From positions 1-64,000 of the forward strand of contig WSYB01000011.1 of the NCBI GenBank assembly GCA_009773645.1: a stretch of 64,000 nt of DNA, in the 5' to 3' direction. The position numbers and the translations under genes were made by a program. This stretch comes from Geobacteraceae bacterium (GTDB lineage Bacteria; Desulfobacterota; Desulfuromonadia; Geobacterales; Geobacteraceae). The notes beneath the pieces were generated by a model. That model ran no database searches. It worked only from the letters and a program-made list of their open reading frames with translations, and was not told the DNA's origin. Positions 1 through 64,000 of this stretch are shown piece after piece (within the stretch, counting starts at the first letter, position 1; each line of letters opens with the position of its first letter).

Positions 1-33
1 CGCCTCCGTAGGATACCCGTGGGGGAACACGGG

Positions 34-66
34 GTCTGGTCAGTGCCTTACGGGGCTCAGCCAGAC
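34..66. repeat. Unassigned hairpin at window edge
   Basis: GTCTGG (34-39) and CCAGAC (61-66) bracket an inner GCC/GGC pairing. It lies just beyond the attC-like site and could belong to the next cassette or another recombination site. I cannot place R'' and R' cores on it. Confidence 0.35.
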
Positions 67-89
67 AGTCTTCAACGCGACATCGTGTC

Positions 90-161
90 GCGGAACGGCT
101 CGGCAGTTGACCCGCTAGCCCAGTCTTTTCGGGCTGGCGGTGTCCAACTGTCTTGTTGGGA
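90..161 (-). other. attC-like recombination site ending the AbiC cassette
   Basis: Read on the minus strand, R'' is TCCCAAC (161-155) and a candidate R' is GTTCCGC (96-90). Between them lies an imperfect hairpin with arms pairing AGCCC with GGGCT and CAGTTG with CAACTG. R'' is the exact reverse complement of GTTGGGA at 1198-1192, just upstream of the putAbiC gene. That is the pairing expected when one cassette is closed into a circle. The R' end is less certain, because another GTT (GTTGAAG, 76-70) lies nearby. Confidence 0.7.
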
Positions 162-213
162 TTTCACTTTTACCGGTTTGGAGCCTTGAGTCTCAGTTTC
201 TTTTGCAATCGTG

Positions 214-1170
214 TCAGCTCATGAGTTGTGAAGAACTGCCGTTCTCAGAGGTTTTGACAGCTTCACCGGCTTCTGCGTCCTTGCGGAGTTTGTACTTGAA
301 GTGAGTTTTTGGGAAGAATGCAATAAAAGCGTCATCAAAGATGCAACGTTCATCTATATTTTCGAAGAAGTCAAAATCATCCAGCCACTGCCGGAAAACA
401 TCTTGTTGTTGCAAATTTTTGCTATGCTTAGATATGGCATTATAGAAGGTCAGGCCAAGCTCATCATTGGACATTTGAGCCTGAATTAGGCCTATATATT
501 GACCCGCTATATCACGCCTCCCCTCAAAGCTAGTTATTATGTATTTGAAGATGTTATAGAGGTACCGGAAATAATGGCCTAGATTGTGTTCATGCTTAGT
601 GTAAAAATCTTCATAAACTTTTACAATGGCATCCCTCTTGGCTTCTGGTGCCAAGGGTATTTTATCAACAAATTGATACTGAGTTTTTAGAGTCTTATCC
701 GCCTCGTATAATTCCTTTTGTCTGTTATATAGCTCAATTTTGTACTTTCCTTTCAGTATTTTGATCGCCAACTTTAGGTACACTGGTCCGTTGATTTCAT
801 CACCAGCTTCATCACTCCCTTCGCGTTCATAATAAGAGTCGCGTACTATCTCTCTGAGGGTGCTCAACATATTGAAAAAGGTGTTCTCCACTTGGTAACG
901 ATGCGACTCTTCTTTGTCACGTTTATGTTGTTCAATCTGAAGATAAATTGTAACGGCGACTGCGATGAATCCTAACCCTGAGAAAAGCGCGTTAAATCCT
1001 CCGAACATATCCCCGAACACTCCGCACTTAGACATGTTCTCCGCTGGCCCTGAAAAGTACTTCTTAACAGTGAAGTAGTACAGAGCGAACATGATCAGGT
1101 AGACGGCGAGTGCGGAACCGAAGTATTCTTTAACTTTCTTAGAAACGTCCATTTTCAGTGATTTCCCCAT
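214..1170 (-). CDS. Putative phage abortive infection protein (putAbiC-like)
   Basis: A protein of 318 aa when started at the ATG at 1170, which has an AAAGAGA-type ribosome site. Upstream in-frame codons run through palindromic DNA and are unlikely to be coding. Two hydrophobic segments near the N-terminus (about residues 18-35 and 55-75) suggest an inner-membrane protein with a long cytoplasmic helical part. The later motif HNLGHYFRYLYNIFKYI is typical of the putative abortive-infection (putAbiC) family. The gene sits in a cassette bounded by GTTGGGA at 1198-1192 and an attC at 161-90, which fits a mobile defence gene. The family assignment is from memory and anti-phage activity is inference. 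An unrelated membrane protein is the alternative. Confidence 0.7.
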   Translation of the reverse strand: MGKSLKMDVSKKVKEYFGSALAVYLIMFALYYFTVKKYFSGPAENMSKCGVFGDMFGGFNALFSGLGFIAVAVTIYLQIEQHKRDKEESHRYQVENTFFNMLSTLREIVRDSYYEREGSDEAGDEINGPVYLKLAIKILKGKYKIELYNRQKELYEADKTLKTQYQFVDKIPLAPEAKRDAIVKVYEDFYTKHEHNLGHYFRYLYNIFKYIITSFEGRRDIAGQYIGLIQAQMSNDELGLTFYNAISKHSKNLQQQDVFRQWLDDFDFFENIDERCIFDDAFIAFFPKTHFKYKLRKDAEAGEAVKTSENGSSSQLMS

Positions 1171-1224
1171 GTTCTCTTTGTCGTTGCAGCATCCCAACAT
1201 ATGTACTTGTGCAGACGACTTTAT

Positions 1225-1352
1225 GCATCTACATATAGATGCAAGCATATATCTGTAGATGCATGCATCTATATGTAGATACCTGTCTTGCATCTACCTG
1301 TAGATGCTTTTACCAGTTTTCCCGATTTCATGTGTCATCTATATGTATATGC
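1225..1352. repeat. Cluster of five 18-bp imperfect palindromes (attI-like region?)
   Basis: Five copies of an 18-bp palindrome, consensus GCATCTAYATGTAGATGC, start at 1225, 1245, 1265, 1290 and 1335. The start-to-start spacings are 20, 20, 25 and 45 bp, so three copies are about two helical turns apart. The copy at 1335-1352 overlaps the last codons of the 115-aa gene on the minus strand. The cassette boundary at 1198 lies 26 bp beyond the copy at 1225. The arrangement looks like a multi-site protein-binding region: recombinase sites, operators of the small protein, or both. Confidence 0.85.
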
Positions 1353-1675
1353 TTTTCCAGAGGAGTGCCGGCAATCTTACCGTACCTCACGAACCAAAGC
1401 TGCTTCTCGGGGTTCCATCTGCCGCCAGCGGCCTTGGCCTGTTTTCGCAGTTCCGTTTCATATCCTTCGATGCGCAGTGGAACAAGAGTGTTGGCAGCAT
1501 ATCTCGGCGGAGGCGGTGTCCAATCACTTCTCTCAACTATCAGTTCCACCGTCTTAAGCCGCTGCCGTGACTCAGCATCATACCTAAAACGCACGCAAAC
1601 CAGGGCATCGCCATACTTTTCCACCAGACTCTTGGTCCCACGTTGCCCCGGTTTGAGAATCAGCCGCGTTTTCAT
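1328..1675 (-). CDS. 115-aa conserved orphan protein, cassette-array head, copy 1
   Basis: Function unknown. The start at 1675 has GGGGG upstream. The protein begins MKTRLILKPGQRGTKSLVEK and is rich in basic and beta-forming residues. It ends in a short RWNPEKQLWFVRYG segment that resembles small DUF5710-type modules (weak resemblance). A second family member, exactly the same length once its stop codon is read through, lies at 25320-25667. Both are followed immediately by a repeat cluster and then by cassette genes on the same strand. The C-terminal HIHIDDT is encoded inside a palindrome. The context suggests a role tied to those repeats, such as binding them. Nothing in the sequence identifies an enzyme. 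Confidence 0.8.
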   Translation of the reverse strand: MKTRLILKPGQRGTKSLVEKYGDALVCVRFRYDAESRQRLKTVELIVERSDWTPPPPRYAANTLVPLRIEGYETELRKQAKAAGGRWNPEKQLWFVRYGKIAGTPLEKHIHIDDT

Positions 1676-1786
1676 TCGTCCCCCGGCAGGGTTTTAAATG
1701 TATGCGGATTTATACCATAATTTTTGCTTGCATAAAATACGTTTATAAAGGCCCAACGGCGCCGCATCCGCACCGGGCTATGACGC

Positions 1787-1824
1787 AAAAGAGGCGGGGA
1801 TATCTCTATCCCCGCCTCTTTCCA
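1787..1824 (-). terminator. Rho-independent terminator of eno
   Basis: Perfect 15-bp stem (1788-1802 with 1807-1821) around a 4-nt loop, followed on the minus strand by TTTT. It lies 27 nt after the eno stop codon. Confidence 0.85.
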
Positions 1825-1847
1825 TTCCCTGTGCACCATTAAAACCT

Positions 1848-3137
<1,290 letters not shown>

Positions 3138-3260
3138 TTATTGCCCCCTTGCATGAGATTATTGAATATCAAGCAAACAACCCGATTTTATATCAACACT
3201 TTGACGAAAATGGAAGAATTTTTATCCACTGCGAAAAACCGGCAGGCAAAGCGGTTTAAG

Positions 3261-3289
3261 TTGACAGTAAAATGCGATAAGGCTATATT
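3261..3289 (+). promoter_or_regulatory. Sigma-70 promoter for the 3332-7789 operon
   Basis: TTGACA at 3261-3266, a 17-bp spacer, then TATATT at 3284-3289. It is near consensus, about 45 nt upstream of the 7TM-HD gene and oriented towards it. Confidence 0.8.
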
Positions 3290-3331
3290 TAATCTTTCAT
3301 CAAAGACCGCAACTCTGTTTTAACACGGGAA

Positions 3332-5755
3332 TTGAATCACAGCATGCCCTCTGACAGCGGCGATAAAGAGAAAAAAAGCAGGGGCACCTTGGTGCTGCTC
3401 TGGGAGCGCTTCCTCGAATCGCTGGTTGACAGGTTCTCTGAAGCCAGGCACGAAAAACGGAACCGTTTCATTCTGCTCTTTCTGACTTCCCTCCTCCTCA
3501 CCTTCCTGATTGTCCCCAGCCAGCAGTTCATGGCCGTTAATTTTAAAGCGGGTGATATCGCCACTTCCGATATCAGGGCGACGCAGGATTACCTCCTGGA
3601 AGACCGTCCGCTCACGCAAAAAAAGCGCGCCGAAGCGGAAGCGTCTGCGCCGTACGTCTACGACCTGGATGCCGCCGCGGCTCAGGAAGTTGTCCGAGGC
3701 TTTGAAAAGGCATTGACTCTTGTCAGGGAAGCCGGGAACAGTGGAGAAGCGGTCGATAAAGGACGGTTATCGGACGGCCTGCGCGAGGCGCTGGGCATTA
3801 ATGTTTCCAATGCCGAACTGGGGGCGCTGTCGCGAGTAAAATCCGACAGTGCGCTTCTGGCGGAGATATCGCGTCTTGCGGGCCGCATTTATGCCCGCAA
3901 GATAGTGGCCGACAGGCAGCGGTTCATGTCCGACAGCTCCCACGGCATCCTTGTGGTGAACAGCCAGACCGGTGAGGCGGTCGGTGCGGGTGATTACCTC
4001 GTATCGTCCATAGAACCGGCCGACGCTCGTAAACTGTTGACCGGCATGAAGCTGGCAGAGGGCGGCAGCCCCGGCGACCTGGCGATAATAAAGGGGTTGC
4101 TGGCAAAGACGCTGCAACCCAACCTCGTCTTCAACCGGGAGGCCAGCGAGGAGAGAAAGCGCGCGGCCGGCTCCGCCGTCCGTCCGGTCCTGTTTCAGAT
4201 GAAGCGTGGGGAGATGATCGTCCGCGTCGGGGAACGGGTGACCGAAGAGCAGGCGTTGAAACTGCAAAAGATATTCGAGACCCGTCGCGGCGTAAATAAG
4301 ATGTTCATGGGAATCGGCATATTGGGGCTGTTGCTGGTCCTGTTCTATTTTCCCTATCGTTTTGCCCGTAAGAACATCCGAAAATTCCAGCCCACCAACA
4401 AGGATATTTTTCTCCTTTCCCTGGTGACCATTTACATTTTCCTGGTTTTAAAGACCGGGCTCATAGTTTCAACCGCAATGGGGGGACTCCTCCCCTATGT
4501 CAATACGGCCGACTATTACTACCTCTTTCCCTTTGCAGTGGGTACCATGCTGGTGCGCATCATCCTCAATTCGGAGGTGGCGCTGGTGTATTGCGCCATT
4601 TGCGCCCCTCTGCTGGGGATAATGTTTGACAACAGCATATTTATGGTAATCTATGCCCTGATGGGAGGGATTGTCGGTGCCCATGGCGTCCGCCAGTGCA
4701 AGGACAGGGGGACCATCTATACGGCGGGGTTGAAGGTGAGCGTGGTGAACCTTGCCATGGCCCTTTCGTTCCAGATTTACAACGACAGCCTCTTTACCAT
4801 GCAGACCATCTTTTGCGCCCTGTTTGCCCTTGCGGGAGGCCTGATCAATGCCGCATTCACCACCGGCACCATCCCCCTGATCGAGAACCTGTTGCACTAC
4901 ACCACCGACATCAAACTTCTGGAGCTTGCCAATCTCAATTCCCCCATCCTGAGAGAGCTCATGGTGAGAGCCCCCGGCACCTATCACCACAGCGTGCTGG
5001 TCGGCAATCTGGTGGAGGCAGCGGCAGAGGCAATCAACGCCAACCCGCTGTTGGCAAGGGTTGCCGCTTATTATCATGATGTCGGCAAGGTGAGCAAGCC
5101 GCTCTATTTCATCGAGAATGTGGGGAACGGCGAAAACAAGCACGACAAGCTGTCGCCCAGCATGAGCGCGCTGATCCTCATCTCCCACGTGAAAGAGGGG
5201 GCAGAGCTGGCGAAGGAGCACCGACTGGGGCTCCCCATCATTGATATCATCCGCCAGTCTCACGGTTCGGCGCTGATCAGCTATTTTTACCAGAAGGCCA
5301 AGAACATGGCCACTCCCGACGTCCAGAGCGTGGACGAAAGGGATTTCCGCTATCCCGGCCCCAAACCGCAGACCCGTGAGGCCGGGCTGGTTCTTCTGGC
5401 CGACTGTGTTGAAGCGGCTTCACGGACTCTGACCGATCCTACGCCTGCCCGCATCCAGGGACTGGTGCAGAAGATCATCAACAATATCTTTATTGACGGC
5501 CAGCTGGACGAATGTGAGCTGACCCTCAAGAATCTTCACGAGATAGCCAAGAGCTTCAACCGGATTCTGGCCGGCATCTACCACCAGCGGATAGATTACC
5601 CGGAACCGGCCTACAAGGAAAAAGAGAAAGGAACTGGAGGGAAAAAGCCCGTTGAAGATAGCGTTAGCGAACAGGCAAAAGCGCCTTCGGATCGAGACGA
5701 AGACGTTAAGAAAGGCAGCGGAGAAGATCTTAAACGTCTTGGGATACAGCGATAG
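3332..5755 (+). CDS. pgpH: 7TM-HD family cyclic-di-AMP phosphodiesterase-like protein (PgpH/YqfF type)
   Basis: About 807 aa. After one N-terminal membrane segment comes a large extracytoplasmic domain (about residues 60-320), then a multi-helix membrane region (about 330-510). The C-terminal HD phosphohydrolase domain carries HHSVLVGNLVEAAAE and YYHDVGKVSKP. Family members hydrolyse c-di-AMP to pApA. The window also encodes a c-di-AMP synthase (60553-61320), so the substrate is plausible. The start is either TTG 3332 or ATG 3344; neither has a strong ribosome site. A near-consensus promoter lies upstream. The stop overlaps ybeY by about 100 nt in another frame. Confidence 0.9.
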   Translation: MNHSMPSDSGDKEKKSRGTLVLLWERFLESLVDRFSEARHEKRNRFILLFLTSLLLTFLIVPSQQFMAVNFKAGDIATSDIRATQDYLLEDRPLTQKKRAEAEASAPYVYDLDAAAAQEVVRGFEKALTLVREAGNSGEAVDKGRLSDGLREALGINVSNAELGALSRVKSDSALLAEISRLAGRIYARKIVADRQRFMSDSSHGILVVNSQTGEAVGAGDYLVSSIEPADARKLLTGMKLAEGGSPGDLAIIKGLLAKTLQPNLVFNREASEERKRAAGSAVRPVLFQMKRGEMIVRVGERVTEEQALKLQKIFETRRGVNKMFMGIGILGLLLVLFYFPYRFARKNIRKFQPTNKDIFLLSLVTIYIFLVLKTGLIVSTAMGGLLPYVNTADYYYLFPFAVGTMLVRIILNSEVALVYCAICAPLLGIMFDNSIFMVIYALMGGIVGAHGVRQCKDRGTIYTAGLKVSVVNLAMALSFQIYNDSLFTMQTIFCALFALAGGLINAAFTTGTIPLIENLLHYTTDIKLLELANLNSPILRELMVRAPGTYHHSVLVGNLVEAAAEAINANPLLARVAAYYHDVGKVSKPLYFIENVGNGENKHDKLSPSMSALILISHVKEGAELAKEHRLGLPIIDIIRQSHGSALISYFYQKAKNMATPDVQSVDERDFRYPGPKPQTREAGLVLLADCVEAASRTLTDPTPARIQGLVQKIINNIFIDGQLDECELTLKNLHEIAKSFNRILAGIYHQRIDYPEPAYKEKEKGTGGKKPVEDSVSEQAKAPSDRDEDVKKGSGEDLKRLGIQR

Positions 5756-6104
5756 CGAGCTGTCGGTGGCCATCGTGGGAGACCGGAGTATCCGCCGCCT
5801 GAACAGGGAATATCTTGCCCGGGACAAATCCACCAATGTCATATCATTTCCCATGCTGGAGGGCCCTTTCGCGGAATTGAACCCGCGCATACTGGGGGAT
5901 GTGGTTGTGTCTGCCGCGACCTGTGCCCGTGAGGCGGAAGAGGGGGGGATGAGCTTTCACGCCCGGCTCTGTTTCCTCATGCTGCACGGTATTCTCCACT
6001 TGACCGGTTACGACCACGAAAGAAGCGGAGAGGCGGAGGCGCAACGGATGGAGGAGAAAGAGGGGGAGATTTTCAGGATGTTGGAAGAGGAAGGGTATGT
6101 GTAG
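5652..6104 (+). CDS. ybeY: Endoribonuclease YbeY (rRNA maturation)
   Basis: A 150-aa metal-dependent RNase involved in 16S rRNA 3'-end processing and ribosome quality control. The zinc-site signature HGILHLTGYDH is present near the C-terminus. TTG start at 5652, 10 nt after a GGAGGG ribosome site. The gene begins inside the 3' end of the 7TM-HD gene, so the two are translationally linked. A 7TM-HD / ybeY / dgkA order is common in Geobacter-type genomes. Confidence 0.93.
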   Translation: MKIALANRQKRLRIETKTLRKAAEKILNVLGYSDSELSVAIVGDRSIRRLNREYLARDKSTNVISFPMLEGPFAELNPRILGDVVVSAATCAREAEEGGMSFHARLCFLMLHGILHLTGYDHERSGEAEAQRMEEKEGEIFRMLEEEGYV

Positions 6105-6116
6105 GGCGGTGACAGT

Positions 6117-6824
6117 TTGAAACCCACGCGCTTCATAGATTCCGTCAATTGCGCCATTGAAGGGATTATTTACACCGCCAGGACCCAGAAACATATGCGG
6201 AATCACTTTCTGTCCGCCCTTCTGCTGCTGTTGACGGTGTTGTTTCTCAGGGTTTCCGCACTGGAGTTTACCCTGCTGACCATATCGGTCTGCTTTGTGC
6301 TGTTTGCCGAGCTGATGAATACAGCGATAGAGGTGGTCGTAGACCTTGTCTCGCCGGAATTCCATCCGCTCGCCAAAACAGCCAAAGATGTGGCGGCGGG
6401 GAGTGTCCTGATGGCGGCCATCGGCGCCGGGGTCATGGGTTATCTGATCCTGTCGAAATATATTTTTCCCATTTACAAGGAGGCGCTCGGCATGATAGGA
6501 ACCCCCACGGAGATGGGCATATTGGTTTCGCTCCTCATAGTGGTAATTGTGGTGGTGATTCTGAAGTCTCTTTCCAGTAAGGGAACACCCCTGGAAGGCG
6601 GACTTCCCAGCGGCCATGCTGCCGTGGCCTTTTCCATCGCCACGGTGGTGTCATTCACTACCCAGGACCCGCTCATCTCTATCCTGACCATTACCCTGGC
6701 GGTGATGGTCAGTCATTCACGTCTTTTGTTGCACATTCATACCATGCGTGAAGTATTGCTGGGGGCCATAACCGGCACCGCCATCACCCTTGTGGTGCTG
6801 CTTTTGTTCAAGACCATGAATTGA
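6117..6824 (+). CDS. dgkA: Diacylglycerol kinase fused to PAP2-family phosphatase domain
   Basis: A 235-aa membrane protein. Residues 1-115 are a DgkA-type kinase (RNHFLSALLLLL, then ELMNTAIEVVVDLVSPEFH with the catalytic Glu and Asn). The rest is a PAP2-like region with GLPSGHAAVAFSIATV and SRLLLHIHTMREVLLGA. The pairing suggests lipid phosphate turnover at the inner membrane, in which diacylglycerol or undecaprenol is phosphorylated and a lipid phosphate removed. TTG start at 6117, 13 nt after ybeY with GGGCGGTGA upstream. DgkA-PAP2 fusions are known. Which substrate each half uses here is not visible. Confidence 0.88.
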   Translation: MKPTRFIDSVNCAIEGIIYTARTQKHMRNHFLSALLLLLTVLFLRVSALEFTLLTISVCFVLFAELMNTAIEVVVDLVSPEFHPLAKTAKDVAAGSVLMAAIGAGVMGYLILSKYIFPIYKEALGMIGTPTEMGILVSLLIVVIVVVILKSLSSKGTPLEGGLPSGHAAVAFSIATVVSFTTQDPLISILTITLAVMVSHSRLLLHIHTMREVLLGAITGTAITLVVLLLFKTMN

Positions 6825-6833
6825 GGTGTTAAA

Positions 6834-6906
6834 ATGTAGGGCGACCCTCTGTGGTCGCCCATGTTTGGTTGATTATGCCGGGCACCCACGCAAGGGTGCC
6901 CCTGCA
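6834..6906. repeat. Double-hairpin intergenic repeat, copy 1
   Basis: Two adjacent hairpins: GGGCGACC/GGTCGCCC and GGGCACCC/GGGTGCCC, bounded by TGTAGGG and CCCTGCA. A related element with the same two-hairpin plan lies at 36532-36592. It inserts between dgkA and the corC-like gene and supplies in-frame codons that should not be read as coding. Confidence 0.75.
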
Positions 6907-6934
6907 AATTTGTCGAAACAGGAGGCGCAGAACC

Positions 6935-7789
6935 TTGGAAGAGGGGTCAGAGAAGAAGAGCCCGGGGTTATGGGAGGTGTTGAGCAGGTTTCTTACCGGG
7001 CGCAAGAAAATCACCGAGGAAGAGATCCAGGAACTGATGGATGCCGGTGAAGAAGAGGGGCTCATCAACGAAGAAGAGAACGAGATGATCCGCTCCATCT
7101 TTGCCTTGCGAAACACGGTGGTCCGTGAAATCATGGTTCCCAGGACCGACATGGCCTGTGTGTCTGCCGATGCGACCGTGCGGGAGGTGCTGAACGACAT
7201 CATCGCCTGCGGCCACTCCCGCATTCCCGTCTATGAAGGCACCATCGACAATATTGTCGGCCTGATTTATGCCAAGGACCTGTTGAAGTACTGGGGGATG
7301 AACGAGGCGGCCGTTGTCCTGAAAAAGATGATGCGGGCCCCCTACTTTATCCCCGAGTCCAAAAATCTGGAAGAGCTTCTCCAGGAATTCAAGAAAAAGA
7401 GGGTCCATATTGCCATTGTCATCGATGAATACGGCGGCACTTCGGGCCTCGTATCCATTGAGGACCTTCTGGAGCGGATCGTCGGCGACATCCAGGATGA
7501 ATACGACCTGGAAGAGGAGTGGTTGACGGAAGAGCCTGACGGCGCCGTGCTGGTGGATGCCAGGCTCCCCATCGAAGAACTGGAAGAGCATTTCGGGGTC
7601 GAGATTGAACGGGAAAAGTTTGATACCGTCGGCGGCCTCATATTCCATCTTACCGGGCGTATACCGCGGGCCGGGGAAGAAGTGACGAACGATTCCATCT
7701 GCCTCACCGTCCTGGAAGCCGATGAAAGGCGGATAGGCAAGGTCCGAATAAGAAAGATATCAGAGAAGACAGAGGAAACCGAAGCGTAG
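6935..7789 (+). CDS. corC: CBS-domain hemolysin/CorC family protein
   Basis: 284 aa. Two CBS domains lie in the middle ([12 protein letters not shown] to [14 protein letters not shown], then [15 protein letters not shown] to [19 protein letters not shown]), followed by a CorC_HlyC FAD-like domain. It is the soluble type associated with divalent-cation efflux. I chose TTG 6935 because AGGAGG sits 9 nt upstream. The ATG at 6851 would translate the intergenic repeat. It overlaps lnt by one base, and ybeY-corC-lnt is a conserved order. Confidence 0.93.
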
Positions 7790-9342
7790 TGGATTACCAT
7801 AAATTCAGATTGCCCGATTTTAATGCCATGCCGAAGCGCGATTATCTGCTGGCGGCTCTTACGGGAGGATTGTTGGCGCTCTCCTTTCCCAAACCGGGCC
7901 TCTCCATTCTTGCGTGGTTTGCCTTTGTGCCGCTCCTTCTTGCCTTGGGCAAAAAGAACCCGCGAAACGCCTTCAAACTGGGCTTTGTTGCAGGCCTCAC
8001 CGCTTATGCCGGGCTCCTTTACTGGCTCAATATCGTGATGATTACCTACGGCAAGCTCCACTGGAGTGTGAGTCTTGTCCTTTTCATCCTTCTTGTGGCG
8101 TACCTCGCCCTGTATGTTGGTGGCATCGCCTGGCTTATGGGCAAGGGGGAAGCGGCCGGCGTCTCACCGCTCCTCTCCTTCCCGGTCCTGTGGGTCGGCC
8201 TGGAATATATCCGTTCATTCTTTCTGACCGGCTTTCCATGGGCCAGTCTCGGCTATTCCCAGTACCGCACCCTTCCCCTGATTCAGGTGGCGGACATCAC
8301 CGGCGTCTACGGTTTGAGCTTTCTTATCGCCCTGAGCAATATCGTCCTCTACCGGATCATCAGGGGGATGTTCGGCACGAGGCAAGGCGTCTATCCGACC
8401 AAAAGCGCGCTGGCGCTCTTTGTACTCATGGTGCTGGCCCTGGGCTACGGATTCACCCGGCTGAACAGCGCTGACCGCGGTGAGCCGTTCAATGTCGCCC
8501 TGGTACAGGGGAATATTGCGCAGGACATAAAATGGGATCCCGCCTTTCAGGAGGCCACGGTCTCAATCTATGAACGGCTCTCCCGGCAGGCGGCAGCCGG
8601 AAGACGCGCCCTGGTGGTCTGGCCGGAGAGCGCAGCCCCGTTCTTTTTCCAGAATGACGAGAAATACGCCGCACGGATCAGGTCCCTGGCCGCAGAACTC
8701 AACAGCCCACTGGTAGTGGGAAGTCCGGCTTTCGAGAGGGAAGGGGCGACGGTCCGCTACTTGAACAGCGCGTTTCTCATCGGGCCTACCGGTGAGGTGC
8801 TGGGGCGGAGCGACAAGATGCACCTGGTCCCGTTCGGCGAATATGTGCCGATGGCCAGGCTCCTCCCTTTTGTCAACAAGCTGGCGGAAGGGATCGGCGA
8901 TTTTTCGCCGGCCGCCGCAATAACCCCGCTTAATACCGGTAAGGCGGTGATCGGGGTGCTGGTCTGCTTTGAGGGGATATTCCCGGAGCTGTCCAGGGCC
9001 TATGTCCGTGCGGGGAGCCGCCTGTTGGTCAACATATCCAACGATGCGTGGTACAAGCGGTCGTCTGCCCCCTATCAGCACCTCTCCATGACCGTTTTTC
9101 GCGCCGTGGAAAACCGGGTCCCTCTGGTGAGGGCCACCAATACGGGCATTTCGGCGATCATCGACAGCAGGGGACATATTCGCAGGATGACCCCTATCTT
9201 TGAGGAGGCGGTGCTCACGGGGGAGGTCAGGCTGGGAGAAGGGAACACCATTTACAACCGCTACGGCGATTTCTTTGCCGGTTCTTGCCTGGCGCTGACC
9301 GGTATCATTGCAGTCATGGCGTTCAGGAAAAGGAAAAGATAG
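7789..9342 (+). CDS. lnt: Apolipoprotein N-acyltransferase
   Basis: 517 aa. Adds the third acyl chain to lipoproteins in the inner membrane. Several N-terminal membrane segments precede a nitrilase-like domain with the catalytic triad: Glu in VVWPESA, Lys in [16 protein letters not shown] and Cys in [11 protein letters not shown] start at 7789 shares a base with the corC stop. ATG 7828 is an alternative. The lipoproteins at 10633 and 14005 are likely substrates. Confidence 0.95.
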
Positions 9343-9374
9343 ACACAATAAATTTACGGATCAAGGAGTAATGA

Positions 9375-10488
9375 ATGTATAGAGAAGAAATAGCCAGAGT
9401 CGAAGCACTTGCGGAGCGGATCGCCAAACTTCGGGGGTCTCTTTGACATAGATAGGAAGCGGGAAGATATCCGGGAACTGGAGGCGAAAATCGCCCTCCC
9501 GGGCTTCTGGGACAATAACGAAACAGCCCAGCAGGTCCTGAAGGAACGGACCGCCATGGAGAAAATGGTGGATACCTGGGACCGTCTGAACCGCCAGATG
9601 GAGGACGTTCAGGTCCTCATAGAGCTGGGGAGCGAGGTCGAGGATGAGGCGGCGCTCGATGAGGTGCGGAAGCTGAACGATGGCCTGGAGCAGGGTGTAG
9701 GCCGGGCCGAGTTCCAGAAGATGCTCTCCGGCCCCCATGACCGGAGTTCCTGTTTTGTCTCCATAAATGCCGGCGCAGGAGGGACCGAGTCCCAGGACTG
9801 GGCGGAAATGCTCCTGCGCATGTACCTGCGCTACTGCGAGAGAAAAGGGTGGAAGACGGAGATCACCGATTACCAGGCGGGCGATGAGGCGGGGGTGAAG
9901 GGGGTTACCTTCGCCGTTACCGGCGAATTCGGTTACGGTTACCTCAAGGCCGAGGCCGGCATCCATCGTCTGGTGCGTATTTCCCCCTTTGACAGCAACG
10001 CCCGCCGCCACACCTCCTTTGCCTCGGTCTTCGTCTTCCCCGAGATCGAGGACGACATCGAGGTGAAGATAAACGAGTCGGACCTGCGCGTCGACACCTA
10101 CCGCTCCAGCGGCGCCGGAGGCCAGCATGTGAATACGACCGATTCCGCCATCCGGATCACCCACATGCCCACCGGGATAGTGGTTGCATGCCAGACGGAG
10201 AGAAGCCAGCACATGAACCGGGCAACCGCCATGCGGGTCCTGCGGGCCAAGCTTTACGAGCGTGAGCTGGAGGAGAGGGAGGCCAAGGCAGCGGAGATCG
10301 GCGGGGAAAAGAAGGAGATCGGCTGGGGGAGCCAGATCCGTTCCTATGTGCTTCACCCGTACAAGATGGTGAAGGACCTGCGCACCGGCGTGGAAACCGG
10401 CAATCCCGACGCGGTTCTGGACGGCGATCTGGAAGAGTTTGTCGTGGCGTACCTGATGGGGGTGCGCCGGGAAGATACGGCTTCGTAA
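9375..10488 (+). CDS. prfB: Peptide chain release factor 2 (programmed +1 frameshift)
   Basis: Terminates translation at UGA and UAA. The coding sequence starts at ATG 9375, 6 nt after AAGGAG, and reads 23 codons to an in-frame TGA at 9444-9446. It continues in the +1 frame from GAC at 9445. RF2 hallmarks are the SPF tripeptide (RISPFDS) and the catalytic GGQ loop (SGAGGQHVNTTDSA). The joined protein is about 370 aa, normal for RF2. The ATG at 9371 is not usable because it hits TAG at once. Confidence 0.97.
9431..9447 (+). promoter_or_regulatory. RF2 programmed +1 frameshift site
   Basis: An internal Shine-Dalgarno-like CGGGGGT, then CTC or TCT context, then the slippery CTT TGA C. The ribosome pauses at the in-frame UGA when RF2 is scarce and slips +1. 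This is the standard autoregulation of prfB. Confidence 0.95.
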
Positions 10489-10590
10489 AAAGTCCATCTG
10501 CTGCGTTGTGCTGTGCCCTTCGTCACTGCGGCGTACCGATGTACGCCTCATTCCTCAGGGCTTGCACGCCTTGCACCTGGAGCTTTTTAC
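10487..10590. repeat. About 104-bp intergenic repeat, copy 1
   Basis: Shares a core including CACTGCGGCGTACC and TGTACGCCTC, plus A5/T5-flanked ends, with the element at 12748-12869. The ends form an imperfect inverted repeat (AAAAAGTCCA with GGAGCTTTTT). It fills the gap between prfB and the lipoprotein gene. Confidence 0.75.
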
Positions 10591-10632
10591 TGTGCCGTAT
10601 ATGATATTTAAAGGCAGGAAGAATTTATCACG

Positions 10633-11409
10633 ATGATACGTAACATTTTTACTTTGATTTTTTTCTGTTTTTCGCTGACGCTCGCCGCCGCCGGTTGTGC
10701 AGCCCAGTTGAAGGAGATGAAGGGGATTTCCCGGGTCGGCTATTCCATCCAGGTGGGGGCGTTTTCCGAGGTGAAGAACGCCGAACGGCTTACCGCCAGG
10801 CTGCAGGAAAAGGGAATCGACGCGTTTTATTTCAAGAAGGAAAACGGACTTTACGCAGTCCGTTTCGGCGATTATCCGACTTGGGATGCCGCCAGGAAAA
10901 GCGCCAGGAAACTCTCCGCAGAAAAGCTGCTCGGATCATATTTCATCGCATCGCCTTTGACCACTTCCCCGCGAAAGGGAAAGGTGCCCGAACCCCGCAA
11001 GGGTGAAGCATCTGCGTCAAAGAGCAAATCGACCGACGATATGGGCGGCATCGCCGCCCGCACTGCTGAGCGCTTTGTGGGGATACCGTACCGATGGGGA
11101 GGAAATACCGTAGTGGACGGCATGGACTGCAGCGGTTTTGCGCGGGCCGTTTACAACCTGTGCGGCGTGAATATCCCGCGCACCTCACGGGAGCAGTTCA
11201 AGGCCGGGGAACCCGTCGGCAGGGATGATCTCAAGGACGGGGACCTGATATTTTTCGGCGCTTCTCCTGAGGAGATAAACCACGTGGGCATTTACGTGGG
11301 GAACGGCAGGTTTGTCCATGCCCCGCGCCGGGGGGACGATATCAAGATATCCTCCCTGGACGAGAATTATTTCGCACAGAAGTTCATCGGGGCGAAGAGA
11401 TACTTTTAA
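10633..11409 (+). CDS. SPOR-NlpC/P60 cell-wall hydrolase lipoprotein
   Basis: 258 aa. Signal peptide with lipobox (LAAAGC, Cys at about 22), a SPOR-like peptidoglycan-binding region (YSIQVGAFSEVKNAERLTAR) and a C-terminal NlpC/P60 domain. That domain has catalytic Cys in DGMDCSGFARAVYN and His in NHVGIYVGNGRFVHAPR. Likely an outer-membrane-anchored endopeptidase that cleaves peptide stems at the septum. It appears monocistronic and is followed by an inverted repeat with a T-run. Confidence 0.9.
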   Translation: MIRNIFTLIFFCFSLTLAAAGCAAQLKEMKGISRVGYSIQVGAFSEVKNAERLTARLQEKGIDAFYFKKENGLYAVRFGDYPTWDAARKSARKLSAEKLLGSYFIASPLTTSPRKGKVPEPRKGEASASKSKSTDDMGGIAARTAERFVGIPYRWGGNTVVDGMDCSGFARAVYNLCGVNIPRTSREQFKAGEPVGRDDLKDGDLIFFGASPEEINHVGIYVGNGRFVHAPRRGDDIKISSLDENYFAQKFIGAKRYF

Positions 11410-11413
11410 CACC

Positions 11414-11491
11414 GTGAAAGGTGAAATGTGAAGGGTGAAATAATAGTTTTTTTCTTTTCACCTTTCACCCTTCACTCTTCACGTTTTTTTT
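11414..11491 (+). terminator. Long imperfect hairpin with T-run
   Basis: A purine-rich GTGAAAGGTGAAA-type arm (11414-11440) pairs with a TTTCACCTTTCACCC-type arm (11455-11482), followed by eight T. It probably terminates the NlpC/P60 transcript and belongs to a class of low-complexity hairpins also seen at 34871-34933. Confidence 0.6.
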
Positions 11492-11510
11492 AAAGGATAA
11501 CGAGGTATAT

Positions 11511-12752
11511 ATGGCATTTATCAAGCCGTTCAAGGCGTTGAGACCAAAAAAAGAGGTGGCCGAGAAGGTGGCGGCCTTACCCTATGACGTCATGAGTGTG
11601 ACGGAAGCGAGAGAGATGGCGACGGGGAATCCGTTCAGCTTTCTTCACATCTCCCGCCCGGAAATTGACCTTCCCCCCCACATTGACATTCACTCCGAAC
11701 CGGTCTATCTCAAGGGGAGGGAGAACCTGGAGGAATTCGTCCGGCAGGGGACGTTGGTGCAGGAACAATCCGACTGTTATTACGTCTACCGTCAGAAGAT
11801 GGGCACCGTTGTTCAGACAGGGCTGGTGGTCTGCGCCGACGTGGATGATTACCAGTCGGGCGTCATTAAAAAGCATGAGCATACCCGCGCCGATAAGGAA
11901 GAGGACCGGGTGAGACATATCGACTGCCTGGACGCCAATGATGAGCCGGTCTTTTATACCTACAAACATATTCCGGCCGTGACCAGGCTCATCGAAGGGA
12001 TTACCGGAGGGGAAGCGGCCTACGACTTTACCACCGATGACGGAGTGACCCACACCCTCTGGGTCGTTGACGCCCCGGAGATGATCAGTCGCCTGACCGC
12101 CATGTTTGCCGATATTCCCACCCTCTACGTGGCTGACGGCCATCATCGCAGCGCTGCCGCAAGCCGCGTCCGCGACCTCAGGAAAGCGCATAATCCGGCC
12201 CATACCGGCCGGGAAGAGTATAATTATTTTCTGACCGTTATCTTTCCCGATGACGAGATGAACATCATGCCCTATAACCGGGCGGTGAAAGACCTGAACA
12301 GTCTTACCGTCGCGGAATTCATCACCAGGGTCGGCGAAAAATTCGACATCACTCCCGTGCCCGCTCCGTTCGAGCCTTCACGTCGCCATCATTTCTGCAT
12401 GTTCCTGGCGGGAAAGTGCTATGAACTCCAGGCGAAACCTGGCTCTTTTGCGGAGAGCGACGCCGTTGCCGGGCTTGATGTCTCCATTCTCCAGAATAAC
12501 CTGTTGAGTCCGATCCTGGGGGTGCGGAATCCGCGCACTGACCAGCGCATACATTTTGTCGGCGGGATCCGCGGTGTCGGGGAGCTTGAGCGGCTGGTCA
12601 ACAGCGGGGACTTCCAGGTGGCATTCGCACTGCATCCGACCTCCATTACAGAGCTGATGGAACTGGCCGATGCGGATAAAATCATGCCCCCCAAATCGAC
12701 CTGGTTTGAGCCGAAGCTGAGGAGCGGGCTGTTTGTCCACCTTCTCCGTTAG
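11511..12752 (+). CDS. DUF1015 family protein
   Basis: 413 aa, conserved family of unknown function. It opens MAFIKPFKALRPKKEVAEKV and has the family features ALPYDVMS, LYVADGHHRSAAA and a C-terminal MPPKSTWFEPKLRSGLFVH. ATG start with a weak purine-rich site (ACGAGG). In many genomes DUF1015 genes lie near serine or amino-acid metabolism genes. No such neighbour is present here. Confidence 0.9.
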   Translation: MAFIKPFKALRPKKEVAEKVAALPYDVMSVTEAREMATGNPFSFLHISRPEIDLPPHIDIHSEPVYLKGRENLEEFVRQGTLVQEQSDCYYVYRQKMGTVVQTGLVVCADVDDYQSGVIKKHEHTRADKEEDRVRHIDCLDANDEPVFYTYKHIPAVTRLIEGITGGEAAYDFTTDDGVTHTLWVVDAPEMISRLTAMFADIPTLYVADGHHRSAAASRVRDLRKAHNPAHTGREEYNYFLTVIFPDDEMNIMPYNRAVKDLNSLTVAEFITRVGEKFDITPVPAPFEPSRRHHFCMFLAGKCYELQAKPGSFAESDAVAGLDVSILQNNLLSPILGVRNPRTDQRIHFVGGIRGVGELERLVNSGDFQVAFALHPTSITELMELADADKIMPPKSTWFEPKLRSGLFVHLLR

Positions 12753-12869
12753 CGCTGAAAAACGCCCATCTGCGGTGTTGCGCTTCTCCCTGCGTCACTG
12801 CGGCGTACCGGTGTACGCCTCGCTCCTCGGGCTCGCGCGCCTTGCATCTGGGCATTTTTGAGCGCTAAC
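12748..12869. repeat. About 120-bp intergenic repeat with terminal inverted repeats, copy 2
   Basis: The left end GTTAGCGCTGAAAAACGCCC and right end GGGCATTTTTGAGCGCTAAC are imperfect inverted repeats over about 20 bp. The core matches the element at 10487-10590. The left arm includes the stop codon of the DUF1015 gene. It could act as a terminator or be a MITE-like insertion. Confidence 0.8.
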
Positions 12870-12932
12870 GGGGAGATGGATGGGGCAACTGGAACCTTGA
12901 ACGTAGAACGTAGAACCGGTTTTGGAGGTGTT

Positions 12933-13910
12933 ATGCGGATTATTCTCTCTCTTTGCGTCCTGCTTGTGTCTGCGGTACCTGCCGGAGCAACGACCAAAAC
13001 CATCACCCTCTACCTGGACGGCGCCCGTGTGGAGAGTGAAGCTGCCGCAACAAAAGGATATCTGGAGATTCCCCTCCCCTCCGGCATGAAGGAAGGTTCT
13101 CTGCGCTTAAAGCCCCTGGGCGGGGGCGCTATTGCCAGGGTGGATGTGGCGCCGGTCAGGCCGGGCAGGAAGCAGGAAAGGGAGTTGGCGAGGCTGGCGG
13201 AGCGGAAGGATTCCATTGCGGATCGTCTGAAGGCGCTCGATACCAGGGAGGATATCTTCAAGGCGGCGGCCAAATCGCAGAGCGGCAAGGCGCCGCGAAA
13301 GACCAGGAACAACCCGGAGCCGCTGGCAAATATCCAGCAGGGGACCGACTTTGCCATTGCCCAGCTTGAAGGGGTTTATCGCGCCAGACGCAAGGCGGAA
13401 AACGAGCTGAAGGCGCTGGAGACCAGCATTACGGCCGTGAAGAAGGATGGGAACGTGGGGGAGCGCACAGCCCGCGTCTGGCTGACCGGGAAAGCAAGTG
13501 GGGTGAAGGCGTCGTACATTACTTCGGACCTTTCCTGGGCTCCCCGCTTCGATTTCAGGCTGGACGGCAACGGTCAGGCGGCGGTCGTCATACACGCCGT
13601 TACTCCCCAAACGGGAAAAGGGGTTACCGTTGCCGTTGTCCCTGCGGCTGTGGCAGAGGCATCGGCTGAAGCACCGCTGCCGGCGGCCTCGGAGAGTTTG
13701 GCGAAGGTTGCGGCGTTCACATTCCCGGTGGAAAAGGAGCAGTTCTCACCGTCCCTGCCGCCGTCCCTTTCCTTTTCGGTGAAGAACCTTTCGTCTCGGA
13801 AATTTCCTGCCGGTGAGGCTTCATGCTACTGGAAAGGGGAATACCTGGGGAACGCGAAATTCCCCGGGTTTCAGCCCGGAGAGACCAGAGAGCTTGCCTG
13901 CGGCAGATAA
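12933..13910 (+). CDS. Secreted protein, DUF4139/MuiA-like fragment
   Basis: 325 aa from ATG 12933, 3 nt after GGAGGT. Signal peptide ending around AVPAGA-TT. A beta-rich N-terminal domain is followed by a charged coiled-coil stretch (about residues 60-170), then a region with YITSDLSWAPRFDFRLDGNG. That last motif resembles the DUF4139 domain of mucoidy-inhibitor A-type proteins. It is short for that family, so it is a compact or truncated member. Function unknown. Confidence 0.7.
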   Translation: MRIILSLCVLLVSAVPAGATTKTITLYLDGARVESEAAATKGYLEIPLPSGMKEGSLRLKPLGGGAIARVDVAPVRPGRKQERELARLAERKDSIADRLKALDTREDIFKAAAKSQSGKAPRKTRNNPEPLANIQQGTDFAIAQLEGVYRARRKAENELKALETSITAVKKDGNVGERTARVWLTGKASGVKASYITSDLSWAPRFDFRLDGNGQAAVVIHAVTPQTGKGVTVAVVPAAVAEASAEAPLPAASESLAKVAAFTFPVEKEQFSPSLPPSLSFSVKNLSSRKFPAGEASCYWKGEYLGNAKFPGFQPGETRELACGR

Positions 13911-14004
13911 TAACGGTACACTGACCGCAGCTGTGGCAGATTAAAAGGATTTGTGCCGATCCTGACGGAATTGCGGCATACACTACATGGAGCGAGGCGT
14001 ATCA

Positions 14005-15285
14005 ATGGATAGATCGGCAAGTATTTGGGTGTATATGGGGGGGGCAGCATTGCTGCTGTCGGTTATGTTGTCGGCATGCGGAGGGGGGGGCAGCTCTTCT
14101 ACCGCCACTTCTTCAACAAATCCGTCTACTTTTTACTCCCACAGCGTGGCGTTCAGGAACAACTCCGCTGTGGCCTGGGGGTATAACGGCTATGGACAGT
14201 TGGGGGAAAAAGATAAATCTACCACCAACAGCAACGTCCCGGTGCCGGTGATCGGGGTTGCCGGTTTGGCGGGCATTGCTGCCGGGGGGACCCACACCCT
14301 GGCATTCAAGAACATGAGCGGTGTGTGGGCTTGGGGGAACAACGGTTTTGGTCAGCTGGGAGACGGGACAACCACGGCCCGAACGACCCCTGTCCAGGTG
14401 AAGACCAATGGCACCGGTAACCCGCTTCTCACCGGGGTTACGGCGGTCGCCGCCGGCGGGAACCACAGCCTTGCCCTGGATAATGGTGCCGTGTGGGCTT
14501 GGGGAAACAACGCTAACGGCCAATTGGGAATTCCGTCCGTAAGCACCAGCAATGTCGCGGTTCAGGTGCCGAGCCCTCTGACAGGGAGTCCTTTTAGCGA
14601 CATTACAGCCGTTGCAGCCGGAGGCAACTTCAGCCTTGCCCTTGATACCAGTGGCATTGTCTGGGCCTGGGGAAGTAATGCTCAAGGTCAGTTGGGGAGA
14701 AGCCCGACTGCGACGCTTTCCAGTAACACTCCGTTGCCGGTAGACGGCATTACGGGTAAGGTAATCGCCATCGCCGCAGGGGGAAGCCATGGTCTTGCCC
14801 TGACGGATGATGGTACAGTTTGGGCCTGGGGATACAACGGTTTCGGCCAGTTGGGAACTTCTGCGACAACGACTCCCTTTAGATCAACTCCGCTGCCGCT
14901 TGCCGGATTTACCGGGTTGACGACTTCTTCTGCGGGAATGTTCCCGATTGCAGCAGGCCTGGATCATTCTCTCGCCCTCAAAAATGACGGGACGTTATGG
15001 GCCTGGGGGTACAACGGATTCGGACAGCTGGGGGACAGTTCTGCAATCAATGTGAATAACCCTGTTTCTACACCGGTAGAAGTCCCGGTCCAGGTCAACG
15101 TAAACACGGTGCCTCTAGCCAATGTCGTGTCGGTTGCCGCAATCGGACACCACACCCTCGCCGCTACCGGCGTCAATAAGGTATGGGCCTGGGGGGACAA
15201 CACGTTTGGCCAACTGGGGAACGCAAAGGACGGGAAGGCAAACATCAGTAGCGTCCCTGTGACGGTGACGGGGTTTGTCCCCTGA
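14005..15285 (+). CDS. RCC1-repeat lipoprotein
   Basis: 426 aa from ATG 14005, chosen because GAGCGAGG lies just upstream while ATG 13987 has no ribosome site. Lipoprotein signal (VMLSAC, then a GGGGSSS linker). Seven repeats carry the WAWGxNxxGQLG signature, enough for a seven-bladed RCC1 beta-propeller on the cell surface or in the periplasm. Bacterial RCC1 lipoproteins are common in Geobacter-type genomes and their ligands are unknown. The near-identical repeats make recombinational variation possible. Confidence 0.85.
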   Translation: MDRSASIWVYMGGAALLLSVMLSACGGGGSSSTATSSTNPSTFYSHSVAFRNNSAVAWGYNGYGQLGEKDKSTTNSNVPVPVIGVAGLAGIAAGGTHTLAFKNMSGVWAWGNNGFGQLGDGTTTARTTPVQVKTNGTGNPLLTGVTAVAAGGNHSLALDNGAVWAWGNNANGQLGIPSVSTSNVAVQVPSPLTGSPFSDITAVAAGGNFSLALDTSGIVWAWGSNAQGQLGRSPTATLSSNTPLPVDGITGKVIAIAAGGSHGLALTDDGTVWAWGYNGFGQLGTSATTTPFRSTPLPLAGFTGLTTSSAGMFPIAAGLDHSLALKNDGTLWAWGYNGFGQLGDSSAINVNNPVSTPVEVPVQVNVNTVPLANVVSVAAIGHHTLAATGVNKVWAWGDNTFGQLGNAKDGKANISSVPVTVTGFVP

Positions 15286-15354
15286 CTCGGCCGGGGAGGA
15301 CTGTTTGCAGCGTGGTTTGAGGGAATCGGGAAAAAGAGGGGGCGTACCGACAGG

Positions 15355-16542
15355 TTATCTTAGATACGTGTCGTACGCTTCCTGTGGGAAATACACGTCG
15401 GGCTTATAGGGAAGGCCCGAGATCTGATTTATTCCGGCCATGCCGATGGCCATGGTATAGGTGTTGGACTGGCCGGGCTGAAGAAGCTTCGGCCCCCACT
15501 CCAGGCCGACGAACCGCGTATCGCTGGTGAGAGGCTGTTTCCGGTCGTCGAAGTTGCCGGGCTTGTTGGAAAAGAAGACGAGGTCCGGCTTTTCATTGCC
15601 GAGCCACTCGATGAAATTTGCCGTGCGGGTGAAGTTGTGCCCCTCACCGCTCAGGCTGTTGCCGTAATCGAACAACCCCGCATAGGTATATTTCCCGGTA
15701 TCTATCGCCCCTTCCTGATTCACGATGCGGTCCTTGACCCACCCCACATCGCCGCTAGACGAGCCATAATTCCCAACCCACGGTTCATCTCCATAAACGT
15801 AGGACAGTCGGGCCTTAACCGACCCCGTATTCGATATCTTGTTTGCCAGGACAAAATAGGCGTCATTCACCCGGAAAAAGGCGAATCTCTCCATCAAGAA
15901 GGAGAGACGGCCGCGCTTGAACACGTGCCTGCTCGTGATAATCAGTTCGTAACCGTCGGACTTGAGAACCTTGCTGTCGAGAAGCTCCCACTGGGAGGGT
16001 AGGATACTTGCCTGCGCATGATCGTATATCAGGAATGCTTCATTGACGCTGCACCACACATGGTTCCATCTCCTGCCGTTGAAAAATGCCATCCCGGTTG
16101 CATTCGGGTTTACCTTCCCATCCTTTCTTACGGGAAAGGGGAGGTTTCCCCCGACGAAGAGACCGGATGGCGCATTGCCGTATTCGTCCAGATACCTGCC
16201 GAAGCATGTTATGAGTTTTGTCCCGTTGGGAAAGATGCTCGTCACGTATCCCCTGCCGGTTTTTTCATGCCAGTCGGAGGTCAGCGGGGTTTCCAGGGTC
16301 GCATGGCTTTGCGGGATGCGGAAGAGAGAGCTGTGGGACCGAAAATGCGCGGAGTACAGTACTCTGTCTTGTTCACCGTGGAAGATGTCATCGGTTATGG
16401 TGAAGGTAAGGGGGGTATCCCCTTTGAGCAGATAAATTCCCTCATAATCCCCCCTGATCTCGATCCGGGTCGCAATAAACAAGAGCGGCAACGCACACGC
16501 GGCAATAATAAAGATAACGCATTTTTTTGCTGTGAATAACAT
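15355..16542 (-). CDS. Hypothetical membrane-anchored protein
   Basis: 395 aa from ATG 16542. One N-terminal membrane helix (about residues 6-24), then a beta-rich extracytoplasmic region with many aromatic and Gly residues. I recognise no domain. ATG 16647 would add about 35 residues with poor character. Monocistronic, facing the RCC1 gene tail to tail. Confidence 0.65.
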   Translation of the reverse strand: MLFTAKKCVIFIIAACALPLLFIATRIEIRGDYEGIYLLKGDTPLTFTITDDIFHGEQDRVLYSAHFRSHSSLFRIPQSHATLETPLTSDWHEKTGRGYVTSIFPNGTKLITCFGRYLDEYGNAPSGLFVGGNLPFPVRKDGKVNPNATGMAFFNGRRWNHVWCSVNEAFLIYDHAQASILPSQWELLDSKVLKSDGYELIITSRHVFKRGRLSFLMERFAFFRVNDAYFVLANKISNTGSVKARLSYVYGDEPWVGNYGSSSGDVGWVKDRIVNQEGAIDTGKYTYAGLFDYGNSLSGEGHNFTRTANFIEWLGNEKPDLVFFSNKPGNFDDRKQPLTSDTRFVGLEWGPKLLQPGQSNTYTMAIGMAGINQISGLPYKPDVYFPQEAYDTYLR

Positions 16543-16738
16543 GTTGTGCCCCGGGCATCCCGACAGCTCATCACCAACAATACAGTACTCTATTAAACTA
16601 CAATAATGTTCATGCATATATCTACATAATTGTTTTTCATTATACAAGTGATATTAATGTGTTCAAAGATTCAAGCAGTGGGAAAAACCGGTGGGTGGTT
16701 TGCGGCAAACCGGATGGGGATGGCCGCCTGCTACCAAG

Positions 16739-17872
16739 TCATTTTTTGTAACTGATCCGGTAGATCGCGCCGGCCTTATCGTCAGAGACCAGAAGGGCGC
16801 CGTCGGGCATCACCTGCACGTCCACGGGGCGCCCCCACGCCCACCCTTCCTGCAGCCACCCTTCGGCAAAGACTTCATAATCCATGGCTTTGTTTTCCAC
16901 TACGCGCACCGTGGTGATGCGGTAGCCGATGGACTCGCTCCGGTTCCACGAGCCGTGCTCGGCGATGAATATCCGGCTGCGGTATTCCGGTGGGAACATG
17001 GAGCCGGTGTAAAAACGCATGCCGAGCGACGCCACGTGCGGTCCTAGCTCCATCTCCGGCGCGACGAATCCCTCCGGCTTCCTCTTCTTTCCATAGGCGG
17101 GATCAGGGATGTTCTTTCCGTGCCGGTAGGGGAAACCGAAGTGGAGGCCGGGCCTGGGCGCCCGGTTCAGTTCGTCGGGAGGCGTATCGTCACCCATCCA
17201 GTCCCGGCCGTTGTCGGTAAACCAGAGTTCCCTGGTGCCGGGGTGCCAGTCAAACCCGACCGTATTGCGCACCCCCTCGGCGAATATCTCCAGACCTGTG
17301 CCGTCCGGATTCATCCGCATGATCGAGGCGAAGCGCGGGTCTCTTTCTTCACAGACGTTGCACGGTGCCCCTACCGGCACGTAGAGCCTGCCGTCCGGGC
17401 CGAACCGGATGAACTTCCAGCCGTGATGACTCTTGCGGGGGAAGGTGTCATTCACTACCACCGGTTTGGGAGGGTTGTTCAGCCGTGATTCGATCTTGTC
17501 GAAGCGCAGAATGCGGTTTACTTCCGCCACAAACAACGACCCGTCGCGGAACGCCACCCCGTTCGGCATGTTGAGCCCCCCGGCAATGGTGATGACCTCG
17601 TCGGCCCTGTTGTCACGGTTCCGGTCAACGAGGGCATAGACCTTTCCTTCAGAGCGGGTCCCCACGAACAGGGTGCCATCCTTTCCCAAAGCCATGGAGC
17701 GGGCGCCCGGGACGTTACCGGCATAGAGAGCGAGCGAAAAGCCGGGCGGCAGCCTGATGTCGCTGAGCGGCAGATCCCGCGAGCCGCACGCCGGGGAACC
17801 TGATAGAGTAAAGGTCAACAGAAGGATGAATGCCGGTAAAGATTTAACCTTATAAAACCGAATTGGACTCAT
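16739..17872 (-). CDS. PQQ-dependent sugar (sorbosone-type) dehydrogenase
   Basis: 377 aa. An exported N-terminal hydrophobic segment is followed by a six-bladed propeller of the soluble glucose/L-sorbosone dehydrogenase type. Motifs: LPPGFSLALYAGNVPGARSM, NMPNGVAFRDGSLFVAEV, KFIRFGPDGRLYVPVGAPCN and WFTDNGRDWMGDD. It would oxidise a sugar or aldose in the periplasm with PQQ. It overlaps the pirin gene by 4 bp (ATGA), so the two form an operon with pirin first. Substrate unknown. Confidence 0.85.
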   Translation of the reverse strand: MSPIRFYKVKSLPAFILLLTFTLSGSPACGSRDLPLSDIRLPPGFSLALYAGNVPGARSMALGKDGTLFVGTRSEGKVYALVDRNRDNRADEVITIAGGLNMPNGVAFRDGSLFVAEVNRILRFDKIESRLNNPPKPVVVNDTFPRKSHHGWKFIRFGPDGRLYVPVGAPCNVCEERDPRFASIMRMNPDGTGLEIFAEGVRNTVGFDWHPGTRELWFTDNGRDWMGDDTPPDELNRAPRPGLHFGFPYRHGKNIPDPAYGKKRKPEGFVAPEMELGPHVASLGMRFYTGSMFPPEYRSRIFIAEHGSWNRSESIGYRITTVRVVENKAMDYEVFAEGWLQEGWAWGRPVDVQVMPDGALLVSDDKAGAIYRISYKK

Positions 17873-18771
17873 TTGATGAACGTTCCCTTCTCGTATTCCT
17901 CAAAGGCGATTTGCAGTTCGTCCTGGGTGTTCATGACGATGGGGCCGTACCAGGCGACCGGTTCGCCGATCGGCCTTCCCGATACCAGGAGAAACCGGAC
18001 CGGGCTTTCCTGGGTGGTTACGACCACCTCGTCGCCGTCCCCGTAGAGGATGAGATTTTCCGCGCTGCACGTGCACTGCCGCCGGAAATCGAAGTAGTTG
18101 ACCCCCACAACCTCATGGGAATAGGCGTTCCGTTCCGGATCGAAATACCCTTCTCCCTCGATCACGTAGGCAAGGGCCGTGTATCCCCGCTTGACCGGAT
18201 GGGTAAAGGTGGTTTCCGCCGGTACCGTCACATCGAGATACTCGGGATCGACGACCACGTCCCGCACCGGTCCATGCACTCCGTCCACCGTGCCGCAGAT
18301 GACTCTGACCCTGACGTCCCCCGTGAGGGTAGCCTCCGGGATCTCTCCGGCAACAAGGCCCCGGTAGCGGGGATCCATCATTTTGTGGGAAGCGGGAAGA
18401 TTCGCCCAGAGCTGAAACCCCCACATGAGGCCGTCGTCTCTCCCCTTCGGCATCTCCTGGTGGATGATGCCGCTTCCGGCGGTCATCCACTGCACATCTC
18501 CCGATGAGATGACCCCTCTGTTCCCCATGCTGTCGCCATGGTCCACCCGGCCGTGCAGGACATAGGTGATCGTCTCGATCCCCCGGTGCGGGTGCCAGGG
18601 GAACCCCTTCAGGTACTCCGCGGGATTGTTCGAGTGGAAATCGTCGAGCAGGAGGAACGGGTCGAACAGGGGTACCTGATAGTAGCCGAAGGCCCGTTTC
18701 AGGTGGACTCCGGCCCCCTCGACGGTCGGCTTGCTCTTCCATACCTTGCTGATCTTACGTACGGAATTCAT
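17869..18771 (-). CDS. Pirin family protein
   Basis: 300 aa, bicupin. The N-terminal cupin carries the metal ligands in WHPHRGIETITYVLHGRVDH and GSGIIHQEMP. Pirins bind iron and some have quercetin dioxygenase activity. Overlaps the downstream sugar dehydrogenase by 4 bp. The start at 18771 has GGAGG upstream on the minus strand. Confidence 0.93.
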   Translation of the reverse strand: MNSVRKISKVWKSKPTVEGAGVHLKRAFGYYQVPLFDPFLLLDDFHSNNPAEYLKGFPWHPHRGIETITYVLHGRVDHGDSMGNRGVISSGDVQWMTAGSGIIHQEMPKGRDDGLMWGFQLWANLPASHKMMDPRYRGLVAGEIPEATLTGDVRVRVICGTVDGVHGPVRDVVVDPEYLDVTVPAETTFTHPVKRGYTALAYVIEGEGYFDPERNAYSHEVVGVNYFDFRRQCTCSAENLILYGDGDEVVVTTQESPVRFLLVSGRPIGEPVAWYGPIVMNTQDELQIAFEEYEKGTFIK

Positions 18772-18980
18772 GATAACCTCCGGTAGGGGTCTTTACCTCC
18801 CTATAAAGATTGTACTTTTCTTTTTCAGCAATTCAATGAACAAGCGGCCATTTTCCTCCGACCCCGGATGGGCTCTATTTTTCTCATTCCCCCCAGTTGC
18901 TTTCCGCCACATGGATATTACAATTAGAGGAAAAGAGCCGGGTTGATAGCCCGCCGAATGAGTTGTTAAGGAGGAGCACC

Positions 18981-19454
18981 ATGACAAAAGCGATCCCGGA
19001 AGGATATCACAGCGTCACACCGATGTTCATGTTCAAGGATGCCCGCAAGGCCATCGAATTCTACAAACGGGCCTTCGGCGCCCAAGAGCACTACGCCATG
19101 CCGGGGCCCGACGGCAAAGGCGTGATGCACGCCGAGATCCAGATCGGCGACTCGATCATCATGATGGGGGAAGAAAATCCGCATGAGCCCTGCAAAAGCG
19201 CGGAAACCATCGGCGGCTCCCCGGTCAGTTTTTACCTTTATGTCGAAAACGTGGACGATGCCTTCAGGGTTGCCCGTGAAGCAGGCGCCGAGGCCCGGAT
19301 GCCCGTCCAGGACATGTTCTGGGGGGACAGGGTCGGCACCGTGCAAGATCCCTTCGGTTACAGCTGGACCCTCGCCACCCATGTCAAGGACCTGACGCCG
19401 GAGGAAATCCGAGAGGGAGCCCAGGCCGCATTCGCTCAGATGGCGAAGAAATGA
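18981..19454 (+). CDS. VOC family (glyoxalase/PhnB-like) protein
   Basis: 157 aa. Opens with the PhnB-type YHSVTPMFMFKDARKAIEFYKRAFG and includes GKGVMHAEIQIGDSIIMMGEE and DRVGTVQDPFGYSWTLATHV. The vicinal-oxygen-chelate fold binds a metal; the reaction is not predictable. ATG 18981 has AAGGAGG 5-6 nt upstream. Co-directional with the SRPBCC gene 13 nt downstream. Confidence 0.92.
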   Translation: MTKAIPEGYHSVTPMFMFKDARKAIEFYKRAFGAQEHYAMPGPDGKGVMHAEIQIGDSIIMMGEENPHEPCKSAETIGGSPVSFYLYVENVDDAFRVAREAGAEARMPVQDMFWGDRVGTVQDPFGYSWTLATHVKDLTPEEIREGAQAAFAQMAKK

Positions 19455-19467
19455 AAAGGAGAATTCC

Positions 19468-19986
19468 ATGACTATAACAAACAGTCCCGCCCCGACGACT
19501 GAGGAGCGGGAGCTTGTCATCACCCGCATGTTCGATGCACCGCGCGAGCTCGTATGGAAGGCATGGACGGTGCCGGAGCGCTTAATGCGCTGGTGGGGGC
19601 CGAAAGATTTCACCGCGCCTTTTTGCAGGATCGACCTGCGCGTGGGGGGCGCCTATCTCAGCTGCATGCGGTCGCCCGAGGGGCAGGACTATTGGAGCAC
19701 GGGCGTTTATCGCGAAATAGTGGAGCCTTCGCTCCTCGTCTGCACGGATAGCTTTGCGGATGAGAAAGGCAATGTGGTCCCGGCTTCGCAATATGGAATG
19801 AGCGGAGAGTGGCCGCTGGAACTGCTGGTGACGGTGACGTTCGAGGAACAGGAAGGCAAGACAACGCTCACCCTGCGGCATGTCGGCATCCCTGCGGGTG
19901 AGATGCGCGAACAGTGCGAGGCAGGCTGGAACGAATCCTTCGACAAGCTGGCTGAAAGCCTGGCGAAAGAAGGGGAATTAAAATGA
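19468..19986 (+). CDS. SRPBCC/AHSA1-domain protein
   Basis: 172 aa. Motifs ITRMFDAPRELVWKAWTVPE and MRWWGPKDFTAPFCRIDLRVGG are typical of the AHSA1 (START-like) family, which binds small hydrophobic ligands. VOC plus AHSA1 plus a dihydrofolate-reductase-like gene is a common cluster; here the third gene is only a stub. ATG start after AAGGAGA. Confidence 0.9.
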   Translation: MTITNSPAPTTEERELVITRMFDAPRELVWKAWTVPERLMRWWGPKDFTAPFCRIDLRVGGAYLSCMRSPEGQDYWSTGVYREIVEPSLLVCTDSFADEKGNVVPASQYGMSGEWPLELLVTVTFEEQEGKTTLTLRHVGIPAGEMREQCEAGWNESFDKLAESLAKEGELK

Positions 19987-20036
19987 GGAAAATAATCGTT
20001 TCGAATTACGTTACGCTTGACGGCTTCTTTGCAGGA
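19983..20036 (+). pseudogene. 5' stub of a dihydrofolate-reductase/RibD-C family gene
   Basis: ATG 19983 overlaps the SRPBCC stop codon and encodes MRKIIVSNYVTLDGFFAGP, the typical opening of small RibD-C/dihydrofolate reductase-like proteins. After about 19 codons the similarity ends abruptly and the frame runs antisense into the 3' end of cvfB. The junction near 20036-20040 looks like a rearrangement or large deletion. Confidence 0.8.
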
Positions 20037-20875
20037 CCGACCGTCAACCTGACTCCCTCATTGGTCAGCGTCACCAGACCGTCCTTGTAGAGTCCGCCCA
20101 CCGCCTTTTTAAAGGTCTTCTTGCTCATGCCCAGGGCCTGCTGGATGGCCGCCGGGGAGCTACGGTCGTGCAGGGGCAATGTGCCGCCATGGGCCGCCAG
20201 GGCCTTAAGGATAACATCCCGGGCGTCGGACACTCCCTCGGCCCCCACCTTGCGTAAGGTAACATCCAGCTTGCCATCTTCGCGCAGACGCTTTACATAG
20301 CCGGCCAATTGCATGCCGGCGCAGGTCCCGGCCGGCAACTCGTCCCGGTAGAGCAGGGCGGGAAAGCGGTGGTTGACGATGACCTTGGCGCCGAGGTCGG
20401 TAAGCTGCCAGATGAGCAGGGCCACCGGGTCACCTTCATGCAGATCGGGCCGCTCGCGGTCAAGGCAGTCATCGATACGGGCGTTGGCAAACGGACGACC
20501 CTGCTGATCGAGTTCGACCTTCACCAGGTAGCTCCTGCCAACCTGCATCCGCTCGGGCTGGAGACGAAACGGCGCGAGCAGATCCTTTGCCAGGCCCCAG
20601 TCGAGAAATGCCCCATGGGGGCCAACCGACCGGACCGTCAGCAACGCAAACTCACCAGCCTGAGCCAGCGGAGGACGGCACGTGGCCTGCAGCTCTCCGG
20701 CCACATCCTGATACAGGAACACCTCCAACTGCTCGCCAGGCGTTACATGAGGCGCCTCCCGCCGGGGGAGGTGCGCCGGCCGCTCGCCGGCCTCCAGCCA
20801 GATACCTCGCTTGTCAATACGGGCGACCCTCAGGGTGTGCAGACGACAAAGTTCAGGTTGTTCAGCGTTTTCCAT
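20006..20875 (-). CDS. cvfB: CvfB/YitL-type S1 RNA-binding protein
   Basis: 289 aa from ATG 20875, which follows GAAGGAGGGCAA. Tandem S1-like beta domains (LHTLRVARIDKRGIWLEAG and EFALLTVRSVGPHGAFLDWG) precede a C-terminal winged helix (SPAAIQQALGMSKKTFKKAVGGLYKDGLV). Family members bind RNA and affect expression. The last residues (about TVGPAKKPSSVT) are encoded by the antisense of the truncated reductase stub, so the native C-terminal end has been replaced. Confidence 0.88.
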   Translation of the reverse strand: MENAEQPELCRLHTLRVARIDKRGIWLEAGERPAHLPRREAPHVTPGEQLEVFLYQDVAGELQATCRPPLAQAGEFALLTVRSVGPHGAFLDWGLAKDLLAPFRLQPERMQVGRSYLVKVELDQQGRPFANARIDDCLDRERPDLHEGDPVALLIWQLTDLGAKVIVNHRFPALLYRDELPAGTCAGMQLAGYVKRLREDGKLDVTLRKVGAEGVSDARDVILKALAAHGGTLPLHDRSSPAAIQQALGMSKKTFKKAVGGLYKDGLVTLTNEGVRLTVGPAKKPSSVT

Positions 20876-21086
20876 TTGCCCTCCTTCGTGGAAACAAGGC
20901 TTTTTACTCCAGAAGCTACACCCCGTCAGAGGGAGAGCATACACCATGTAATTTATCCCGTCACCTTCTTAAATTCATGATAGACCCCGTAGTCCTCTCC
21001 TCGGTGGCAAACATTCGGTAATTTCACTACGGCCGGATATGTGGTATGAAGGATGACCTTTATAACTTGCGAGGACATTATCTGAC

Positions 21087-21629
21087 ATGGCACTTCCATC
21101 TACAGTTTACAAAGCAACCATCCAGCTGTCCGATGTCGACCGTGGCGTCTATGAAACCTTACAGGCAACGGTTGCGCAGCATCCTTCAGAAACGGAAGAA
21201 CGGCTTGTCGCCCGGTTGCTGGCGTACGCGATTTTTCATGAACCGGAGTTGACATTCACCAAAGGAATCTGCGCCACAGACGAACCGGACCTTTGGGTGA
21301 AAGGGGCTGACGGGAGGGTACGGTTCTGGGTCGAGGTCGGCCTGCCGGAACCGGATCGCATCATCAAGGCGAGCCGCCATTCAGAACGGGTAGCCCTGCT
21401 GGCGTGCGGCAGGGCTCTCGCCAGTTGGGACCAGCAGCAACTGCCCAAGCTGGCGAGGCTGGCCAATCTCACCGTCATCAGCATCGATCAGGCGTTCATC
21501 ACCAAACTGGTATCGCAGTTGGAGCGCTCCATCAACTGGTCGATCACCATAACCGAAGGCACCTTCTATCTGACAATTGCCGAAGAAACCCTGGAGGCCG
21601 CCATTCAGGTAAAGATAGGCAACCTGTGA
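21087..21629 (+). CDS. yaeQ: YaeQ family protein
   Basis: 180 aa. Typical start MALPSTVYKATIQLSDVDRG and motifs PETEER-like HPSETEERLVARLLAYAIFH, EPDLWVKGADGRVRFWVEVGLP and GRALASWD. The fold is PD-(D/E)XK-like but no activity is established. Monocistronic, followed by a terminator. Confidence 0.93.
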   Translation: MALPSTVYKATIQLSDVDRGVYETLQATVAQHPSETEERLVARLLAYAIFHEPELTFTKGICATDEPDLWVKGADGRVRFWVEVGLPEPDRIIKASRHSERVALLACGRALASWDQQQLPKLARLANLTVISIDQAFITKLVSQLERSINWSITITEGTFYLTIAEETLEAAIQVKIGNL

Positions 21630-21764
21630 ACCATCGCGAAGCAGAAATAGCCATATCTCGCTTCATTCCACGGTAAAACCTTGTGCTCCGCAAGCTCAAC
21701 TTTGGGGCGAAGGGGGAGGGTAGAAAGATACGGGACATTCGGGATTGTACAACGGAGAGGCAGG

Positions 21765-21790
21765 AAAGCCCGCTTTGTGCGGGCTTTTTT
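21765..21790 (+). terminator. Rho-independent terminator
   Basis: AAAGCCCGC / GCGGGCTTT 9-bp stem, 5-nt loop, T6 run. Terminates yaeQ-direction transcripts. Confidence 0.85.
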
Positions 21791-21839
21791 GTCGATGCGG
21801 GGAGCTCCCGCCCTCCTCATGGCGTTTTTCAGCAGGCTG

Positions 21840-22976
21840 CTAGAAATGCTCACCCTTGGCTCTTTCAGCCGGCATTCTGCCGATGCCGCTCGGTTCCCAG
21901 GTGCTCGCCTGCCAGTTATCCACCCGATCTTCCTCGGCGATCCAGGGGGGAACGCTGACGCGGAAGTAACCGGCCAGGGCATGGACATATGGTTCGTACA
22001 GCCAGCGCAGTTCGGTCAGCTTCAGGTCGGCGGCCCCCCCCTCGTGGAGCTTGATGCCCGCAGCCGTCAGGGTGGCCCGCAACTCCATCAGCTTCTCCGG
22101 CGGCAGTCGGTTATGTTCCGCCTCGTGCGGTCTGGTCCTGAAGACCAGGGAGAGGTCGACCATCGCGTGGCGGGCCATGGCGAAGGTGAGTTCCGCCTGG
22201 CGCTCGCAGGCCCCCTCCACACCGGCCATTACCAGTGCGCAAGTGTCTAGGATCGCCGTGAGGGCGGCGAGCCACGACTGATTGTCATGCTGGGAACGGA
22301 AGTAGGCGAGGACCGGATAAGAGAGGTGTCCTTCCAGAAACTCCGCCGACCATCGCTCCCATTCGTGGAGGAGCTGCCGCAGCGCCTCCATCCCCCGTTC
22401 GTGGCCGTGCCGGCGGAGCATTTCCGAGGCGGTGGGAGGGGAGCCGGCGCGGGCATCGAGGAGCGAGATGCTCACCTCGCGGCGGGAGAAGGACTGGTTG
22501 AGGGCCGGGAGGTACCCGATCACGAGAGCGAGAAAGGCGAACCCCATCCCCGATTCGATCACCACGAGAAAGCGCGCAGTGGTGCTCCGGGGGACGGCGT
22601 CCCCCAAGCCGAGGGTAAAGAAGGTGGTGCCGCTCATGTAGAGGTCGATGAGGAAGCCGGTGCTCCCGTCCCGGGTAAGGACGGCCGAGCCGGCTGCCCA
22701 GTGGAGGAGGGCAAAGCCGGTGATCAGTCCGCCGGCCCAGATGCTCAGAAGAAGGAGGAGCGACAGCGGGCCGAAAAAGCTGAGCCATGTTTCATGCCGC
22801 CGAGCCGGGACGAATGTCCTGACCATCTTCGTCCAGGGGAGCCAGGTGCGCCGGTAGAAGAGGCGGGTAAGGCGGAACCGGCGGGTTACCCGGCGCGGCA
22901 GGACGATGGTCTCGAACCCCTCCCACAGGACCACTGCAATCAGGGCAATACCGCATAAGGTTGCAACGATCTTCAC
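21840..22976 (-). CDS. Two-TM ion (potassium) channel family protein
   Basis: 378 aa. An N-terminal hydrophobic segment and basic region are followed by two membrane helices flanking a pore loop TTFFTLGLGDAVPRST. TLGLGD resembles a K+ selectivity filter. The C-terminal half is a helical cytoplasmic domain of about 220 residues with no recognised ligand-binding module. It may regulate gating. The stop lies in the AGCAGGCTGCTAG element also seen at the OsmC gene end. Confidence 0.8.
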   Translation of the reverse strand: MKIVATLCGIALIAVVLWEGFETIVLPRRVTRRFRLTRLFYRRTWLPWTKMVRTFVPARRHETWLSFFGPLSLLLLLSIWAGGLITGFALLHWAAGSAVLTRDGSTGFLIDLYMSGTTFFTLGLGDAVPRSTTARFLVVIESGMGFAFLALVIGYLPALNQSFSRREVSISLLDARAGSPPTASEMLRRHGHERGMEALRQLLHEWERWSAEFLEGHLSYPVLAYFRSQHDNQSWLAALTAILDTCALVMAGVEGACERQAELTFAMARHAMVDLSLVFRTRPHEAEHNRLPPEKLMELRATLTAAGIKLHEGGAADLKLTELRWLYEPYVHALAGYFRVSVPPWIAEEDRVDNWQASTWEPSGIGRMPAERAKGEHF

Positions 22977-23090
22977 AGGTGCCTCCCCCAGTAAACCGCC
23001 CCATGCGCCTCGGTATCAGCCCGGTGGGCAGATAGAGCAGCAGCCGCGTCATTCCCCTTCCGTCAATACCCGCTCGCGCCCGGGACGACT

Positions 23091-23465
23091 CTACTTGGCG
23101 AGCACATGACTGGTGGTGACATCTGCTATGAGCTTTTCCGATGCGCCATAAACCACGGTCCGAACGACACTGACCGTGCGGCCTCGTTTCACGAAGGACG
23201 CCACCGCCTTGAATGATCCCTCCCGCTGATTGCCGAGGAAATTGGCGTTTAGCGTGATGGCCAGGGGGAAGCCCTTCATGCCTTCGGCGGCTTCGACGGG
23301 CCCCAGGATCAACACGGAGGCCGTGACGTCAGCGAACCACAGGATGGCGCCGGCTTGCACGACTCCAAACGGATTCTTGATGCCCGGTTGAACGGGCATC
23401 TCCGAAACGACCATCTCCGGGCTTCTCTCCGTGATGGTGAACTCGATGTAACCTTGGAGTTTCAT
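23091..23465 (-). CDS. PaaI-type hotdog thioesterase
   Basis: 124 aa. Motif NPFGVVQAGAILWFADVTAS matches the hotdog helix of PaaI/YbdB-type acyl-CoA thioesterases, although the usual HGG is replaced by VQAG. Substrate unknown. Confidence 0.8.
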   Translation of the reverse strand: MKLQGYIEFTITERSPEMVVSEMPVQPGIKNPFGVVQAGAILWFADVTASVLILGPVEAAEGMKGFPLAITLNANFLGNQREGSFKAVASFVKRGRTVSVVRTVVYGASEKLIADVTTSHVLAK

Positions 23466-23497
23466 CGGCGGTCTCTCCCATGCGTACCTGACGTATG

Positions 23498-23653
23498 TTA
23501 CAGGGTAGCTTCGATCCCCTCCCCCTTTTCCGGAGCACTCAAAGCGGCGCAGGCCAGGGTCAGCACCAGGTACTGCCAGTTGGCGATCACATCGGGTTTC
23601 ATCAGGATGGTCTGGCCCATGGTCAGCAAGAACAGCAGCAACGCTGTCAGCAT
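23498..23653 (-). other. Possible membrane-protein remnant
   Basis: The minus strand encodes MLTALLLFLLTMGQTILMKP followed by a second hydrophobic stretch, about 50 aa, with a protein-like composition. DNA encoding the central MKPDVIANWQYL recurs in degraded form near 34050-34090 on the same strand. No family is recognised. It may be the tail of a lost gene. Confidence 0.3.
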
Positions 23654-23809
23654 CGGTCCCGGATGCGGATTCCCGTTGTGACGATTAATTCGACAGGAAG
23701 CCGGCACGGGGGCCAGCCTGTGGGACTTCTCCTTGTTCCCGTCTTGCCGGATGATTTGCAGTGCTGAACGATGGATAAAAGCCGGTTCTCTCCCGGTACG
23801 CTCCACAGT

Positions 23810-24340
23810 TCAGCGCACCCGCGCCAGCTTAAGCGTCACCCCTCCCTTGGCCGTACCCTTTTCAAACAGAGTCCATTTTTGGACGATGTGGTCATTGTCC
23901 GTGAAGGTGATGCGTACCGCGTGCATGTGCTTCTCTCTTGCCGGATCGATGTCATTCCCCTTTCTGGCGAAGACCAGATCGATCGTCTGCGCGTCTGCCT
24001 TTGCGAGCGTCATGCGGGGCTGGTTGCGGAGCGTGCAGTAATGGGTCATGGCCAGTTTTCCCTTCCGGTCGTGATAGACGGAAACCATCTCCTCGGCGCT
24101 CCCCGGCGAAAGCGTCTCGACCAGCGCACTGCCGCCGGCCGTCAGGCGATACTCCACCCTGACCTTCTCCCCCTCTTTCCCCATGTCCGATGTCCCTTCC
24201 CACGCGCCGACCAGCTGCTTCATCCGTTCGAACTCCTTCGATCCGGCATACGGCGCGGCCTGGTGCTCACCGGCATAGGCAATTATCGGCCCGGCAAGGG
24301 CAAGGCAGACTGCTGCGATCAATAATGTCACCTTTCTCAT
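23810..24340 (-). CDS. Secreted DUF1579-like protein
   Basis: 176 aa from ATG 24340, which has GAAGGGAGG upstream. Cleavable signal peptide (LLIAAVCLALAGPIIAYA) then a beta-barrel-like domain with MKQLVGAWEGTSDMGK and LVETLSPGSAEEMVSVYH. It resembles lipocalin-like DUF1579 proteins; function unknown. Confidence 0.75.
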   Translation of the reverse strand: MRKVTLLIAAVCLALAGPIIAYAGEHQAAPYAGSKEFERMKQLVGAWEGTSDMGKEGEKVRVEYRLTAGGSALVETLSPGSAEEMVSVYHDRKGKLAMTHYCTLRNQPRMTLAKADAQTIDLVFARKGNDIDPAREKHMHAVRITFTDNDHIVQKWTLFEKGTAKGGVTLKLARVR

Positions 24341-24379
24341 TTCGTACCTCCCTTCACTGCATGGTTTTTGTGTCGCCCT

Positions 24380-24515
24380 GTTGGCCAAGGCGTTGGTGCG
24401 AAGGCAGTACAAGGCGGAAAAGGACGAAAAACCGGAGCGTACATGATAGTACGTGAGGATTTTTCGGCCTTTTCCAACACCGTAATGCCGAGCGCAATAG
24501 TTTTTCAACAGCCTG
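24380..24515. repeat. Intergenic palindromic element
   Basis: A long imperfect hairpin: GGAAAAGGACGAAAAACC...GCGTAC (about 24416-24442) pairs with GTACGTGAGGATTTTTCGG (24449 on) through CCTTTTCC. It ends in GTTTTTCAACAGCCTGCTAG, the element shared with the 3' end of the gene at 21840. Probably a REP or MITE-like repeat between two genes. Confidence 0.7.
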
Positions 24516-24947
24516 CTAGGAGAGAAGCGTTGTGTCCAGCGTAATCTCGGCTTTGAACAGTTTGGAAACAGGACATCCGGCTTTTGCCATTCCGGCGAGC
24601 TTTTCGAACGTCGCCTGGTCTGCCCCCGGAATCCTGGCTTCGAGTTTCAGGTAGACGGCTGTGATGGCGTATCCGCCTTCAACCTGCTCCAGTGTAACCT
24701 TGGCGGAGGTTTCCATCCGTTCGGCGGTGAGCTTAGCCTCGCCCAGGATCAGTGAGAGGGCCATGGTGAAGCAGCCGGCATGTGCAGCGGCAAGCAACTC
24801 CTCCGGATTGGTGCCAGGCAGGCTTTCGAACCGGCTCGCGAAGCCATAGGGGTACGCCTTCAAGGCGCCGCTCTCGGTAGAGATCGCGCCCTTTCCGTCT
24901 TTGATTCCTCCCTGCCATACGGCAGAGCCATGTCGATTGATCTTCAT
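24516..24947 (-). CDS. OsmC family peroxiredoxin
   Basis: 143 aa. Reduces organic hydroperoxides. Catalytic Cys residues lie in AAHAGCFTMALSLILGEA and MAKAGCPVSKLFKAEI. GTNPEELLAAAHAGC is the family signature. Opens MKINRHGSAVWQGG. ATG start with AAGGGAGG upstream. Confidence 0.94.
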   Translation of the reverse strand: MKINRHGSAVWQGGIKDGKGAISTESGALKAYPYGFASRFESLPGTNPEELLAAAHAGCFTMALSLILGEAKLTAERMETSAKVTLEQVEGGYAITAVYLKLEARIPGADQATFEKLAGMAKAGCPVSKLFKAEITLDTTLLS

Positions 24948-24999
24948 CTTAATCCTCCCTTGGTAGTTGCGTGCGTAATCACTAATTTTTGTTGGCTGT

Positions 25000-25094
25000 A
25001 ATGCTGTAAATCAATTACACAACACTTTCGCGCGAAGTCAACCGAGGCCGGAATCGGCGTCAATGCTGAATTCAATGGTGTAAGATGCCGATTT
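25000..25094. repeat. About 95-bp dispersed repeat, copy 1
   Basis: Near-identical to 39336-39431, from AATGCTGTAAATC through ACTTTCGCGCGAAGTCAACC to GTAAGATGCCGATTT. It occupies much of the 372-bp gene-free stretch between osmC and the 115-aa gene. I see no gene in the rest of that stretch (25095-25319). Confidence 0.85.
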
Positions 25095-25319
25095 ATAACT
25101 ATATTTTTCTGTAGGGAAAAGTTGCTTAAACCCTTCGTGGGGGGGGCGGCGCACTTCTTATATCTGGAGTGACAAGAGGGCGGTGTTTAGCATGACGCGC
25201 GGGTGGTTGGCAGCTCTCTTGATTAGCCGTTTTAAACGTTGACACGAGACCCGGAAGGGGGTAATTAATCGACTTATTAATCAAGTTGCTTAGTGACCTT
25301 TTATGTTGGAGGGAATTGC

Positions 25320-25667
25320 ATGCTCAGTGACATGAAAGCATACGCACACCTGAAACCGGGACAGAAAGGCACAATGCGGCTGGTGGAAAAATACGGGGAA
25401 GCGCTGCTATGCGTCCGCTATCGCTATGACGAGGTCCGAGGCGTGAAACTGAAGACGGTGGAGATTGTCGTTGATGAGAGGCCGATGAAGGGTCCGAGAT
25501 TCAAGGATAGCGACATGGTTCCGGTTTCGGTAGCTTTTGATGAAACGGAATTGCGGGAGCAGCTTAAGAAAATTCGGGCACGGTAGGAACCGCAGATAAG
25601 AATGTGGTTTGCTCCGTACCGACTGATACGCGGCACCCCACTCGAAGCCAGAATAGCAGCCGTGTAG
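25320..25667 (+). pseudogene. 115-aa orphan protein, cassette-array head, copy 2 (amber-interrupted)
   Basis: ATG 25320 lies 6 nt after GGAGGG. The open frame stops at TAG 25584-25586 after 88 residues. Reading through, the frame continues with MWFAPYRLIRGTPLEARIA to a second TAG at 25665-25667. The total is 115 aa, identical in length to the paralogue at 1328-1675. The premature TAG falls where the paralogue has the Trp codon of GGRWNPEKQ, so one TGG to TAG change explains it. N-terminal LKPGQKGTMRLVEKYGEALL matches the paralogue closely. It is followed by a repeat cluster and then cassette genes. Confidence 0.85.
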
Positions 25668-25685
25668 CAGTAAGGCAGAAGCATG

Positions 25686-25778
25686 CTATATAGGTAACCA
25701 CGGCGGTTACGTATATAAGTAATTTGTTACCTATATCGGAAGCAAGTTACTTATATGCTGAAACCGGTGATTAACGAG
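25686..25778 (+). repeat. 93-bp repeat with five TATATARGTAAC half-sites, copy 1 (attI-like?)
   Basis: Identical to 29296-29388 over all 93 bp. It contains half-sites TATATAGGTAACC, GGTTACGTATATA, TATATAAGTAA, TTACCTATAT and GTTACTTATATGC in alternating orientation. These form two imperfect palindromes and one extra site. It ends GGTGATTAACGAG and starts 18 bp after the ghost stop of the 115-aa gene. Confidence 0.9.
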
Positions 25779-25801
25779 GCCGAAGAGATAAAGAGATCAT
25801 T

Positions 25802-26317
25802 ATGAAAGAAATGGTTATTACTGGAATATCTGCACTAGCTGGAGGTTTTCTCGGGTCCTTCTTCACTCGACAAACTCAACACCACAAATGGCTACTAGAG
25901 AGACGATCTGAGGCGTTTTCACGTTTCATTCAACTGCTTGATGAAGGTCAAACGAAAGCAAGCGAAATCTTCTTTGATCGAGCACTATCGGACACTGAAC
26001 AAATTGCGAAGGCGCTAGATCAGTACCAACCCGCAATTCTACAAGCTCGGATTGTGAGGCTTTATCTCCCACGTACTCTGAGAAATACGTTCTGGGAGCA
26101 TGCCAGAAGCTACTGGTCAATCCACATTGACGTAACACAAGGGATTCATCGGGGCGGGAGAATGGTTCCTCACTTTGATGCAATTCAGGACATTTTTGAG
26201 CAAGAACTGTCGCCTTACTTCTGGCTCCGGCCTCTTGGCCGACAGTGGCGACGGATTACCAATCGCTGGAGGCCGCGCGGAAATACCGCGAATCTCACAA
26301 CAGGGATTAACAACTGA
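25802..26317 (+). CDS. Hypothetical membrane-anchored cassette protein
   Basis: 171 aa. N-terminal hydrophobic segment (MVITGISALAGGFLGSFFT) then a helical, charged region (WLLERRSEAFSRFIQLLDEG) and a basic C-terminus. No family recognised. Its stop shares a base with the next start (TGATG), so the two genes are translationally coupled within one cassette. Confidence 0.65.
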   Translation: MKEMVITGISALAGGFLGSFFTRQTQHHKWLLERRSEAFSRFIQLLDEGQTKASEIFFDRALSDTEQIAKALDQYQPAILQARIVRLYLPRTLRNTFWEHARSYWSIHIDVTQGIHRGGRMVPHFDAIQDIFEQELSPYFWLRPLGRQWRRITNRWRPRGNTANLTTGINN

Positions 26318-26805
26318 TGGAAATTACAATTACAATTGTAGCTGGGTCGCATAGTGAGGTAAGACGGAAACTATGTAAAAATATTAAAGGCAAAGTATTT
26401 CATGTTACGACAGATGTAGGATGGGAAGGGATTCAAGCAAAAGGCGCAATACTTCCATCAAACAGCTGCAATGAAATAGAGAAAGTCTGGACTGGTCCTG
26501 CTGTAGGGTATTTTAGGAGTAGAGGCTGTGTGTCACTGTGTGATTTTTACCACAACACCAATATGAAGAAGATAATAGAGGCAACAAGAAAATATTGTTT
26601 TTATCATCCATCTCGCAAAAGTAAATCTTCTTATTTATTAATTCTGGATCATTCACTTTACGATAGTCTAATAACTTGGGATAAATGGAAAGAGGAAAAA
26701 GCATACCGAGAATCAATAGTACCGAACTTAGAATCCGGCTTCAAGGGCTCAATTTCATTGGCTATGATTACTGGAGTAATTGAGGTTCAACTACATGATT
26801 ATTGA
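26317..26805 (+). CDS. Hypothetical protein, possible ART-like fold
   Basis: 162 aa, coupled to the upstream gene. KVFHVTTDVGWEGIQAKGAILP and GYFRSRGCVSLCDFY are reminiscent of ADP-ribosyltransferase-like proteins, which pair an early H-x-T with a later F/S strand. This is a weak impression. A partner of the membrane-anchored protein is likely from the coupling. The stop TGA lies one base before the attC R''. Confidence 0.55.
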   Translation: MEITITIVAGSHSEVRRKLCKNIKGKVFHVTTDVGWEGIQAKGAILPSNSCNEIEKVWTGPAVGYFRSRGCVSLCDFYHNTNMKKIIEATRKYCFYHPSRKSKSSYLLILDHSLYDSLITWDKWKEEKAYRESIVPNLESGFKGSISLAMITGVIEVQLHDY

Positions 26806-26875
26806 CGATAACCAGCGCTCAGACCATGACCGGGCGAAAATACTGCCCGGCAGGTCAAGCGCGGCCACGTTGGAA
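26806..26875 (+). other. attC site A
   Basis: R'' CGATAAC (26806-26812), hairpin arms CCGGGC/GCCCGG, TGACC/GGTCA and GCGCT/AGCGC, R' GTTGGAA (26869-26875). R' pairs exactly with the R'' of site B (TTCCAAC). Confidence 0.85.
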
Positions 26876-26881
26876 GAAATT

Positions 26882-27502
26882 ATGAAAAAGAAAATTTCAA
26901 GAATCAGAAATTCCGCCACGATGCTTTTGCTCATTCTGAGCTTTGGCTGCTCAACGGTGGGAGACAGATACGGATACGTAACAGAAAATTTGAACGGCTG
27001 GGAAATTGGCCGCTGCAAAGATTATGGCAGTACCTCTTATGAATTTAAGTGCGGCGAATCAACCTACTCCGTCTGCCCACGCCTGTACTACGATACCTCG
27101 TGGATTGGGCCTGTTCCGGTTCCTTACCTGTTTCCATCTTTCCTTATGGAAAAGGAAAAGGCGCAGGCTCTTTCAGGCGTGAAGATCAGGGTTTATACGA
27201 CCAAAGGAAGCGAAAACGAGACAAAGAATTTGATCCCAGCAATAAAATCAACTGACGGGAAAATACTGCCCCCCAATGGCTGCGGCAAATGGGAGAGCAA
27301 CAATAACATCGAATACAGGTATGCAGAGTGCAGTTACGACATTTTAGTCTGGGATTTGCCATCTTTTACGCTCGACATAAATGGAGGCTCGCCTACCTGC
27401 GTTCCTCCTTTATTAAAGTTCAAGCGGAAAACAACCAAGTACTACCTGCCATTCCCGCCGCCTCATACACCAATTGTCTTGTTTGGTGAGGGTGCGGAAT
27501 AA
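26882..27502 (+). CDS. Hypothetical lipoprotein, cassette gene
   Basis: 206 aa from ATG 26882, 7 nt after the attC R' core. Lipobox LLILSFGC near residue 23. The mature part is rich in Tyr, Cys and Pro and has at least five Cys residues. No domain recognised. The single gene fills one cassette between attC A and B. Confidence 0.7.
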   Translation: MKKKISRIRNSATMLLLILSFGCSTVGDRYGYVTENLNGWEIGRCKDYGSTSYEFKCGESTYSVCPRLYYDTSWIGPVPVPYLFPSFLMEKEKAQALSGVKIRVYTTKGSENETKNLIPAIKSTDGKILPPNGCGKWESNNNIEYRYAECSYDILVWDLPSFTLDINGGSPTCVPPLLKFKRKTTKYYLPFPPPHTPIVLFGEGAE

Positions 27503-27511
27503 CGGAAGAAC

Positions 27512-27586
27512 TTCCAACCAGGCCCTTAGACACCGACCGGGGCTGAGAAGCGCCCCGGTGCGGGTCAAGGGCGCGAGCCGTTGGCT
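27512..27586 (+). other. attC site B
   Basis: R'' TTCCAAC (27512-27518) matches R' of site A. Arms CCGGGGC/GCCCCGG and GGCCCTT/AAGGGC-type. R' GTTGGCT (27580-27586) pairs with R'' of site C. Confidence 0.9.
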
Positions 27587-27625
27587 GGAAATGAAAGTTA
27601 ATACTGCTGGTTCAAAGGAGAGGTT

Positions 27626-28279
27626 ATGATTGAAAGAGCATTTTTAGAAAGCCTTAAAGGGTTGCACCAGTATGAAGTCATTGTTGGTATTGGTGACTAT
27701 TACATGGAAAAATATCCAAAGCTTACATTGGGGGATCAATACAAATTCGGAATAGAAGTTATGGCAATTTTGGTAGATTGTGGTTCAAGGTTTGGACTTA
27801 ATCTTGGACATCCTAATATGAGTGGTGGAAAACAGGAATTTGTTAATTCGGTGAATTCATTTATACAGACCAAAATAAATGAATACCGGCAAAGAATATA
27901 TAAAGAAGGCATTACGGTCAAAGGACAAAAATATGGTGAAATGTTATTTGGACCTGATTCTTTATCAACTTCTGAAATTGAGGAAATTCAAGACCTGCTA
28001 CTGAAACTGAGAAAAGTAATTTCTGATTCACCAGATATAGCAGAAAATGTGAAACCTAAAATATTACGCAATATTGAAGATATAGAAAAAGAAATCCATG
28101 GAGTTACAATTGATTGCCATAAACTTATGGGACTATTAATACCTTTGTGGGCGCTAACTAAAGAGGTTAAAGAGGGATATGAAATCTTGATTATAATAAT
28201 TCAAATAGCCGCGCATGGAATAGAGAACCAGACTGGCATACCACTGAAACAAATTACACAAAAGCTCTTGGGCAATTAA
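27626..28279 (+). CDS. Hypothetical helical cassette protein
   Basis: 217 aa. AT-rich and predicted mostly helical, with a hydrophobic stretch near the C-terminus (EGYEILIIIIQIAAHGI). ATG 27626 follows AAAGGAGAGG. No family recognised. The composition differs sharply from the core genes, consistent with transfer. Confidence 0.65.
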   Translation: MIERAFLESLKGLHQYEVIVGIGDYYMEKYPKLTLGDQYKFGIEVMAILVDCGSRFGLNLGHPNMSGGKQEFVNSVNSFIQTKINEYRQRIYKEGITVKGQKYGEMLFGPDSLSTSEIEEIQDLLLKLRKVISDSPDIAENVKPKILRNIEDIEKEIHGVTIDCHKLMGLLIPLWALTKEVKEGYEILIIIIQIAAHGIENQTGIPLKQITQKLLGN

Positions 28280-28289
28280 AAAACTGAAC

Positions 28290-28347
28290 AGCCAACCAGC
28301 GCCAAGACCGGCCCAAAAGCCGGCCGGTCAGGCTTTGGGCGTTAGCC
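28290..28347 (+). other. attC site C
   Basis: R'' AGCCAAC (28290-28296) matches R' of site B exactly. Arms GCGCCAA.../...TTGGGCG and ACCGGCC/GGCCGGT. R' GTTAGCC (28341-28347). No later R'' GGCTAAC is found, so the partner site of this cassette is lost. Confidence 0.9.
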
Positions 28348-28368
28348 AGAAATGAATAGGAGATTAAA

Positions 28369-29043
28369 TTGAACATAAGCATTTCAGTTATCATTGCTTT
28401 TGCGGCCAAGACACTGACAGCTGCTGGAATCGCTTACGCACTCCTTCAGCTTTATGGAAAAAAGTGGCTTGAAACACAATTCTCCAAAAAGCTGGAGGAC
28501 CATAAGGGTAAGATAAATGCCCTTTTCAGTCGAATCTCAAAAATCCACGAGAAGGAGTTTGAAGTGCTTCCTGAAGCATGGCGACTTCTTCAGCACGCTC
28601 TTGGACTTGTCTCCGCACTTGCAAGCCCCTTGAAAACATACCCAGACATCAATCGAATGAATCCTGCGGAATTTGATGGGTTTCTCGCAACAACTCGACT
28701 TAATGATCTTGATAAGAAGGCATTAGCGTCGGCATCAGACAGAAATAAATTCTTTCAGGAAAGAATTTTTTGGTACGACCTACAGGATGCCCGCGAAGCT
28801 GTCAATGCTTTTCACAACTACACAATCTTGAACAAGATTTTCATGACCAAGGAGCTTTTCGACGCATTTAAGGCTGTTGACGACCTATTAATGGATACGA
28901 TTCTGGAGCAAGAGATTGGCACAGAAGCAGGAGATAGGTCTATGACCCGAAATTATTATAAAACAACGAGAACGCAAATCGAGCCGCTAGTTGCGAATAT
29001 TGAGGTATTGGTTCAGGAACGCCTACATCACGCTGAAGCTTGA
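28369..29043 (+). CDS. Hypothetical membrane-anchored cassette protein
   Basis: 224 aa from TTG 28369 with TAGGAGA upstream. One N-terminal membrane helix (VIIAFAAKTLTAAGIAYALL) then a helical cytoplasmic part. The plan (single TM plus helical domain) is shared with the genes at 25802 and 31863. Its stop runs into the tandem repeats at 29045. Confidence 0.65.
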   Translation: MNISISVIIAFAAKTLTAAGIAYALLQLYGKKWLETQFSKKLEDHKGKINALFSRISKIHEKEFEVLPEAWRLLQHALGLVSALASPLKTYPDINRMNPAEFDGFLATTRLNDLDKKALASASDRNKFFQERIFWYDLQDAREAVNAFHNYTILNKIFMTKELFDAFKAVDDLLMDTILEQEIGTEAGDRSMTRNYYKTTRTQIEPLVANIEVLVQERLHHAEA

Positions 29044-29044
29044 G

Positions 29045-29286
29045 GGGTCAGTAACGGTGTCAGGGGTCAGTAACGGTGTCAGGGGTCAGTAACGGTGTCA
29101 GGGTCAGTAACGGTGTCAGGGCTACACATCTGACAGAATCACCCAAAAATGGCAAGTTGTGTAATGTGTCAGGGTCAGTAACGGTGTCAGGGCTACACAT
29201 CGGGTCAGTAACGGTGTCAGGGCTACACATCTGACAGAATCACCCAAAAATGGCAAGTTGTGTAATGTGTAGCCCCGACACCATTT
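29045..29286. repeat. Tandem and inverted repeat block replacing an attC
   Basis: Six copies of GGGTCAGTAACGGTGTCA begin at 29045, 29064, 29083, 29101, 29172 and 29202. A 69-nt unit (29101-29169) recurs at 29202-29270. The right part is bounded by inverted repeats GTGTCAGGGCTACACAT and ATGTGTAGCCCCGACAC (one mismatch). It sits where the attC of the preceding cassette should be. It looks like a REP/MITE-type insertion that has expanded. Confidence 0.85.
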
Positions 29287-29295
29287 GTACCGCCC

Positions 29296-29388
29296 CTATA
29301 TAGGTAACCACGGCGGTTACGTATATAAGTAATTTGTTACCTATATCGGAAGCAAGTTACTTATATGCTGAAACCGGTGATTAACGAG
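29296..29388 (+). repeat. 93-bp repeat, copy 2 (attI-like?)
   Basis: Exact copy of 25686-25778. Identity ends at the G of GTTGATC (29388-29394), the position where an integron integrase would join a cassette (G/TT). GTTGATC differs by one base from GTTGAGC, the complement of the next R'' (GCTCAAC). Confidence 0.9.
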
Positions 29389-29424
29389 TTGATCAAGAAA
29401 AAATTTACGGCAAATGGATAGAAA

Positions 29425-30129
29425 ATGAATCAACCAACAGTACATAGTCAGACACGCGCAACTTGGGTAGCTTCAATTGCTGCTACATTGGCTCTGATAG
29501 TTTCTTTATTCTCTTTATATGAATCACATGAGGCGCGTATCTCTGCAATCAGAGACAACGTAACAATGCAGATAACCCGCTATACTGGTGATTACCCGTT
29601 AGTTACCCGAAATGGAAATGAGCATTTAACTCTAGGGGCTGTTGAGGTTCTATGGGAAGTTCTGCTTTCAAACACCGGAGGTAGCACGGTTTCTTTAACT
29701 GGCTATGAAATACTACAGGTTGCTAAAGAGGGTGGTGAGATTTTATATACCGGTATGGACAGAGGAATAATCACAGCTGAAAGTCTAGCTCCAATCCATT
29801 TACCAATTGCTCTTGAGGCGGGGAAAAGCATCAAGTTATTACTGAAAATCGGAATATCACCTGGAAATAGCGCTTTTCAGATATTAAGCTCAACCATTGC
29901 TAAAGAACAAAGGACTATAACTTTACGAGAAGCTGAGAAATATCTAGCGTTGAAACACCTTGATATATACGACAATACGGTTATTCCATATTATATAAAT
30001 GGTGATGTTAGTGGGTGGAGAGTAGAGAGTCGTGGTAAAGAGCAAGTGTTTCTAGTCAGATTCCGAACCGCTCGCGGTACTGAGATTAGCAAAGTTACCC
30101 ATTGGTACGATCTTAGAAAGCTTCAGTAA
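29425..30129 (+). CDS. Hypothetical membrane-anchored cassette protein
   Basis: 234 aa. N-terminal membrane segment (WVASIAATLALIVSLFSLY) and a beta-rich soluble domain. Directly downstream of the second 93-bp repeat and upstream of attC D, so it is a cassette. No family recognised. Confidence 0.65.
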   Translation: MNQPTVHSQTRATWVASIAATLALIVSLFSLYESHEARISAIRDNVTMQITRYTGDYPLVTRNGNEHLTLGAVEVLWEVLLSNTGGSTVSLTGYEILQVAKEGGEILYTGMDRGIITAESLAPIHLPIALEAGKSIKLLLKIGISPGNSAFQILSSTIAKEQRTITLREAEKYLALKHLDIYDNTVIPYYINGDVSGWRVESRGKEQVFLVRFRTARGTEISKVTHWYDLRKLQ

Positions 30130-30141
30130 GAGCGGACTGAT

Positions 30142-30204
30142 GCTCAACCAGCGGCGACACGCGGTCTTCGCTACGCTCCGCCGGTGCGCCTTGAGACGTT
30201 ATGC
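30142..30204 (+). other. attC site D
   Basis: R'' GCTCAAC (30142-30148), arms GCGGCGACAC... with GGTGCGCC-type pairing, R' GTTATGC (30198-30204), which matches R'' of site E. Confidence 0.85.
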
Positions 30205-30410
30205 ACTAACCCCAAATAGACAAAAGCAACAATATCACCTTCATTTAATGGTCCACCGGAATCAATGGAGTTGTCGTAAAAGTGACAAGTATCAAAACCT
30301 ATCCAGCCATCTTCTGTGCAGGTCTGTAAAAGATATTCCCCTTCTTTTGCCGTTACAGGTAACGGGCCAAGTTCCCAATTAAGGGGCGGAGTTACTACTC
30401 TTTTATACAT
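30171..30410 (-). CDS. Possible reverse-oriented small cassette gene
   Basis: 79 aa on the minus strand, composition like a real protein (TEDGWIGFDTCHFYDNSIDS). It fills the 220 nt between attC D and the next plus-strand gene, and its 3' end reads into attC D. The ribosome site is weak. It could be an antisense-oriented gene or chance. Confidence 0.4.
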   Translation of the reverse strand: MYKRVVTPPLNWELGPLPVTAKEGEYLLQTCTEDGWIGFDTCHFYDNSIDSGGPLNEGDIVAFVYLGLVHNVSRRTGGA

Positions 30411-30423
30411 AGCGAGGTGTCTC

Positions 30424-30999
30424 TTGAATAAAATTGAAAATCATATCAACCAAATGCGACAATTTATTTCTGTTTCCAAGTTAGCATATGATGCTTGGTG
30501 GACTTTAGCTGGTGAAAGTTCTGACAACTACAACGGCATTAGACAAAAATTCCCAACTCATTTCCAATTTAGCCGATACTCGTATTTGACCACATTAATA
30601 GTAACGCTATATATGACTATGGAGAAAAGAACCGACACTATAAACATGATGAATCTTGTCAACCTACTTAAACAAGAACCATTATTTAAACCAGAGCATA
30701 TTCAACACATTGAAGAAAAGTTGGATAACGCCAAGCTAATATGGGACAAAATAAAAATACTTCGCTGTAATCAATTCGCCCACTTCAATTACAACCTATC
30801 ACTAACTAGCGTTTTTGCTGAAGCCAATATAAAGCCAAACGAGTTCAAACAATTTATCAGCCAACTTGAGAAAGTGATTAATTACATCTCGCGCATTTAC
30901 AACAAAAGCTCACATGCTTTCAACTCAGACCATACATATTCCACCAGACAGTTTATGGATTACCTTTTACTGCAAGAAAAAAAGAAACAAATGGCATAA
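30424..30999 (+). CDS. HEPN/AbiU2-like cassette protein (tentative)
   Basis: 191 aa from TTG 30424 with GCGAGGTG upstream. All-helical prediction. The segment LRCNQFAHFNYN contains R-x5-H, compatible with the R-x4-6-H ribonuclease motif of HEPN proteins such as AbiU2-like abortive-infection proteins. The assignment rests on this motif and helical character only. The stop overlaps the R'' of attC E. Confidence 0.55.
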   Translation: MNKIENHINQMRQFISVSKLAYDAWWTLAGESSDNYNGIRQKFPTHFQFSRYSYLTTLIVTLYMTMEKRTDTINMMNLVNLLKQEPLFKPEHIQHIEEKLDNAKLIWDKIKILRCNQFAHFNYNLSLTSVFAEANIKPNEFKQFISQLEKVINYISRIYNKSSHAFNSDHTYSTRQFMDYLLLQEKKKQMA

Positions 31000-31054
31000 C
31001 CAACGCCTTGCACCTGCCCTAAAACCCGGCAGGTGAAGGCTCACCACGTTATGC
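30994..31054 (+). other. attC site E
   Basis: R'' GCATAAC (30994-31000), arms CACCTGCC/GGCAGGTG, R' GTTATGC (31048-31054). R'' and R' are exact complements of neighbouring site cores. Confidence 0.92.
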
Positions 31055-31072
31055 GCAAAGGAGAAAGAAGAA

Positions 31073-31324
31073 ATGAAAGCCACGGTAACGGTGATAAATC
31101 CGAGGAGAGGTATGTACGCCGCAGAGATCGAGGGGCACGGTGAATACGTCATTTTTGAGTTACTGGACTCCTCTGAGCCTGAGATCGGCGACGTTTTGAG
31201 TCATCCGGATTTCTATAGCATGGGAGGCGAGACCTTCGAGAATCTGACTCAACAATGTGAGATTGAGGTATTTGTAGAAAACGTTTGCGGAGCAAATCTA
31301 ATCCGCCAACAGCTCTTATTCTAA
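31073..31324 (+). CDS. Small hypothetical cassette protein
   Basis: 83 aa, ATG 31073 after AAAGGAGAAAG. Acidic beta-rich protein (MYAAEIEGHGEYVIFELLD), resembling small S1/OB-like or cold-shock-sized domains only loosely. Shares a two-gene cassette with the next gene. Confidence 0.6.
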   Translation: MKATVTVINPRRGMYAAEIEGHGEYVIFELLDSSEPEIGDVLSHPDFYSMGGETFENLTQQCEIEVFVENVCGANLIRQQLLF

Positions 31325-31363
31325 TAGCAGTTTCTCTCTTACCTCATATCGTAGAAGGAAATT

Positions 31364-31789
31364 ATGCAGGAACTTCGACAAAACCTGATCAATGTAGCAC
31401 TCCAATGGCAGCGACAATATGGAGTTGCCCCCGCCATTACATCTGCATTATCGGAGTACGATGCTGCTAAGCTCATCGGAATGAATGACCAAGATTATGC
31501 AGAATACATGTGCGACAAAACCGCAGTCTGCAGAGGACATGACTTCATTCATGACAGCATCCGGTACCAAATAAAGGCACATCGCCCGAGTGGTAAACCA
31601 GGAAGCTTCATAACAAATGCAGGAAAGGCTAGGAATTACGACTGGGACATCCTGATCTGGATTCGCTACAACACAGAATATGAGATTCAAGAGGCATGGT
31701 CGTGGACGCGGGAGGCATATATTGCCGCTTTCGATGCGGCGACCAGAATTTCACCTGCGGATATGCGGAAGGGACAGAGACTGGCATAA
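31364..31789 (+). CDS. Hypothetical protein, possible PD-(D/E)XK-like nuclease
   Basis: 141 aa. The core HDSIRYQIKAHRPSGKPGS followed by NYDWDILIWI is conserved in a family I recognise but cannot name. D-x-x-x-x-Q-x-K followed by a strand resembles a restriction-endonuclease-like core. Nuclease activity is inference. Its stop overlaps the R'' of attC F. Confidence 0.6.
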   Translation: MQELRQNLINVALQWQRQYGVAPAITSALSEYDAAKLIGMNDQDYAEYMCDKTAVCRGHDFIHDSIRYQIKAHRPSGKPGSFITNAGKARNYDWDILIWIRYNTEYEIQEAWSWTREAYIAAFDAATRISPADMRKGQRLA

Positions 31790-31844
31790 CCAGAAAAATG
31801 CACCTGACCAAAAGACCGTCAGGTGATTTTCCACACCGTTGGTG
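31784..31844 (+). other. attC site F
   Basis: R'' GCATAAC (31784-31790) matches R' of site E. Arms CACCTGAC/GTCAGGTG. R' GTTGGTG (31838-31844). Confidence 0.92.
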
Positions 31845-31862
31845 GACAAAGGAGAGCAAATT

Positions 31863-32411
31863 ATGAGCAATGCTCACAAGGATGAATCTACTGACCGAGG
31901 CTGGAAATATAAGATGCTTAACGTTGTAGATTCAAAGTTGTTTTTGCTTTTACTTGCGACATTTCTTGCTTCAAAATGGTGTCCTGAATGGATAAGTCCA
32001 TTAACTTATATTTCTGCAGATAGACAGTGGAAACTCAACCTAAAAGAAAAAGCACTCACATCTCTAGATGAAGCAGTACTCTATTACTTATTTGTTTTGG
32101 AAGAACAATGTGACGATTCTATACCTGTGGATAAACTTAGAGAGACACGCAGAAAAGCCCTCATTGAAATGAATAAAAGTCTTGTTCAGCTAAGACTAGT
32201 TTATGGAAGTAAAATAATGGAAGAGGTCAAAAAAGATTTACCAATACCGATAGGCGATCTTTACCAAGAGGCGATTAAATGTAAATCAGACAAGAAAAAA
32301 ATGGATTGTTTCAAATTAAATTTAAAAAATCAGCTAAAGAATGTTGAGGCAAAAGTAAACTATTGGGAAGATCGTCTGAGCAAACCTGATATGGTTGGCA
32401 AGGACATGTAG
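31863..32411 (+). CDS. Hypothetical membrane-anchored cassette protein
   Basis: 182 aa from ATG 31863 with AAAGGAGAG upstream. One hydrophobic segment (SKLFLLLLATFLASKWC) then a Lys/Glu-rich helical region, probably coiled coil. No family recognised. Confidence 0.65.
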   Translation: MSNAHKDESTDRGWKYKMLNVVDSKLFLLLLATFLASKWCPEWISPLTYISADRQWKLNLKEKALTSLDEAVLYYLFVLEEQCDDSIPVDKLRETRRKALIEMNKSLVQLRLVYGSKIMEEVKKDLPIPIGDLYQEAIKCKSDKKKMDCFKLNLKNQLKNVEAKVNYWEDRLSKPDMVGKDM

Positions 32412-32421
32412 TCGCATCCTA

Positions 32422-32634
32422 ATGACGGTTCGGAGGGAAAGGAGCTGGAATGCCCCAACTCTCGCGTGGACGCGGGCGCGAAAAACCCGCGCGCTTGACA
32501 GGGAAGCTTACGTTACCAACCATCCCGGCTATCGGTTGCGGTTTGGGGATTGGCGGGTCGTATATATGATTCACGAGCAGGCTCTCGTGATAGCCGTAGT
32601 ACGAATCGCACCAAGAGGAGATGTTTATCAATGA
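32422..32634 (+). pseudogene. 5'-truncated RelE/ParE-type toxin
   Basis: Only the C-terminal half is recognisable: NHPGYRLRFGDWRVVYMIHE and IAPRGDVYQ. The preceding 32 or so codons fall in attC-like DNA and do not look like RelE. The reading frame remains open and overlaps the antitoxin start (ATGA). The fragment lacks the N-terminal helices needed for a complete fold and is probably inactive. Confidence 0.75.
32453..32518 (+). other. Degenerate attC-like site F2
   Basis: R''-like CCCCAAC (one mismatch to the CACCAAC expected from site F), an imperfect GC-rich hairpin (CGCGGG/CCCGCG) and R'-like GTTACCA (32512-32518). The relE similarity begins right after this point. Confidence 0.5.
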
Positions 32635-33005
32635 AAGCACAAATTATTGAAAAGAATGGCCACCCTGAATTTGCCGTGATTCCTTACGAGGATTACCAGC
32701 ATTTTCTGGAACTGCTTGAGGATGAAGCCGATGCACGTACGGTTGCCGAATTTCATGAAGCCTATATCGCCGGACGAGAGTTTCTGGTACCCGACGAGAT
32801 CGTGCGCCGTGAGCTTACAGGCGAATCACCGATTAAACTCTGGCGCGAACATCGTGGCCTCACACAACAGGAACTCGCCAATCGGGCAAGAATAAGCAAG
32901 CCGTATTTGTCACAGATCGAAACCGGGAAGCGGCAAGGTACGGTTGAAACACTTGCGGCTATAGCCCGTTCACTTGAGATCCCGCTTGACGTCTTGACGG
33001 ACTGA
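32631..33005 (+). CDS. XRE-family antitoxin
   Basis: 124 aa. The N-terminal part (MKAQIIEKNGHPEFAVIPYEDY) is Phd/YefM-like. The C-terminal HTH_XRE is typical (LWREHRGLTQQELANRARIS, then KPYLSQIETGKRQG). It overlaps the relE remnant by 4 bp. It is the intact partner of a broken toxin and could still bind DNA. Confidence 0.88.
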   Translation: MKAQIIEKNGHPEFAVIPYEDYQHFLELLEDEADARTVAEFHEAYIAGREFLVPDEIVRRELTGESPIKLWREHRGLTQQELANRARISKPYLSQIETGKRQGTVETLAAIARSLEIPLDVLTD

Positions 33006-33015
33006 GATAGGCAGG

Positions 33016-33065
33016 GGCCAACCAGGGGATACACTAGAAAACTGGTAATCCCCACACCGTTGTGC
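33016..33065 (+). other. attC site G (last of array)
   Basis: R'' GGCCAAC (33016-33022), short hairpin GGGGAT/ATCCCC, R' GTTGTGC (33059-33065). At 50 bp it is the shortest site. Beyond it there is no further cassette gene. Confidence 0.8.
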
Positions 33066-33208
33066 AGAGAAGAAAATGAAATCGATAAAAAAACCAGATA
33101 CAAATGATTGAGAGAGTCTGAAGGGCTACACTTTTCATTATTATGAAGAATGGTAGACCCCTACGAGATTTTCTCAAGGGAGCCGGCATTCGTTCAGGGA
33201 GGCCAGCC

Positions 33209-34041
33209 ATGAAAGCGGCGTTGATCGATAGATACGGCGGGAACGAGGTGGTGGAAGTCAGGGATGTGCCGCAGCCAGAGCCGGGACCGGATGACGTCCT
33301 CATCAGGGTGCACGCGGCGGCGATCAATCCCCTCGACTGGAAGATCCGCAGCGGCATGGTGAAGATATTCACCGGCCGCACCTTTCCCAAGATTCTCGGA
33401 AGTGAATGCGCGGGCGAGGTCGTCGCGACCGGCAGTCGCGTGCAGCGTTTCGCGCCAGGGGACCAGACCATCGGTTTGCCGGGCATGAAACGGCTGGGCA
33501 CCTTTGCCGAGTATGCCTGCTCACCGCCGGTCAGCATGTGCTGATCAACGGTGCTTCCGGCGGCGTCGGGACCTTTGCCGTTCAGATCGCCAGGATCTTT
33601 GATGCCAGGGTCACGGCGGTATGCAGCGGCGCGAACGCGGCACTGGTGCAGGGTCTCGGTGCCGACCTGGTGATCGATTACACCGGCGAGGACTTCACCA
33701 ATGGGAATGAACGCTACGATCTCATCTTCGATGCTGTGGCCAAGGCCTCTTGGGCGGCTTGCAAGAAGGTCCTGACGCCGCAGGGCAGATATGTCACCAC
33801 CCTCCCCACCTTCGCAGTTCTTCTCAATCAGTTTCTTATCGGCTGCCTTACCGCGCAGAAAGCGCGGATCGTCATGGCAAGGCCGAATGCGCGCGATATG
33901 GAATGGCTGAAGGGACAGATCGAAGCCGGCAGGATCAGGATTGTCATCGACAGGGAGTATCCGCTGGCACAGATACGGGAAGCCCTTGCCTATAGCGAGG
34001 CGGGAAAGGCGAAGGGAAAGGTTGTCTTGCGGATTTGTTGA
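33209..34041 (+). pseudogene. NADPH:quinone oxidoreductase-like (MDR family), deleted and frameshifted
   Basis: The N-terminal half (MKAALIDRYGGNEVVEVRDV and SECAGEVVATGSRVQRFAPG) reads from ATG 33209 to GTFAEYAC near 33525, then shifts frame and stops at 33544. The cofactor-binding half (HVLINGASGGVGTFAVQIAR) continues in another frame to 34041. About 40 residues that join the two halves in the family are missing, so a deletion caused the frameshift. It lies directly after the cassette array. Confidence 0.88.
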
Positions 34042-34106
34042 GTGATGATGCGCCAGGTTCTGCCAATTGGCAATCATCCCGGGTTCATTTAATTATCTTC
34101 CTTCCT

Positions 34107-34835
34107 TCATTTTTTTGCCCTTGCATCGGCAAGCTCCCTGAAACGCAGCGCCACTTCGGGCCCCTCGGGCTCTTTGCCCTCTTCCTCGTGCTTGAAAAAG
34201 ACGAAAACCTTCTCCCATCGTTGCGCAAGGATTCTTTCCAGCCAGTGCGAGAGATCGGCCTCCGTATAAACGGAACGGCGTAGCCGCAGGTACCCCCATG
34301 GCGCCGCACTGATGATCTCGTTTGCCGGGTTTTCGTCGGTATCCTCGATGCACAGGCTGCATCCCCTTTCACGGAGGAGGTCCGCAATTCCGGCATCGAG
34401 CCAGGTCGGGCTGCGGAAGTCGAAGGCGCACTGCACATTGCCGGGGATCAGGGGGAGAAACTCCTCCAGCGCAGGTCGGTTTTTTTTCGCGTGAAAACTC
34501 TTGGGAAACTGGAAAAGGGCCGGCCCCAGCTTCCTGCCCAGGACCGACAGCGTCCTGAAGAAGTAGTCGGTCTCCTCGCCCACATTGCGGAGCTGCTTCA
34601 GATGCGTGATGACCTGGGGCGCCTTGAGCGCGAAGGCAAAATCGTCGGGGACCTGCTCCGCCCAGGGTGCGAGGACCCTCTCTGTGGGCATGTGATAAAA
34701 AGTATAGTTGATCTCCACCGCGTTGAGACGTTCCCCGTAGAAGCGAAGCATTCCCTTGGGCGAGATCTTTTCGGGATAGAATATTCCCTTCCATTCCTTG
34801 TACCCATACCCGCTCGTACCGACATGGATTTTCAT
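34107..34835 (-). CDS. DUF72 domain protein
   Basis: 242 aa, TIM-barrel-like. Family features: MKIHVGTSGYGYKEWKGIFY at the start, NAVEINYTFYHMP, and a C-terminal WGYLRLRR and VFVFFKHEEEG. Molecular function not established. Next to NHEJ genes but on its own transcript or read through from them. Confidence 0.9.
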   Translation of the reverse strand: MKIHVGTSGYGYKEWKGIFYPEKISPKGMLRFYGERLNAVEINYTFYHMPTERVLAPWAEQVPDDFAFALKAPQVITHLKQLRNVGEETDYFFRTLSVLGRKLGPALFQFPKSFHAKKNRPALEEFLPLIPGNVQCAFDFRSPTWLDAGIADLLRERGCSLCIEDTDENPANEIISAAPWGYLRLRRSVYTEADLSHWLERILAQRWEKVFVFFKHEEEGKEPEGPEVALRFRELADARAKK

Positions 34836-34870
34836 GTTTCAGGCTCCTTCGTCACTCAGGTGTTTAGACC

Positions 34871-34933
34871 GAAGGCTGAAGGCTGAAGGTTATTTAAGAA
34901 AATCAGTCAACCCTTCAGTCTTCAGCCTTCAGC
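34871..34933. terminator. Imperfect hairpin between ligD and DUF72 genes
   Basis: GAAGGCTGAAGGCTGAAGGTT (34871-34891) faces AACCCTTCAGTCTTCAGCC (34909 on). The right arm covers the ligD stop codon. Low-complexity hairpin similar in style to 11414-11491. Confidence 0.55.
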
Positions 34934-36519
34934 CTATCAACCTCTCGCCCCACTTCGCCGGCGGCTTTATCCTCGCGCAGCCGCAGGAAAACGGGGTGCC
35001 GCATGACGGCATCCTCGGTCCAGCCGGCTAAGGCAACCTCGCAGACGAGCTCCGGCTTTACCCAAGTGGCCGGGGTGTTGGTCTTCGGCTCCACTTTGAA
35101 AGGGCATTTCTTCTGGATCAGGGGAGCCAGTTTTTCGCGGATTTCCTCTTGATCTTTCGCCCCGAATCCGCCTCCCGAATGGCCGATGTATACCAGCTCG
35201 TCCCCTTCGAAGACCCCCAGGACCAGGGTGCCGAAATACCCTCGCCCCCCTCGCGGCTGTGTGAATCCGGCAATCACCCCCTCCTGCGTGAGCCGCGTCT
35301 TCACCTTCAGCCACTGCCGGCTCCTTCTCCCCACCTGGTACGTGCTTTGAGAATGCTTGGCGACTATCCCCTCCAGACCCTTTTCCTTGGCGACATTGAA
35401 AAACAGGACCCCCTCCTTCCATACGTGATCGCTGAATCTTATTTTCGGGACGGAAGGGAGAATCCTTTTCAGGAGTTCCTTTCTTCTGAGCAGGGGGAGG
35501 CCGGTCAGGTCATGTCCCTGGAAGTACAGGAGATCGAAGACGTAGTAGAGCAGATGACCGCTTCCGGATTTCCGGTAATTCTGCAGCAGCTGGAAATCGG
35601 GATGTCCCCGGTCATCCACCACGACGATTTCGCCGTCCAGAACAGCCTCAAATCTGAATTTCCGCAGCGCGTCCGTAATGGGAAAAAACTTCTGGTTCAG
35701 CGCGAGCAGGTTTCGTGAATAGAGCGCGATGTCTCCGTCCCGGATCTCGGCGACTGCCCGGTATCCGTCCCATTTCACCTCAAAGATCCAATCCGGATGG
35801 TCGAACGGTTCTCTGACCAGGGTCGCGAGCATCGGTTTTACAGCGTGCGGCATCGGTTCAACCGGCGCATCCTTCAGCTCTTCGCTTTCCAGCGCTTCCC
35901 GCAGACGGATCTGCTCTAACTTCTTTTGTCCGGAAGGTTCCCCCGGCCCGGCTTCGAAAACCTCCTCCAGAGTCCTGTTGGACACCACGGAACGATTCTC
36001 CTTGAGAACGTCCCCCTTGTCTGCATAGCGGTCCTTTTTCTTCAAAAGGAGCCACGACTTCCCGTCCTTTCCCGTTTTCACCAACGCGAATTCGCCCTGA
36101 AGCTTTTCCCCTGCGAGAACAAACTTCAGATCCCCTTTTCTCAATCCGGCCAGAAGAAGCTTCTCGCTTTCGTTTTCATCAATTGCGGAAGGGTGACGAT
36201 AAAAGCCCTTGTCCCAGATGATGACGCTCCCTGCGCCGTAGTTACCCGCCGGGATGACCCCCTCAAAATCCTGGTAATCGAGCGGATGGTCTTCAACCAT
36301 AACGGCCAGCCTTTTTACGGAAGAATCAAGCGAGGGTCCCTTCGGAACGGCCCAGCTCTTGAGCACCCCTTCCAGCTCGAGCCTGAGATCATAATGAAGA
36401 GCCCGGGCTGCATGCTTGTGAATAACAAAGATGAGCTGGTTCCCCTCAGGGCGCAGGCCCGGTTTCGGTTCGGGCGTTTTCTCGAATTTGCGTTTGGCTT
36501 CGTATTCCTTTAAGCCCAT
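34915..36519 (-). CDS. ligD: ATP-dependent DNA ligase LigD, phosphoesterase plus ligase domains
   Basis: 534 aa from ATG 36519. Residues about 1-170 are the 3'-phosphoesterase domain (FVIHKHAARALHYDLRLELE, VPKGPSLD, DYQDFEGVIPAGNYGAG). Residues about 220-530 are the ligase with adenylation motif FEVKWDGYRAVAEI and LDGEIVVVDDRG. The polymerase domain is absent and encoded separately at 36617. Acts in non-homologous end joining with Ku. The further upstream ATG at 36576 lies in an intergenic repeat. Confidence 0.93.
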   Translation of the reverse strand: MGLKEYEAKRKFEKTPEPKPGLRPEGNQLIFVIHKHAARALHYDLRLELEGVLKSWAVPKGPSLDSSVKRLAVMVEDHPLDYQDFEGVIPAGNYGAGSVIIWDKGFYRHPSAIDENESEKLLLAGLRKGDLKFVLAGEKLQGEFALVKTGKDGKSWLLLKKKDRYADKGDVLKENRSVVSNRTLEEVFEAGPGEPSGQKKLEQIRLREALESEELKDAPVEPMPHAVKPMLATLVREPFDHPDWIFEVKWDGYRAVAEIRDGDIALYSRNLLALNQKFFPITDALRKFRFEAVLDGEIVVVDDRGHPDFQLLQNYRKSGSGHLLYYVFDLLYFQGHDLTGLPLLRRKELLKRILPSVPKIRFSDHVWKEGVLFFNVAKEKGLEGIVAKHSQSTYQVGRRSRQWLKVKTRLTQEGVIAGFTQPRGGRGYFGTLVLGVFEGDELVYIGHSGGGFGAKDQEEIREKLAPLIQKKCPFKVEPKTNTPATWVKPELVCEVALAGWTEDAVMRHPVFLRLREDKAAGEVGREVDRLKAED

Positions 36520-36531
36520 GTTGGCCACATT

Positions 36532-36592
36532 TGTAGGGGCGGCCCTGTGTGGCCGCCCGAAGAAGGGCAACCACACAGGGTTGCCCCTACAC
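36532..36592. repeat. Double-hairpin intergenic repeat, copy 2
   Basis: TGTAGGGGCGGCCC...GGCCGCCC then GGGCAACC...GGGTTGCCCCTACA. Same plan as 6834-6906. It separates ligD-ligase from the polymerase gene. Confidence 0.8.
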
Positions 36593-36616
36593 GGAAAAAT
36601 TCCGGCAATTTTCCTG

Positions 36617-37522
36617 TTATAGATGAGGCAGCCTCTGCTTTTTCACCAGCACCTCCCGAAACAGGTCACCCATTGTCTCGGCCCTGTGAATAGCCTCCGC
36701 ATGGATGATCTGAAACTTTTCCGGATCGCGCCGGCCGGCCAGATTCTCCAGTTCCCCCCAGGCAAGGGGAAACGAAACGGTCGGTTTCTCCCGGGCCCGC
36801 AGGGAATAAACGCAGATCATCGTCTTCGAAGCGTCGTTCTGGGACCAGTTGATAAAAACCTTTGCCTTCCGGTGCTCCTTCGCCATTTTTGCGGTCACCA
36901 GGTCCGGATAGTTTTTCTGCATGATCACTGCCACGGCTTTTGAAAATGTCTTGGTGTCCTCAAAGGTCGTCTCCTTGCAGTTCAGGGGGACGTATACATG
37001 GAGTCCCTTCTGGCCCGAGGTTTTTACATAGGTTGTGAGCCGCAACCGGGAGAGCAGGTCCCGGAGTATCAGCGCAACCCGGGCACAATGCAGAATGTCT
37101 GCCTGCTCGCCGGGGTCCAGATCGAAGACCAGGGAATCGGGCGTTTCCGGGGAACCGGCCCTGGCCAGAGGCACGTGGAGTTCGAGGGACGCGAGGTTCG
37201 CCACCCATATCAGCGTTTCCAGATCGTTGACCAGGCAGACCGTCATCCGCTCTCCGTTATCCCCACGAATCTCGGCCGTTTTCGCCCAGGCCGGATGGTG
37301 CGAAGGACAACGCTTCTCGAAAAAGAACGCCTTTTCCACCCCTTCGGGATAGCGCTTCAGGGTCAATGCCCGGTCCTGCAGATGGGGGAGGATGAACCCT
37401 GCGATCCGGCCGTAGTATTCCAGGACGTGGGCCTTCGTGAAACCATAGGAGGGGTAGAGGTCCTTTTCAAGGTTCGACAGGGAGAGTCTTCTCTCGGCGA
37501 TTTCGACTACTTTCCGGCTCAC
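36617..37522 (-). CDS. ligD-pol: LigD-type primase-polymerase (NHEJ polymerase)
   Basis: 301 aa stand-alone version of the LigD polymerase domain. Motifs: LSNLEKDLYPSYGFTKAHVL, catalytic LVFDLDPGEQ, and TSGQKGLHVYVPL. Fills and extends ends during end joining, often with ribonucleotides. Overlaps the upstream ku gene by 4 bp, so it is in the same operon. Confidence 0.92.
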   Translation of the reverse strand: MSRKVVEIAERRLSLSNLEKDLYPSYGFTKAHVLEYYGRIAGFILPHLQDRALTLKRYPEGVEKAFFFEKRCPSHHPAWAKTAEIRGDNGERMTVCLVNDLETLIWVANLASLELHVPLARAGSPETPDSLVFDLDPGEQADILHCARVALILRDLLSRLRLTTYVKTSGQKGLHVYVPLNCKETTFEDTKTFSKAVAVIMQKNYPDLVTAKMAKEHRKAKVFINWSQNDASKTMICVYSLRAREKPTVSFPLAWGELENLAGRRDPEKFQIIHAEAIHRAETMGDLFREVLVKKQRLPHL

Positions 37523-38304
37523 CGGCTCTTCTTCACCTGGCGCATGATCTCCTCCAGCGCGGCGATCAGATCGGCCGGACCTTCTCCCTCTTCTTCCGCT
37601 ATTTCAGGCGCCTCCACGGTCGCTTCTTCCTTTGCCTTCTTCTTCAGGAGATCCACGATCTTTTCCCGGCGCTCGTCCGCGTATTTTTCCGGGTTGAAGT
37701 CTGCCATCATTTCCTTGATACTTTTCTTCATGCGGCTTTTCTCCGCGGCGTCGATCTTTCCTTCCTGCGGTGAGACGTCTTCATCGGGGAGTATTTCCTC
37801 GCTGTAATGGAGGGTGGTCAGGGTCAGCGCTCCCTCCGTGCTCTTGACCGCCACGAGATACTCACGCTCGGCCAGCACGAATTTTGCGAGGCCGGCCTTG
37901 TTTGTCCGGCGCATCACCTCGACCAGCAGCCGATAGGATTTTTCGCCCCCTTTCAATGGAACGAGATAATACGGATGATCAAAATAGATCGAATCCACTT
38001 CCGCCATGTCGATGAACTCGACGATCTCGATCGTGCGGCTCCGTTCGGGCGACACGGATTCCAATTCCTCGTCCGTTATCGGTATGTATCTGTCGGGCCC
38101 GATTTCGTATCCCCTGATGATCTCATCGGGGGGGACCATCGTTTCCTGCTCCGGACAGAACATTCTTCTCGCGAGGGGAGAGTAATCCTTGCTGTGGAGC
38201 AGGCGGAAAGAGACACGGCCGGGCGCTATGGCCTTAACCAGCTGAACCGGAATCGCCACCAGGCTGAAACTGATCGTACCGCTCCAAATTCCCTGCACAG
38301 CCAT
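37519..38304 (-). CDS. ku: Ku protein 1
   Basis: 261 aa. Binds DNA ends and recruits LigD. MAVQGIWSGTISFSLVAIPV is the canonical opening. EIVEFIDMAEVDSIYFDHPY and the Ku core follow. The C-terminal tail is Lys/Glu-rich (KKKAKEEATVEAPEIAEEEG). First gene of the pair with the polymerase. Confidence 0.95.
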   Translation of the reverse strand: MAVQGIWSGTISFSLVAIPVQLVKAIAPGRVSFRLLHSKDYSPLARRMFCPEQETMVPPDEIIRGYEIGPDRYIPITDEELESVSPERSRTIEIVEFIDMAEVDSIYFDHPYYLVPLKGGEKSYRLLVEVMRRTNKAGLAKFVLAEREYLVAVKSTEGALTLTTLHYSEEILPDEDVSPQEGKIDAAEKSRMKKSIKEMMADFNPEKYADERREKIVDLLKKKAKEEATVEAPEIAEEEGEGPADLIAALEEIMRQVKKSR

Positions 38305-38321
38305 TTCAATCCTCCCAGAGC

Positions 38322-38392
38322 AGGTGCTAGGCTCTGGGCACTGGGTTAAACGCCCGAAGTTTACCCCAGCGCCTCGTGCCTAGCGCCTCGTG
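38322..38392. repeat. Imperfect hairpin between the two ku genes
   Basis: GTGCTAGGCTCTGGGCACTGG pairs imperfectly with CCAGCGCCTCGTGCCTAGC across a short loop. AGCGCCTCGTGCCT is also tandemly duplicated. Possible terminator or attenuator. Confidence 0.6.
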
Positions 38393-38400
38393 CCTGTCTT

Positions 38401-39171
38401 TTAAGCGACCTTCTTCAAACTCGCTTCAAGAGCCTGAAGCAGCTGGTCCGATGCCGTCGGTTTCAAGAGCCTCGGGCGCAGGACCGCGATTTTTTCTCCG
38501 CGGGCTTTTTTCTCGATCAGCTTTTGCAGCTTTTTCTGATGTTCGTTTTCGAATTTCTGTGGCTGAAAAGGAGCGGTCAATTGATTGATCAAATCGCTCC
38601 CGATTTTCAGTTCTCTTTCGGACATGGGAATTTCTTGAAGTTTGAGAGATTTTACCGGGATCACTTCGTCGGCATACCGCAGAGTGCTCAGGCGAAGAAT
38701 CTTTCCGCTTGCCTGCAAGGACCCGAGATAGGACCGCTTTCTCATGGTCCAGGTGCAGATGCCTTCTGCATCCATCTCCTGCAAAGCCGCGACCAGCGAG
38801 TTATAGCCTTCCGTGTATGTATCCGGCTCCAGGTAGTAGACGTGACCAAGGAAGATGGGATCGATCTGTCCGGTCTTGACGAATTCGTGGACTTCGATCA
38901 TCCGGCTGCCTTCAGGAGCGGTTTGTTCGAGTTCCGCCGGATCGACGAGGATATATTTCCCGTCCTCCACTTCAAACCCCTTGGTCTGTGCTTCCGTCGG
39001 CACCGGTTTCTTTTCATATGCACAGATCATCTGTTGGCGCAATTTCACCTGATCACGCCTGTGCAGGAGGTGAAACTGAATCCGCTCTTCCTTGATCGCG
39101 GCATGCAGCTTCACGGGCACATTCGTATCCCCGAAATGGATAGATCCTTTCCAGATAGTTCCTCCCGCCAT
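38401..39171 (-). CDS. ku: Ku protein 2
   Basis: 256 aa. Second, diverged Ku: MAGGTIWKGSIHFGDTNVPV, MIEVHEFVKTGQIDPIFLGH. The C-terminus has a basic helix (NEHQKKLQKLIEKKARGEKI) and a leucine-rich end. Two Ku proteins can form hetero- or homodimers. Same direction as ku1, about 97 nt upstream of it. Confidence 0.93.
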   Translation of the reverse strand: MAGGTIWKGSIHFGDTNVPVKLHAAIKEERIQFHLLHRRDQVKLRQQMICAYEKKPVPTEAQTKGFEVEDGKYILVDPAELEQTAPEGSRMIEVHEFVKTGQIDPIFLGHVYYLEPDTYTEGYNSLVAALQEMDAEGICTWTMRKRSYLGSLQASGKILRLSTLRYADEVIPVKSLKLQEIPMSERELKIGSDLINQLTAPFQPQKFENEHQKKLQKLIEKKARGEKIAVLRPRLLKPTASDQLLQALEASLKKVA

Positions 39172-39335
39172 TGAAAATCCTCCGCAGTTCCATTAAGACC
39201 GGGACGTTTGTTTCATCTTTTATGGGCATCGCCTACAAGAGAAGTATCGCACAAAATCTCCCGCTGTCACGTTTCCCCTCCCTTATCATCGCTTCCTTTT
39301 GATTCCGATGCTAATGCCCGGTAGGTGCTCCCGGC

Positions 39336-39431
39336 AATGCTGTAAATCTATTACACAACACTTTCGCGCGAAGTCAACCGAGGCCGGAATTCGTCGTCAA
39401 TGCTGAACTCAATGGTGTAAGATGGCGATTT
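39336..39431. repeat. About 95-bp dispersed repeat, copy 2
   Basis: Near-identical to 25000-25094. It lies in the 320-bp gap between ku2 and the aldo/keto reductase. The remaining 39172-39335 shows no gene. Confidence 0.85.
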
Positions 39432-39492
39432 CCATCCGACGTGGTAAAATCAGTGATCTGATAATCGGAATAATTACTGGTATAATTTTCCC

Positions 39493-40326
39493 ATGGACAT
39501 TCCGAAACGAACTCTCGGCAGGACGGGGGTGGAGGTGACCGTCCTCGGCCTCGGCGGAGAGGGGATTCTCCGCACCTATGGAAATGACGGGGAAGCGTAC
39601 GCGCTTATCAACCGGGCGCTTGACCTCGGCATCACGTATTGTGAATCGGCCCGGGCCTACGCCGGGAGCGAAACGTACTACGGAAAGGCCCTGCAGGAGC
39701 GGCGGAAAGATGTTTTCCTGACGAGCAAGTCCCACGCCCGGAACAAGAGGGGCGCACTGGCACATCTCCACGAGACGCTCCGGAACATGAATACCGATCA
39801 CCTCGACCTCTGGCAGGTGCACGATGTCCGGACCATAGATGATATCGCGGAGATATTCGGACCGGACGGCGCCATCGAGGCGTTCGTCGAGGCGAAAGAG
39901 GGGGGGCTTGCGCGGTTCATCGGCATCACCGGCCATCACGACCCCTTCATCATCCGCACCTGCATCGAACGGTTCGATTTCGACACGGTGCTCCTCCCTG
40001 TCAATCCGGCTGAGCCGGCGCATCAGAGCTTTCTTGCGCACGTGGTCCCGCTGGCGCAGGAAAGGAATATGGGGATCGTGGGGATGAAGGTCTACTTCCG
40101 CGGCTTCGCCGCCAGGATACCCGGTTTCACGGGGATGGAGCCGTTCCTCCGCTTTGCCCTCTCCCAGCCCGTCACCAACATCGTCATCGGCTGCGACGAT
40201 ATCCCACAGCTCGAGGAGAACGTGCGGTATGCCGGTTCCTTTGAACCCATGGCGCCTGACGAGATGGCGCAACTGGTCCGCACCGTCTCCCCCTTCGCCC
40301 GGCAGCTCATGTACTACAAGCCGTAG
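39493..40326 (+). CDS. Aldo/keto reductase
   Basis: 277 aa. TIM-barrel oxidoreductase: MDIPKRTLGRTGVEVTVLGLG, CESARAYAGSETYYGKAL, KSHARNKRG and DLWQVHDV provide the expected tetrad positions. Probably NADP(H)-dependent; substrate unknown. ATG 39493 has no strong Shine-Dalgarno. Confidence 0.88.
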   Translation: MDIPKRTLGRTGVEVTVLGLGGEGILRTYGNDGEAYALINRALDLGITYCESARAYAGSETYYGKALQERRKDVFLTSKSHARNKRGALAHLHETLRNMNTDHLDLWQVHDVRTIDDIAEIFGPDGAIEAFVEAKEGGLARFIGITGHHDPFIIRTCIERFDFDTVLLPVNPAEPAHQSFLAHVVPLAQERNMGIVGMKVYFRGFAARIPGFTGMEPFLRFALSQPVTNIVIGCDDIPQLEENVRYAGSFEPMAPDEMAQLVRTVSPFARQLMYYKP

Positions 40327-40353
40327 GTTAATAGAACTTCTCTCGACGGTCTG

Positions 40354-41151
40354 TCATGTGAGGCGATTGCAGGATGTGCTCTGAGGTCGGTAGAAGGCAA
40401 CGGCATTCCCATAGAGAACTTTTCGCGCCATTTCTTCCCCCAAAGCTTCAGTCACCAATTTCAGGTCATCATCGGTGTAGGGCCTGGGGGCGCGGGTAGA
40501 GGGGAGGTCGGTGCCGAACATCAAGGCGTCCGGATTGACAGCGCAAATGTTCCGTAACGCGCCCGGCACCTCAAAGTCCACCCGGCCAAAGCCGGTTGCC
40601 TTGACGTGCACGCCGCGCTCAACCAGCGCAAGGAGGGAGGCAAAGCCGTCTTTGGAGAGCCCAAGATGGTCGATGCTGACGGCGGGAAGCTTGACCAGAG
40701 TGTTGTGCAGATCGGGGAGATCTCTGGAATCTACGTACAGCTCCACATGCCAGCGGGCAAGGTCGTAAATCCGCATGGCCAGAGTTTCCAGATTCTCCAC
40801 CTTCTCGGAACCGCCGCGCTTGAGATTGAAGCGGATGGCCCGAACCCCCAGCTCGTTCAGCCTCAGCAGCTCTTCATCGGAGACCGAGGCAGGCAATTGG
40901 GTCACCCCCACAAAGCTGGGGCCAAGCTTTTGCAGGGCATCTGTCAAATAGGACTGATCCAATGACTGGAAGGAGCCGGAGACAATTGCCCCGCCCGCCA
41001 GTGGAAAGCTTTTGGTGCGCTCCAGATAATCTTCGCAGGTAAAATCATCGGGAAGGAAGCCGTTATTGGGGACAAGGGGGAAGCGTTTGTCGATAATATG
41101 GAAATGGCTGTCAAAAACTTTGCAGGACACCGGCTTGTTCTTTAATGACAT
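40354..41151 (-). CDS. Amidohydrolase family protein
   Basis: 265 aa from ATG 41151, which follows AGGGAGAA. TIM-barrel metal hydrolase with FDSHFHIID (H-x-H metal site) and a C-terminal FGTDLPSTRAPRPY. Resembles the 2-pyrone-dicarboxylate-lactonase-like group. Substrate not predictable. Confidence 0.85.
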   Translation of the reverse strand: MSLKNKPVSCKVFDSHFHIIDKRFPLVPNNGFLPDDFTCEDYLERTKSFPLAGGAIVSGSFQSLDQSYLTDALQKLGPSFVGVTQLPASVSDEELLRLNELGVRAIRFNLKRGGSEKVENLETLAMRIYDLARWHVELYVDSRDLPDLHNTLVKLPAVSIDHLGLSKDGFASLLALVERGVHVKATGFGRVDFEVPGALRNICAVNPDALMFGTDLPSTRAPRPYTDDDLKLVTEALGEEMARKVLYGNAVAFYRPQSTSCNRLT

Positions 41152-41334
41152 GGTGCATTCTCCCTGGATGGAATCAACGGCTGGTGTGACCGGGCTCACC
41201 GGCAAAAAGCACCCTAGCAGGAAGAAAGGAAAACCTACTAGGGCAAAATGAGAGTCTTTCGGCTCTCAAACTCTTATTTTCTTTTGATTTTATTATACCG
41301 CGCTTCGGCCTAAATAGTGAGGTTCATTTTTTTA

Positions 41335-41363
41335 TTGACATGGAACAGATAGCCGTGTTAAAA
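41335..41363 (+). promoter_or_regulatory. Promoter of the tRNA pair
   Basis: TTGACA (41335-41340), 17-bp spacer, TTAAAA (41358-41363), 15 nt upstream of the first tRNA. Confidence 0.7.
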
Positions 41364-41378
41364 GTTGTCTTCTGTTGA

Positions 41379-41455
<77 letters not shown>

Positions 41456-41523
41456 AAAAATCCAGCCTCTTTGGTCACGCCAAGGAGGTTTTTTGTATCA
41501 CTTCACAGACCATGTACAGGTTC

Positions 41524-41600
41524 GGCGGCGTAGCTCAGCTGGTTAGAGCACACGGCTCATATCCGTGATGTCCGGGGTTCAAGTCCCTGCACCGCCACCA
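41524..41600 (+). tRNA. tRNA with CAT anticodon (elongator Met, or Ile2)
   Basis: 77 nt with encoded CCA. Acceptor GGCGGCG, anticodon loop CTCATAT. No initiator features. The anticodon stem ACGG/CCGT and D-loop GGTTAGAGC fit elongator Met, though Ile-CAT (lysidine-modified) cannot be excluded. Its 3' CCACCA starts the left island repeat. Confidence 0.9.
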
Positions 41601-41780
41601 TTTAATAGTCCGGCACCGTCCGGATGAGTCAAAAAAGCCCTGAGAAATCAGGGCTTTTTCTTTTTGTTATCCTGGCGGTCCTATCCAGACCGGCACACGT
41701 TGCAAAGGGTAGCAGCGGCGAACAGTCCCACGCTGTAAAATCTGGGGGCGAATCGGGAAGGTGACTTCTCGCGGGGGTCA
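41596..41780 (+). repeat. 185-bp direct repeat, left island boundary
   Basis: Begins at the 3' CACCA of the tRNA and runs through CCGGCACCGTCCGG, a GCCCTGA/TCAGGGC terminator and GTAGCAGCGGCGAACAGTCC to CGCGGGGGTCA. It matches 54031-54215 without net length change. Probably attL of an integrated island. The next 300 bases to 42083 hold no gene I can support. Confidence 0.85.
41631..41660 (+). terminator. Terminator of the tRNA operon
   Basis: AAAAAAGCCCTGA, loop GAAA, TCAGGGCTTTTTC: a perfect stem with T-run just after the tRNA pair, contained in the repeat. Confidence 0.85.
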
Positions 41781-42083
41781 ATGACCATCGGCCACGGCAG
41801 CTCAGGCTGACCGTATGGCAATCTAAAGCGACGAGAAATCAGCAGTATTATTCCTGGCCTCCTTAATGGGGGCCTTTTTCGTTTCCGACGCAATGGTGCC
41901 ATTCAAGGTGGCATTTTATCATCCATCAATGGTGTTTGTTGGGATACCAATGATGCGTCATTTTGCAGACGCCTTATATTTGGCGACAAAAATGCCGCCA
42001 TAATCGGTTATATTCCTGACAATCGGCTAAACTGCACCATTTTAGCATCCGATTTCCACCCGTAACATCACATGGAGAGTTTC

Positions 42084-42231
42084 ATGCTGGTTCGTCCCTT
42101 TTCCGACATCCACGCCGAATTCTGGCAGCCCAACAAGATTCCCAGCATTCTGGAAAAGGTGGTTCGGTTACAAGGATGTGGAGGTGAATCCTCAGTACGA
42201 TAATAGCCTGGTCATTGAACTGGAACTGTGA
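42084..42231 (+). pseudogene. Metallophosphoesterase-like remnant
   Basis: ATG 42084 with GGAGAG upstream encodes MLVRPFSDIHAEFW, the opening of small metallophosphoesterases (D-x-H). After about 30 codons the frame breaks. A second frame reads NPQYDNSLVIELEL to a stop at 42231, like a C-terminal end. It looks like an internally deleted gene. Family from a short motif only. Confidence 0.5.
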
Positions 42232-42324
42232 TCGTTCCAGCATTCTGTCGGTGTTCGAGTACAGCAAGCTTGCCGTAGCTATCGGCTCATCATGCGATAC
42301 ATCGCGACAGCCCTAACGACAGGG

Positions 42325-42368
42325 TTCGCGACGATTGACGACAAAATAACTTGCAATTCGCGACGATT
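42325..42368. promoter_or_regulatory. Direct repeat pair, candidate operator
   Basis: TTCGCGACGATT at 42325-42336 and again at 42357-42368, 32 bp apart (about three helical turns), followed by an inverted GTCGCGATTC near 42388. They lie directly upstream of the Fic-like gene, which starts with a winged-helix-like domain that could bind here. Confidence 0.6.
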
Positions 42369-42419
42369 AGCGACATCATGTGTGTCGCGATTCATCAATA
42401 TCAAGAGCGAGACCAGGAC

Positions 42420-43820
42420 ATGACTGTTACATTGCTGTCTCCCCAACAAGAAGAGATCCTTGCTCTCCTGGCCCGTCACCCTGATGGACTTAACAGTGAG
42501 AGCATTCGTAATGAACTGAGTAACCCTCCGCACCTGCGTACGGTACAGCGCTGGCTTGCCGAACTGGCGGCAAAGCGGCATATTGCTGCTATCGGCAAAG
42601 GCAAAGCGACGATCTACCGGCTGCTCGCGCCAATTGACATCCGAGTGGTGTCACCCGAATCGGAAGCACCTGGTGCGGAAGAGACCTACGAAACGTACAT
42701 TCCGCTCTCCGAAGAGGGCCGCGAGATATTCTCCCAGGTTCGCCGCCCCCGGGGAGCGCGAACCCCTGTCGGTTATGAGCGCTCATTCCTCGATGCCTAT
42801 ATTCCCAACACAACATGGTATCTGGGTGAGATGACCCGCAAACACCTGCATCGCATTGGTGATACCGGAGAGTTCGAAAAACCTGCTGGGACCTATGGCC
42901 GGGCCATACTCAACCGGCTGCTGATCGATCTTTCGTGGGCATCCAGCCGTCTGGAGGGGAACACCTATTCCCGCATCGACACGCAAAACCTGATCGAGTT
43001 TGGCCGTTATGCGGAAGGGAAGGACGCCCAGGAAGCGCAGATGATCCTCAATCACAAGACGGCTATTGAGCTTTTGCTTGATGAAGCGGAATCTGTCGGG
43101 TTTGATACGCATACCTTCCTCAGTCTGCACGGTCTATTATCGGAAAACCTGATGCCCGACCCTGACGCCAGCGGACGCCTGCGGTCCCGGCCTGTCCAGA
43201 TCGGCGGCTCTGTTTTTGTGCCGCTTGCAGTTCCACAGCTTATCGAGGAGTGTTTCCAAGATATCCTCAGAAAAGCTTCTGAAATCGAAGACCCCTTTGA
43301 GCAGGCGTTTTTCATCCTGGTACATATTCCGTATCTGCAGCCGTTTGAGGACGTGAACAAGCGGGTTTCCCGACTCGGGGCCAATATCCCGCTGATAAAG
43401 CATAACCTCTCACCGTTAACATTCATCGATGTGCCGGATCGGGCCTACATCGACGCTATGCTGGGCGTGTACGAGATGAACCGGGTCGAACTGCTCCGGG
43501 ACCTGTTTGTCTGGGCCTATGAACGATCTACCAGGGAATATGTCCTGGTCAGCAAAAGCCTGGCGGAGCCTGATCCTATTCGGCTCCGCTATCGCCTGCA
43601 ATTACACGAACTGGTGGCTGATATCGTTCGCAACAAGCGGCCGGATATTCTGCTGACAATTGAACAGTTCGCAGAGAAGCGCATCGACGAGCAAAATCGC
43701 TCCGCCTTTGTCGAAATGGTACAGGATGAAATCAAGCGTCTGCACCCAGGAATAATTGCCCGCTATCGCTTGCGTCCTGCAGAATTTGCCGCATGGCAGG
43801 AGGCGAGAAAGCTGAAGTGA
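42420..43820 (+). CDS. Fic/DOC family protein with degenerate catalytic motif
   Basis: 466 aa from ATG 42420. N-terminal winged helix (PQQEEILALLARHPDGLNSE, LRTVQRWLAELAAKRHI). A Fic domain follows with inhibitory helix SSRLEGNTYS. The usual HPFx[DE]GNGR loop is replaced by LQPFEDVNKRVSRL: catalytic His is Gln and GNGR is VNKR. Canonical AMPylation is doubtful; related DVNKR-type Fic proteins exist. It opens the island and is probably self-regulated through the repeats upstream. Confidence 0.8.
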   Translation: MTVTLLSPQQEEILALLARHPDGLNSESIRNELSNPPHLRTVQRWLAELAAKRHIAAIGKGKATIYRLLAPIDIRVVSPESEAPGAEETYETYIPLSEEGREIFSQVRRPRGARTPVGYERSFLDAYIPNTTWYLGEMTRKHLHRIGDTGEFEKPAGTYGRAILNRLLIDLSWASSRLEGNTYSRIDTQNLIEFGRYAEGKDAQEAQMILNHKTAIELLLDEAESVGFDTHTFLSLHGLLSENLMPDPDASGRLRSRPVQIGGSVFVPLAVPQLIEECFQDILRKASEIEDPFEQAFFILVHIPYLQPFEDVNKRVSRLGANIPLIKHNLSPLTFIDVPDRAYIDAMLGVYEMNRVELLRDLFVWAYERSTREYVLVSKSLAEPDPIRLRYRLQLHELVADIVRNKRPDILLTIEQFAEKRIDEQNRSAFVEMVQDEIKRLHPGIIARYRLRPAEFAAWQEARKLK

Positions 43821-43906
43821 TCTATGATTGGAAACTATTTGATAATACAGATGAATTTACCTAGGGCGCTTACATGAGTGAAGAGGCAAAGAAGCTTCTT
43901 GCGTTG

Positions 43907-44040
43907 TGAAAGGTAGCAGCGGCGAACAGTCCCACGCTGTAAAATCTGGGGGCGAATCGGGAAGGTGACTTCTCGCGGTGGTGAATGACCATCGGCCACG
44001 GCAGCAAAAGCTGACCGTCAGGAAATCTAAAGTAGCGCGA
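43907..44040 (+). repeat. Internal partial copy of the island repeat
   Basis: GTAGCAGCGGCGAACAGTCC through GACCATCGGCCACGGCAGC, then CTAAAGTAGCG. Matches 41699-41830 and the right part of 54140-54215. Same orientation as the flanking copies. The 590 bases between the Fic gene and 44412 hold only this repeat and two terminators. Confidence 0.8.
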
Positions 44041-44099
44041 ACCCTGGCAGTCCAAGTAGAACAATCAAAACAGCAACATTTCAGTTACCCATGATGTCA

Positions 44100-44126
44100 C
44101 CAAAAGCCTCCCCATAAAGGAGGCTT
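44100..44126 (+). terminator. Terminator-like hairpin
   Basis: AAAGCCTCC / GGAGGCTTTTC stem and T-run. It sits between inverted 12-mers CCCATGATGTCA (44088) and TGACATCATGGG (44176). Confidence 0.7.
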
Positions 44127-44277
44127 TTCTTTTCCCTTTCCTGGTCCCCGGCTCCCGATGCATGGCCTTTCCCGTTGACATCATGGGCAAAAAGGTGTAT
44201 TAAACCTGCGTAATATTGCGGTGTTGTGGAGTAGTTGATTATGGAGTGCAAACGCCGAGCGAAAATAAAGAATAGCC

Positions 44278-44316
44278 AAAGCCGCCTTTGCCAGCATGGT
44301 GCTGAAGGCGGCTTTT
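44278..44316 (+). terminator. Terminator-like hairpin
   Basis: AAAGCCGCCTT pairs with AAGGCGGCTTTT across a 16-nt loop. Confidence 0.6.
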
Positions 44317-44429
44317 GAGTTTGTGCGGGTAGGCATTGGAGGGGCCAGAGTTGCAAGGCCAGTGCTCGCCCTAGATATCCTACTCTGGAAGCGACATATT
44401 CTGTCACAGGATTGTGGTACGGAGATGGA

Positions 44430-44594
44430 ATGGAGATTCCTGCCCAGTACAGAGGCCGCGAACAAGCGTACTTTAAGCACTGCCTTCTGGAGGCATACCT
44501 GGAACGCCTGTTCATGATTGTCGGCCAGCACCAGCGAACCATCTGCTACGTGGACTGCTTTGCCGGGCCGTGGAGTTTTAGGGTACAACAATGA
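44430..44594 (+). pseudogene. Truncated three-Cys-motif partner protein (TcmP) N-terminus
   Basis: About 54 aa: MEIPAQYRGREQAYFKHCLL and ICYVDCFAGPW are typical of the TcmP N-terminus, a family of several hundred residues. The frame then reads SFRVQQ and stops, overlapping the next start by 4 bp. Most of the gene has been deleted, leaving the stub fused to the upstream edge of the DUF5131 gene. Confidence 0.75.
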
Positions 44595-45358
44595 GCACAC
44601 AAGCATCCATAGAGTGGACAGAGCAGACCTGGAACCCCACGGTAGGGTGCAGCAAGGTATCTCCCGGCTGTGCCCATTGCTACGCAGAGGCCATGGCCAA
44701 GCGTTTACAGGCGATGGGGGTCAAAGGGTACGAGAACGGCTTTGCCTTGACCCTGCTTCCCCACCGGCTGGAAGAGCTGCTGAAAAGGAGCAAGCCGACG
44801 ATCTACTTCGTCAACTCCATGAGCGACCTCTTCCACGAGGGGATTCCCGACGACTACATCCGGCAGGTGTTCGATGTGATCCGCCGGGCGCCGCAACACA
44901 CATTCCAGGTGCTGACCAAGCGTGCCGAGCGTATGGCGACTTTCTTTCGCGATTACGAACCGCCGCGTAACGCCTGGCTGGGAGTTACGGTGGAGAACCG
45001 ACAACACGGCATTCCCCGGCTTGACTGGCTGCGGCAGATTCCGGCATTTATCCGCTTCGCTTCCGTGGAGCCGTTGCTGGAAGACCTCGGTCCCTTGAAC
45101 CTGAACGGCATCCACTGGGTCATTGTCGGCGGCGAGTCCGGACCCAAGGCACGTCTCATGCGGCAGGAGTGGGTGCTGAACATCAAGCGCCAATGCGAAG
45201 AACAACATTCTGCCTTCTTCTTCAAGCAGTGGGGAGGATGGGGGGCTGACGGCACTAAGCGGGCGAAGAAGAAAAATGGAAGGTTGTTACAGGGGAAAAC
45301 GTGGGATGCGGTGCCTGTCCTTGCGGCGAATGTCCAAATGCAAAGCCTGACACGGTAG
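44591..45358 (+). CDS. DUF5131 / phage Gp37-Gp68 family (three-Cys motif) protein
   Basis: 255 aa. WTEQTWNPTVGCSKVSPGC with AHCYAE gives the C-x6-C-x2-C motif. WLGVTVENRQHGIPRLDWLR, FASVEPLLEDLG and WVIVGGESGPKARLM complete the family signature. It normally pairs with TcmP. The fold is radical-SAM-like but activity is unproven. Its stop codon lies in a tandem 19-bp repeat (45346-45383, unit CCTGACACGGTAGATTTCC). Confidence 0.88.
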   Translation: MSTQASIEWTEQTWNPTVGCSKVSPGCAHCYAEAMAKRLQAMGVKGYENGFALTLLPHRLEELLKRSKPTIYFVNSMSDLFHEGIPDDYIRQVFDVIRRAPQHTFQVLTKRAERMATFFRDYEPPRNAWLGVTVENRQHGIPRLDWLRQIPAFIRFASVEPLLEDLGPLNLNGIHWVIVGGESGPKARLMRQEWVLNIKRQCEEQHSAFFFKQWGGWGADGTKRAKKKNGRLLQGKTWDAVPVLAANVQMQSLTR

Positions 45359-45432
45359 ATTTCCCCTGACACGGTAGATTTCCCCAGCTAGTTACGGTGG
45401 CTTACTTTTGATTCAATCTGCGAGGACTCAAC

Positions 45433-46581
45433 GTGATTCGTGTTGATTTTGGGTGTAATAGCATAATGTCACAAGCCATGAGTTCTCACTTTGCATGGCT
45501 TGAACGAATTCAAGGTCCACTTGGCAGACTAAGAGAGCTTGATTCAATTACAAAGGCTGTAGGGGTACACAATAACTTGATAGGACATAACTGGGATAGC
45601 ATTAATAATTGTGGAGCAATTGCAGACGCTTTTAAATCACATAATGTACTTATGGAATCCATTACTGGTAGATTTTGGCAGAATGAATTTAATGTATATA
45701 ATAATACCGTTGGATTGCTGCAAACAGACTTATTCGATAAATTCAAGATGCTTGATCAAATTGGCTTGCCTCTAAAACATCTTAATCTTGGTTTTACTGA
45801 TCTTTCAACATTGAATTGCGTTCGCGAGTCTCTTGCAATTTTTAATCAAACGAGTGCTATTGAAAATGCACTCAAATCTTTTAAGGATTTCTCTAATATA
45901 AGCAGTGGCTATGAAAGCTTGATAAATAGACACAGTTATATTTTTGATAGAATCAACCCTAACCTAACATCATGGATAACTAACTCATTTCAGTCGCTTA
46001 GAGAAATTCAGGGGTTAAATACCGACTTTCAAATATATTCTGATGGAACTGTTACAGGATTCGGAAGCTCCATAAACATTGAGGAAATACAAGACCTAAT
46101 CCGAAACAAAATAAGAGATTTTGAAATAGTTGGTGACAACAAAACTATTGAACTTAAAATATATGAGTACTTTGAATCTTTTGGCAATCGCCATCCAATA
46201 ATAAGATTCATAATGCTGTCGATTGCGCTATCAATGATTATTGGTATTTATATTAACAACCGCACAGACTCATCAGATAAAATAATTAAATATATTGATC
46301 ATCAAAATGCGGTCCTTCTTAAAGAATTAAAAAGAGAAATCAAAAAACAACAGATACAACCACAAGTCATCAATTGCTATAGGGTTGTGTCTTCTCGCCT
46401 GCTAACCGTCAAATCCTCAAATTCAAGAGATAGTCAAACCGTTGGTAACCTTTATTTCGGACAAGTTGTCGAAATTGTTGAAAAGAAACGCCATTGGTCT
46501 CTTGTGGAATATCATAATGACAGCGACGAAATATGTATTCGTGGTTGGGTCTATACAAGGTATCTCGATAAATTCAAATAA
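45433..46581 (+). CDS. Hypothetical protein with TM segment and C-terminal SH3-like domain
   Basis: 382 aa from GTG 45433, AT-rich compared with its neighbours. Long helical N-terminal region, one membrane helix near residue 265 (FIMLSIALSMIIGIYI), then a bacterial SH3-type domain at the end (RVVSSRLLTVKSSNSRD, GQVVEIVEKKRHWSLVEY). N-terminal similarity to any defence family is not recognised. It sits upstream of the Mod gene by 22 bp and may be transcribed with it. Confidence 0.65.
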   Translation: MIRVDFGCNSIMSQAMSSHFAWLERIQGPLGRLRELDSITKAVGVHNNLIGHNWDSINNCGAIADAFKSHNVLMESITGRFWQNEFNVYNNTVGLLQTDLFDKFKMLDQIGLPLKHLNLGFTDLSTLNCVRESLAIFNQTSAIENALKSFKDFSNISSGYESLINRHSYIFDRINPNLTSWITNSFQSLREIQGLNTDFQIYSDGTVTGFGSSINIEEIQDLIRNKIRDFEIVGDNKTIELKIYEYFESFGNRHPIIRFIMLSIALSMIIGIYINNRTDSSDKIIKYIDHQNAVLLKELKREIKKQQIQPQVINCYRVVSSRLLTVKSSNSRDSQTVGNLYFGQVVEIVEKKRHWSLVEYHNDSDEICIRGWVYTRYLDKFK

Positions 46582-46603
46582 GCTTTAATCAATAGGAAAA
46601 CCT

Positions 46604-48406
46604 ATGCCCGAACTGTACTTCAAGGGAAAAGAATTCGTCTACAATCATCACCTGACGGTGCCATACCGCCCACTGGAACCGGTGCCGGAAAGATCCATCG
46701 GCGAGGACTCCGGCAATTTGATCATCCATGGTGACAACCTGCATGCCCTCAAAGCCATAATGCCTCACTATGCCGGCAAGGTGGACTGCATCTTCATCGA
46801 CCCGCCTTACAACACTGGCAATGAGAACTGGTCCTACAACGACAACGTGAATTCCCCCATCATGCGGGAGTGGCTTTCCAGCAATCCGATCAACCGGGAG
46901 GACATGCTTCGTCACGACAAGTGGGCCTGTCTGATGTACCCGCGCCTGAAGCTGCTGCACGAGTTGCTCTCGGAACAAGGAAGTTTCTGGATGACCCTTG
47001 ACGACAATGAGATTCACCGTGCCCGGATGATAATGGATGACATCTTCGGAGAGGAAAACTTTGCCGCCAATATCGTATGGCAGAAAAAATACTCTACGTC
47101 GAACGACAACACTGGAATTGCTCCGATGCATGACCATGTGCTGGTGTATCAAAAATCGCCTGAATGGCAACGAAACCTACTTGAGCGTACGGAAGAAAAT
47201 GATCAGCAGTACCGTTACGAAGATGAAAAAGGTATTTTTAGGGCGAGTGACTATACATGCAATAAGACAGCTGACGAACGACCTAACCTCTACTACCCGA
47301 TAAAAAATCCAATTACTGGCGAGGAAGTCTGGCCGAACAAAACGAGAGCATGGGCTTACTCGAAGGAAGAACACCTTAAGCATGTAGAGCAAGACTTGCT
47401 TTTCTGGGGAAAGGACGGCAAAGCTAACGTTCCATCATTTAAGCGGTACAGGCATTTATTACGTAGCGGAGGCGGCACGGTACCGACGACTTGGTGGCCG
47501 CATGAAGTTGTAGGACATACTGACGAAGCGAAAAAAGGAATAAATGCCATCTTCGCCGACGCAGACACGAAAATCGATTTTGTCACTCCCAAGCCGACCC
47601 GATTGATTGAACGGATACTCCAGATAGCCGCTGACTCCGATGCGCTTATTCTCGACTCCTTCGCCGGTTCCGGCACCACTGCTCACGCGACACTCTCCCC
47701 CAATGCCAAAGATGGCGGCAACCGCAACTTCATCCTGGTGGAATGTGAGGATTACGCTGACACCCTGACCGCCGAACGTGTCCGCCGGGTGATCAACGGC
47801 TATGAGTACGAGGGGACGCAGAAGGAGGAACTTTTTCGCAAGAAGGTCAGCTTTTCGACTCTGAAAGATGCGCCTAAGTTGCTGCGGGAAATCGAGCACA
47901 TCGAACAGGTGAAGGGTAAGCGTTTCGACAAAATCAGCAAGTTCATTAAGGATGACGAACTGCTGGTGGTCGGTGAGAAGAAGATCACCGAGCGGACCGA
48001 AGGGCTGGCTGGTGGCTTCACTTATTGCGAACTTGGTCCGCCGCTGGATCTGGACAAACTGCTGACCGGCGAACATCTTCCAGACTACCGGAGTCTCGGC
48101 GCCTGGCTGTTTCATACCGCCACCGGCGAACCCCTGTCTCCAGTCAAGGTGCGCGAGGATGACTGGTATTTGGGCGAAAGCCCCGGCTACCACGTCTGGC
48201 TGATCTACCGGCCCGACCTGGACTGGCTGAAATCCCGAGATGCAGCCCTCACTCTGACCCTGGCTGAAAGGATCGCTGCTACCGCCAAGGACAAGCAGCA
48301 CTTGGTCTTTGCCCCGGCACGCTTCGTCGCCAGCAAACACCTGCTACCTCTCGGCGTCGAACATGCGCCGCTGCCGTTCGCCTTGTACCGGTTCGAGAAG
48401 GAATAA
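46604..48406 (+). CDS. mod: Type III-like DNA adenine methyltransferase (Mod)
   Basis: 600 aa. N6-adenine methyltransferase of the beta class: DPPYNTGNENWSYNDN near residue 67 comes before the SAM-binding FAGSGTTAHATL near residue 355. The C-terminal third (from about 430) is a target-recognition or partner-binding region. Works with Res (49073) to recognise and protect a site. Mod and Res are separated by a RAYT gene, an unusual interruption. Confidence 0.93.
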   Translation: MPELYFKGKEFVYNHHLTVPYRPLEPVPERSIGEDSGNLIIHGDNLHALKAIMPHYAGKVDCIFIDPPYNTGNENWSYNDNVNSPIMREWLSSNPINREDMLRHDKWACLMYPRLKLLHELLSEQGSFWMTLDDNEIHRARMIMDDIFGEENFAANIVWQKKYSTSNDNTGIAPMHDHVLVYQKSPEWQRNLLERTEENDQQYRYEDEKGIFRASDYTCNKTADERPNLYYPIKNPITGEEVWPNKTRAWAYSKEEHLKHVEQDLLFWGKDGKANVPSFKRYRHLLRSGGGTVPTTWWPHEVVGHTDEAKKGINAIFADADTKIDFVTPKPTRLIERILQIAADSDALILDSFAGSGTTAHATLSPNAKDGGNRNFILVECEDYADTLTAERVRRVINGYEYEGTQKEELFRKKVSFSTLKDAPKLLREIEHIEQVKGKRFDKISKFIKDDELLVVGEKKITERTEGLAGGFTYCELGPPLDLDKLLTGEHLPDYRSLGAWLFHTATGEPLSPVKVREDDWYLGESPGYHVWLIYRPDLDWLKSRDAALTLTLAERIAATAKDKQHLVFAPARFVASKHLLPLGVEHAPLPFALYRFEKE

Positions 48407-48421
48407 CGGCACACGTTTTTT

Positions 48422-48480
48422 GTAGGAGCGCCTTTAGGCGCGATTGCATTTGGTTCATCGCGGCCATAGGCCGCTCCTAC
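48422..48480. repeat. REP doublet (BIME) upstream of RAYT
   Basis: GTAGGAGCGCCTTTAGGCGC-GA and, inverted, TCGCGGCCATAGGCCGCTCC-TAC. Each is a GTAGGAGCG...CGA REP with a short hairpin. The form is the one known for RAYT-mobilised REPs of the Pseudomonas type. Confidence 0.92.
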
Positions 48481-48492
48481 AGGAGGTTCTGC

Positions 48493-49008
48493 GTGGATAA
48501 ACCACACGGACGGGATTTGCGAAAGGGAAGGGTTTCCATTCCCGGTCAAATTTATCTTGTGACCACCGTTACGCTCGGACGTAAACCGCTCTTTGCCGAT
48601 TTTCGTTTTGGACGCATTCTGGTCAACGCCATGCGGCACTATGCAGAAAAGGGCGATGTGGATAGTCTTGCTTTTGTGATCATGCCTGACCATCTGCATT
48701 GGCTGTTTTCGCTGACAGGACAAAGCTCACTGTCCAAGCTCGTGGGACAAGTTAAAGGTGCTGCGGCACATCAGATGAATCAGGCAGGAGCGCCTTCAGG
48801 CGCGATTCAATCGACAGACATCGCGGCTGAAGCCGCTCCTACGGGGCGGTTGGGCCGAGTATGGCAAGAAGGATTTCATGACCGTGCGCTACGTCGGGAA
48901 GAGGATTTAAGGTCCGTAGCGCGGTATATGATCATGAATCCGGTCCGGGCCGGAATCGTCAAGCGGATATGGGATTACCCGTGCTGGGATGCGGTGTGGG
49001 TAGAGTAA
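48493..49008 (+). CDS. REP-associated tyrosine transposase (RAYT)
   Basis: 171 aa from GTG 48493 with AGGAGG upstream. Y1_Tnp (IS200-like) fold: YLVTTVTLGRKPLF, the H-x-H of FVIMPDHLHWLF, and WQEGFHDRALRREEDLRSVA with Tyr in VARYMIMNPVRAGI. A stretch of about 21 residues (AGAPSGAIQSTDIAAEAAPT, about 96-117) is encoded by an internal REP doublet in frame. Flanked by REPs on both sides. Confidence 0.93.
   Translation: MDKPHGRDLRKGRVSIPGQIYLVTTVTLGRKPLFADFRFGRILVNAMRHYAEKGDVDSLAFVIMPDHLHWLFSLTGQSSLSKLVGQVKGAAAHQMNQAGAPSGAIQSTDIAAEAAPTGRLGRVWQEGFHDRALRREEDLRSVARYMIMNPVRAGIVKRIWDYPCWDAVWVE
48784..48842. repeat. REP doublet inside the RAYT coding sequence
   Basis: GCAGGAGCGCCTTCAGGCGC-GA and inverted TCGCGGCTGAAGCCGCTCCT-AC, about 59 bp. 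The element sits in frame and codes for residues absent from typical RAYTs. Confidence 0.9.
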
Positions 49009-49034
49009 GACCATAGACGCTTCATTCAAGATAA

Positions 49035-49057
49035 TCGCGGCCAAAGGCCGCTTCTAC
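49035..49057 (-). repeat. Single REP downstream of RAYT
   Basis: TCGCGGCCAAAGGCCGCTTC-TAC, one REP in inverted orientation, 16 nt before the res start. Confidence 0.85.
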
Positions 49058-49072
49058 AAGAATCAGGTGATT

Positions 49073-51679
49073 ATGGAACTCAAAGACTTTCAACAACGGG
49101 TTCTCGATACCCTTGACAGCTATCTGGACGAGCTCATGGCCAGCCACGCAAGCTTTCTCAAGTATCAGCAATTCATGCTGGAAAACCCGGACATGGAAGC
49201 GCCGGCTTTTGACTATACTGAGAAGGCATGGGGCAAGCTCCGGGATGCGGGCAAACTGCCATTGGTTCGGGCAAAATTTTCCTTCAGCCCCCGAACAGAC
49301 GGCATTGGTTGCTCTGTCCCGGCAGTCGCTCTCAAAGTGCCGACTGGTGGCGGCAAGACCTTGCTGGCAGCTAATGCAGTCTCTCGCATCATGTCTAAGT
49401 GGCTGCGCCGTAACAGCGGTTTTGTCCTTTGGATCGTTCCCAACGAGTCAATTTACGCCCAGACCAAAAAGGCTCTGAGCAGTCGGGATCATCCCTATCG
49501 CCAGCAATTGGACAAGGCTGCGGCTGGACGGGTTAAGATTCTGGAGAAGAACGATCCGCTCAACAAAAGGGATGTGGATAGCCACCTCTGTATCATGCTC
49601 CTAATGCTCCAGTCGGCCAATCGTGAAACACAGGAAACACTACGCATGTTCCGTGACCGGGGAAATGTCCATGGCTTTTTCCCTGTAGCTGATGATTATC
49701 TGGCCCATCATGTGGAATTGCTGCAAGTGCCGAACCTGGACGTGTACGGCGAACGGGACACCATGGGGGCCATCGTCAAGGATTCCCTCGGAAACGTGCT
49801 CCGCTCTATCAAACCGATTGTCGTGCTGGATGAGGGGCATAAAGGATATTCCAAGCTGGCGCTTACGACGCTGTACGGCTTCAACCCCAGTTTTGTACTA
49901 GAACTGTCGGCAACACCGAAAGATCGCCCCAAGGATATCCCTCCCATGTACAGCAACTGGCTGGTGGATGTGCGAGGCACTGAATTGGACCGGGAAGGGA
50001 TGATCAAGCTGCCGCTCAACGTGACCGTGCATGGCGGCGAGGAGTGGCGGGACTGTTTGCGGGAAAGTCTGGAACGGTTGAATAATCTGCAACGCGAGGC
50101 CGAACGGCTGCAAAGTGAAACAGGACGTTACATCCGCCCCATCGCCCTGATCCAGGTGGAGCGTACCGGCAAGGATCAACGGGATGCGGGGTACATTCAT
50201 GCAGCGGACGTTCGGGAGTCCCTGCTGACGTTGGGTGTGAGCGAAAAGGAAATCGCCGAAAAGACGGCGGAGAAGAATGAATTGAAGGACCCTGAGAATA
50301 TCGACCTGTTGAGCCGGACCTGCCAGGTGCGCTTCATCATCACCAAGCAGGCGTTACAAGAAGGATGGGACTGTCCCTTTGCCTATGTTCTGTGCGCCTT
50401 GGCGGCGACAACCAACAAGAGCGCCTTGACCCAACTGGTAGGGCGAATACTCAGGCAACCCGATACCATTAAGACCGGGAATGATGCTCTTGATGAGTGT
50501 TACGTGATCTGTCACCACGCCTCGACGCGGGAAGTCATTGACGCGGTTAAGGCCGGACTTGAGCAAGACGGCATGGCGGATCTGGCTGATCAGATTCGCG
50601 AATACAAGGGAGACGGCCCTAAGCGGCCCGAACCACGCACCATTCCCCGACGAGATGATTTCAGTACGGCAAAAATCTACCTGCCGCTGGTCAACCGGGT
50701 AGACAGCGGCACAGTGCGCCCGCTCGACTACGAGCAAGACATCCTGCAACGGCTGCCATGGGAGCAGCTGACACCTGACGGCGCCTTTGCCGAGCGGGTA
50801 AAGAAAATAACAACGACGGCAAGCGCCCGAACTATCAGGATCGGGCTCAAGGACGACCTGAAAGACAAGGATTTCATCACCAAGACGGAAGGCGAGGTCC
50901 GCCCGGAACTGGAAGCTTTTGACCCGGTCTATGTCGTCCGCTCCATCGTGGACATCGTGCCGAATCCCTGGCGGGCACGGCAGATTGTAGCAGAAGCCGT
51001 GTCGCTCCTCAAAGCAACCGGTCTTGACGATGAGGCTCTGGGGTTGCGCCAGTCCCATGTCATTGAAGAGCTGCGTAAGACCCTCCTGGGCATTCGTGAC
51101 AGGCTGGCAGAGGAGCTGTTCACATCCGATGTAGCGACAGGAAGCATACAGTTCCGCCTGCGAACCGACGGCCAGAACTGGCGGATGCCGGACACTATGC
51201 CGACAGACCGGGCCGCAAACAGTCAAGAACTGCGCCGTGATGACGGCCAGATTGTCAAACAGAGCCTATTCGCTCCGGCCTACCGCGACGATTTCAACGA
51301 GTACGAGCAGCAGGTGGCCTGTTACCTGGATAGTGAAGCGGCAGTCCGCTGGTGGCACCGAAATGTGGCCAAGCGCCAGTATGGTGTCCAGGGGTGGCGC
51401 AAGCCGAAAGTCTACCCGGACTTCATTTTTGCGCTGTCGGCGGCAGGTGGTATTGAACGGCTGATGATCGTCGAGACCAAGGGGGACCACCTGGCCGGCA
51501 GCGACGACACCGGGTACAAGAAGAAGCTTTTGGAGCTTTGCTCGGGGTCTTTCAGTTGGGAGAATGTCACGCGCGTCGGGGAACTGGAGTTGGTCTATAA
51601 CCCGCAGACATCCGTCAACTGCGCCTTGGTGTACCAGAAAGATTGGCAGTCGGAGCTTGGTGGACTGGTTACATCCTGA
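49073..51679 (+). CDS. res: Type III-like restriction helicase-nuclease (Res)
   Basis: 869 aa from ATG 49073. SF2 helicase with Walker A VPTGGGKTLLAANAV, DEGH box in VVLDEGHKG, SAT motif ELSATPKD and QLVGRILRQP. A C-terminal PD-(D/E)XK endonuclease has KVYPDFIF then VETKGDHLAG. It cuts unmodified DNA when paired with Mod. Length and order are normal. The only oddity is the RAYT/REP insertion between mod and res. Confidence 0.92.
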   Translation: MELKDFQQRVLDTLDSYLDELMASHASFLKYQQFMLENPDMEAPAFDYTEKAWGKLRDAGKLPLVRAKFSFSPRTDGIGCSVPAVALKVPTGGGKTLLAANAVSRIMSKWLRRNSGFVLWIVPNESIYAQTKKALSSRDHPYRQQLDKAAAGRVKILEKNDPLNKRDVDSHLCIMLLMLQSANRETQETLRMFRDRGNVHGFFPVADDYLAHHVELLQVPNLDVYGERDTMGAIVKDSLGNVLRSIKPIVVLDEGHKGYSKLALTTLYGFNPSFVLELSATPKDRPKDIPPMYSNWLVDVRGTELDREGMIKLPLNVTVHGGEEWRDCLRESLERLNNLQREAERLQSETGRYIRPIALIQVERTGKDQRDAGYIHAADVRESLLTLGVSEKEIAEKTAEKNELKDPENIDLLSRTCQVRFIITKQALQEGWDCPFAYVLCALAATTNKSALTQLVGRILRQPDTIKTGNDALDECYVICHHASTREVIDAVKAGLEQDGMADLADQIREYKGDGPKRPEPRTIPRRDDFSTAKIYLPLVNRVDSGTVRPLDYEQDILQRLPWEQLTPDGAFAERVKKITTTASARTIRIGLKDDLKDKDFITKTEGEVRPELEAFDPVYVVRSIVDIVPNPWRARQIVAEAVSLLKATGLDDEALGLRQSHVIEELRKTLLGIRDRLAEELFTSDVATGSIQFRLRTDGQNWRMPDTMPTDRAANSQELRRDDGQIVKQSLFAPAYRDDFNEYEQQVACYLDSEAAVRWWHRNVAKRQYGVQGWRKPKVYPDFIFALSAAGGIERLMIVETKGDHLAGSDDTGYKKKLLELCSGSFSWENVTRVGELELVYNPQTSVNCALVYQKDWQSELGGLVTS

Positions 51680-51695
51680 CGGGAGGTAAGTGCTC

Positions 51696-52451
51696 ATGAA
51701 ATTCGATAACCGTATAAATGACTGTGACCGCCACCAGCAGGAGATCAATGAGCACCGCCCCTTGAAGGGCCAGGCGCTCAAACAGCTGCGAGAATATCTT
51801 AGGATTGGCCTGACTTGGTCGAGCAACGCCCTGGAAGGCAACAGCCTGACCGAGACCGAGACCAAGGTGGTGATCGAGGACGGCATCACCATCGGCGGCA
51901 AGCCGCTCAAGGACCACTTCGAGGCCATCGGTCATGCCGAGGCCTTCGATTACCTGCAGAAACTCGCCGGCCGCAATGAGATCACCGAGCGGGACATCCT
52001 GAAGCTGCACAAGCTGTTCTACTACCGCATCGACGAGGCGAACGCCGGCCATTACCGCAAGCAGAACATCATCGTCACCGGCACCGACTTCGTTTTCCCC
52101 GCTCCGAGCGAGCTGAAGGAGTTGATGACCACCTTTGTCGATGAGATCCCCCGCCTCCGGGCGGAGAAACACCCCATCGAGTTCGCGGCGCTCCTGCACA
52201 CCCGGCTGGTCACCATCCACCCCTTCGTGGACGGCAACGGCAGGGCTGCCCGGCTGCTGATGAACCTGGCCCTGCTCCAGGAGGGCTACCCGGTGACCAT
52301 CATCCCTCCGGTGGTTCGCAGCGAGTACCTATCGGCGGTCAGGGAGAGCAACACCGGCAACGTCGCACCCTTCGTGAACCTCCTTTCCTGCATGGTCTGG
52401 GAAAGCCAGCGCGATCACCTGCGCTTGCTGCAGAGCCTGGAGAGAAAATAG
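51696..52451 (+). CDS. Fic family protein (canonical active site)
   Basis: 251 aa from ATG 51696 after GGGAGGTAAG. Complete loop HPFVDGNGRAARLLMNLALL and inhibitory helix WSSNALEGNSLTETE, so a self-inhibited class II Fic AMP-transferase. Separated from res by 16 bp and probably co-transcribed. Targets unknown. Confidence 0.93.
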   Translation: MKFDNRINDCDRHQQEINEHRPLKGQALKQLREYLRIGLTWSSNALEGNSLTETETKVVIEDGITIGGKPLKDHFEAIGHAEAFDYLQKLAGRNEITERDILKLHKLFYYRIDEANAGHYRKQNIIVTGTDFVFPAPSELKELMTTFVDEIPRLRAEKHPIEFAALLHTRLVTIHPFVDGNGRAARLLMNLALLQEGYPVTIIPPVVRSEYLSAVRESNTGNVAPFVNLLSCMVWESQRDHLRLLQSLERK

Positions 52452-52613
52452 AAAAGATCGTTGCCTTTGACTGCCGTTCGTGTAATGTGAAGCCAACGAA
52501 CTGGTCGACATTCTCACGGCGATCATTAAATCCACTAAAGAGAAATCACGATGAAGTTATCATTCACTATTCATAACTCACTACCTCCTATTGTTAAAGA
52601 AAAGGAGTAATCG

Positions 52614-52949
52614 ATGCTCCAGGTAACCGAAGAACTCCTCAAGGAAATGACCGACATCATCGTGCGGGAAGTGCACCCGCGCCAAATCATACTGTTCGGC
52701 TCTCATGCCCGCGGCACGGCGCGGCCCGATTCCGACCTGGACTTCTTGGTGGTGGAAGACGGCCCTTTCGACACCCAGCGGAGCCGCCGGTCTGAGATGA
52801 CGCGATTATGGGAAGCCGTGTTCGATTACTTCATCCCAATTGATTTTTTGGTCTTTACCCCACAAGAGATAGAAAAGTGGAAGGACTCAAAGAACCACGT
52901 GATTGCCCATGCGTTGCGGGAAGGGAGGAAGCTGTATGAATCCAATTGA
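52614..52949 (+). CDS. mntA: MNT nucleotidyltransferase antitoxin
   Basis: 111 aa from ATG 52614 with AAAGGAG upstream. Minimal nucleotidyltransferase with GSHARGTARPDSDLDFLVV. In MNT/HEPN pairs it AMPylates the HEPN toxin to inactivate it. Overlaps the HEPN gene by 14 nt. Confidence 0.92.
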   Translation: MLQVTEELLKEMTDIIVREVHPRQIILFGSHARGTARPDSDLDFLVVEDGPFDTQRSRRSEMTRLWEAVFDYFIPIDFLVFTPQEIEKWKDSKNHVIAHALREGRKLYESN

Positions 52950-53337
52950 CCAGGCGAAACAGTTGTTGCTTATGGCTTCAAAGGACATGAGAGCAATGGA
53001 TCTCATGATATTGCCGGAGTCCATAGATGATGAAATTTTCGGTTTTCATGCCCAGCAGGCGGTAGAGAAAGCTCTGAAAGCCTGGATAACCGCAATCGGT
53101 GGAAGTTACGGCCATATCCATGATCTCCGCGTCCTGCTTCTGACGCTTCGTGAGCTGGGGTGCGATATAGAGCGCTTCAGGCACTTGGTTATGCTGAATC
53201 CGTTTGCGGCTCAACTGCGCTATGAACCGCTGGAAACAGTGGATGAGCCGCTTGACCGACCGGCTTTACGGGCGCAAGTTCAGGAATTCTACAATCATGT
53301 TCAGGCAGTGCTGTCGCTGAAGGACTCTAAACCGTGA
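52936..53337 (+). CDS. hepT: HEPN-domain protein
   Basis: 133 aa from ATG 52936. MNPIDQAKQLLLMASKDMRA, FHAQQAVEKALKAWITAIGG and the H-x-H-D of GHIHDLRVLLLTL match the HEPN_HI0074 type, the partner of MNT proteins. A clear R-x4-6-H motif is not seen, so RNase activity is uncertain. Confidence 0.88.
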   Translation: MNPIDQAKQLLLMASKDMRAMDLMILPESIDDEIFGFHAQQAVEKALKAWITAIGGSYGHIHDLRVLLLTLRELGCDIERFRHLVMLNPFAAQLRYEPLETVDEPLDRPALRAQVQEFYNHVQAVLSLKDSKP

Positions 53338-53523
53338 AACAGGTAACAACCGCGCTCAAGGAGCCTGGGGCCGACGGCCAAGTCTACTTACTCATCAGGC
53401 CATGGGGCCGGGGATGGCACGTATGATTTGAAAACAGGAGCCGTACCGGTTCGAATCAGTGAAGCGGCCGGCGCTGGATTTCTATGAAGCCGTGAGGAAG
53501 GCGCGCAAGAGCGGAGGTATACG
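53338..53523 (+). pseudogene. Degraded TumE-like toxin (DUF6516) remnant
   Basis: The 186 nt between HEPN and the HTH gene contain in different frames an EPYRFESVKRPALDFYEAVR-like stretch followed by KARKSGGIR. The expected Gly/His-rich core (around TACTCATCAGGCCATGGGGC) is frame-broken. It resembles the C-terminal half of TumE-family toxins, consistent with the antitoxin that follows. Low-level similarity. Confidence 0.55.
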
Positions 53524-53886
53524 ATGAACAGAGATTTCAAGGTGAAGATAGAAACTGAAGAGGAGTTTTTCGCCGACCTGATCGCCCAGGCCGAAAAGAT
53601 CGACCAGGGCATTATTCCGGAAAAGACTATTGAGCGGGTATCCTTCCCCGACCTGGAGACCTTTTACCGTTTCTGTACCCCCAAGCGGCTTCAGCTCTTG
53701 CAGGAACTGCACAAGATCGGCTGTGTCAGTATCAGCGCCCTAGCCAAACACCTCCACCGTCATTACAAAAATGTCTTCAGCGATGTGAAGACCTTGGAGA
53801 ACGCCGGACTGGTGGAAAAAACCGATAAAGGCCTTTACTGTGTACCGTGGGATGAATTCACCGCTACGGTGAAACTGGCGTCGTAA
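53524..53886 (+). CDS. TumA-like HTH antitoxin
   Basis: 120 aa. Winged-helix (HVO_A0114-like) region LQLLQELHKIGCVSISALAK then HRHYKNVFSDVKTLENAGLV. ATG 53524 follows GCGGAGG. In TumE/TumA modules such proteins are the antitoxin; here the toxin is broken, so this is probably an orphan regulator. Confidence 0.75.
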   Translation: MNRDFKVKIETEEEFFADLIAQAEKIDQGIIPEKTIERVSFPDLETFYRFCTPKRLQLLQELHKIGCVSISALAKHLHRHYKNVFSDVKTLENAGLVEKTDKGLYCVPWDEFTATVKLAS

Positions 53887-54030
53887 CCGAACAGCGTTAT
53901 TTTGACTCCAAATCGGCCGAAAAAGGCATCAGGGAAATTATTTTGGGGGTATATTTGGGGGTATGTCGGCGTAATTGAATTCATAAATAACCATCATATC
54001 AAGATGTTAGTCAATCAGTTCAATGGACTG

Positions 54031-54215
54031 CACCATTATAAAATCCGGCACCGTCCGGAGCAGTACGAAAAGCCCTGAGAAATCGGGGCTTTTTCTTTTT
54101 GTTATCCTGGCGGTCCTATCCAGACCGGCACACGTTGCAGAGGATAGCAGCGGCGAACAGTCCCCCGCTGAAAAATCAGGGGGCGAATCGGGAATGTGAC
54201 TTCTGGCGGTGGTCA
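54031..54215 (+). repeat. 185-bp direct repeat, right island boundary
   Basis: Same sequence and length as 41596-41780, with scattered substitutions. It begins CACCATT, like the tRNA 3' end, and includes the GCCCTGAGAAATCGGGGCT terminator. Probable attR. The unexplained 53887-54030 shows no gene. Confidence 0.85.
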
Positions 54216-54264
54216 AAGTTGCAATCTTGAAAGCTGACACCAGCGGCCCCCTTGAAGATATTTG

Positions 54265-54292
54265 TTGCCATTTTGGCGTCACATGATATAGT
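54265..54292 (+). promoter_or_regulatory. Candidate promoter of tacAT
   Basis: TTGCCA (54265-54270), 16-bp spacer, TATAGT (54287-54292), then GTGTGTATCACGG, a possible operator start. About 57 nt before the tacA start. Confidence 0.55.
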
Positions 54293-54349
54293 GTGTATCA
54301 CGGATTCAGGATTGCCGATAGTAGAATTGGGACACACGGAGGTGATATC

Positions 54350-54628
54350 ATGGCACTCGTAAAAGCGGAGGAAAGGGTTCCGGCGCGTATGCCGCTTGCG
54401 GTTTATGAAAAGATCAGCGAAGCGGCAGCGGTTGTGGGAGCCACACTTAATCAATTTCTCGTTTCCGCGGCAATCGAGAAAGCAAATGCCATACTCGAGC
54501 AAGAGCGGGTGATTAATTTGAGCGCTAAATCAGCCAAGATTGTCTTTGACTTGATCGAGAACCCCCCGAAACCGAACAAACATCTAAAAAAGGCATTGCA
54601 AACACGGAAGGAACTGCTTTGCAAATAG
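54350..54628 (+). CDS. tacA: DUF1778 antitoxin TacA
   Basis: 92 aa from ATG 54350. Ribbon-helix-helix N-terminus (RVPARMPLAVYEKISEAAAV, GATLNQFLVSAAIEKA) and a C-terminal toxin-binding tail. Binds its own promoter and neutralises TacT. Overlaps tacT by 10 nt. Confidence 0.92.
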   Translation: MALVKAEERVPARMPLAVYEKISEAAAVVGATLNQFLVSAAIEKANAILEQERVINLSAKSAKIVFDLIENPPKPNKHLKKALQTRKELLCK

Positions 54629-55113
54629 TTCTCCTTACCCGCGATCATGACCGTGCTGGCTTCGATTGTGGCGTTTCTGAACTTAACCGCTTCCTGAAAG
54701 CGACTGCACGGCAGCATAACTACAAAGGAATCAGCAGAACCTTCGTATTGGTGGACGACGAGAACCCCAAGGTCATCCTGGGTTTTTTCACGCTCGCGAT
54801 CTGCGAGGTTAACATTAAAGACGTACCCGCTGCATTTGCAAAGAAATATCCTCCGCAACACGGCCTTCCCGCTGTTCGCCTTGCCCGACTGGCTGTCTCG
54901 GTTAAGGAGCGAGGCAAGAGATATGGAGAGGCCTTGCTTGGCGAAGCAGTTCATCGCACTGCAACGATTGCCGAGCAAGCAGGCTTGATCGGTCTCTTTG
55001 TGGATGCCAAGAATGAAGGTGCGAAGCAGTTTTACGAGAAGTACGGATTTATCAACACTGAAGGCCGACCGCGGCAGCTATTCTTACCAGTTGAAACGCT
55101 CTTACAGCTTTGA
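54619..55113 (+). CDS. tacT: GNAT-family toxin TacT
   Basis: 164 aa from TTG 54619. FDCGVSELNRFLKATARQHN, VRLARLAVSVKERGKRYG and GAKQFYEKYGFI are the GNAT toxin signatures. Such toxins acetylate aminoacyl-tRNA and halt translation. It lies outside the island repeats but only 400 nt beyond the right one. Confidence 0.92.
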   Translation: MQIVLLTRDHDRAGFDCGVSELNRFLKATARQHNYKGISRTFVLVDDENPKVILGFFTLAICEVNIKDVPAAFAKKYPPQHGLPAVRLARLAVSVKERGKRYGEALLGEAVHRTATIAEQAGLIGLFVDAKNEGAKQFYEKYGFINTEGRPRQLFLPVETLLQL

Positions 55114-55328
55114 TCAAAATAACATATCCCATTGGCCCTTTTTTCCCCAAAGTTGCAATCTTGCAAGCCTGACACCGGCGCTTCCTTTGACACCGGCGCC
55201 TCCTCTGGCGGCATGATGCTGGCGGGCGGCTTTTTTGTTTGTACAGGGGGCAACGGAAAAACAACATCGAAGAAGCTGCATCTTTGAGATTCCAAATTGG
55301 AATCTCAAAGCCGGAAAGTCGAGGTGCC

Positions 55329-55817
55329 GTGTCAGATAAACCATGGTGGAAAGGCTTGCGCGGCGAGTGGTATCTTATCGTTCAGGCTGGATTGTTTTTA
55401 CTGCTGGCTTTTGGGCCTCGCACGTTGCAGGGGTTGCCGGCATGGGGCTCTCCGTATACGTGGATTGGCTCCCTGGGAGGCAGCGTCCTGTTTTTGGCAG
55501 GCATCCTTCTTGCCGCAACCGGTGCGGTCAACCTGGGGAAGAATCTCACCCCGCTGCCGCGGCCGAAGGAGAATGCAAAGCTAATCGTAACGGGTGCGTA
55601 CGGGCTCGTGCGGCACCCCATTTACAGCGGTATAACGTTAATTGCCTTTGGCTGGGGATTGTGGCTGCACAGCTGGCTGACCATCGGTTACGCGCTGCTT
55701 CTCTTTGCCTTCTTCGACATCAAATCACGACGTGAAGAGCGCTGGCTGGAGGAGAAGTTCCCGGAATATGCCGCTTACCGCAAGCGCGTACGGAAGCTTA
55801 TCCCCTTCGTCTACTGA
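55329..55817 (+). CDS. ICMT-like / phospholipid methyltransferase family membrane protein
   Basis: 162 aa from GTG 55329 (GAGGTG upstream). Four or so membrane helices, with YGLVRHPIYSGITLIAFGW and EERWLEEKFPEYAAYRKRV typical of isoprenylcysteine methyltransferase-like enzymes. Substrate unknown. The in-frame TTG at 55239 lies in repeat DNA. Confidence 0.85.
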   Translation: MSDKPWWKGLRGEWYLIVQAGLFLLLAFGPRTLQGLPAWGSPYTWIGSLGGSVLFLAGILLAATGAVNLGKNLTPLPRPKENAKLIVTGAYGLVRHPIYSGITLIAFGWGLWLHSWLTIGYALLLFAFFDIKSRREERWLEEKFPEYAAYRKRVRKLIPFVY

Positions 55818-55919
55818 GGTAGTTTTACCGACCCATCGTAAACGAGGGGGTTTTTTGTGTTTAAACTTTAAATTATTACGGATAATATTCGACAAGATAA
55901 ACTAATCCATGGAGTTGTT

Positions 55920-57305
55920 TTGATTAACGAGGTGCGGAAAACCATAGAGGCGTACCGCCTTTTCGCCCCGGGGGATACGGTTGTTGTCGCCGTTTCCGGA
56001 GGCGCCGATTCGGTCGCCCTCCTGGATATCCTTGCGACGCTCAAGGATTTAAGGTTACGCCTGGTTGTCGCCCATCTCAATCACCGTCTGCGGGGTGAGG
56101 AATCGGACGGGGACGAGGCCTTTGTCAGGAGACTTGCCGAGAGGTACGGAGTGCCACTTGAGGTAAAGGCGGTGGATGTGAAGGAGCTGAGTCGGCAAAG
56201 AAGGCTTTCCCTGGAGGAAGCGGGGAGGGTGGCCCGTTATGCGTTCTTTGACGAGGTTGCCACCACGTATCGCGCCGATTCCGTAGCCCTCGCCCATCAT
56301 GCTGACGACCAGGCAGAGACGATACTGATGCGGCTTTTGCGGGGGGCTGCGGCCACCGGACTCTGCGGGATGTGGCCGAAGTCACGCAATGGCCGGTATG
56401 TCCGCCCGCTCCTCGGTGTCACCAAGGAGCATATTGAAGGGTATCTGAGAAGGAGTGGGCTTTCCTGCCGGGTCGACAGCACCAATACCGATACGAATTT
56501 TCTCCGCAACAGGGTTCGTCACGAGCTCATCCCCTATCTTGCGAGCTACAATCCCGCCGTAACCGAGAGGCTGGTTGCAACTGCCGAGGTTTTGGCTGCG
56601 GACGAGCTCCTGCTGGAAACGTTGACCGATCAGGCGTTTGCCCGCCATGGGGCAACGGATACAGGGAAAGTGGCCCTTTCCGGGGCCGGGGTGCGGGAAG
56701 AGCCACTGGGCGTGCGGCTCAGGCTGTATCGACGGGCTATACTCAATGTCAAAGGCGATCTGGCACGGATCGGTTTCAGACACCTGACGGATATCGACCG
56801 CCTCACCTTGTCGGCCAAGCCGCACGCAACCCTCTCCTTGCCCGATGGAGTCCTGGTCGCCAGAAGCTACGGCGAGGTTACTTTCTACCTTGCGGCAGAT
56901 GAATTGCCCTTTGCCCCATGCGAGTTTTTTTTGGAAGGGCCGGGGGTCTATACGCTGCCGGGAGGCGGGGCGCTCGTTGTTGAAAAGAGAGTCAGCGCCG
57001 ACCAATGGGAAGAGGCGCCTCGGGGGGTTGCCTATTTCGATCTTGATGCAGCGCCTTTCCCCTGGCTGGTCAGGAACTTCAGGGCGGGCGACCGCTTTTC
57101 ACCCCTCGGCATGGCCGGCAGCAAGAAGGTGAAGGACCTCTTTGTCGATGAAAAGATCCCCCGGGACCTCCGGCGCCGCGTGCCGCTTTTGTTCAGCGGC
57201 GAGAATCTGCTCTGGGTCTGCGGTGTAAGAGTCGCAGCTTGTGCCCGCCTGACCGGGATGACAAAAGCCGTCGTAAGGGCGGAAATTCATGATGTTGCTC
57301 CTTAA
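55920..57305 (+). CDS. tilS: tRNA(Ile)-lysidine synthetase
   Basis: 461 aa. ATP-pyrophosphatase motif VVAVSGGADSVALL, HLNHRLRGEESDGDE and HHADDQAET-type HADDQAETILMRLLRG. Modifies C34 of tRNA-Ile(CAT) to lysidine. A candidate CAT tRNA lies at 41524 in this window. TTG start at 55920. The C-terminal TilS domain is present. Confidence 0.95.
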   Translation: MINEVRKTIEAYRLFAPGDTVVVAVSGGADSVALLDILATLKDLRLRLVVAHLNHRLRGEESDGDEAFVRRLAERYGVPLEVKAVDVKELSRQRRLSLEEAGRVARYAFFDEVATTYRADSVALAHHADDQAETILMRLLRGAAATGLCGMWPKSRNGRYVRPLLGVTKEHIEGYLRRSGLSCRVDSTNTDTNFLRNRVRHELIPYLASYNPAVTERLVATAEVLAADELLLETLTDQAFARHGATDTGKVALSGAGVREEPLGVRLRLYRRAILNVKGDLARIGFRHLTDIDRLTLSAKPHATLSLPDGVLVARSYGEVTFYLAADELPFAPCEFFLEGPGVYTLPGGGALVVEKRVSADQWEEAPRGVAYFDLDAAPFPWLVRNFRAGDRFSPLGMAGSKKVKDLFVDEKIPRDLRRRVPLLFSGENLLWVCGVRVAACARLTGMTKAVVRAEIHDVAP

Positions 57306-57381
57306 ACTACTTGTAAAACATCAGCTCTTATGGTACTTTTCCCAACGTTAAAGCGTTTGTATATCGAACATACAACAGAAT

Positions 57382-57415
57382 GCGCAGCGGCCCCTTTCCT
57401 GATTGACCGCTGCGC
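57382..57415 (+). terminator. Hairpin between tilS and ftsH
   Basis: GCGCAGCGG / CCGCTGCGC 9-bp stem with a 16-nt loop, no long T-run. Possible attenuator or processing site rather than a full terminator. Confidence 0.45.
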
Positions 57416-57436
57416 TCCACTATCACGGGGGTAACC

Positions 57437-59266
57437 TTGAACCAGTTTTATAAAAACCTAGCGCTCTGGCTTGTTATCAGTCTGATGATGATCCTCCTCT
57501 TCAACCTTTTCAACAAGCCGAAACCGTCCCAGGAGAGGCTGAACTACAGTGAATTCATCACCGCCGTGGATGCTGGCAAAGTCAGCTCCGTCACCATCCA
57601 GGGAAATGAAGTCATCGGCAAATTCAGCGACGGCAAGGAGTTCAGAAGCTACAAACCTTCAGACGCCACGCTTTCGGCAAAACTGCTGGAGAAGAAAATC
57701 TCCGTCGCTGCAAGGCCCGAAGAAGAAAAATTCTCATGGTTTTCCATCTTCATCTCCTGGTTCCCGCTCATCCTACTGGTCGGAGTCTGGATCTTTTTCA
57801 TGCGTCAGATGCAGGCCGGGGGAGGGAAGGCAATGTCCTTCGGCAAGAGCCGCGCCAAGCTCCTGACCGAAACGCAGGGGAGAATAACGTTTGAAGACGT
57901 GGCCGGCATTGAAGAGGCCAAGGAGGAGCTTGAGGAGATCATTTCGTTTCTCAAGGAACCGAAGAAATTCACCAAACTGGGTGGCCGGATTCCCAAGGGT
58001 GTCTTGCTGATGGGTCCTCCGGGAACCGGTAAGACCCTTCTGGCACGGGCGATTGCCGGGGAGGCGGGGGTGCCGTTCTTCTCCATTTCCGGTTCCGACT
58101 TTGTGGAGATGTTTGTCGGGGTAGGGGCCAGCCGGGTACGCGACCTGTTCGTTCAGGGGAAAAAGAGCGCCCCCTGCATCATATTTATCGATGAGATCGA
58201 CGCCGTGGGGCGCCACCGCGGCGCCGGCCTGGGGGGAGGTCACGACGAGCGCGAACAGACTTTGAACCAGTTGCTGGTGGAGATGGACGGTTTTGAGTCC
58301 AATGAGGGGGTAATCCTGATCGCTGCCACCAACCGTCCCGATGTGCTCGATCCGGCGCTCATGCGGCCGGGGCGTTTTGACCGGCAGGTGGTGGTGCCTC
58401 GCCCCGATGTGAAAGGGCGGGAGATGATCCTGAAGGTCCATGTCAAGAAAACCCCCCTTGCGCCGGGCGTGGATATGGGCGTCATTGCCAGAGGCACTCC
58501 CGGATTTTCCGGGGCCGATCTCGCCAATGTGGTTAACGAGGCGGCGCTCCTGGCGGCGCGCAAGGATAAGAGCATGGTTGATATGCAGGACTTTGACGAC
58601 GCCAAGGACAAGGTTCTTATGGGTGTGGAGCGCCGCAGCATGGTGATTTCCGAAGAGGAGAAAAAGAATACCGCCTACCATGAGGCCGGACATACCCTTG
58701 TGGCAAAGCTCATCCCCGGCACCGACCCTATCCACAAGGTTTCCATAATCCCCCGGGGACGGGCGCTCGGCGTCACCATGCAGCTTCCCATCGAGGACAA
58801 GCACAGCTATTCCAAGGAGTCGCTTCTCAACAGGATTGCCGTGCTCATGGGGGGAAGGGCCGCCGAAGAGATCATCTTCAATGCCATGACCACCGGCGCC
58901 GGCAACGATATCGAACGGGCAACCGAGATTGCCAGAAAAATGGTCTGTGAGTGGGGGATGAGCGATAAGCTTGGGCCGGTCAGTTTCGGCAAGAAAGATG
59001 AGCAGATATTCCTCGGCCGTGAAATGGCCACCCAAAAGAATTACAGCGAGGCCACTGCGATCGAGATCGATACGGAACTCAGGCGGATTGTGGACGAAAA
59101 CTACGCCCGCGCCAAACAGCTCCTCACCGACAAGATCGATATTCTCCACCGGATTTCCAAGGAACTCATCGTCAAGGAGAATCTGTCCGGCGCTGAGGTG
59201 GAGAGGATAGTCAAAGGGGAGGACGGGGCTTCTTCTCCGGCTGAAGCCGAGGGTGCTCCTGCATAA
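57437..59266 (+). CDS. ftsH: ATP-dependent zinc metalloprotease FtsH
   Basis: 609 aa. Two N-terminal membrane helices, AAA+ module with Walker [21 protein letters not shown] and SRH region [20 protein letters not shown], and metalloprotease HEAGH. Degrades membrane and regulatory proteins. TTG start after GGGGGTAACC. Its stop shares a base with folP (TAATG). Confidence 0.97.
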
Positions 59267-60483
59267 TGGCCTGTTCCGTAAGGCGACTGGTCATAAACTC
59301 TCTGGCCGACGCCGAGCGGGAACTGGCGGCGATCAATGCAGACCCTTTCAGCATTCGTAACCTGGGACCGAAGATGCTCCACCGTCTGCTTCTGGTCGAA
59401 GGAGTCGGCTGTGAGGAAGGAAATATCCTCAAGCAGGAGATCCTCGCCATGGGTGGTGATGCAGCGGTTACCAGGGGAGCTCCCGAGTGCGGCATTCTCC
59501 GGTCCGATGTTATTATCATGGGGACGGAAAAACAACTGAGGAGGCTCTGCAGCACGCTTTTACACCATCCCCTCGGCTTCTCAATCCTGGCAGCAGAGAT
59601 CATAAAGCTTCTGGATACGGAAGCCAACCCTCCGAAAACCTGGCAGATCGGCAGACGGACCCTCGATTTCTCCCGGCAGGGCTGCGTCATGGGGATACTC
59701 AATGTGACCCCTGACTCCTTTTCCGACGGCAACCGTTTTTCCGATGTCGATAGGGCGGTTGAGCGCGCCCTGGAGATGGAGGCGGAGGGAGCCGATATAA
59801 TCGACATCGGGGGGGAGAGTACCCGACCCTTTGCCCCGCCGGTTGATGAGCGGGAGGAGCTTACGCGGGTCATGCCCGTTCTCGAGAGACTTGCCGGCCT
59901 GTTGAAAATTCCCGTTTCCATTGACACGTATAAATCAGCAGTGGCCAGAGAGGCCCTTGCAGCGGGGGCCGAGATCGTAAACGATATCAGTGCCCTCACG
60001 TTTGACGAACGGATGGCGGGAGTTGTGGCTGGTGCGGGCGCCGGCCTGGTTTTGATGCACACACGGGGCAAACCTTCCGACATGCAGAAGGATACCGCCT
60101 ACGGCTCAATAATTGCCGAAATAACGGCATCTTTGAATAAATTGCTTGCCATGGCGGAATCTGCCGGGATTGCGGCTGAGCGAATCGTTGTCGACCCCGG
60201 CATAGGCTTTGGTAAAAGCGCCGAGGGAAATCTGGAAATAGTGAGACGGCTGGCGGAGTTTTCCGTGCTGGGACGCCCGATAATGGTAGGTATTTCGCGG
60301 AAGTCTTTCATTGGAAAGGTTCTGGGACGAGAGGTGGGGGAGAGGGCATTCGGCACGGCGGCAGCTGTGGCCGTCGCCCTGGCCAACGGTGCTTCAATTT
60401 TCAGGGTTCATGACGTTAAAGAGATGCGGGATGTGGTGGATATGGCAACGGCGCTTTTAAGCCCGGCGGCTGAATCTGTATAG
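59266..60483 (+). CDS. folP: Dihydropteroate synthase with N-terminal extension
   Basis: 405 aa; the catalytic TIM barrel occupies about residues 135-400 (MGILNVTPDSFSDGNRF, DIIDIGGESTRPFAPP, VDPGIGFGKSAEGNLE). The first 130 residues (LADAERELAAINADPFSIRN, MLHRLLLVEGVGC) are extra to the basic enzyme and are found in related bacteria. Makes dihydropteroate in folate synthesis. Coupled to ftsH. Confidence 0.95.
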   Translation: MACSVRRLVINSLADAERELAAINADPFSIRNLGPKMLHRLLLVEGVGCEEGNILKQEILAMGGDAAVTRGAPECGILRSDVIIMGTEKQLRRLCSTLLHHPLGFSILAAEIIKLLDTEANPPKTWQIGRRTLDFSRQGCVMGILNVTPDSFSDGNRFSDVDRAVERALEMEAEGADIIDIGGESTRPFAPPVDEREELTRVMPVLERLAGLLKIPVSIDTYKSAVAREALAAGAEIVNDISALTFDERMAGVVAGAGAGLVLMHTRGKPSDMQKDTAYGSIIAEITASLNKLLAMAESAGIAAERIVVDPGIGFGKSAEGNLEIVRRLAEFSVLGRPIMVGISRKSFIGKVLGREVGERAFGTAAAVAVALANGASIFRVHDVKEMRDVVDMATALLSPAAESV

Positions 60484-60552
60484 CCATGGCAATTGGAAAG
60501 TATTACGCTGCAATTATTTCCTGCCGAAACCTTATGCGCCCTGGTGTGACGG

Positions 60553-61320
60553 ATGACCGACTTTCTGCAAAATTCCGGCTGGCTGCTCGATCTGCTGGAT
60601 ATAGCACTGGTAGCTTTTCTTATTTACCGCTTTCTCCTTTTGCTTAAGGGGACGGTAACGTCCCGTCTTCTCCTTGGTCTTGCCGTACTGCTCCTCTCTT
60701 ATGTCATCTCCCACGTTACCGGAGTTCAAACTTTAAGCTGGCTTCTCGATAACCTCTTTGGTTCCGTAATCCTCCTCCTGGTCATTATATTTCAGCATGA
60801 CATCCGCCGGGCGCTTGTTACCATAAGACGCAACCGTGCCGCCCCGGAGCTTGACAAGGAAGAAGGGGGTGAGATCATCGAGGAGCTGGTTGCCGCAACC
60901 GAGGCGCTGGCAGTCAAAAAGATCGGCGCTCTGATCGTGATCGAGAGGGGGATGTCCATTGACAGTTTTCTGGCGGTAGGCACCGAGATCGACGCCAAGG
61001 TTACCAGTGAACTGATTACCTCAATCTTTCTCCCTTACTCCCCGATCCATGACGGAGCGGTCATCATCCAGAAGGGGAAGTTGACCAAGGCGGGCTGCTT
61101 TCTTCCCCTTACCCAGAATCCGGAGATAAGCAAGGCGCTCGGTACCCGTCACAGGGCTGCAATCGGCCTCTCTGAAATTGTGGATGCCGTGGTGGTTGTG
61201 GTTTCCGAGGAGACCGGCAAAATATCGGTGGCGGTCGGTGGCCGGATAACCCGCGACCTGGAGCTCAACACGCTTCGTAAAGTGTTGAAGCGCCTTCTGG
61301 AGCCCCGGTGGCTGAAATGA
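60553..61320 (+). CDS. cdaA: Diadenylate cyclase CdaA
   Basis: 255 aa. N-terminal membrane helices then a DAC domain with YSPIHDGAVIIQKGKLTKAG and RHRAAIGLSEIVDAVVVVVS (DGA and RHR motifs). Makes c-di-AMP from two ATP. Followed by cdaR and glmM, the classic operon. A possible c-di-AMP hydrolase is encoded at 3332. Confidence 0.96.
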   Translation: MTDFLQNSGWLLDLLDIALVAFLIYRFLLLLKGTVTSRLLLGLAVLLLSYVISHVTGVQTLSWLLDNLFGSVILLLVIIFQHDIRRALVTIRRNRAAPELDKEEGGEIIEELVAATEALAVKKIGALIVIERGMSIDSFLAVGTEIDAKVTSELITSIFLPYSPIHDGAVIIQKGKLTKAGCFLPLTQNPEISKALGTRHRAAIGLSEIVDAVVVVVSEETGKISVAVGGRITRDLELNTLRKVLKRLLEPRWLK

Positions 61321-61700
61321 GCTTACACGACATGCTTTTCAAAAATCTTGGTCTCAAGGCGCTGTCGCTTCTGCTGGCGGTTGTGCTCTGGCTGTTTGTG
61401 ACCCTTGAGAAGGAGTCGGAGGTCGATGTTACGGTCCCGGTGATCCTGAAAAACCTTTCTCCGGGACTTGCCGTTGCCGGCAAACCGCCGTCCCGGATCG
61501 ATGTCAGAATAGCCGGCTCAAAAATCCTGATGTTGAGGATGAGGCCTGATCGGATCACGGTGCCTTTGGACCTGAAAGGCGTTAACGAGGGAACCGTGGT
61601 GTTTTCCGCACTGGAAAGGGCTCTCCGCCTCTCTCCGGGGGTGCGGGTGATAAGGGTTTATCCTTCGACCATTGAGTTGAAGCTGGTAAAATCCAGGTAA
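61317..61700 (+). CDS. cdaR: YbbR/CdaR-like regulator of CdaA
   Basis: 127 aa from ATG 61317, overlapping the cdaA stop. One membrane helix (LKALSLLLAVVLWLFVTLEK) and a single YbbR-like domain. CdaR proteins usually carry three to four YbbR repeats; this one is short, like other deltaproteobacterial versions. Confidence 0.88.
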   Translation: MSLHDMLFKNLGLKALSLLLAVVLWLFVTLEKESEVDVTVPVILKNLSPGLAVAGKPPSRIDVRIAGSKILMLRMRPDRITVPLDLKGVNEGTVVFSALERALRLSPGVRVIRVYPSTIELKLVKSR

Positions 61701-61755
61701 TGTCACGTTGAGTGGTGACTTACCGACTTAAACATGCAATTAACGGAGGTGAAGG

Positions 61756-63111
61756 ATGAAAAAACTGTTTGGAACCGATGGAGTCCGGGGAGTGGCGAAT
61801 GTCCACCCCATGACCACGGAAATGGCCATGCAGCTTGGCAGGGCTGCGGCCTATATATTCAAGAACGGCCACAAAAGGCACCGGATTGTTATCGGCAAGG
61901 ACACGCGCCTTTCCGGCTATATGATTGAAAATGCCCTGGTCGCGGGGATCTGTTCCATGGGGGTGGACGTGCTGATTGTGGGGCCCCTCCCCACTCCGGG
62001 GATTGCCAACATCACTTCATCCATGCGGGCCGATGCGGGGGTCGTCATATCCGCTTCCCACAATCAGTTTCAAGACAATGGGATCAAGTTTTTTTGCAAA
62101 GACGGGTTCAAACTACCCGATGAGATGGAACTCAAGATTGAGGAATTGATATTCTCCAAGAAAATCGATTCGCTCCGGCCCATTGCCACCGAGGTGGGGA
62201 AGGCCTATCGGATCGACGATGCCGTCGGCCGCTATGTGGTGTTTCTGAAAAGCACCTTTCCGAAGGAGCTGGATCTCACGGGGATGAAGATCGTACTTGA
62301 TTGCGCCAACGGAGCGGCTTACAAGGTGGCGCCGGCGGTGCTGGAAGAGTTGGGAGCCGAGGTGATTCCACTGGGCGTAAAGCCTAACGGCACCAATATC
62401 AATGCCGGTTGCGGCTCTCTCCATCCGGAGGTGATCAGCGAAGCGGTCACGGAGCACCGGGCCGACCTGGGGATCGCTCTCGACGGCGATGCGGACCGGG
62501 TGATTTTTGTGGACGAATTCGGGAACGAGGTGGACGGCGACCATATCATGGCCATCTGCGCCACGGATATGCTGAAGAGCAAGAAGCTGCGGAAAAACAC
62601 CGTGGTGGCAACGGTTATGAGCAACATGGGGCTCGATATCGCCGTGAAAAAAGCGGGGGGGAAGGTAGTAAAGACTGCCGTGGGAGACCGCTATGTGGTG
62701 GAGGAGATGCTCAAAGGGGGATACAATCTGGGTGGAGAGCAGTCCGGCCATATGATTTTCCTCGACCACAATACCACCGGCGACGGCGTCCAGACGGCCC
62801 TGCAGGTGCTGGCCATCATGCGGAGAAAAAACCGGACCCTCTCGGAACTGGCGGAGGTGATGATCCCCCTCCCCCAGGTCTTGGTCAATGTCCGGGTTGC
62901 GGAAAAGAAGGACATCATGTCCATTCCCGAGGTGGCAGAACTGGTGAAGGGAATCGAGGAGAACCTGAAGGACGAAGGGCGCATTCTGATCCGTTATTCC
63001 GGGACAGAGCCCCTTTTGCGTATCATGCTGGAAGGGCAGGACAAGTACCAGATTACCGGGTGGGGCAAAGAGATTGCGGACCTGGTTGAGAAGAAGATGG
63101 GAGGTAAGTGA
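61756..63111 (+). CDS. glmM: Phosphoglucosamine mutase
   Basis: 451 aa. [17 protein letters not shown], active serine in [19 protein letters not shown], metal loop LDGDADR and C-terminal [12 protein letters not shown]. Makes glucosamine-1-phosphate for cell-wall precursors. ATG 61756 after ACGGAGGTGAAGG. Conserved third member of the cdaA operon. Confidence 0.97.
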
Positions 63112-63113
63112 AA

Positions 63114-63833
63114 ATGGCCAGACTTGGGGTTAACATCGACCATGTGGCCACCATTCGCCAGGCACGGGGCGGGATGGAGCCTGACCCGGTAGCGGCAGCT
63201 GCCATAGCTGAACTGGCGGGCGCAGACGGTATCACCATCCATCTGCGCGAGGACCGCCGCCACATCCAGGACCGGGACCTGAAAATTCTGCGCCAGACGG
63301 TCCGGACCAGGCTCAATCTTGAGATGGCCGCTGCCGGAGAGATGATAAACATCGCTCTCGCTGTGAAGCCGGACATGTGTACCCTTGTGCCGGAAAAGCG
63401 CCAGGAGCTGACCACTGAGGGGGGGCTTGATGTCCGGATCAACATGGAAAGCATTGCCGGTGCCGTGGACAGGCTCCAGGGGGGGGGCGTGATAGTTTCC
63501 CTGTTCATAGATCCGGACCCGGACCAGGTAAAGGCAGCCAATAAGGTTGGCGCGGATTATGTTGAGATACACACCGGCTCGTTCGCCGAGTCAAAGGATT
63601 GGAAGAGCGAAGAGCAGGAACTGCGCAAGATCGAAAACGCCGTTAAGCTTGCCGCCAAGCTCGGGATGGGGGTAAATGCCGGGCATGGCCTTAATTACTC
63701 CAACATCAAAAAGATGGCGTCCCTGGGAGGGATCGAAGAGTTCAACATCGGTCATGCAATCATCTCTCGGGCGGTGCTGGTCGGCCTTGAAAGGGCGGTA
63801 AAGGACATGGTGGAGCTGGTGAAGTACGCTTAA
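63114..63833 (+). CDS. pdxJ: Pyridoxine 5'-phosphate synthase
   Basis: 239 aa from ATG 63114. [32 protein letters not shown], and [12 protein letters not shown]-like loop near the end. Condenses amino-acetone phosphate with deoxyxylulose phosphate. The start is 3 bp past the glmM stop. Confidence 0.97.
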
Positions 63834-63879
63834 CGGCACCGGGGATTGCTTGTCTCACGGCTTTTGACAGGAGTTGAAC

Positions 63880-64000
63880 ATGGGTAATTCGACGATCCTT
63901 CTCGCGGACGACACAAAACTGTTTCTGGAACTGGAGAAAGAATTTCTCAACCTTACCGATGCGACTGTCATCACCGCTGCAAACGGTCGGGAAGCGCTGG
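63880..64000 (+). CDS. Response regulator (truncated by window end)
   Basis: About 40 codons visible from ATG 63880, CAGGAG upstream. ILLADDTKLFLELEKEFL and VITAANGREAL are the first strands of a receiver domain with the acidic pair. The output domain is outside the window. Confidence 0.8.
   Translation, partial: MGNSTILLADDTKLFLELEKEFLNLTDATVITAANGREAL

Follow-up and report, generated by a model that had tools for sequence, protein, structure and literature searches.

A REP doublet read in frame within a RAYT gene of a Geobacteraceae bacterium and a small clade of its relatives

Background

In-frame REPs inside tnpAREP genes are stated to be unique to subclass 2.4 in the text of Quentin et al. 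(2018, PMC6006769). As described there, this subclass has the motifs NH[IFV]H and YIxNNP, is abundant in Cyanobacteria and Bacteroidetes, and carries a variable insert between beta3 and alphaC. The same text places inserts of other subclasses between alphaC and beta4, near the REP-recognition region, and links the region just before the WQ motif to the reading of the GTAG foot. For subclass 2.5, which is mostly Xanthomonad and Pseudomonad, no internal REPs are reported in that text.

In-frame palindromes have also been described beyond the transposase genes. According to Di Nocera et al. (2013, PMC3733652), GTAG/CGTC REP dimers can lie in frame inside genes and encode 20-30 residues, and the paper also notes REPs that overlap tyrosine transposase genes at their ends. 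The in-frame cases given there are mainly in DNA repair and other host genes, and the main text names no RAYT with an internal REP.

Here we analyze a RAYT (REP-associated tyrosine transposase, HUH/Y1) gene in a 64 kb stretch of DNA from a Geobacteraceae bacterium; "the window" refers to this whole stretch. The gene contains a REP doublet within its own reading frame, and in this it is like subclass 2.4 as characterized in PMC6006769. It differs from that subclass in that the insert lies after alphaC and before the strand that carries WQ, not between beta3 and alphaC, that its motifs are DHLH and YMIMNP, and that its host belongs to the Desulfuromonadia. A related RAYT in genome G048 has NHFH, but combines it with YVVMNP. 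The window RAYT shares with subclass 2.5, as defined in PMC6006769, the DH[LF]H and WQ motifs and a length of about 150 aa without the insert, and its homologue set includes many Pseudomonas and Stenotrophomonas RAYTs. However, the YI[VI]ANP motif given for subclass 2.5 is replaced by YMIMNP in the window protein and by Y[LMV]VMNP in other members of its clade.

Two other systems invite comparison. In the Rickettsia palindromic elements, as described in PMC3733652, small palindromes are read in frame and tolerated by the proteins, as appears to be the case here. The Rickettsia elements are a different repeat, whereas here the host gene encodes the repeat's own presumed transposase. Like REPINs, as presented by Bertels and Rainey (2011, PMC3116915), the repeats at this locus are inverted REP doublets linked to a RAYT, but REPINs form dispersed populations and the REPs found in the window's genome occur only at two RAYT loci.

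The preliminary description of this locus called self-insertion without loss of frame unusual. In-frame REPs in RAYT genes had already been described for subclass 2.4 (PMC6006769). In the text of the open-licence PubMed Central articles searched, we found none that describes internal REPs for a RAYT of the window type or for Desulfuromonadia. An in-frame REP in a RAYT is thus known in kind; new, within the papers searched, are the lineage, the place and the pattern of REP turnover. This would be a second RAYT lineage that houses its own REP in frame, at a different loop. Relatives with and without the insert, together with the changed REP letters, open two questions to testing: do RAYTs place REPs in or close to their own genes, and how do REP sequence and RAYT specificity change jointly? 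The insert sits just before WQ, in a region that PMC6006769 links to reading of the GTAG foot, which makes an effect on specificity directly testable.

A RAYT with REPs around and within its reading frame

The RAYT gene, its REPs and its neighbours are listed here by position in the window.

46604..48406, forward strand: DNA methylase gene, taken to be the mod gene of a type III restriction-modification system (Pfam N6_N4_Mtase); upstream neighbour
48422..48444, forward strand: flanking REP upstream of the gene; left arm of an inverted doublet of 59 nt (48422-48480)
48457..48480, reverse strand: upstream flanking REP, right arm, adjoining an RBS-like AGGAGG stretch (48481-48486)
48493..49008, forward strand: RAYT gene, GTG start, 171 aa, frame intact
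48784-48806, forward strand: internal REP, left arm GCAGGAGCGCCTTCAGGCGCGAT, with the foot GCAG in place of GTAG
48784..48843, forward strand: REP-encoded codons (residues 98-117, AGAPSGAIQSTDIAAEAAPT), part of the loop that follows helix 80-98 and precedes strand 129-132
48820-48842, reverse strand: internal REP, right arm GTAGGAGCGGCTTCAGCCGCGAT, with a GTAG foot and full stem
49034..49057, reverse strand: downstream flanking single REP GTAGAAGC, one mismatch
49067..51679, forward strand: type III restriction enzyme gene, res (Pfam ResIII); downstream neighbour

The protein scores 147.9 bits against the curated family model NF047646 of NCBIfam (cut-off 80) and also matches Pfam Y1_Tnp. It has the HUH motif as DHLH (residues 66-69), the pair W124-Q125, and Tyr145 within YMIMNP; Tyr145 is taken to be the catalytic residue, as in the family. 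D66, H67, H69, W124 and Q125 are invariant among the aligned RAYTs, and Y145 is nearly invariant. The best solved-structure match is the E. coli REP transposase 4er8_A (Foldseek E 2.7e-9), which superimposes on the window protein over 139 residues (Z 16.2, rmsd 2.2). The family model with the HUH and Y...NP motifs, the fold, and the REPs on both sides of the gene each place it among RAYT/TnpAREP proteins. Judged from its sequence, it is a RAYT with all of the usual motifs, and it is predicted to cut REP single strands. Contigs C4 and C46 of this genome carry three further, more distant relatives of the RAYT (L003, L004 and L005; 26-41% identity).

The internal inverted doublet spans 48784-48842 (59 nt) and lies wholly within the open frame 48493-49008, between the HUH and Y motifs. 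The preliminary description had reported such a doublet between conserved motifs of a REP-flanked RAYT, with the frame kept. We find its coordinates correct and the 171-aa frame intact, with DHLH, WQ and YMIMNP all in place, and the repeats are beyond chance expectation. A scan of the 64 kb window with the pattern GTAGGAGCGSCNNNAGSCGCGAT, allowing up to 3 mismatches, gave 3 matches, all at the RAYT locus; shuffled windows gave a mean of 0.02 matches and 0 of 100 shuffles reached 3, which rules out a chance or misread repeat.

The insert lies in a loop of variable length

In an AlphaFold2 model based on the window protein and 49 homologues (mean pLDDT 87.5), 127 of the 171 residues have a pLDDT of at least 90. 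The model is weak only at the ends and at residues 101-120, a low-confidence loop with block means of 56 and 58. The insert follows helix 80-98 and precedes strand 129-132, which, by comparison of the model with 4er8 and with the text of PMC6006769, we read as alphaC and beta4.

The linker between helix C and strand 4 has 47 residues in the window RAYT and 49 in its paralogue. In 80 homologues without REPs at this place it has 23-35 residues, most often 29 (80 of the 81 homologues found were kept, and one of the 80, L072, is frameshifted). By these sequences, the linker is a naturally variable spot. The preliminary description put the addition at about 21 residues; it is indeed an in-frame addition, but the doublet encodes 20 residues (98-117), and the net gain against the commonest linker of 29 is about 18.

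Six genes of one clade carry internal REPs

The window's genome (G000) encodes a paralogue (G000:C23) that shares 77% identity with the window RAYT and has a doublet at the corresponding position, in which one of the arms has decayed. In a search of the class Desulfuromonadia, 11 of 277 genomes had a RAYT match at E 1e-15. Internal REPs occur in five of these 11, in six genes: two in G000 and one each in G048, G220, G243 and G002. They are absent in G006, G080, G102, G147, G235 and G244. The REPs of G048, G220 and G243 are in frame and at the same place as in the window RAYT, and five of the six carrier genes are full length with their motifs. G220 also has a second, partial RAYT, without the insert region.

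No insert was found outside this group among homologues whose sequence was inspected, including 80 genome_contigs loci. A sample of the phylum had a RAYT match in 5 of 395 genomes; three of these were new, and inspection of their sequences showed no insert. For 50 of the 80 genome_contigs loci the whole genome was searched; no match spanned an insert-bearing length where both halves were listed, a check that rests on coordinates rather than sequences and in which several matches comprise one half only. Among 72,556 plasmid records, the two with a RAYT match are both below 60% identity, with spans of 456 and 429 nt that are too short for an insert. One stretch in the viral contigs matched a pattern, and no viral contig encodes a relative.

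In a tree of 88 RAYTs, calculated with the linker and insert columns removed, the six carriers form one clade (branch support 100/94), and the insert label needs one change. Branch order within the clade is weak (84-90 bootstrap), with few columns and an unsettled bootstrap. Among RAYTs that lack an insert, that of G006 is nearest in the tree; with 174 REPs by the GTAGGAGCG pattern in 6 Mb, G006 contrasts strongly with the window's genome.

The preliminary description treated the insert as the trait of one gene, which is not the case, given that the paralogue and RAYTs of four other genomes carry REPs too and belong to one clade. The paralogue, the four genomes and the single clade also rule out a private, recent insertion. 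Alignment of relatives, which the preliminary description proposed, confirms the insertion, as homologues outside the clade are without the segment. The counter-case it named, in which all homologues carry the segment in non-REP codons, is ruled out by this absence; the clade members carry REPs, with some arms decayed.

We consider a single in-frame gain of a REP in a permissive loop of an ancestral RAYT, tolerated and followed by turnover of the REP letters, to be the probable history of these genes. A REP doublet, like those found beside the gene, would have entered the loop codons once, in the ancestor of the small clade, and because the unit is 59 nt plus one base the frame would have been kept. 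The loop between helix C and strand 4 tolerates changes in length, and the rest of the enzyme has stayed under purifying selection. Afterwards, the internal REP letters would have been replaced or re-shaped, to some extent following the REPs that surround the same gene; recombination between neighbouring REPs, renewed insertion, or co-evolution with the specificity of the enzyme may account for this. The single gain is deduced from the carriers forming one clade, not from orthology of the insert letters. We infer that the RAYT itself made the insertion, that events took this order, and that the loop is harmless to activity; the "self-insertion" by the window enzyme suggested in the preliminary description is plausible. 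Inheritance by descent and horizontal transfer would both fit the sequences.

Selection and sequence differences within the insert

The five full-length carriers form ten pairs. Omega outside the insert is 0.08-0.12 in the five pairs with finite dS, where dS is near saturation (it is infinite in the other five). Inside the insert it is 0.48-1.52, a value being available for eight of the ten pairs (dS is infinite in two). As far as the sequences tell, this contrast agrees with the earlier suggestion that the loop could be tolerated. Selection on the encoded peptide is unsupported, as the peptides vary and G243 reads the REP in a different frame from the other four full-length carriers.

Potentially, the gene could be a dying pseudogene that remains open through the REP by happenstance, as the G002 RAYT has lost its 5' half up to the REP. 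We regard this as very unlikely, given that the other five carriers retain full length and motifs, that no stop codons were found inside, and that omega, where computable, is about 0.1 outside the insert.

The internal doublets are 59, 59, 59, 53 and 53 nt long, all of them 2 modulo 3, with the 59-nt unit common to the window gene, the paralogue and G048 and the 53-nt unit common to G220 and G243. Flanking doublets are 59 nt in the window, 48 and 57 nt at the paralogue, and 52 nt in three cases, of which G220 has one and G243 two. The outer doublets of these two genomes are therefore one base shorter than the internal unit, which suggests fitting to the frame. The window gene, the paralogue and G048 have similar residues to the right of the 59-nt unit. 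The inserts of G220 and G243 have other boundaries than those of the remaining carriers and contain 3 and 5 REP arms by eye (2 and 3 by scan). Given these boundaries and extra arms, a second insertion in the two genomes is possible.

The REP class of an insert agrees partly with that of its own flanks. The G048 insert is of the GCGGGC class, the same as around its gene, and the G220 and G243 inserts have GCGGC left arms and GCCCC-type right arms, as are found around their own genes; the left arms of the G048 and G220 inserts are identical to a flanking REP. In a pairing test of five loci (G002 was left out, having no flanking REP within 700 nt), the pairing of each insert with its own flanks ranked 2nd of 120 permutations, and 3rd without two hand-added arms. 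The agreement is incomplete: internal arms of the window gene and the paralogue are nearer on average to the G220 and G243 REPs than to their own flanks (0.935 vs 0.891 and 0.848 vs 0.786).

Identity between members inside the insert is 35-70%, and the make-up of the doublet varies. Between the window gene and the paralogue, the right arms are identical at 22 of 23 positions, while identity over the remainder of the gene is 75.7% (p 0.014, one arm out of two); the left arms, at 18 of 23, are not unusual. Decayed internal arms include those with GCAG and GAAG feet and the arms of G243.

These patterns bear on whether REPs were inserted repeatedly and independently, landing near the RAYT where they are made, with only in-frame hits in the permissive loop surviving, which would fill one position time after time. 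Such a history would account for the local kind of the internal REPs in G048, G220 and G243, for the different boundaries and arm number in G220 and G243, for the occurrence of the REPs found in the window's genome at RAYT loci, and for a loop that varies from 23 to 35 residues in the 80 homologues without REPs at this place. It does not sit easily with the grouping of all six carriers in one clade, with units shared at 59 nt (window, paralogue and G048) and 53 nt (G220 and G243), or with the lack of an insert both in the six other RAYT genomes of the class, including G006 and its 174 REPs, and at the 80 genome_contigs loci. We view repeated insertion as a rather doubtful candidate, and favour the single ancestral gain with later turnover.

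REP numbers and a possible role for the internal REP

In G000 (4.74 Mb), the wide pattern GTAGGAGCN{8,11}GCGA has 7 matches, all at the two RAYT loci, a count that is weak on its own because the reversed control also has 5. The 23-base pattern, with up to 3 mismatches, has 7 matches as well (reversed control 5). Five of these have 0-1 mismatch and fall without exception at the two RAYT loci; the other two, with 3 mismatches, lie elsewhere. Three of these five REPs are inside RAYT coding frames, which make up 0.02% of the genome. With the wide and the 23-base patterns, no dispersed REP population of the window kind was found in G000.

Counts of REPs of the GTAGGAGCG pattern are 7, 1, 17, 3 and 7 in carrier genomes vs 174, 16, 19, 28, 29 and 40 in non-carriers (exact p 0.009), a contrast that sets one clade against the rest, is not independent, and relies on a pattern that does not match the second REP class found in G220 and G243. 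The six non-carrier genomes were counted with the GTAGGAGCG pattern only. We take the difference as a hint that carrier genomes have fewer REPs.

It is conceivable that the internal REP is a working control element, by which the RAYT recognises the REP in its own gene or messenger, limits expression or marks the gene, and keeps REP and enzyme matched. Several internal REPs are still palindromic while the peptide changes freely, the right arm is nearly identical between the two copies in the window's genome (22 of 23), carriers have fewer REPs of the GTAGGAGCG pattern, and, as RNA, the internal doublet is predicted to form a strong fold (z -3.4). However, several internal arms have decayed, the REP counts are not independent and the pattern undercounts G220 and G243, and strong folding is expected of any REP. 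A control function thus seems unlikely to us. We would give similarly little credence to the related idea that the internal REP is a self-recognition element, through which the enzyme binds its own gene or messenger and limits the spread of REPs. If it were so, the internal REP would have to follow changes in enzyme specificity, and the gene would be a readable record of current and past substrate. The single tolerated gain remains our preferred reading of the insert.

Gene neighbourhoods of the clade

The methylase and restriction genes on either side of the window RAYT are read as mod and res of one type III system. In G220 (L186) and G243 (L187), a type III res gene comes before the clade RAYT and a second gene after it, the opposite of the gene order in the window. 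The second gene is a DNA methylase by Pfam in G243; in G220 it has a similar start, is cut by the contig end, and has no Pfam match. The occurrence of the RAYT within type III operons reflects either chance or a liking for such operons.

The upstream REP doublet of the window gene folds strongly as RNA (48415-48490, z -5.4) and pairs into the AGGAGG stretch. With start codons as assigned, the remaining four full-length carriers likewise have a REP whose end lies 17-25 bases upstream of the start. Translational control of the RAYT by the upstream doublet is possible.

In G002, the RAYT (L189, G002:C90:48569-48772) is missing its 5' half and starts at the internal REP. This truncation fits a deletion that ran from an upstream REP to the internal one, and the internal REP may thus be a liability to its gene.

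The G048 RAYT (L188 4236-8911) is located between the genes for 2-oxoglutarate dehydrogenase E1 and dihydrolipoyl acyltransferase, which looks like a site inside a core metabolic operon. The second RAYT of the window's genome (L191 4098-5511) adjoins a gene for a HigB-like toxin and another that encodes Xre-type and IrrE-like domains.
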